This document shows positions 1-21,307 of a stretch of 21,307 nt of DNA, piece by piece; positions within the stretch are counted from its first letter, which is position 1; each line of letters opens with the position of its first letter. The position numbers and the translations under genes are program-made. The DNA comes from a virus. The notes under the pieces were generated by a model that was not told where the DNA came from, searched no databases, and worked only from the letters and a program-made list of their open reading frames with translations. The DNA is taken from the IMG/VR virus record IMGVR_UViG_3300044641_007261, positions 1 through 21,307 of that record; one strand, 5' to 3'.

Positions 1-2
1 GC

Positions 3-1421
3 CGGGTGTACCAGCAGCAGAACGCTGAGCGTGCGGCGCAGGAGCTGGCGGCCACGCAGGCCCGGTTGGAGGAGCTGAACCAGCGGGCAGCCGAGATCCA
101 GGCCAGGGCTGAAGCCGGAGAGATCACACCGACCGGCGCCAAGCGGATGACCACCAAGGCGCAGAAGGAGATCGAGCAGGTGCAGATGCAGCTGCGTGCG
201 ATCGAAGGTCGGCAGCGGGTGCCTGAGTCCCTGGTGGGTGATCAGCTGCAGCTGCGCATCGAGCAGCAGGGCCAGCTGGATCTGAACGCACCGGTGCAGA
301 TGCCGCCCTTCGAGGCTGTGACCCGCACCGCCAGCGAGTACGGGTACAACTCGCCCGATGAGTACCGCGCTGCGCTGCAGGGCTGGAACCGCGATCAGCT
401 GCGGCGCCTCTCGATGCCGGACTCCAGCCCGGAGGTGGCGGCCCTGGTAAAGGCCCGCACTGGCCGCCGGGTGTGGCAGGCCAAGAAGAGCGACATCATC
501 GATGCCTTGGTGGAGATCAGCACCCGCCGCGGCCGCTACCTCCCGCCGGAGGCTGAGCAGCTGGCGATGGAGCTGAAGGCCAATCAGTTTGGGGATGCGG
601 CGCCCCTGTTTGACCGGCCGGCTGAGCTGGACGTCCCTGGGATGGGAACCGTTCTCGATGCCGATGGCAATGAGGTGCCCGTCCCGCTGACGGATTACAG
701 CGGCCGCGGCATGGACTCTCAGACCCGCGAGCGGTTGAAGGGCGAGATTCTGCAGCGTGCGATCGACAACGGTGAGGTGCAGCCTCCGTTCAGCCCACTG
801 CCTGAGCGGCCGCGCACCACCTTTCAGCAGAGCTCGATGGTGGATGAGATGTTCGCCGACCCCACCGGCCAGCTACCGCTGCTTTATGCGAACGACCAGC
901 TGCCGACCTACAAGGCCGGATCGAAGAACGCCGACGCGTTGATTGAAGAGCTGCGGCTGCGATTCGAGTACAAGGCCCTTGACGATGCAGCGCAGCAGGC
1001 ACAGCGCGATGCGTACCTGGCAGAGAAGGGATGGGACACGATGCCCTGGGAAGAGAAGAAGAAGCTCGGCATCTTGAGTGAGGGCTTCTACAGCCTCGAT
1101 CCCTACAGCGAGCGCTTCCAGGACCCAACACCTGCAGCGCGATCTGATCTGGGGATGCAGCAGCCGGTGGCACCACGCAAGCCGAATCAGTACCGACTGA
1201 CCTTCGATGAGAAGGGCAACTCGCAGGTGATTGCTGAACCCAAGGCGCAGGCAAAACCCAAGCCAGAGGAGGTGAAAGCACAGCAGCGGGAGGCGGCCGC
1301 GGCCAAGCGGCAGGCCAAGAATGAAGCGACCAAGGCAACCACAGCCCTGGACAAGCAGGAGGCTGCGATTAAGAAAAGGCTGGACGAACTGGCCCGTCAA
1401 TCCAAAGGAGCGAGCTGCTAA
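3..1421 (+). CDS. Large virion-associated protein, 5'-truncated by window edge (putative internal virion protein)
   Basis: The reading frame is open to the first base, so the gene most likely begins outside the window; a GTG at position 6 is in frame but nothing supports it as the start. The visible 472 residues are hydrophilic, with no signal peptide or membrane segment. The N-terminal 70 residues are Gln/Glu/Ala-rich and likely coiled coil; the last 70 are Lys/Ala/Glu-rich and again look helical. The middle carries acidic, Pro-rich linkers. No catalytic motif was recognised. It overlaps the next gene by one base (TAATG), which suggests translational coupling. The position just before the giant virion protein and tail fibre matches where T7-like phages keep internal core (ejection) proteins. 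The function is inferred from position only. Confidence 0.7.
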   Translation, partial: RVYQQQNAERAAQELAATQARLEELNQRAAEIQARAEAGEITPTGAKRMTTKAQKEIEQVQMQLRAIEGRQRVPESLVGDQLQLRIEQQGQLDLNAPVQMPPFEAVTRTASEYGYNSPDEYRAALQGWNRDQLRRLSMPDSSPEVAALVKARTGRRVWQAKKSDIIDALVEISTRRGRYLPPEAEQLAMELKANQFGDAAPLFDRPAELDVPGMGTVLDADGNEVPVPLTDYSGRGMDSQTRERLKGEILQRAIDNGEVQPPFSPLPERPRTTFQQSSMVDEMFADPTGQLPLLYANDQLPTYKAGSKNADALIEELRLRFEYKALDDAAQQAQRDAYLAEKGWDTMPWEEKKKLGILSEGFYSLDPYSERFQDPTPAARSDLGMQQPVAPRKPNQYRLTFDEKGNSQVIAEPKAQAKPKPEEVKAQQREAAAAKRQAKNEATKATTALDKQEAAIKKRLDELARQSKGASC

Positions 1422-4400
1422 TGACCAGCTGCAATGACATCAACTCTGAGATCAAAGAGCTCGAGGCGCAGCTGGAGGCCATCGCTTCCGTGCGCCGGGG
1501 GCTGCAGGCGCAGACCGAACTGCTCGATGGGCAGCCGCCGCGGAAGCCCCGGGTGCTGCGCACCTACACCGGTGATGCGGTGACGGTGGAGCCGGGCGAG
1601 TGGATCACCCAGGCCGAACTGGATGCAGCCCGGATGGGCGATGAAACCATCCGGCAAATGGTGGAGGCCGGGTTTGACGGGAAGCGTGGCCCCCGCGGCC
1701 GCACCGGGCGGATGGTGAACTACGCCCAGATCGCACCCGACGATCAGAACATCGCGGCCCTGTTGGAGATCATGGGCCTCAAGCGTGCCAACACGCCCAA
1801 GGGTGTTGAGCTGCGTCGGCCGTTCACCAATCAGATTGCGTCGCGTGCGCTGCTGGCCATGGCGCAGAAGGCGGGGGCGGATCCAAGGGAGGTGGCTAAG
1901 ATGCTCAAGGGCCGTGTGGCCGGCATCGACAACCTGCCCAGCGCTGTCTATTCGGTGGCCAAGGCCCGCTGGGATTCGGCGGTTCAGTACAGCGATGCCC
2001 TCGATGAGCTGGCCGATGCAATCGATGGCGGCTACCTCTCTGACGACATCAAGACCCAGGCTGGCAATGCTGCCAAGTGGGCCCACTTCTACGAGAACCT
2101 CGACGCCCAGGTGCGGCGCCGTGTGGGTCAGGCCCTGAAGTCGCTGCAGTTCAAGGCCGACGACGACATCCCCTTCATCGATGTGAAGAAGGAGGCAGCC
2201 CAGCTCACGATCGATGACGTGGAGGGCAACAGCCTGGTGGCTGACATGCTCAAGCTCACGGCTGAAGGCAACGCCAAAGAGCTGCGCCGGCGTGCTGCAG
2301 CGAAGCGGCTGGTGACGATGCAGGGCGGCGAGGTGAACCGCAAGGGGTTCATGGCCGAGTTGGAGATCCTCAACACGCTGCGCCGAGCCAACCTCCTCTC
2401 ATCGCTGTCCACCTGGGTGGTGCGCAACCCGGTCAGTGGTGCCCTGGTGCAGGGCACCTACATGGCAGAGGACGTGGTGTCTGGAGTGGTGAGGGGCATC
2501 GCCAAGAACGGCCTGAAGCCTGGCGTGGCCGATGGCCTGCAGGCTGCGGGCTATGCGGCGCGTGCATGGAACACGGCCTGGGGCATGGCCTGGGGCAATG
2601 CCTCTGAATCCCTGCTGAAAGGCAAGGGAACGATGGGTGACGACAACCTGAAGTACGTCACCAAGGGGATTTACGAATCACCCAAGGAGTACGTCAACGG
2701 CATCCTCACCACCAAGTGGGATGAGCTGTTCTCCGGGCAATCGCTCAACCCGTTGAACGCTGGGGAGACGGCGCTGAAGATGCTCAACATCCTCAACGCG
2801 GGCGCATGGAAGGTGCTCGGCGAAGGGATGGAGAAGCTGACGGGCAGCGACTTCGGTTACCTCGCGCCCTTCCGCCTGCTCAACGGTGGTGACGAGTTCA
2901 TGCGCACCCAGGCCTACGTGTGGAAGGCGAACCATGAGGCCTTCATGCGAGCCGCTGAGGAGGGCCGGGCCCAGGGGATGGATGCCCGCTGGATCGAAAG
3001 CCGTGCGGATGAGCTGGCGAAGAACACGATCTTTGATGGAGTGTTCACTGACGATCAGCTGATCGAGTTCCGCCGCACCAGGAACGAGCAATACGGCATC
3101 CCTGCCGGTGATGAGATCGGCAACGATGAGTTGCGGGCCATGCTGTACAACATGTACAAGAACGCCCCGAACTTGGCCGATGACATTGGCCAGGTTGCCT
3201 ACAACCGCGGGGCAGACATTGCCTTCACCAATGATCTGAAAGATCCGCTCAGCCAGGGCGTTCAGCTGATGCGGCAGAACCCGATCGCCGGCTGGCTCAT
3301 CCCCTTCTGGAAGGTGCCGATCAACGGCATCGGCTGGGTGCTGAACCGCGACATCCTGGTGCGGATGCCGGCACAGCTGGTGATGGAGGTGCAGCAGGCC
3401 GGCTCGCGCCGTGCTGGTGATGCCCTGCGCTACACCCCTGAGCAGATGGCGGATGCCAGGGCCCGCACCGTGGTGGCCGTGGCTCTCGCGGCCGGCACTC
3501 ACATGCTCTGGGAGAGCGGCATCTTCACCGATGGCGGCCCGGCCGACCCCAGGCAGAACGAGCGCTGGTCACGCAACAACAGCCCCTACAGCTTCAGCCT
3601 GGTGAACACAATCGCCGCTGGCATCAAGGTGCGTGCCAACGGCATCGATCCGATCGATTTGATGGGCCTTCATGCCGACACGCTCAGGGCCTGGGACGAG
3701 GGCTACATCCAGGAGGGGGATGCCGCCAAGGCCCTGGAGAAGATCATTTATGCCTGGGGCAACCTGCTGAAGAACAAGGCTGCGCTGAAGAACATCACGA
3801 CGATCCTCAACGTGATGCAGGACCCTGAGCGCTACGACTTCGCCGATGTTCTGGCCGATCAGATGGGGGGCACGCTGCCGATCTCAGGCCTGATGGGCCA
3901 TGTGGGCCGGGTGATGGAGGACCCGAGCGAGCGCATGGTGAAGATGCGCTTCCCCTCGAAGGAGGAGATGGCCGCCTTGGGTAAGGACCCTTTGTTCGGC
4001 GTGTTGCAGCCGGTGGTGGACATGCTGCAAAAGGCCACGGCCCGTGCGTTCTCCAGCTACCCGGGGCTCAGTGGTTTGCAGCCCCGGCAGAAAGACTGGC
4101 TAGGCAGCAAGATTCAACGGCCTCTGGGCTTGCCCCTTGATCTGGCCATTCCATTCATGCCGGTGATCAGGCCACAGGATCCCCTCTATGACTGGCTGGA
4201 CCGTCACGGTTTCGGGGCGAAGCCTCACCCAGAAGGGAAGCTCTCGGTTGTGGCCGGCGGCCCTGAGATCGTCATGACCCACGAGGAGGAGGATTTCTAC
4301 CGGGAGACCATGCGCACCATCCGTGGTGGAGTTCATCCAGAGCAGCTGGGAATGGGCGCCAACCCTGTGATGGACATCTGGCCGGTGGTGCAGGGCAAGA

Positions 4401-4720
4401 CGTTGCAGCAGGCACTGCGGGTGCTGATGCGTGACCCCAACTACAACCAGCTGCTCAACATTCCTCAGGGCCAGATCAGCCCGAGCCTGATGGCTCAGCC
4501 AGGCAGGACATTGAGCGAGCGGCAGAAGGGGCCCGGCGGTGAGCTTTACAAGCCGATCGACCAGGTGATCGAGTACTACGACAAGCTGGCCCAGCTTGAG
4601 CTGGTGAAGAACAGCCAGTTCACGGTGCGCGATCGCATCCTTGGGATGGCGAAGCAGAAGCAGGACGCACTGCAACAGTTCGCTGAAAGCGCAAGCGCAT
4701 TAGGCATGGTTAGGCAATAG
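1421..4720 (+). CDS. Giant (1099 aa) internal virion / DNA-ejection-type phage protein
   Basis: The start is ATG 1421, overlapping the upstream stop codon. Residues 1-30 are a short coiled coil. Most of the protein is long amphipathic helices with frequent Ala/Gly, typical of proteins ejected with phage DNA. Around residues 615-640 lies a hydrophobic stretch containing NPIAGWLIPFWKVP, and around 700-715 GGPADPRQNERW followed by SPYSF. From memory, this pairing of a hydrophobic 'IPF..P' segment with 'GGGP.DP....W' and 'PYS' is common in the C-terminal half of very large virion or polyvalent proteins of temperate podoviruses. T7 gp16 (1318 aa) has a comparable size and the same place, just before the tail fibre gene. 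No lytic transglycosylase motif was recognised, so the role (inner core / ejection) is inferred from size, composition and order. Confidence 0.75.
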   Translation: MTSCNDINSEIKELEAQLEAIASVRRGLQAQTELLDGQPPRKPRVLRTYTGDAVTVEPGEWITQAELDAARMGDETIRQMVEAGFDGKRGPRGRTGRMVNYAQIAPDDQNIAALLEIMGLKRANTPKGVELRRPFTNQIASRALLAMAQKAGADPREVAKMLKGRVAGIDNLPSAVYSVAKARWDSAVQYSDALDELADAIDGGYLSDDIKTQAGNAAKWAHFYENLDAQVRRRVGQALKSLQFKADDDIPFIDVKKEAAQLTIDDVEGNSLVADMLKLTAEGNAKELRRRAAAKRLVTMQGGEVNRKGFMAELEILNTLRRANLLSSLSTWVVRNPVSGALVQGTYMAEDVVSGVVRGIAKNGLKPGVADGLQAAGYAARAWNTAWGMAWGNASESLLKGKGTMGDDNLKYVTKGIYESPKEYVNGILTTKWDELFSGQSLNPLNAGETALKMLNILNAGAWKVLGEGMEKLTGSDFGYLAPFRLLNGGDEFMRTQAYVWKANHEAFMRAAEEGRAQGMDARWIESRADELAKNTIFDGVFTDDQLIEFRRTRNEQYGIPAGDEIGNDELRAMLYNMYKNAPNLADDIGQVAYNRGADIAFTNDLKDPLSQGVQLMRQNPIAGWLIPFWKVPINGIGWVLNRDILVRMPAQLVMEVQQAGSRRAGDALRYTPEQMADARARTVVAVALAAGTHMLWESGIFTDGGPADPRQNERWSRNNSPYSFSLVNTIAAGIKVRANGIDPIDLMGLHADTLRAWDEGYIQEGDAAKALEKIIYAWGNLLKNKAALKNITTILNVMQDPERYDFADVLADQMGGTLPISGLMGHVGRVMEDPSERMVKMRFPSKEEMAALGKDPLFGVLQPVVDMLQKATARAFSSYPGLSGLQPRQKDWLGSKIQRPLGLPLDLAIPFMPVIRPQDPLYDWLDRHGFGAKPHPEGKLSVVAGGPEIVMTHEEEDFYRETMRTIRGGVHPEQLGMGANPVMDIWPVVQGKTLQQALRVLMRDPNYNQLLNIPQGQISPSLMAQPGRTLSERQKGPGGELYKPIDQVIEYYDKLAQLELVKNSQFTVRDRILGMAKQKQDALQQFAESASALGMVRQ

Positions 4721-4740
4721 GCATCCCGATAGCCTGAGAA

Positions 4741-4754
4741 GTGCACAGGTGCAC
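4741..4754. promoter_or_regulatory. Operator-like palindrome GTGCACAGGTGCAC before the tail fibre gene
   Basis: TGCAC-AG-GTGCA is a perfect inverted repeat except for its two central bases, lying 15 bases before the tail-fibre ATG in the short gap after the giant virion gene. The same core (TGCAC-CT-GTGCA on the other strand) recurs at 17928-17939, with near copies at 17735, 17122 and 18968. It may be a site for a phage-encoded regulator; no protein can be assigned from sequence alone. Confidence 0.5.
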
Positions 4755-4768
4755 AGCTGCAGGCGGCG

Positions 4769-5503
4769 ATGGCCACTCCTTTCTCCTATCGCCAGTACGC
4801 AGGGAACGGGGCAACGGCGACATTTTCTGTCCCGTTCCCCTACCTGCTCAAGGCGCACGTTCACCTTTACCTGGGATACGACATTCTTGATGGCACCTTC
4901 ACCAGTGAACTGGCTGAAGGCGTTGGCTTCAGCTGGACCAGTGGCACGCAGGTGCAGTGTGTGGCGGCTCCAGCCGCTGGGCAGACGCTGACCGTTATTC
5001 GCTTGACCCCGAGCGGAACACGCCTGGTCGATTGGCAGGACGGCAGCAACCTGATCGCCGACGATCTCGATACCGCCGACCTGCAGAACCTGTACGTGGT
5101 GCAGGAACAGCAGGACCGGAACGACGCGGCGATCGCCGCCGGGGCGTCGGCCGCCACTGCATCGGCAGCGGCAGCAGCCGCGGCAGCAGCGTCATCCAGC
5201 GCTGCAATCACCACGGCAAACCAGGCACTGGCCGCGGCAAGCGGCGTGGCCGGCAGCGCGGCGAGCGCGGCGCAGGCAGCGCAACTGGCCATCCAGTACG
5301 CCTTCGGGACAAGCCCGGCCGTTATCCGGCCGATCGCGGGGCTGGAGATGCTGCTGATCCCAGAAAACGCTGCCTTCAGCGTTGGCAAGCCAGGCCAGAT
5401 CCCGTTTGGGGTTGGCCCAGTCCTTCCGCCTGGCGCCGCGTTCTCCGGCATCAACCGGAGTGACTACTTCCCCATTCATCACGCATCCGGGAGCTTCGTC
5501 TGA
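4769..5503 (+). CDS. Tail fibre protein with T7 gp17-type N-terminal domain
   Basis: 244 aa. Residues 1-115 match the T7 tail-fibre N-terminal pattern (virion attachment): start MATPFSYRQYAGNG, then FSVPFPYL near 20, a beta-rich stretch, TLTVIRLTP near 74 and a DLDTADLQNLYVVQEQQD helix near 92-110. Residues 115-175 are an Ala/Ser-rich low-complexity helix, probably a trimeric coiled-coil shaft. The C-terminal 44 residues form a module (GKPGQ.PFGVGP...PPG.AF...SGSF) shared with the protein at 5948-6343. The fibre is much shorter than T7 gp17 (553 aa), so receptor contact is probably passed to downstream partner proteins, as in phages with short adaptor fibres. The stop overlaps the next start (TGATG). 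The fold assignment is strong; the adaptor role is inferred. Confidence 0.88.
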   Translation: MATPFSYRQYAGNGATATFSVPFPYLLKAHVHLYLGYDILDGTFTSELAEGVGFSWTSGTQVQCVAAPAAGQTLTVIRLTPSGTRLVDWQDGSNLIADDLDTADLQNLYVVQEQQDRNDAAIAAGASAATASAAAAAAAAASSSAAITTANQALAAASGVAGSAASAAQAAQLAIQYAFGTSPAVIRPIAGLEMLLIPENAAFSVGKPGQIPFGVGPVLPPGAAFSGINRSDYFPIHHASGSFV

Positions 5504-5697
5504 TGCCTTCTCAGCTTTACGGGCCAACCATTCCAGGCCTCGCCATTCCTGAACACGATCACGTCTCAATGACCTACAGCGGCGGCAATCTCACCGGCGT
5601 TGTCTATCGGCAGGGCGGATCCAATGGCGGTGTCGTCGCAGCACTCACGCTGGCTTACGACGGCAGCGGCAATCTCCTCACCGTCACCAAGTCGTAG
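5503..5697 (+). CDS. Small beta-rich tail-associated protein (64 aa), function unknown
   Basis: ATG 5503 overlaps the tail fibre stop as TGATG, so the two are probably translated together. The 64 residues are rich in Gly/Ser/Thr/Val with alternating hydrophobics (MTYSGGNLTGVVYRQGG, then LTLAYDGSGNLLTVTKS), which suggests a small all-beta protein. The second half resembles short beta-hairpin modules seen in phage baseplate or fibre accessory proteins, but no family was recognised. It has no signal peptide and no membrane segment. Its place between the fibre and the collagen-like proteins argues for a structural tail role. Confidence 0.65.
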   Translation: MPSQLYGPTIPGLAIPEHDHVSMTYSGGNLTGVVYRQGGSNGGVVAALTLAYDGSGNLLTVTKS

Positions 5698-5699
5698 CC

Positions 5700-5951
5700 A
5701 TGCCCAACTTCGCATTTAACCCATTCAACGGTCAGCTGATTCCTGCCCTTCAAGGGCCGCCTGGGCCGCAGGGCCCTCCCGGCGACACGTCAGGAGTTGT
5801 TGGTCCCCAAGGGCCACCAGGAGATCCATGGGCTGGCTTGCTTGACCTCGGATCTCCATCCACAAACAACGGCTGGATTTTCGATTTCGGAGGCCCTTCC
5901 AATGCAACAAGCGGTGTTCTCATCTTCGACTGCGGAGGCGTAGTCCAATGA
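5700..5951 (+). CDS. Collagen-like tail protein (83 aa)
   Basis: After an N-terminal peptide of about 16 residues the protein has a Gly-X-Y tract (GPPGPQGPPGD, a short break, then GPQGPPGDP) at residues 19-43, followed by a C-terminal domain of about 40 residues rich in Gly and aromatic residues (NNGWIFDFGGPSN, then LIFDCGGVV). Collagen-like tracts in phage fibres form triple-helical trimeric rods, so this is likely a trimeric structural or adaptor protein. The stop overlaps the next ATG as ATGA at 5948-5951, a strong sign of coupled translation. Confidence 0.75.
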   Translation: MPNFAFNPFNGQLIPALQGPPGPQGPPGDTSGVVGPQGPPGDPWAGLLDLGSPSTNNGWIFDFGGPSNATSGVLIFDCGGVVQ

Positions 5952-6343
5952 CAGTTCGAGCTCAATTCCGGCGCGGTACTGCTGGCGAATGGTCGGCAGT
6001 GAATCCGGTTCTTGCTATTGGCGAGCCTGGGTATGAAACCGACACCGGCAAGTTCAAGGTTGGCAATGGTTCCTCGGGTTGGAACGCACTGCCTTATGCG
6101 TCCGGCCTGACCGGACCTCAAGGGAACCCTGGCCCTCAGGGTCCCCAGGGCGCACCGGGTAGCACCGGTTCGCTGCTGCTGGATGAGCTGACTGCGATCT
6201 ATCGCAACGGCTCGTTCTCGGTTGGCACGCCTGGCCAGGTGCCCTTTGGCGTTGGCCCTGTCACGCCTCCCGGCACGGCGTTTCACTCCATCAGTGCAGA
6301 CGCCTACAACCCCGTCCACCTTCCGTCAGGGAGCTTCTGCTGA
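5948..6343 (+). CDS. Tail protein: Mtd-N-like domain + collagen-like stalk + shared C-terminal module (131 aa)
   Basis: Residues 1-52 (MTVRAQFRRGTAGEWSAVNP, then LAIGEPGYETDTGKFKVGNG and GWNALPY) match the short N-terminal fold common in phage fibres and adhesins, including the family named after the Bordetella phage tropism determinant Mtd (pattern 'RRGT..eW...NPvLa.GE.G.E.DTgk.K.GdG...W..L'). Residues 56-73 are a Gly-X-Y tract (GPQGNPGPQGPQGAPGS). The last 44 residues are the same module that ends the tail fibre at 4769-5503 (27 of 44 residues identical). Likely a trimeric tail or fibre adaptor. It overlaps its upstream (ATGA) and downstream (TGATG) neighbours. The domain assignment is from memory of family patterns. 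Confidence 0.78.
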   Translation: MTVRAQFRRGTAGEWSAVNPVLAIGEPGYETDTGKFKVGNGSSGWNALPYASGLTGPQGNPGPQGPQGAPGSTGSLLLDELTAIYRNGSFSVGTPGQVPFGVGPVTPPGTAFHSISADAYNPVHLPSGSFC

Positions 6344-6516
6344 TGGCTGTCCTTCCGTCCACTGGGTTCCCTGCTACGGCATACCCAATCCTTCCTTCTC
6401 ACAGCAACACACGACTCAAGCAGTTCGATCTGCACACGCTGCCCATCGGTCGCCCCGGTGATCGCAGCTATGGCGGTCGCTCTGTTGTCGATCCCACCTC
6501 CGCTTCTCACATGTAA
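6343..6516 (+). CDS. Small tail-region protein (57 aa), function unknown
   Basis: ATG 6343 overlaps the preceding stop (TGATG), as elsewhere in this cluster, and the frame ends with TAA at 6514. The protein begins MAVLPSTGFPATAYP and contains FDLHTLPIGRPGDRSYGG, then VVDPTSASHM. It is Pro/Ser/Gly-rich and soluble with no recognisable domain. Composition and perfect start/stop overlaps with both neighbouring tail genes support it as real rather than random. The next gene starts three bases after its stop. Confidence 0.55.
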   Translation: MAVLPSTGFPATAYPILPSHSNTRLKQFDLHTLPIGRPGDRSYGGRSVVDPTSASHM

Positions 6517-6519
6517 GCC

Positions 6520-6792
6520 ATGGACATTCGTTTCTTTAAGGCTGCACCTGACGCCAACGTGCAGTTCCCCTCCATGCCCAATGACGGGTCCGAACCCGAC
6601 TTCGTGGTGGTGGCGCTGGAGAACACTCTGGACCCCGACGCTAACAACCACACCGGCTTCGATTTCTTCGGAGCTTATGGCGATGGCGACGCCATCGACA
6701 GCTGGGCAACAGACCAGGGCATCACGGCGGTTAGCCAAGGTGACCTGCCCAACCCGATCACCTTCTACCCCGCTCCTTTCAACGAGGCCTGA
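6520..6792 (+). CDS. Small acidic protein before the DGR target (90 aa), function unknown
   Basis: ATG 6520 lies three bases after the preceding stop. The 90 residues are acidic (Asp-rich) and aromatic: MDIRFFKAAPDANVQF, then PDFVVVALENTLDPD, HTGFDFFGAYGDGD and a C-terminal PITFYPAPFNEA. It has no membrane segment and no known motif. It sits three bases upstream of the DGR target gene and therefore likely belongs to the same tail transcript; it could be a chaperone or adaptor for the variable protein, but that is only inferred from position. Confidence 0.65.
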   Translation: MDIRFFKAAPDANVQFPSMPNDGSEPDFVVVALENTLDPDANNHTGFDFFGAYGDGDAIDSWATDQGITAVSQGDLPNPITFYPAPFNEA

Positions 6793-6795
6793 GTC

Positions 6796-8328
6796 ATGAC
6801 TGTCATCACACCATTGCTCCGCGTCAAGGAGCGCATCGTTGGCCCTTCGGGGTTCTTCGGTATCGAGAACGAGTGGTACGGCTACCGCGATCAGTGGCGC
6901 TTCACTGTTGGCCTGGCCGGCATGAGCGGCTTCGGCATCGGCTGCTGCCCGCCTGAACTGCTGCCCGCTGACTTTGCACCCCTAAGCAGCGGCACCTATG
7001 ACCCGCTGCGCGAGCACCCCCACTTCGGGAACTACATCCACATCCCGAGTGCCTCGATCGTGTGCTTTATCCCAGCGCACTACATCGAGGTGAGCGCACC
7101 GGGTAACACCAACGCGCCCACCTACGGCACCAAGATCACGATCAGCGACACGCAGACCGGCAACGCCCGCCTGCCTCAGGCCTTCACCGACTCCGGCTCC
7201 AGCCTAATCGGTGTGTTCGTGGACAAGTACCAGATCTCCAACGGCAAGCCCGATGGCTCTGGCTCCCCGAACCACACCAGCGGCCCCGGCGGCACCCCGC
7301 TCACCGGCGGCATTGCTGTGTCGCGCCCCCTGCACTGGCCCGTCAGCCCCACCACCAAGGACGACGGCGGCACCGACTGGAACAGCCCCTTCAGCCTGGT
7401 GAACAGCACTGCGCTGAACACCGCGGCCACCACCCCTGCCAACAACCTCGGCGGCGTGTGGGCCCTGGTGAAGACCCGCGGCGCCGACTTCGCCCCCTGC
7501 CCGATCTGGATCCGCAGCCAGATCGCCTTCCTGTCGCTGGCCCATGCCCAGGCCCTGCTCGACAGCAGCGGTGCTGCCATCTCCGGCGCCACCCAGAAGG
7601 CGGCCTGGATGGACGTGGCTCCCTTTGCCCCCAAGGGGAACAACAACAACGGCAGCGACGTCAACAAGTCGAGCCTGCAGTTCGCCCGCACTGATCTAAC
7701 CGGCCACAACGGCTCTGGCTTTGCTGGTCGCAGCAGCCGCGCCTTCACCGGTGCTGCGCAGATCAGCGGTGCGCCAGCTGTTGAGCACACCACCCACAAC
7801 GGCCAGCTCAGCGGCATCGTGGACATCCAGGGCAACCAGTGGGAGATCGCCGCTGGTCTGACCAACTCGGATGGCACCGACGCGGGCTACAAGCTGTTCC
7901 CCAGCTCTGGCGATTGGACCGCCACCACCGGCAACGCCTCGATCACAAGCGCCACCGGCGTGCTGTCCTTGGCCGCCGAGAGCGCAGGCGACGACGGGAT
8001 CTGGTGGGGTGCCGACGGATGGGCCTACCTGGTGCCCCACACCGGTGGCACCTTCCACCCCTCCAGCGGCTTCTCCAACGCCACCAAGCGGGCGATGACG
8101 GAGTGCCTGCTGCCTCGGGAGCTGGGCACCAGCGCAACGCAGACGAGCACCAACCACTTCGGTGGGGATGGCTTCTACCGGGCGAACGCCAACGGCCTGC
8201 TGCCGCTTGTTGGGGGCTCCTGGGTCAACACGGCCGTTGCCGGTGTGTTCAGCGTGGCTCTCGACGCCGCATCCAGCGACGCGTACGCCGGCGGTGGGGC
8301 GCGTGCCGTCCGCCTTCTGGCTGCGTGA
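6796..8328 (+). CDS. DGR target: variable surface protein with C-type-lectin / FGE-like fold (510 aa)
   Basis: Residues 1-100 form a unique N-terminal region (FGIENEWYGYRDQW), likely for attachment to the tail. From about residue 130 the protein shows the formylglycine-generating-enzyme / C-type-lectin layout typical of DGR targets: IGVFVDKYQISNG near 135-147, IAFLSLAHAQALLD near 240, HNGQLSGIVDIQGNQWEIA near 334-352, and DGFYRANANG just before the variable end. Residues 468-507 are the variable repeat, ending GARAVRL as in many DGR targets. The stop lies 12 bases before a perfect hairpin and overlaps the GTG proposed to start avd. Expected role: a phage tail receptor-binding protein whose ligand surface is rewritten by the retroelement. 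The DGR logic is strong; the receptor function is inferred from the tail-gene context and the family. Confidence 0.93.
   Translation: MTVITPLLRVKERIVGPSGFFGIENEWYGYRDQWRFTVGLAGMSGFGIGCCPPELLPADFAPLSSGTYDPLREHPHFGNYIHIPSASIVCFIPAHYIEVSAPGNTNAPTYGTKITISDTQTGNARLPQAFTDSGSSLIGVFVDKYQISNGKPDGSGSPNHTSGPGGTPLTGGIAVSRPLHWPVSPTTKDDGGTDWNSPFSLVNSTALNTAATTPANNLGGVWALVKTRGADFAPCPIWIRSQIAFLSLAHAQALLDSSGAAISGATQKAAWMDVAPFAPKGNNNNGSDVNKSSLQFARTDLTGHNGSGFAGRSSRAFTGAAQISGAPAVEHTTHNGQLSGIVDIQGNQWEIAAGLTNSDGTDAGYKLFPSSGDWTATTGNASITSATGVLSLAAESAGDDGIWWGADGWAYLVPHTGGTFHPSSGFSNATKRAMTECLLPRELGTSATQTSTNHFGGDGFYRANANGLLPLVGGSWVNTAVAGVFSVALDAASSDAYAGGGARAVRLLAA
8198..8317 (+). repeat. DGR variable repeat (VR)
   Basis: This segment aligns without gaps to the template repeat 8762-8881 (offset 564). 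Of 120 positions 97 are identical and 23 differ; all 23 differences are adenines in the template (12 to G, 6 to C, 5 to T). The 88 non-adenine template positions are all conserved. It encodes the last 40 or so residues of the target gene. The final invariant G/C-rich stretch 8295-8312 corresponds to the initiation-of-mutagenic-homing region of known DGRs. Confidence 0.97.
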
Positions 8329-8759
8329 GCAGCCATGTGGGGCCCGCGGCAGCGGGCCTTCCCTCTGACGCCACCCCGCCGGAAGAACAGGCCCTGGGCC
8401 TCGACCGCCGGCGGGAGCGTTATTGGCTCATTGAGCGGCGCTGCAAAGACCTCTGCCTCTACCTGGATGTTCTCACCAGGAACATGCCGAGGTATGAGAA
8501 GTACGTCCTCAGTGCCAAGATGCGTGAGATCGGGTATCTCTGTCTGGAGTTGGCCATTGCCGCCAACAAGAAACAGCACAAGAAGACCGATCTCACACGC
8601 TTCAATGTGCAGCACGAGTTCCTCCGCCAGCTGCTCAACCTGGCAGTGGAGGCTAAGTTCATCGAGCCCAGGCGACACCGCGTTGCCTGCGAAAAGCTCG
8701 ACGAAGTAGGCAAGCTCCTGGGGGGATGGCTACGCTCTGAACTCAGGGCGGACTCCTGA
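8325..8759 (+). CDS. avd: DGR accessory variability determinant (Avd), four-helix bundle
   Basis: 144 aa if started at GTG 8325, whose bases overlap the target's TGA (GTGA); GTG 8337 is the alternative. No ATG occurs before the conserved first helix, so a GTG start is required. The protein has the Avd pattern: a first helix around ERYWLIERRCKDLCLYLDVL, a loop PRYEKYVL, a second helix KMREIGYLCLELAIAANKK, a third from RFNVQHEFLRQLLNLAVEA and a fourth ending VGKLLGGWLRSEL (compare the VGRILGSW ending of the Bordetella phage Avd, from memory). It is strongly basic, as expected for binding the template RNA. Avd forms a pentameric barrel with the reverse transcriptase and is needed for mutagenic cDNA synthesis. 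Its place between VR and TR is the usual one. Confidence 0.87.
   Translation: MSSHVGPAAAGLPSDATPPEEQALGLDRRRERYWLIERRCKDLCLYLDVLTRNMPRYEKYVLSAKMREIGYLCLELAIAANKKQHKKTDLTRFNVQHEFLRQLLNLAVEAKFIEPRRHRVACEKLDEVGKLLGGWLRSELRADS
8341..8358 (+). promoter_or_regulatory. Perfect 7-bp hairpin with 4-base loop just after the VR (DGR target-recognition hairpin)
   Basis: GGCCCGC (8341-8347), loop GGCA, GCGGGCC (8352-8358) form a perfect inverted repeat 24 bases after the VR and 12 after the target stop codon. In Bordetella and other DGRs a hairpin or cruciform with a tetraloop directly behind the VR is required for efficient retrohoming into the target site. It could also slow transcription, but no T-run follows. 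Under the GTG 8325 start it also lies inside avd. Confidence 0.75.
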
Positions 8760-8761
8760 CA

Positions 8762-8881
8762 TGCTGCCGAATGTTGGGGGCAACTGGGACAACACGGCCA
8801 ATGCCGGTGTGTTCAACGTGAATCTCAACAACACATCCAGCAACGCGAACAACAACAATGGGGCGCGTGCCGTCCGACTTC
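8762..8881 (+). repeat. DGR template repeat (TR)
   Basis: This is the source copy of the variable repeat; it may begin a few bases earlier (8758), since 8759 and 8761 also fit an adenine-only difference. It contains 32 adenines, mostly as the first two bases of AAC/AAT codons in the target's frame, so that mutagenesis can reach many amino acids. It lies 2 bases after the avd stop and 135 bases before the reverse transcriptase start. The small open frame starting at 8761 is a by-product of being a copy of a coding sequence. Confidence 0.97.
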
Positions 8882-9016
8882 GACACAATCACGCCCAGCG
8901 TCGGGCCTCACGTGGGACCGGCCGTGTCGTGTTGAAGGGAGGGAGTTCGTCCTTGAGCCCACTGGGCTCTCAATAGCCGGGGAAGGCGATTCCAGTAGCT
9001 CTGCGACCGTCTCGCC
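8762..9016 (+). ncRNA. Putative DGR template RNA (TR plus downstream spacer)
   Basis: In the Bordetella phage system the RNA template comprises the TR and roughly 140 bases of downstream spacer, which folds and primes its own cDNA. Here the spacer between TR and the reverse transcriptase is 135 bases with no convincing gene, and it contains a short hairpin (GAGCCC 8955-8960, loop ACT, GGGCTC 8964-8969). The RNA ends are not visible; the extent given is the minimum inferred from the known system. Confidence 0.55.
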
Positions 9017-10054
9017 ATGCCCCACAAACTCGGCAATCTGTGGCCCCAGATCGCCAGCTACGACGCGCTGCTGGACGCCTGGAAGGAAGTCAGAAGCGGC
9101 AAGGGCGACAAGCGGTTGATCCTCCAGTACGAGAGCAACCTGGCGGTCAACCTGTCGCACCTGGAAGCCAAGCTGCTGGACGGCAGGTATAAGCCACGGC
9201 CGCACTATGAGTTCTGGATCAAGGACCCAAAGCCCCGGCTGATCCAAGCGCCGTTCCTTGAGGATCGCATCGTGCAGCACGCCGTCTGCAACGTGCTGCG
9301 TGTGCCCCTGCAGCAGCGGTTAATCGCTCACACCTACAGCTGCCTGATTGGCCGCGGCACCCATCGCTGCAGCCAGCAGTTTCATGCCTATCTGAAGAAC
9401 AGGCGGTTCAAGTATTACCTCAGCCTGGACATCAGCAAGTTCTTTTACAGCATTAACCACGAAGCGCTCTATGCCGAGATGTGCCGTCACATCAAGTGCA
9501 AGCCCACGCTTGCTTTGTTGTGGCGCTACATCACGGTGAACGGCGGCGACTGCGGCATCCCCATCGGCGCGAGCACCAGCCAGATCATGGCCAACATGGC
9601 GCTCAACCCCCTCGATCACTTCGCCCGGCGCGAGCTGAAGCTCAACACCTACCTGCGCTACTGCGACGACATGATCGCCCTGTTCGAGGCCGCGGAGGCC
9701 GCCCACGCTGCTCACCAGGCGATGGCGCAGAAGGTGGAGGAGCTGGGCATGAGGCTCAACAACAAGAGCGGTGTGGGCTGGGTGGATGACGGCGTGGACT
9801 GGGTTGGCTACCGCCACTGGCGCACCTACAAGCTGATCCGCAAGCGCTCGCTCAAACGCCTGAAGCGCAAGGCCGCGGCGGGCTGCAGCCTGGAGACGAC
9901 CATGGCCTACCTCAGCCACGCCAAGGACACGGCAAGCCTGCGGTATGTGAGGCAGCTGCTTTGGCGCTGCAATCCTGAACACCGCCCAGAGATCTACGCC
10001 TGGATTTGCCGGCACAGGTCAGCTCGTTACTGTGCAGGGGTGAAGACGTCTTAG
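9017..10054 (+). CDS. DGR reverse transcriptase (345 aa)
   Basis: It copies the template RNA into adenine-mutagenised cDNA. Visible motifs: RT domain LSLDISKFF (residues 136-143, catalytic Asp138), GIPIGASTSQ (180-189), which is the DGR-specific [I/L/V]GxxxSQ form instead of the QGxxxSP of other retroelement enzymes, and the active-site YCDD (215-218). A basic C-terminal thumb follows (KLIRKRSLKRLKRK near 272-285). No maturase, endonuclease or protease domain is present, and the length is typical of stand-alone DGR enzymes. No clear Shine-Dalgarno sequence precedes the ATG. It ends one base before the GTG of the next small gene. The assignment is firm because TR, VR and avd are all alongside. 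Confidence 0.97.
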   Translation: MPHKLGNLWPQIASYDALLDAWKEVRSGKGDKRLILQYESNLAVNLSHLEAKLLDGRYKPRPHYEFWIKDPKPRLIQAPFLEDRIVQHAVCNVLRVPLQQRLIAHTYSCLIGRGTHRCSQQFHAYLKNRRFKYYLSLDISKFFYSINHEALYAEMCRHIKCKPTLALLWRYITVNGGDCGIPIGASTSQIMANMALNPLDHFARRELKLNTYLRYCDDMIALFEAAEAAHAAHQAMAQKVEELGMRLNNKSGVGWVDDGVDWVGYRHWRTYKLIRKRSLKRLKRKAAAGCSLETTMAYLSHAKDTASLRYVRQLLWRCNPEHRPEIYAWICRHRSARYCAGVKTS

Positions 10055-10055
10055 C

Positions 10056-10232
10056 GTGGACCCAGCGAGCATCCTTGCCCTCATCGGACTTGGCGGCTCG
10101 GGCGTCGCCGCGCTCTGGAAGATCGCCAACGGCCTGGGGCGATTTGAATCACGCACCACAACAATTCTCGAGGGCGTTCAGACGATGCTGCAGGACCACG
10201 AGACCAGGCTCCGCGATCTTGAGCGACCCTGA
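10056..10232 (+). CDS. Small membrane-anchored coiled-coil protein (58 aa), possible lysis protein
   Basis: GTG 10056 begins one base after the reverse transcriptase stop, and its TGA overlaps the next ATG (TGATG, 10230-10234). Residues 4-22 (ASILALIGLGGSGVAALWK) form one hydrophobic, Gly-rich segment; residues 30-57 are a charged helix (ILEGVQTMLQDHETRLRDLE) likely to form a coiled coil. This layout, a short N-terminal membrane anchor with a helical tail, is seen in phage holin/antiholin partners and spanin-like proteins. Because it is paired with another tiny membrane protein and lies opposite the endolysin, a lysis role is plausible but not proved. Confidence 0.55.
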   Translation: MDPASILALIGLGGSGVAALWKIANGLGRFESRTTTILEGVQTMLQDHETRLRDLERP

Positions 10233-10417
10233 TGAACCACTTCTCTGATTACGTCGCCCTGGCCATCGCCATCCACGGCGTCGCCCTGGTGGTGGTCAAC
10301 ATGACCCCCACGCCCAAGGACAACAAGGCCCTCAACGATTACACCCGGCTCCTCGTCAAGTTCTACCGGGTCATCGAAGTGGCAGCCGGCATCATCAGCC
10401 CCAGAGTGAAGCGCTAG
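10232..10417 (+). CDS. Small single-span membrane protein (61 aa), putative holin
   Basis: One hydrophobic segment at residues 7-24 (YVALAIAIHGVALVVVNM) is followed by TPTPKDNKAL and a basic C-terminus (SPRVKR). Small size, one membrane span, basic tail and a place at the end of the late transcript, facing the endolysin, fit a holin. Its TAG stop (10415-10417) is part of a CTAG whose other strand is the stop of the convergent 97-aa gene. No family-specific motif was identified; the holin call is inferred. Confidence 0.6.
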   Translation: MNHFSDYVALAIAIHGVALVVVNMTPTPKDNKALNDYTRLLVKFYRVIEVAAGIISPRVKR

Positions 10418-10707
10418 ATCACCGTCCTGGTCTGGTGGTTCGGGTCGCTCTCATCGAGCGCGGAACTCCTAATTTGCTCCAAATTTGGCGATGGCTTGGT
10501 GTCGGCCGCTTCCAGAGACGCGATCCAGCTGTCGTACGACTCGCGCATCGGGATCTTGGCCGGCAGCTTCAGCCACTTCCTGACCGCAGTCGGACAACGC
10601 AAGAACACGCTTGCGTTCTTGTCGTAAGCGATGAAGAATCGTCCGTTCCAATCCTTTCCTGTCTCCACGGTGGTGGATTGGCTGAGATGCAGTCGTTCGC
10701 GTTTCAT
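10414..10707 (-). CDS. 97-aa hypothetical protein coupled to the endolysin
   Basis: Start ATG 10707 overlaps the endolysin stop as ATGA, so the upstream extension of the open frame (to 10938), which runs antisense-like through the endolysin, is not used. The protein begins MKRERLHLSQSTTVETG, then WNGRFFIAYDKNASVFL and VRKWLKLPAKIP, and ends in a hydrophilic, acidic tail. It is soluble with no signal peptide; the first 60 residues look like a compact alpha/beta domain. No family was recognised. It is the last gene of the leftward block and meets the rightward lysis genes tail to tail. Confidence 0.7.
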   Translation of the reverse strand: MKRERLHLSQSTTVETGKDWNGRFFIAYDKNASVFLRCPTAVRKWLKLPAKIPMRESYDSWIASLEAADTKPSPNLEQIRSSALDESDPNHQTRTVI

Positions 10708-11846
10708 GGCTTGCAGGTGAGATACCAGCCGCCGCTGCCGCCCGGCATCCAGCGCGGATTCCAGTTCTTGCGGCTGTAAACCACGCCGCCGCCCTTGGTG
10801 TTGTTGGCGTAGCCGCCGCCAACGAGCACGGCCTCGCCATTCGGATCGTTCTGGATCCAGGCGGCATCGGTGTAGCCGATGATCACGGACCAATGCCCGC
10901 CGCCGCTGGGGGCCGTCACAGGACCTTTGTGCAGCCAACCCACGGCAACGGGCCGGCCTGCGTTGATCTCTTCCTCCAGCACTTTTGGGTTGCCGTTGGT
11001 GTGGAAGTCAGCTCGCAATCCCAAGGATCGCAACGCTGCCAACTGGGCCTCGGCTGATGTGGTGTCGCCAAACTTCTGGCGGATGGCGTTGTAGGCGTCG
11101 TCGCCCACCACCTTCCCCCAGAACATGGCGAGCATGGCGCAGCTGGAGGAGAAGCACTCGCGGTAGCCGCTGCCGCTCTTGTTGTCGTTCTGGCTCTGCC
11201 AGCGCACGTTCAGTGGGTTGCGTGGCAGGGCCTCCCCCTGGCCGGGCCGCTGCTTGCGCATCAGCTCAATCAAGAGATCGGCGTAACGGGGGTTGGTGGC
11301 GTACCCCTGGCGCTGGAGCTCACGCGCGGCCGCTTCGGCACTGCTGCTGTTGTTGACGCCGCGGTAGGTCTTGCCGTTGGCCGTGAAGTCCCGATACCAA
11401 CGGTCCACCAGGTACGCGACGCACTCATCAAGACTGCGGAAATCAAGGAACTCATCGGTGATGGTGATGGTCTTGCCATTCACCACCTCAGTTGTTTTGT
11501 GCGATGAGCCAGGGCCTTTGAGCCCGAAGTAGTTGTGGCGGCCGCTGGTGTGCTTACCCCAGCCAGACTCAAGCGCCCACTGCGCGGCGACAAGGGAACA
11601 CCACTTGGCCCCAGCTGTTTTGGCCGCGGCTTCCACCCCTGCCCAGGTGTTGGGTGCAGGGCTGACCAACACCGGCTCTCGCCAAACATCTACCCATTCA
11701 GATGATTCAGTGAGCAGCCCGGGGTCGGCTTGTTTGATCTGCCGCCCCAGCTTGACGATCGCGTTGATTTGGTGCTCGAGGCCTTTGTAGTTCTGCCAGA
11801 ACTGCAGCCACCGTTCATCGGTGAACTGGACTTGTTCGATCGGCAT
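10704..11846 (-). CDS. Two-domain endolysin: glucosaminidase (GH73-like) + C39-like peptidase (380 aa)
   Basis: Residues 1-50 are a helical N-terminus. Residues 65-200 are a mannosyl-glycoprotein endo-beta-N-acetylglucosaminidase-like domain of the FlgJ/GH73 type: AAQWALESGWGKHTSGRHNYFGLKG (about 88-111; written here only to locate Glu93, the likely catalytic acid). Residues 213-380 look like a papain-type C39_2 peptidase: Cys236 in SSCAMLAMFW, His318 in GGGHWSVIIGY and an Asn-Asp-Pro near 333-335. One domain would cut glycan and the other peptide bonds of peptidoglycan. There is no signal peptide, so release would need a holin. It lies 30 bases downstream of the integrase on the same strand, and its stop overlaps the start of the 97-aa gene. 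Being in the leftward block rather than with the late genes is unusual. Confidence 0.87.
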   Translation of the reverse strand: MPIEQVQFTDERWLQFWQNYKGLEHQINAIVKLGRQIKQADPGLLTESSEWVDVWREPVLVSPAPNTWAGVEAAAKTAGAKWCSLVAAQWALESGWGKHTSGRHNYFGLKGPGSSHKTTEVVNGKTITITDEFLDFRSLDECVAYLVDRWYRDFTANGKTYRGVNNSSSAEAAARELQRQGYATNPRYADLLIELMRKQRPGQGEALPRNPLNVRWQSQNDNKSGSGYRECFSSSCAMLAMFWGKVVGDDAYNAIRQKFGDTTSAEAQLAALRSLGLRADFHTNGNPKVLEEEINAGRPVAVGWLHKGPVTAPSGGGHWSVIIGYTDAAWIQNDPNGEAVLVGGGYANNTKGGGVVYSRKNWNPRWMPGGSGGWYLTCKP

Positions 11847-11876
11847 CTGCTGCAGGTCTCTGCACCATCAAACCGT

Positions 11877-12866
11877 TCATCCCTCGAGCGCTGCCACACA
11901 CGCTGCAAGAGCATCGGTCTGCAGGTGCAGGTAGCGCTGCACAGAGGCCAGCGACGTCCACCCGCCGAAGCTCATCAACTGGTGCAGGGGGATGCCGCGG
12001 GCAGCCAGCTTGCTGGCGCAGGTGTGGCGCGTGGTGTGCACCGACAGTGCCTCATCCTCACCGCAGCCGATCGCTTCCTTGGCCTTCTGGAACAGGCGCT
12101 GAAACTCCCAGTAGCGGTAGGAGAACACGGTCTGCCGGCGAACAGCAGGGATGTGGGGCTCGAGAGCTTGCACGGCTCGGGCCGTGAGTGGGACCGATCG
12201 GGTCCGGTTGGCTTTGGTTTCGGAGAACGTGACCTTTCTGTTCACCAGGTCCACGTCCTCGCCACGCAGGCGCTCGACCTCGCCCCAGCGGGCGCAGGAC
12301 TCGAGCAGAAACACCAGGCAGTCGGCCGCGGCGGCATGGCCGATGCTCACCAGGTAGTGGCACATGCCATCGCGTTCTTCATCGCTGATCACCCGGTCCT
12401 TGGTGTTCTTGAGCTTCAGCTGTTTCGGGAACTGGGGTGTGGTGGTGATGTGCCCGCGCAGCTGGGCATCGGAGAACATGGCCCGCAGCGCTGACACCTT
12501 CTTGTTGACGGTGGCTGGGCGGTTGCCCGAAGCCAGCAGATGGCGCCGCCAGGCGTCGATCTGAGGGGTGCTGATGTCGGTCAGCAGGGTGTTGGCGCCG
12601 AAGTAGTCGACAGCGGCCTGGCTGTAGAGGCCGGCGGTGCGTTCAGAGCTGCAGCCACGCCAGCGAACATCCATCGACAGGCGGCGTGCATCCTGCAGCG
12701 AGAACAGGGGCAGCGGGCTGGCTTCCTTGTGCAGCAGCAGCTCGAGCAGCTCACGCTTGCGGCCCAGGGCCTCCTGTTTGGTCTTGCAGAGAGCGGTCTT
12801 GCGTTGGCCAGCAACGGTCACATCAGCGACCCAGCCGGTGGGTGTGCGGCGAACAGAGCCAGACAT
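11877..12866 (-). CDS. int: Tyrosine recombinase (phage integrase, 329 aa)
   Basis: Residues 1-50 form a small N-terminal arm-binding-type domain, 70-145 a SAM-like core-binding domain (ISTPQIDAWRRHLLASGN), and 155-320 the catalytic domain. The full catalytic set is visible: Arg193 (ARWGEVERL), Lys218 (ETKANRTRSVPL beta-hairpin), His277 and Arg280 (HTTRH), Trp303 in the His/Trp position (GGWTSLASVQ) and the nucleophile Tyr312 (RYLHL). It would integrate and excise the phage genome. The start ATG 12866 is preceded by the C/A-rich leader (12873-12885) instead of a Shine-Dalgarno. No attachment site core could be identified without the host sequence. Confidence 0.93.
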   Translation of the reverse strand: MSGSVRRTPTGWVADVTVAGQRKTALCKTKQEALGRKRELLELLLHKEASPLPLFSLQDARRLSMDVRWRGCSSERTAGLYSQAAVDYFGANTLLTDISTPQIDAWRRHLLASGNRPATVNKKVSALRAMFSDAQLRGHITTTPQFPKQLKLKNTKDRVISDEERDGMCHYLVSIGHAAAADCLVFLLESCARWGEVERLRGEDVDLVNRKVTFSETKANRTRSVPLTARAVQALEPHIPAVRRQTVFSYRYWEFQRLFQKAKEAIGCGEDEALSVHTTRHTCASKLAARGIPLHQLMSFGGWTSLASVQRYLHLQTDALAACVAALEG

Positions 12867-12872
12867 GGTGCA

Positions 12873-12885
12873 GGTGGTTGTTGGG
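12873..12885 (-). promoter_or_regulatory. C/A-rich leader CCCAACAACCACC before integrase
   Basis: On the coding strand the motif ends 6 bases before the integrase ATG. The same core stands before RlpA-like, ArdC-like, clamp-like and 18490 genes. No Shine-Dalgarno is visible here, so this may be a translation-initiation or RNA-binding element. Confidence 0.6.
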
Positions 12886-12892
12886 TGTGCGG

Positions 12893-13210
12893 TCAGAGCT
12901 CAAGCAGCTGTCGTTTCAGCGCTTTGCCCTTGGGGGTGAGGAAGGCGATGAACCGTCTGCCTTCCTCTGGGTCTTTCTCGGTTGTGACCAGATCAAAGCC
13001 TGGCCTGCCCTTTCTGTGTTGATCACCCAGAGCGTGAACGGTCCGGGATACGGCAGAGGGCGAGAGGTTCAGCTTGTCCTCGACGAACTTGAGGGTGCAT
13101 GGCTCGTTTTCGGCGATGACCAGGAAGACTTGGGCGAAGTGGGCATAGAAGTGAGTGGGTTCCAGGACAGCAAACAGGCCCAGAGCCCGGTCCAGTTGAC
13201 GAAGATCCAT
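12893..13210 (-). CDS. MarR-like winged-helix regulator (105 aa)
   Basis: Residues 20-100 show a winged-helix pattern: helices FYAHFAQVFLVIAEN and TLKFVEDKLNLSPSAVSRTVHALGD (the helix-turn-helix with LSPSAVSRTV as recognition helix), a wing around FDLVTTEKDPEEGRRFIAF, and LTPKGKALKRQL, the 'LT.kG' signature common in MarR-type proteins. It is short (MarR proteins are about 140 aa) and may dimerise differently. ATG 13210 is preceded by two operator-like inverted repeats (13228-13239 and 13246-13260), which suggests autoregulation. The integrase starts 27 bases after its stop, so it may control integrase expression; this is inferred. Confidence 0.8.
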   Translation of the reverse strand: MDLRQLDRALGLFAVLEPTHFYAHFAQVFLVIAENEPCTLKFVEDKLNLSPSAVSRTVHALGDQHRKGRPGFDLVTTEKDPEEGRRFIAFLTPKGKALKRQLLEL

Positions 13211-13227
13211 GGCCCAAAGCGAGCGCG

Positions 13228-13239
13228 ACTCCTAGGAGT
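13228..13239. promoter_or_regulatory. Perfect 12-bp palindrome ACTCCTAGGAGT upstream of the MarR-like gene
   Basis: The palindrome lies 17 bases before the MarR-like start codon. Related CCTAGG cores occur at 13392, 14215, 17902, 18032, 18043 and 18071, mostly between genes. This is consistent with an operator; the protein is unknown. Confidence 0.5.
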
Positions 13240-13245
13240 GTGGCA

Positions 13246-13260
13246 CTTGCGCACTGCAAG
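13246..13260. promoter_or_regulatory. Inverted repeat CTTGC-N5-GCAAG upstream of the MarR-like gene
   Basis: A perfect 5-base inverted repeat with a 5-base centre, directly upstream of the ACTCCTAGGAGT palindrome. The size is right for a MarR-family dimer site. It may be chance, as no second copy was found. Confidence 0.35.
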
Positions 13261-13371
13261 CTGAGCAGGCGTCGTTGCAGGGGTAAACCACAGCTCGAAC
13301 CCAGCCCAGGACTGGCGCCATGGCACTTCCAGCGATAGGAGGAGGGCGTAGTGCATCTGCATTGTATTTGT

Positions 13372-13386
13372 CGCAGGTGAGAAGCA
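13372..13386 (-). promoter_or_regulatory. CTCACCTG-family operator-like site in the gap after KilA-N
   Basis: On the minus strand this reads TGCTTCTCACCTGCG, matching 13 of 15 bases of TGCATCTCACCTGTG at 17117-17131. A TACAAT, a fair -10 hexamer, lies a few bases downstream on the minus strand, so the site may control a promoter for the MarR-like/integrase genes. Confidence 0.4.
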
Positions 13387-13395
13387 TTGCACCTA

Positions 13396-13419
13396 GGCGG
13401 CCAGTTGGTGCTGGCCGCC
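13396..13419 (-). terminator. 9-bp G/C hairpin 20 bases after the KilA-N stop
   Basis: GGCGGCCAG (13396-13404), loop TTGGTG, CTGGCCGCC (13411-13419) pair perfectly. It stands just downstream of the KilA-N stop codon on the minus strand. No T-run follows, so it is at best a weak intrinsic terminator or an RNA-stabilising 3' hairpin. Confidence 0.45.
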
Positions 13420-13439
13420 AGGGATCCTCTGCAGCGTTA

Positions 13440-14027
13440 TCAGGCGGCCACCCTGCGCTTCACGTCCACCGCCGGGATGGTCCGCATCAGCCGGTCCACC
13501 ATCGCCAGCAGCCTCTTTGAGTCCTCCATGCACTCCACCGCCAGCGACACCACCTCTCGCGTGGTGGTGGCAGGGCTTCCCATCAGTCCGGCCACACGAT
13601 TGAGGTTGTCTCCGATCTGCGAGCAGGCCAGGCCGATCACGGCCGCGGCGTCATCGGGTGTCACCGCCAGGTCGAGCTGAACGGGCTTGGCCTTGGCCTC
13701 AAGCTCCTCAAGGATCCAGCCATCCATCCAGACAGCGAACTCGGGTGAGATCCAGCGGGCCAGGTCCACGGCCAGGCGCGGATGCACCCAGGTGCCACGA
13801 CCGGCGTTGGGCCCGGTCACCACGGTCTGGGCCAGGAGGTCGGCCGGAATTCCGGTCGACCCCTGCAGCGCCTGCATGTACTCAGTGGCTCGCAGGTTGA
13901 CTGCGTAGTGGTGCCAGCGGCGCCCAGCCACTTGGCACATGGCCGTGGCGTTGACGTAGCCATCGGCGCGGCGGCGCTGAATGGCGTGCCCGTTCCATGA
14001 ACGGGTCACGAGCGCAGAGCTCTTCAT
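13440..14027 (-). CDS. KilA-N domain protein (195 aa)
   Basis: Residues 5-110 match the KilA-N pattern: GHAIQRRRADGYVNATAMCQ, then GRRWHHYAVNLRATEYMQAL, TGIPADLLAQTVVTG and TWVHPRLAVDLARWISPEFA. KilA-N is a DNA-binding domain common in phage antirepressors and regulators (P1 KilA, among others). Residues 115-195 are a helical C-terminal region (LACSQIGDNLNRVAGLM, then VECMEDSKRLLAMVDRLMRT), possibly for oligomerisation. A candidate promoter (TTGACC/TATGCT) with an overlapping inverted repeat lies directly upstream. Role: probably a phage regulator or antirepressor; the exact target is unknown. Confidence 0.87.
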   Translation of the reverse strand: MKSSALVTRSWNGHAIQRRRADGYVNATAMCQVAGRRWHHYAVNLRATEYMQALQGSTGIPADLLAQTVVTGPNAGRGTWVHPRLAVDLARWISPEFAVWMDGWILEELEAKAKPVQLDLAVTPDDAAAVIGLACSQIGDNLNRVAGLMGSPATTTREVVSLAVECMEDSKRLLAMVDRLMRTIPAVDVKRRVAA

Positions 14028-14067
14028 GAGTTTTCAGATCATCGGAGGCCTGCTGCTGCCAGCAGGT

Positions 14068-14104
14068 GTGTGCAGCATAAGCACACCGGCCCTGCTGCGG
14101 TCAA
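14068..14104 (-). promoter_or_regulatory. Candidate promoter with overlapping operator for the KilA-N gene
   Basis: On the minus strand a TTGACC (-35, at 14099-14104) is followed after 19 bases by TATGCT (-10, at 14074-14079). The -10 sits inside the inverted repeat GTGTGC-N7-GCACAC (14068-14086), an arrangement typical of a repressed phage promoter. The spacer is longer than the ideal 17 bases. Confidence 0.4.
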
Positions 14105-14215
14105 GGGGTGCCGGGCCTCCAGTGGGGTTTCAGGGCAGCCCCGATGAAGCCACCCACCCCTGCGCTTCTTCCCTCTCGGAGGTGTTGTATCCGCGCCGAC
14201 CCGGCGTGATCGAGC

Positions 14216-14563
14216 CTAGGAGAGGCGCTGCAGCGGCTTCCCTTCGATGCCATACAGCGTGATGAGCTGCCGAGCGCTCTCCCCCAGCAGCAGCTGATTC
14301 CCGAGTCGGTGCGGGTGAGGCCGTGTGCGCAGCCAGCTGACCGGGCAGCCACTGCAGCGGCCTTTGCCTCTCAGCCGGCTGGCCAGTTGGGTAGCGGTCG
14401 ACTGGCTCACGCCCATCACCGCCATGAAATCGGACACGTGATCAGCCTGGCCAGCGGCCACGCGCACCAGGGCCTCGAGTTGCTGCACCGTCAGGTCCGG
14501 GTCTGCGGTTCTGGCCGCGGCGAGAAAGGCCGCCAGATCGGCGGCCGTGTTCAGGTTCGGCAT
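14216..14563 (-). CDS. Small winged-helix (MarR-like) DNA-binding protein (115 aa)
   Basis: The start chosen is ATG 14563, 4 bases after the RlpA-like stop; the longer open frame to 14617 would run into that gene. Residues 25-75 contain LTVQQLEALVRVAAG and a helix-turn-helix VSDFMAVMGVSQSTATQLASRL, close to the MarR pattern in which helix 3 'qst.t...rL' contacts DNA. After it comes a Cys/Arg-rich wing-like stretch (GRCSGCPVSWLRTRPHPHRLG) and LLLGESARQLITLYG. It probably binds DNA as a dimer and belongs to the same leftward block as the KilA-N gene downstream. It is not close in sequence to the other MarR-like protein at 12893-13210. Confidence 0.7.
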   Translation of the reverse strand: MPNLNTAADLAAFLAAARTADPDLTVQQLEALVRVAAGQADHVSDFMAVMGVSQSTATQLASRLRGKGRCSGCPVSWLRTRPHPHRLGNQLLLGESARQLITLYGIEGKPLQRLS

Positions 14564-14567
14564 GGCG

Positions 14568-14894
14568 TCAGGGGTGGGTGATCTGAACCGTTGCGGTGCC
14601 ATCGAGCGGCACGCCAAGGCGCTGGGCAGCGCCGGCGCTCAGGTCGATCGAGTCGCAGTCGCAACGGTCTGTCACAGGCACGGTGAGCACGCGGCCTTGG
14701 TGGCTGACCCGAACACGGGTGCCGCATGGCAACCACGGGTGAGCAGCACTGATTCCCCAGTGCTGATAGGTGTGGCCGCAGGCGGTCTGCCGGCCGTGAT
14801 ACCAGCCGTCGTAGACGGTGGCGGTGACGTGTCGGCCGCCGGCGATCGCAGGCGTGATCGGCTGCAGCAGCAGCAGTAGCAATGGGATGCGCAT
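14568..14894 (-). CDS. Secreted RlpA-like double-psi beta-barrel protein (108 aa)
   Basis: The start at ATG 14894 gives a clear signal peptide (MRIPLLLLLLQPITPAIAGG) and places the C/A-rich leader 5 bases upstream, so the longer frame to 14981 is rejected. The mature protein shows the RlpA/DPBB layout: VTATVYDGWYHGRQTACG, then GISAAHPWLPCGTRVRV, VLTVPVTDRCDCDSIDLSAGAAQRLG. The DR..(x)IDLS..AA..LG motif is the RlpA family hallmark, in which the Asp acts in glycan cleavage. Four or more Cys residues suggest disulphides outside the cytoplasm. It would act on the cell wall or at the surface; in a leftward early/lysogeny block it might be a lysogenic-conversion or lysis-assisting protein. That role is inferred. 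Confidence 0.8.
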   Translation of the reverse strand: MRIPLLLLLLQPITPAIAGGRHVTATVYDGWYHGRQTACGHTYQHWGISAAHPWLPCGTRVRVSHQGRVLTVPVTDRCDCDSIDLSAGAAQRLGVPLDGTATVQITHP

Positions 14895-14899
14895 CGGCT

Positions 14900-14911
14900 G
14901 GTGGTTGTTGG
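14900..14911 (-). promoter_or_regulatory. C/A-rich leader CCAACAACCACC before the RlpA-like gene
   Basis: On the coding strand the motif ends 5 bases before ATG 14894. It decides the start codon, because the longer frame would place the motif inside the coding sequence. No Shine-Dalgarno is visible. Confidence 0.6.
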
Positions 14912-14952
14912 TGAGGGAAGGGCAGCACATGTGACGCGCTGCCCGTTTGCCA

Positions 14953-15132
14953 TCAGTCCGTGGCAGGCATCCCAACCTCAAGCACGTGAGCGCAGAGGTT
15001 CGAGATGCTGCGGCCTTGATCGAGTGCTGTTGTGATCAGCCTCTGGTGCAGGGCGTAACTGATGGTGATGGTGATTCGAGCGGGCTTTCGTTTGGCGATG
15101 GCCAGCCGATCACGTAGCGAGACAGGTTCCAT
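14953..15132 (-). CDS. Small ribbon-helix-helix-like protein (59 aa)
   Basis: The start chosen is ATG 15132, with AGAGGGG just upstream; the longer frame to 15297 crosses a hairpin and an overlapping small gene. The protein begins MEPVSLRDRLAIAKRKP, then ARITITISYALHQRLITTALDQGRSISNLCAHVLEVGM. A short beta strand (RITITIS) followed by two helices (ALHQRLITTALDQG and SISNLCAHVLEVG) is the CopG/Arc ribbon-helix-helix pattern, with strand residues contacting DNA as a dimer. It is probably a small repressor, and its target could be one of the operator-like repeats in this window; that link is inferred. A CTCACCTG site lies at 15156-15163 upstream. Confidence 0.7.
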   Translation of the reverse strand: MEPVSLRDRLAIAKRKPARITITISYALHQRLITTALDQGRSISNLCAHVLEVGMPATD

Positions 15133-15165
15133 AGGACCCCTCTGGTGACACAGGGCAGGTGAGCC

Positions 15166-15197
15166 CTGCAGAGAGGGCCCGCAGGCCCTCAGTGCAG
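15166..15197 (-). terminator. Bulged hairpin, copy 1 (5 bp + internal loop + 7 bp)
   Basis: CTGCA/TGCAG outer stem, GA/AG internal loop, GAGGGCC/GGCCCTC inner stem, loop CGCA. It lies just after the stop of the tiny gene 15201-15329 on the minus strand. A near copy is at 16351-16380, after the clamp-like gene. It could be a weak terminator or an RNA processing or protection element. Confidence 0.5.
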
Positions 15198-15200
15198 AGA

Positions 15201-15329
15201 TCAGGGCCCGGTGTGCTGACCGGTGGCCGGTTGGGCCGTGAGGGCCCCTTGTGGCGGCTGCTGTGCAGTGGTGAACAGGATGCCCAGGCAAAACCAAATT
15301 GCGAACAGGGCGAGGCGGTTATGGGTCAC
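15201..15329 (-). CDS. Tiny hydrophobic peptide (42 aa) with strong ribosome-binding site
   Basis: The start is GTG 15329, three bases after the ArdC-like stop. A full GAGGAGG Shine-Dalgarno (15338-15344, minus strand) lies 8 bases upstream, inside the ArdC-like gene's last codons. The peptide begins MTHNRLALFAIWFCLGIL, with hydrophobic residues 6-21, and then has a Gln/Pro/Thr-rich tail (QQPPQGALTAQPATGQHTGP). It could be a secreted or membrane-anchored peptide. It has no known family. The strong ribosome-binding site and tight spacing are the main evidence. Confidence 0.55.
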   Translation of the reverse strand: MTHNRLALFAIWFCLGILFTTAQQPPQGALTAQPATGQHTGP

Positions 15330-15332
15330 TGA

Positions 15333-16313
15333 TCAGGCCTCCTCGATCACTTCAGGGCCGCAAATCATGTTTGCCGCCTTGGTGGCATCGCTCAGCACCT
15401 TGAACAGGACCTTTGGCCCTTCTTTGAGCACCTTTGCCCAGCTGTCCAGATAGGCGGCATGGTTCTCAGTGCTGCTGGGGATGGCCAGCCGGTTGCAGAT
15501 CAAGAAGGCGCCGAGTTCGGCTACCAGTTCTTCGCGGGCGTAGTCATCAGAGCCAAACGGGTTGCCCAGCTTGCGAGCCAACCTGCTGCTGTGGCCGGTG
15601 CTGTGCACCTGCTCGTGAGCCCAGGTTGCATAGAGCCCAGCACCGCTCGAGAACTGCGCTCGAGTTGGCATGGTGATCGCATCCGTAGCGCTGCTGTAGA
15701 AGGCGCGATCACCGCCCCACGTGGTGGCCACCTGCCATCCACCTAGGACCTGTTCAGCATCAGCCAGCCGCTCAGGTTCAGGCTTGACGATGACAGCACC
15801 GGTGGCCGCGGCGATCGCAGCATCCAGCGACTGCTGAGCCTCTTCGTCACGACCCACCAAGTCCGCGACATTGAACACACACGCCGGCTTGTAACTGACC
15901 CATGCCGCAATCAGCGGCTGGCCATCAGGGCCCAGCACCGGTTTGCCGTTCTCATCCTCCTGGGCCCGTTTGTTCAGCTGAGGCCTGAGCACGTAGCAGC
16001 CCTGCGAACCCTTGCGGGGATACCAGCCCTTGCCCTTGGCTTGAGCACAGCCCAGCCACAGCGGCAGGTTGTACCCACGGCAGGCGGCCCACATTTCGAG
16101 CACTGCAGGGTTGCTGCCCCGATAGGCGGCACCGGTCAGCAGGTTGCGGTGCTGGCCCTGCAGCCCCAGCTGTGCCCACTCTCGCCGCCAGGGGTTTACC
16201 CCTCGCTCAAGCACCTCAATCAGTGCTGTGCACAGCTTCTCTTCAGCGCTGGGGCCGTCATACGTGCGGCGTTTCTTTGCAGTCGCCTTCTTTGTCTTGG
16301 TGGTGGTTGTCAT
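15333..16313 (-). CDS. ardC: ArdC-like antirestriction protein with zincin metallopeptidase domain (326 aa)
   Basis: Residues 20-145 resemble the ArdC N-terminal ssDNA-binding domain (LCTALIEVLERGVNPWRREW, NLLTGAAYRGSNPAVL, KGSQGCYVLRP). Residues 190-326 form the zincin-like peptidase domain: YSSATDAITMPTRAQF, WAHEQVHSTGH with the HExxH zinc site (His233, Glu234, His237), and EELVAELGAFLIC with Glu266 as likely third ligand. ArdC proteins protect incoming DNA from restriction and are found on plasmids and phages. The start ATG 16313 is preceded by the C/A-rich leader (16322-16334) and no Shine-Dalgarno. A bulged hairpin (16351-16380) separates it from the clamp-like gene upstream. The antirestriction role is known for the family; it is inferred here. 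Confidence 0.87.
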   Translation of the reverse strand: MTTTTKTKKATAKKRRTYDGPSAEEKLCTALIEVLERGVNPWRREWAQLGLQGQHRNLLTGAAYRGSNPAVLEMWAACRGYNLPLWLGCAQAKGKGWYPRKGSQGCYVLRPQLNKRAQEDENGKPVLGPDGQPLIAAWVSYKPACVFNVADLVGRDEEAQQSLDAAIAAATGAVIVKPEPERLADAEQVLGGWQVATTWGGDRAFYSSATDAITMPTRAQFSSGAGLYATWAHEQVHSTGHSSRLARKLGNPFGSDDYAREELVAELGAFLICNRLAIPSSTENHAAYLDSWAKVLKEGPKVLFKVLSDATKAANMICGPEVIEEA

Positions 16314-16321
16314 CAGTCGGT

Positions 16322-16334
16322 GGTGGTTGTTGGG
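16322..16334 (-). promoter_or_regulatory. C/A-rich leader CCCAACAACCACC before the ArdC-like gene
   Basis: The motif ends 8 bases before ATG 16313. The 29 bases from here into the first codons (16306-16334) are identical to those before the clamp-like gene (17074-17102), which points to duplication or strong selection. Confidence 0.65.
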
Positions 16335-16350
16335 TTACAGGCGATGAGGC

Positions 16351-16380
16351 CTGCAGAGAGGGCCGAAGCCCTCAGTGCAG
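16351..16380 (-). terminator. Bulged hairpin, copy 2 (5 bp + internal loop + 6 bp)
   Basis: CTGCA/TGCAG outer stem, GA/AG internal loop, GAGGGC/GCCCTC inner stem, loop CGAA. It has the same architecture as 15166-15197, with a changed loop. It lies 12 bases after the clamp-like stop on the minus strand. No T-run follows. Confidence 0.5.
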
Positions 16381-16391
16381 ACGTCAGCCCC

Positions 16392-17081
16392 TCACTTGCG
16401 GATTTGAACCGGCATCAGCAGGTACTCGAGCTCACAGCCCTCGAGCGCCGGCAGCTCGCAGCTGCTGCTGAACACCAGTGGTGTGGTGGGTGAGTTGCAT
16501 TCCATGCGAACCACACCGTTGTGGCTGTAGCGACTCACCTCAGCCAAGAACTGGCCGAGATAGCTCGCATTCCATGCGATCGCGCCACCTGCTGCGTTCT
16601 TGAACTTGTCAGGCCACAGCTGATCGAGCTGCGGATACGCGTAGCAATCGGCGGCATGTTTCCAGGGCCTGGCCTCGATCAGATCAGCAGGCGGGAACTT
16701 GCCTCCCTTGCTGATGCGACCGCCAAGCACCTCCGCCACACCGCGGTCGCTCACCAGGGCCCAGTGGCCATGCGCAATCCGCTTGCGGAAGCTCGCAGCA
16801 TTCAGCAACAGCTGCTCACGCTCGAGATACCAGTGCTCACCAGCAGACAGGCGGAACCTGAATGCACGGTGCCCATCGGTCGACTCGATCGTGATCTGTT
16901 CGCCCGTCCGCCGCACGCTGATCAGCTGCAGCGCCTGTTTGGTCTCATCACGGCTGGCGAACTGCGCGGCCACATACAGCACCTGCGCAGGTAGGCAGGC
17001 GATCGTGCCCTCGCTACCGGCTAGCTGCATCAGCTGCAGCTCGCCAGCGCTTTTGTTCATCAGCTCAGTGGCAGTTGTCAT
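16392..17081 (-). CDS. Short sliding-clamp-like (DnaN-type) protein (229 aa)
   Basis: The start at ATG 17081 is set by the C/A-rich leader 8 bases upstream; the longer frame to 17126 would translate the leader. The protein resembles part of the DNA polymerase III beta clamp: FASRDETKQALQLISVRR followed by ITIESTDGHRAFRFRL matches the clamp pattern 'vs.de.rp.L.gv.le....i.l.aTDGhRla', and the C-terminus LEYLLMPVQIRK matches the conserved 'YlLMPmrl' end of bacterial clamps. At 229 aa it is much shorter than bacterial clamps (about 370 aa, three domains), enough for two clamp folds. It may act as a processivity factor for phage replication, or cap the host clamp. The identity is inferred from motifs seen by eye. 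Confidence 0.7.
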   Translation of the reverse strand: MTTATELMNKSAGELQLMQLAGSEGTIACLPAQVLYVAAQFASRDETKQALQLISVRRTGEQITIESTDGHRAFRFRLSAGEHWYLEREQLLLNAASFRKRIAHGHWALVSDRGVAEVLGGRISKGGKFPPADLIEARPWKHAADCYAYPQLDQLWPDKFKNAAGGAIAWNASYLGQFLAEVSRYSHNGVVRMECNSPTTPLVFSSSCELPALEGCELEYLLMPVQIRK

Positions 17082-17089
17082 CAGTCGGT

Positions 17090-17102
17090 GGTGGTTGTTG
17101 GG
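17090..17102 (-). promoter_or_regulatory. C/A-rich leader CCCAACAACCACC before the clamp-like gene
   Basis: The motif ends 8 bases before ATG 17081 and is part of the 29-base block identical to the ArdC-like leader. No Shine-Dalgarno is present. Confidence 0.65.
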
Positions 17103-17114
17103 CAGGCAAGGCGC

Positions 17115-17134
17115 AGTGCATCTCACCTGTGCAC
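17115..17134. promoter_or_regulatory. 20-base operator-like repeat, copy A (contains CTCACCTGTGCAC)
   Basis: This 20-base block differs from 18961-18980 at one base only. It contains the CTCACCTGTGCA variant of the TGCAC-CT-GTGCA palindrome and lies 34 bases before the clamp-like start codon (minus strand), where a regulator could act on leftward transcription. Confidence 0.6.
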
Positions 17135-17136
17135 CG

Positions 17137-17166
17137 TTCTAACACCACCTGCCACAAGTGCGTCAA
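17137..17166 (-). promoter_or_regulatory. Weak candidate promoter for the leftward block
   Basis: On the minus strand TTGACG (-35, 17161-17166) is followed after 18 bases by TTAGAA (or, shifted by one, TAGAAC), a poor -10. The CTCACCTGTGCAC operator-like repeat sits immediately downstream, near the expected transcription start. Only the -35 is a good match. Confidence 0.3.
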
Positions 17167-17198
17167 CTAGCGGGCCGGGCGCGCGCGTCGTCTTGGTT

Positions 17199-17217
17199 AG
17201 GAATGGGAATCATTCTC
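17199..17217. promoter_or_regulatory. Fur-box-like sequence
   Basis: The 19 bases match the classical Fur consensus (GATAATGATAATCATTATC-type, in the form with GAGAATCATT) at about 14 positions by eye and contain the inverted repeat GAATG-N5-CATTC. Nothing iron-related is encoded nearby, so chance resemblance is possible. Confidence 0.25.
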
Positions 17218-17734
17218 AGGTCGTTTCGACGGCCGATGCCACCTGCAGCCCTGCCCTCAGCGCGACGCCAGCCGGGCTCAGCCGGTGCTCACCCAGGCAT
17301 CAAGCGACCCCAGCAGCTGACCCGCAGGGCTCACCCGCCTGCAGGCCAGGCCCAGCAGCTGTCAGCGCCTGTTCAATCCGCAAACAACCCAGGCCAGCGC
17401 TGGCCCCGGGCCCTCAGCTCTGCCGATCGCTGCGCAGTCGGGCCAGCAGGGCCCCGGCGGCCACCACCAGGGGCGGGCCGGCAGGGCCACGCCAGCGGCC
17501 ACCAGCTGCCCCGGCAGGGCCCCGCAGGGGCAGCGCCTGCCCTCCTCTGCCACGGCCTGGCCTCAGCGGGCCGCAGGGTGCAAGCAGGGGGGCATGGGGG
17601 GAACCCGGACCGCACGCGCTTCAGCCCCGCTACCAGATCACGCGAGGCAAAACGGGGTGAGATGAGAAGGCATGAGGGGTGATTGGTGGGGCGAAAGGTG
17701 AAGGGGGTCGGTGAGATGGGAGGGGTTAGATCAG

Positions 17735-17746
17735 TGCAGAGGTGCA
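17735..17746. promoter_or_regulatory. Operator-like site TGCAGAGGTGCA
   Basis: One mismatch to TGCACAGGTGCA at 4742-4753. It lies in the purine-rich part of the control region. Confidence 0.4.
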
Positions 17747-17773
17747 ACCCAGTGGGGCGATGAGCCGTGGTGC

Positions 17774-17802
17774 GGGGGAGGCAGGGGCGTGTTGGGGAGG
17801 GG
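17774..17802 (+). other. G-quadruplex candidate
   Basis: Four G-tracts of four or five bases (17774-17778, 17784-17787, 17794-17797, 17799-17802) are separated by loops of 5, 6 and 1 bases, and a further GGG follows at 17805. This satisfies the usual four-tract rule with four-G tracts. It lies in the non-coding control region on the strand of the rightward genes. Confidence 0.5.
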
Positions 17803-17927
17803 ACGGGCGGCGAATTGCCACAGTGGGTTGGGATTCCGCGTTCCTGTTCCGAGGGTTTCCTCTGCCCGCGGAATAGAGATCCAGAGGGATCGGAGTAGGT
17901 GCCTAGGGGCGCAAGGGCTGGTTAGTG

Positions 17928-17939
17928 TGCACCTGTGCA
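17928..17939. promoter_or_regulatory. Perfect operator-like palindrome TGCACCTGTGCA
   Basis: TGCAC-CT-GTGCA, the clearest copy of the family. It lies 159 bases before the rightward winged-helix gene. Confidence 0.55.
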
Positions 17940-18031
17940 TCGACGCACATACTCCACCCGGCAGATCCCTTGGTATGACAGGGCTGTTTTCCAATACCAG
18001 TCAGGGACTGGGTTCTCAGCGTCTAGTACCA

Positions 18032-18048
18032 CCTAGGTACTACCTAGG
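18032..18048. promoter_or_regulatory. Tandem CCTAGG boxes upstream of the rightward genes
   Basis: Two CCTAGG cores (18032-18037, 18043-18048) spaced 11 bases, about one helical turn, centre to centre, the first within the palindrome ACCTAGGT. A third is at 18071-18076, and the same core forms the palindrome before the MarR-like gene. The helical spacing suggests cooperative binding by a dimeric regulator. Confidence 0.45.
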
Positions 18049-18098
18049 AGTGAACTGCCGGTCTATGGGGCCTAGGGGCTAGGTCCCAGCAACCCCCA

Positions 18099-18464
18099 AT
18101 GACCACCACCAGCAAACCGTCGTTCGTCATGGTTCAACTCACGGACATCGACCGGCTCATGGAGCTCTTTGCCTCCAGAGAGCTCATGCACCGCGATGCG
18201 TCGGTGATCTTTGCTCTGATCTCCGGCACCGACACCTACAGCGGCAAGGTGCGGCTCACAGCCAATGCCCTGGCCAATCAGCTGCAGATCACACCCAACG
18301 AAGCGCGGGCCGCCATCGCCCGTCTGAAGAAGCAGCACCTGGTCCGCCACATCAAGGACCCGAAGACCGGCGAGACCTACTACCGCCTCAATCCATGGAT
18401 GGTGCGATCCACCGGCAGCGTCGCCCTGCAAACCATGGCCATGCGTGAGTTCGAGGAAGCCTGA
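18099..18464 (+). CDS. Winged-helix DNA-binding protein (121 aa), replication-initiator/regulator-like
   Basis: First gene of the rightward block. Residues 10-105 form a winged-helix domain: FVMVQLTDIDRLMELFASRE, MHRDASVIFALISGTD, VRLTANALANQLQITPNEARAAIARLKKQHLV (helix-turn-helix with recognition helix TPNEARAAIARLKK) and a wing with HIKDPKTGETYYRLNPWMV. The layout and the 'YRlNP.mv' end recall RepL-type plasmid replication proteins and similar phage winged-helix proteins, but the match is by eye. It could be an initiator for phage replication or a transcription factor for late genes. The leader reads CCCAGCAACCCCCA before ATG 18099, a degenerate form of the C/A-rich leader, with no Shine-Dalgarno. 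Confidence 0.72.
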   Translation: MTTTSKPSFVMVQLTDIDRLMELFASRELMHRDASVIFALISGTDTYSGKVRLTANALANQLQITPNEARAAIARLKKQHLVRHIKDPKTGETYYRLNPWMVRSTGSVALQTMAMREFEEA

Positions 18465-18472
18465 GCGCACAC

Positions 18473-18485
18473 CCCAACAACCACC
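18473..18485 (+). promoter_or_regulatory. C/A-rich leader CCCAACAACCACC before the 18490 gene
   Basis: The motif ends 4 bases before ATG 18490. This is the plus-strand example, showing that the element follows gene orientation rather than a strand. Confidence 0.6.
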
Positions 18486-18489
18486 ACCG

Positions 18490-18825
18490 ATGAAACCGAT
18501 CCGCATCAGCCAGCTCAATGCCGCCCAGGTGGCGGCCGTCTTCAAAAGCGAGCGCTTCTGTCAGCTCACCGATAGCCAGCTGGCGGCGCTGCACCACCGC
18601 TCACAACAGCTCGAGGTGCAGCAGCAGTCCACGCTGCAACGCAAGCGTCGCCGGCACTGGATGATCGCCGCGGCCGTAGCGGTCCTGGTGGCCATCGCAC
18701 CCTTCTGGCAGATCGCGCTTGCGTTGTCCGCTGTCATCGCCATCTGGGCGTTGCTGCTCAGCGCTGCCTGGGGCGTTGTGCAGCGCCTGCGAACCGCGCT
18801 GTCAGGGAAGAAGCCAGTGCCCTAA
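18490..18825 (+). CDS. Small two-span membrane protein (111 aa)
   Basis: The start at ATG 18490 is fixed by the C/A-rich leader; the longer frame from 18445 overlaps the previous gene and would translate the leader. Residues 1-50 are a soluble, Gln/Ser-rich helical part (LTDSQLAALHHRSQQLEVQQQ), followed by a very basic RKRRRH at 51-56. Two hydrophobic segments follow (about 58-72 and 74-97) and a short basic tail. By the positive-inside rule both ends would be cytoplasmic. In T7 a holin gene sits just upstream of the terminase genes, so a holin role is possible, but a better-placed pair lies at 10056-10417. No family was recognised. Confidence 0.65.
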   Translation: MKPIRISQLNAAQVAAVFKSERFCQLTDSQLAALHHRSQQLEVQQQSTLQRKRRRHWMIAAAVAVLVAIAPFWQIALALSAVIAIWALLLSAAWGVVQRLRTALSGKKPVP

Positions 18826-18903
18826 CCTGGCTCCAGCAGTAACAGGTGGTGCTGACTGCGACTGCAGCTATGGGGTGCTGTCCCCGCAGTTGTGGTTGTT
18901 GGG

Positions 18904-18941
18904 GGAAGCCCTCATCGTTCTTCGGAATGGTGAGGGCTTCC
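18904..18941 (+). terminator. 17-bp hairpin with UUCG tetraloop
   Basis: 18904-18920 pairs with 18925-18941 along 17 positions (two G-T wobbles) around a C(TTCG)G loop, an exceptionally stable form. It separates the membrane-protein gene from the terminase module. Only a short T-containing stretch (TTGC) follows, so it may act as a terminator, an RNA-processing site or a 3' stabiliser. Confidence 0.6.
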
Positions 18942-18960
18942 TTGCATCTGCAGCACAATG

Positions 18961-18980
18961 AGTGCAACTCACCTGTGCAC
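18961..18980. promoter_or_regulatory. 20-base operator-like repeat, copy B, directly before the terminase module
   Basis: It differs by one base from 17115-17134 and ends two bases before ATG 18983. Binding here would block transcription or translation of the terminase module. It lies 19 bases after the UUCG hairpin. Confidence 0.6.
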
Positions 18981-18982
18981 AA

Positions 18983-19192
18983 ATGCCCTACCTGACCAAC
19001 ACCGAGCGATTGGCCCTTGGACTGGTGGGCAGCAGTGCGCCGGAGGAGGCCGTTGTGGCCGCGGCCCAGGGCGAGCCCGAGCAAGAGCAGTGCGAGCTCA
19101 GGTCTGCCAAGCGTGCTCGCAACCGGAAGGGCGAGTTCAAGGGCGACGACCCGGTCACCCCTGAGGTGAACGAGGCCTTTGAGGCTGAGTGA
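18983..19192 (+). CDS. Small protein upstream of terminase (69 aa)
   Basis: ATG 18983 is preferred because the alternative GTG 18962 would place the operator-like repeat inside the coding sequence. The protein begins MPYLTNTERLALGLVG, continues with an acidic/Ala-rich middle and ends RNRKGEFKGDDPVTPEVNEAFEAE. The C-terminal 'RN.KG.FK.DDP.TP.vNEA' pattern is familiar from small cyanophage proteins, as far as I recall, but no function is attached. The stop overlaps the next start (TGATG). It could be a small structural or packaging accessory protein. Confidence 0.68.
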   Translation: MPYLTNTERLALGLVGSSAPEEAVVAAAQGEPEQEQCELRSAKRARNRKGEFKGDDPVTPEVNEAFEAE

Positions 19193-19362
19193 TGGAACCG
19201 TGCATGACGGTGCAAGCGCTTGAAGACGGCTGCTGCCGGGTGCGTTTGCAGCAAGGCCCCTATTCAGTGAGCTGCACCGTGTCATCCATGCACCTGGTGG
19301 AAGACAAGCGCTCGCAGTTGCTGCGGGCCTTGCAGGCAATGCAACAGGAACAGCAGGAATGA
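19192..19362 (+). CDS. Tiny protein directly upstream of and overlapping terL (56 aa)
   Basis: ATG 19192 overlaps the upstream stop (TGATG), and its own TGA overlaps the terminase ATG (ATGA, 19359-19362). The protein has a beta-rich, Cys-containing first half (VQALEDGCCRVRLQQGPYSVSCTVSS) and a C-terminal Gln-rich helix (QLLRALQAMQQEQQE). The place is that of T7 gene 18 (small terminase), but the protein is shorter than gp18 (89 aa) and shows no clear DNA-binding motif. Real because both junctions are coupled. Confidence 0.62.
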   Translation: MEPCMTVQALEDGCCRVRLQQGPYSVSCTVSSMHLVEDKRSQLLRALQAMQQEQQE

Positions 19363-21137
19363 ACTGGGAGCCACTTCCTGAGCAGCTCGAGCCGTTGGCT
19401 CATTTCGCCTGCTACATCCTCCGTGAGTTGAACCTGGCGGATACGCCAACCAAGCAACAACTAGGCATCCTGCGTTATCTCGAGGGTGGCCCGGACCGCC
19501 AGATCATCACGGCCTACCGGGGTTGCGGGAAGTCCACCCTCACCGGCATCTATGCGCTGTGGCGGCTGCGGCGTGACCCCTTCAGGGAGAAGATCCTGCT
19601 GGTGGGTGCCACGGCTGACAAGGCGGTGGAGATCAGCAACTGGATGCTGCGCCTGGTGCGCGACATCGACATCCTCCAATGCCTGCAGCCGGAGACCGAT
19701 GGCCGCAGCTCGGTGCAGGCATGGGACGTGGGGCCGGCGATCGTTGATCAGAGCCCGAGTGTCCGCGCTGTGGGAATCCTGTCCCCATCGCTCACCGGCA
19801 AGCGGTGTACCTGCGCGATCGCAGACGACATTGAGACGTTGGCCAACTCGATCACACCCCTGAAGCAGGAGCGGCTGGCCGCGGCCATCACCGAACTGGA
19901 GGCGATCAGGAAGCCGGAGGTTGAGGGGGAACTGCCAAAGCAGACGATCTTCCTGGGCACCCCGCACCTGGAGTCAAGCCTCTACCTGCGAATGAGGAGG
20001 GAGAGGAACTATCAGCAGCGGTTCTGGCCGGCGCGGTATCCCAACCCGGGGCAGGAGGACGAGTGGGATTGCTACGAGGGCTGCCTTGATCCGCTGATCG
20101 CTGCCGAGGTGGAAGAAGACGGCAGCCGCTCGGGAGAGCCGACCGACCCTGAGCGCTTCGGCCACGACGAGCTGCTGCGCCGCGAGATGTCCATGACCCG
20201 GGCATCTGTGCAGCTGCAGTTCCAGCTGAACTGCCGTCTGTCGACCCTCGATCGCTACCCCATCCGACTCGGTGATCTGATCGTGATGGATCTCGACGGC
20301 AAGGCCCTGCCCGAGGTGGTGAGCTGGGCATCAGGGCCCGATCAGCGCATCCAGGACCTGGTGTGCGTCGGCCTGGGCGCTGATCGCTACTACCACCGGC
20401 CGATGCTCACCCAGGGCTGGGTATCGCAGCAGGAGACGTGGCGCTGCGTGTTGTCGATCGACCCATCAGGCCGCGGCGCCGATGAACTGGCTTGGGCGGT
20501 GGTGGCCGAGCTCAACGGCAACCTGTTTGTGCTGGAGAGCGGCGGCACCACCCAGGGCTACGCGGAGGAGGTGTTGCGGCTGCTGGCCGAACGGGCTCGC
20601 CGCTGGGGCGTCAACCAGACCGTGGTGGAGAGCAACTTCGGCGACGGCATGTTCGAGGCGCTGCTGGCACCGGTGATGAACCGCGTGCACCCCAACCCGA
20701 TCGAACCGATCAAGGTGTCGATGCAGAAGGAGAGGCGCATCGTGGATGTGATCGCCCCGATCGTGCAGCAACACCGGCTGGTGATCAGCAGCGAGCTGAT
20801 CAGAAAGGACTACCGAGAGGCCGAGCGCAACGCCGACAATGGCCACCAGCGTTCACTGATGTACCAGCTGAGCCGCATCACGACGGAACGTGGGGCCCTG
20901 GTCCACGACGACCGGATAGACGCGCTGGCGCTGGCGCTGCAGTTCTTCACTGAGGCCGCTGCCCAGGATCAGCGCAAGGCCCAGGCCACCCGTCAGGAAG
21001 AGCTCGAGGAGATGGCGCGGCAAGCGTTCTTGGATGAAGCAGGGGCCAGTATCGACCAGCTGGCCCTTGGGCTTAGGCCGACTGCTCGCGGTCGGGCGTG
21101 GGGCGGGGTGAAGCGTCCAGCTGTTGGGGCGGTCTGA
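19359..21137 (+). CDS. terL: Terminase large subunit, T7 gp19-type (592 aa)
   Basis: DNA-packaging motor and nuclease. The ATPase domain shows Walker A YRGCGKST (53-60), a sensor-like LLVGATADKA (80-89), VGPA...SPSVRAVGI (124-140) and Walker B IADDIE (154-159); the coupling region is TIFLGTPHLESSLY. The RNase H-like nuclease domain shows Asp368 in SIDPSGRGADE, Glu424 in VVESNFGDGMFE and Asp517/Asp518/Asp521 in VHDDRIDALAL. Length and motif order match T7 gp19 (586 aa) throughout, including PVMN...HRLVI..E.IRKDY near the end. The start overlaps the upstream stop. Its 3' end overlaps a convergent gene by 65 bases. Confidence 0.97.
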   Translation: MNWEPLPEQLEPLAHFACYILRELNLADTPTKQQLGILRYLEGGPDRQIITAYRGCGKSTLTGIYALWRLRRDPFREKILLVGATADKAVEISNWMLRLVRDIDILQCLQPETDGRSSVQAWDVGPAIVDQSPSVRAVGILSPSLTGKRCTCAIADDIETLANSITPLKQERLAAAITELEAIRKPEVEGELPKQTIFLGTPHLESSLYLRMRRERNYQQRFWPARYPNPGQEDEWDCYEGCLDPLIAAEVEEDGSRSGEPTDPERFGHDELLRREMSMTRASVQLQFQLNCRLSTLDRYPIRLGDLIVMDLDGKALPEVVSWASGPDQRIQDLVCVGLGADRYYHRPMLTQGWVSQQETWRCVLSIDPSGRGADELAWAVVAELNGNLFVLESGGTTQGYAEEVLRLLAERARRWGVNQTVVESNFGDGMFEALLAPVMNRVHPNPIEPIKVSMQKERRIVDVIAPIVQQHRLVISSELIRKDYREAERNADNGHQRSLMYQLSRITTERGALVHDDRIDALALALQFFTEAAAQDQRKAQATRQEELEEMARQAFLDEAGASIDQLALGLRPTARGRAWGGVKRPAVGAV

Positions 21138-21307
21138 TCGGCACCACCTTTTCTTGCAGGGTGGAGAAATCGAGCTTGCCAGCCATTCGGCTCTTCAAGG
21201 CCTGCGTATCAGCTTCCGCAAGGCTGGCGGTGATGGAGTTCTGCTTGAGCAGCTGCAGGGCCAGCCGCAGATCTTCCGGTTCGCCGCCGAGCTCGACACG
21301 GTTCTTG
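21073..21307 (-). CDS. 3' end of a convergent gene, cut by the window edge (small-terminase-like helices?)
   Basis: On the minus strand a frame is open from the window edge to TAA 21073, giving 77 residues with normal codon composition: RVELGGEPEDLRLALQLLKQN, then ITASLAEADTQALKSRMAGKLDF and STLQEKVVPIRPPQQLD, with a Pro/Asp-rich tail. The helical 'LRLALQLLKQN.ITA' followed by 'LK..MAGKLDF' recalls C-terminal parts of phage small terminase subunits, but only weakly and from memory. It overlaps the terL 3' end by 65 bases on the opposite strand. The start is outside the window. Confidence 0.55.
   Translation of the reverse strand, partial: KNRVELGGEPEDLRLALQLLKQNSITASLAEADTQALKSRMAGKLDFSTLQEKVVPIRPPQQLDASPRPTPDREQSA

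Follow-up and report, generated by a model that had tools for sequence, protein, structure and literature searches.

The DNA analyzed here (the window) is a 21,307-base virus record from IMG/VR (IMGVR_UViG_3300044641_007261, positions 1 to 21,307). It carries the parts of a diversity-generating retroelement (DGR): a target gene with a variable repeat (VR), avd, a template repeat (TR), a spacer and a reverse transcriptase (RT). All of these are open and stand in canonical order (Table 1), so that the sequence-only reading, which had described a complete and intact DGR, is borne out. DGRs acting on phage tail proteins are textbook knowledge.

Table 1. Features of the DGR, its tail-gene neighborhood and the wider window
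Feature	Positions	Strand	Description
T7-type tail fiber N-terminal domain protein	4769..5503	+	244 aa; Pfam Phage_T7_tail, E 3e-25; start of tail-tip module
Small collagen-like protein	5700..5951	+	GPPGPQGPPG repeats (ORF and sequence); kept with the module in relatives
Mtd_N domain with collagen-like stretch, probable fiber adaptor	5948..6343	+	Pfam Mtd_N, E 4e-14
Target gene	6796..8328	+	510 aa, DGR target; open
VR (variable repeat)	8198..8317	+	repeat search, then recomputed
Hypervariable interval	8206..8294	+	first to last mutable adenine
IMH-like 3' end of VR	8295..8317	+	18 nt without template A, then fixed C (TR A) at 8313
Hairpin 1	8318..8335	+	TGGCTGC-GTGA-GCAGCCA; perfect stem, abuts VR
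avd (accessory variability determinant)	8325..8759	+	144 aa from GTG 8325
Hairpin 2	8341..8358	+	GGCCCGC-GGCA-GCGGGCC; 23 nt after VR, GRNA loop
TR (template repeat)	8762..8881	+	repeat search, then recomputed
Spacer between TR and RT	8882..9016	+	135 nt, structured, conserved
DGR reverse transcriptase	9017..10054	+	345 aa, IGASTSQ and YCDD
Tyrosine integrase (context)	11877..12866	-	Pfam Phage_integrase, E 9e-21
T7-type terminase large subunit (context)	19359..21137	+	Pfam E 9e-34; 69% to S-SRP02

The element resembles the BPP-1 DGR (mtd-avd-TR-brt) in many respects. In both, target, avd, TR, spacer and RT follow one another on one strand, the VR lies at the 3' end of the target, TR comes directly behind avd, and the RT belongs to the DGR clade. 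The spacer (135 nt here, 144 nt in BPP-1) and the distance from VR to a GRNA-loop hairpin (23 nt here, 19 nt in BPP-1) are also similar, and an Mtd_N domain is present, here in a neighboring tail gene. There are differences as well. The window RT is 39% identical to that of BPP-1 over 63% of its length; the target is not recognizably Mtd-like over its length, Mtd_N being encoded by a small gene of its own; the VR is directly followed by an extra hairpin, which holds the avd start; and the backbone is T7-like.

The RT motifs are of the [IVL]GxxxSQ and YCDD types, and the protein matches PHROG 1423 (E 1e-95). Its best solved relative is 8ub7 (E 3e-56), a 328-aa reverse transcriptase equal in length to BPP-1 brt. 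In our RT tree, a check that the sequence-only reading had called for, the window RT groups with DGR RTs, which split from group II intron RTs with a support of 100/99 over a small outgroup of three intron RTs. Motif, tree and profile together rule out a retron or group II intron RT. The RT is under purifying selection (dN/dS 0.09-0.20). The avd product matches Pfam bAvd (E 4e-23) and the PHROG 'Avd protein of DGR' (E 4e-27).

VR and TR, each 120 nt long, differ at 23 positions, every one of them among the 32 TR adenines (A>G 12, A>C 6, A>T 5, TR to VR); were mismatches random, such a pattern would have a p of about 1e-17. The non-adenine template positions are identical throughout (88/88), as expected of a VR that has been rewritten without drift, and adenine-confined TR/VR differences recur in relatives. 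The sequence-only reading had given the same count and the same confinement to adenines, and both stand, but one of the 23 differences is not due to mutagenesis. At 8313/8877 (TR A, VR C), each of the 17 VR alleles read has C (17/17, counting one in which a deletion of 3 nt shifts the position), so this is a fixed difference of the IMH/IMH* end. Of the 31 mutable adenines, 22 are changed in the window VR. The segment that closes the VR is IMH-like, a role that it would have by analogy to BPP-1. In the frame of the target, TR contains 13 AAY codons; 17 codons of the target are variable, giving up to about 5e17 reachable amino-acid combinations, and mutagenesis of TR adenines can reach no stop codon (0). 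The VRs of two relatives, L015 and L024, depart from the usual template length by an insertion or deletion of 3 nt.

The phage that bears this element has a T7-like backbone, as had been proposed from sequence. A second IMG/VR record, contig 3300034061_004858 (43,195 bp), shares 21,218 bases with the window, at 100% identity. This contig and seven others encode the single-subunit, T7-type RNA polymerase; its portal, capsid and tail-tube genes are T7-type by reading of the ORFs, and the terminase is also T7-type. The nearest isolate is Synechococcus phage S-SRP02 (MW822601; terminase 69%), which was isolated on Synechococcus SR-C1 and is classed in its record as Autographiviridae. Backbone and module order are common to the window phage, S-SRP02 and the marine Stopalavirus S38C3, including terminase, integrase, MarR regulator and a large virion protein, and S-SRP02 also has the endolysin. 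In contrast, neither S-SRP02 nor S38C3 has a match to the window RT, Avd or target, and in S-SRP02 other genes occupy the DGR locus. Kinship with S-SRP02 makes a cyanobacterial, specifically picocyanobacterial, host likely. The integrase and MarR-type regulator of the window phage are consistent with possible lysogeny. A single scan of species genomes, made with the RT profile, turned up no close integrated copy, only two distant RTs in Acidobacteriota and Pseudomonadota, so the host assignment continues to draw on kinship. A search for tRNA genes came back empty, and none of the tRNA-like matches stood out as a candidate attachment site.

Matching RTs occur in 144 deposited phage records, and among the 60 names listed from these there was no cyanophage and none that we recognized as T7-like. 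Bise, the only one of these RT-bearing phages inspected in full for tail genes, is contractile-tailed. Large metagenome surveys of DGRs exist (PMC8144416), and this survey may include contigs of the present kind. We found no earlier description of a DGR in a T7-like cyanophage in a literature search that took in cyanophages, Autographiviridae, T7-like and Synechococcus phages, drew mainly on openly available papers and was judged mostly from titles and abstracts. The DGR is known in kind; as far as that search reaches, the phage group is new for it, and the target site is a small variant.

We assessed the target protein by profile and by structure prediction. A profile of the target family matches PDB entry 5vf4, TaqVP (E 9e-7 and 8e-5), over the C-terminal third of the protein, including the VR region. 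TaqVP is the C-type lectin variable protein of a Thermus aquaticus prophage DGR (PMC6328139). AlphaFold models of the target had mean pLDDT values of 32 and 38 (from 15 and 31 sequences) and were unusable, so that the fold is judged from sequence. On this basis the C-terminal third probably adopts a C-type lectin fold related to that of TaqVP. At 510 aa, the window target differs from TaqVP in its long N-terminal part, which has no known relatives. Outside the VR the target is conserved (dN/dS about 0.07-0.25). It follows, as the sequence-only reading had noted, a T7-type tail fiber N-terminal domain and collagen-like ORFs, together with an Mtd_N domain; this arrangement points to a place at the tail tip and makes a receptor-binding role likely for the target. 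The proteins at 4769-5503 and 5948-6343 end in a common module of ~40 residues (PGQxPFGVGPVxPPGxAF...SGSF), perhaps an assembly or attachment element.

The tail-tip module has moved between phages. The backbone of relative L003 is 98-100% identical to that of the window, but its tail module is another one, with a target that is 85% identical. In L017 it is the DGR that is near-identical (avd 100%, RT 99%), on a different backbone; the two patterns together show that the module is swapped. The DGR has also been lost. In L072 (3630-3960), an in-frame deletion fuses Avd residue ~43 to RT residue ~276 and TR is gone; avd is truncated in L081; in L096 and others the target is present but the element is not; and L033 (4004-7194) and L094 have two tandem, diverged target copies at the locus and no element. 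The hairpins behind the VR are broken in L096, L085 and L090 and intact in L072, L081 and L088. Loss of the DGR in some close relatives implies that the element is not indispensable.

The BPP-1 DGR switches receptor classes, and the sequence-only reading had proposed that variation of the target switches host range here, as it may. We give equal weight to a narrower use of the same element, escape when receptors change inside a single host population, with no switching between strains or species. The host range of the nearest isolate, S-SRP02, is narrow (PMC8790148), static relatives without a DGR persist, and the target backbone is strongly conserved, all of which suit such escape; the receptor switching of BPP-1, achieved with the same kind of element, argues for host-range switching instead.

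Behind the VR, the earlier reading had seen one hairpin; a hairpin is indeed there, but it is one of two, and both covary (two covarying pairs in hairpin 1, three in hairpin 2). Across relatives, 99.4% of cells are paired, both sides have changed in 20 cells compared with 7.6 in shuffles, and slid registers come nowhere near the true one. A rule for phage DGR targets calls for a stem of 7-10 bp with a GRNA loop, 4-34 bp away (PMC3240598), and hairpin 2, with its GGCA loop, fits it. The RTGA loop of hairpin 1 is formed by the target stop overlapping the conserved avd start, which in the window is the GTG at 8325. In BPP-1, in Bise and in a sister group (L080, L082, L087), the hairpin seen is of the GRNA type or a variant of that type and has no companion, so that hairpin 1 seems to have been added in the window's DGR clade. 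The RNA of TR and spacer has a conserved consensus fold with 13 compensated pairs; an Rfam search of the window found nothing. A conserved stem (GGCGA...UCGCC, 8982-9019) ends right before the RT start codon and possibly limits RT translation. From these comparisons we tentatively propose, at slightly less than even odds, that a separate DGR clade resides in T7-like, integrase-bearing picocyanobacterial phages. Its target site would be modified by a second covarying hairpin that abuts the VR and whose loop is the target stop and avd start, combining a homing signal and avd translational coupling in one element, and its cassette would have been lost repeatedly, leaving static tip proteins.

To follow TR and VR across related genomes, we gathered relatives by RT, target and TR-pattern scans. 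Fifteen distinct VR alleles were found among the 17 read, against a nearly constant TR, which is the pattern that the sequence-only reading had named as proof of activity. One and the same 120-nt TR is present in the window, L017 and L020, whose VRs differ pairwise at 16-23 positions, every change falling at a TR adenine; no VR allele is common to any two of them. Lineage-specific changes at non-adenine TR positions recur in the lineage's own VR at 98 of 102 sites with duplicate contigs dropped (125/130 when the two duplicates are counted), as copying from TR to VR predicts. The targets of L005 and L017 are 97.8% identical outside the VR, where dN is 0.007; inside the VR it is 0.32. In L039 (5538-5661), the VR differs from its own TR at 12 non-adenine positions and resembles the VR of another lineage, a recombinant target not yet overwritten.

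The 43-kb contig gives a view of the population. Its first base corresponds to window base 8295 and its last to base 8205, which leaves it without the 89 bases 8206-8294, which are exactly those from the first to the last mutable adenine; its TR was assembled whole. The contig ends therefore stop where the population turns hypervariable, and mixed VR alleles on an otherwise uniform genome would explain the gap best. With two near repeats, VR and TR, lying 564 bp apart, and with assemblers prone to breaking at repeats, the gap could in principle be a repeat artefact and not allelic diversity. We consider this very unlikely, given that the longest exact stretch common to VR and TR is ~18 nt, that TR was assembled unbroken, that the gap edges fall exactly on the first and last mutable adenines and that the window was assembled through the same pair. 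We looked for a second VR on the 43-kb contig and found none. As population traces, the VR alleles and the exact assembly gap are strong evidence of what appears to be recent DGR activity. Slightly less probable still is an element that is intact but now silent, its VR alleles being old products spread by recombination without present homing: clear modular swapping in the tail region (as in L003), the foreign VR of L039 and the loss of the DGR in several relatives would suit it, but purifying selection is strong on the RT and on the target outside the VR, the assembly of a phage from another metagenome, 100% identical elsewhere, breaks off over exactly the mutable interval, and identical TR cores come with no VR allele in common.

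We thus favor, with a probability of about 94%, a functional DGR of the BPP-1 type that lies within the tail-tip module of a T7-like phage with an integrase and a probable picocyanobacterial host of the Synechococcus/Cyanobium type. The anatomy of the locus, the adenine-only divergence, the flow of information from TR to VR across relatives and the population-level diversity of the VR are shown by this analysis; the biochemical steps of homing, which we infer, are taken from BPP-1. By that analogy, the RT with Avd would reverse transcribe the TR-spacer RNA, misreading template adenines, and the mutated cDNA would replace the VR by homing from the A-poor IMH end, for which the DNA hairpins behind the VR would be needed. 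The outcome would be a highly variable C-type lectin-like tip protein, which may let the phage bind host surface receptors that have changed or are of another kind.

Receptors on freshwater picocyanobacteria, and their rapid change, lie at the heart of the arms race between these hosts and their phages. A group of phages whose receptor-binding protein has a programmed mutator, and whose close relatives include some that have lost it, would allow mutating and static phages to be compared on the same backbone. Its two hairpins and spacer RNA also provide naturally occurring data on the signals, in DNA and in RNA, of DGR homing.
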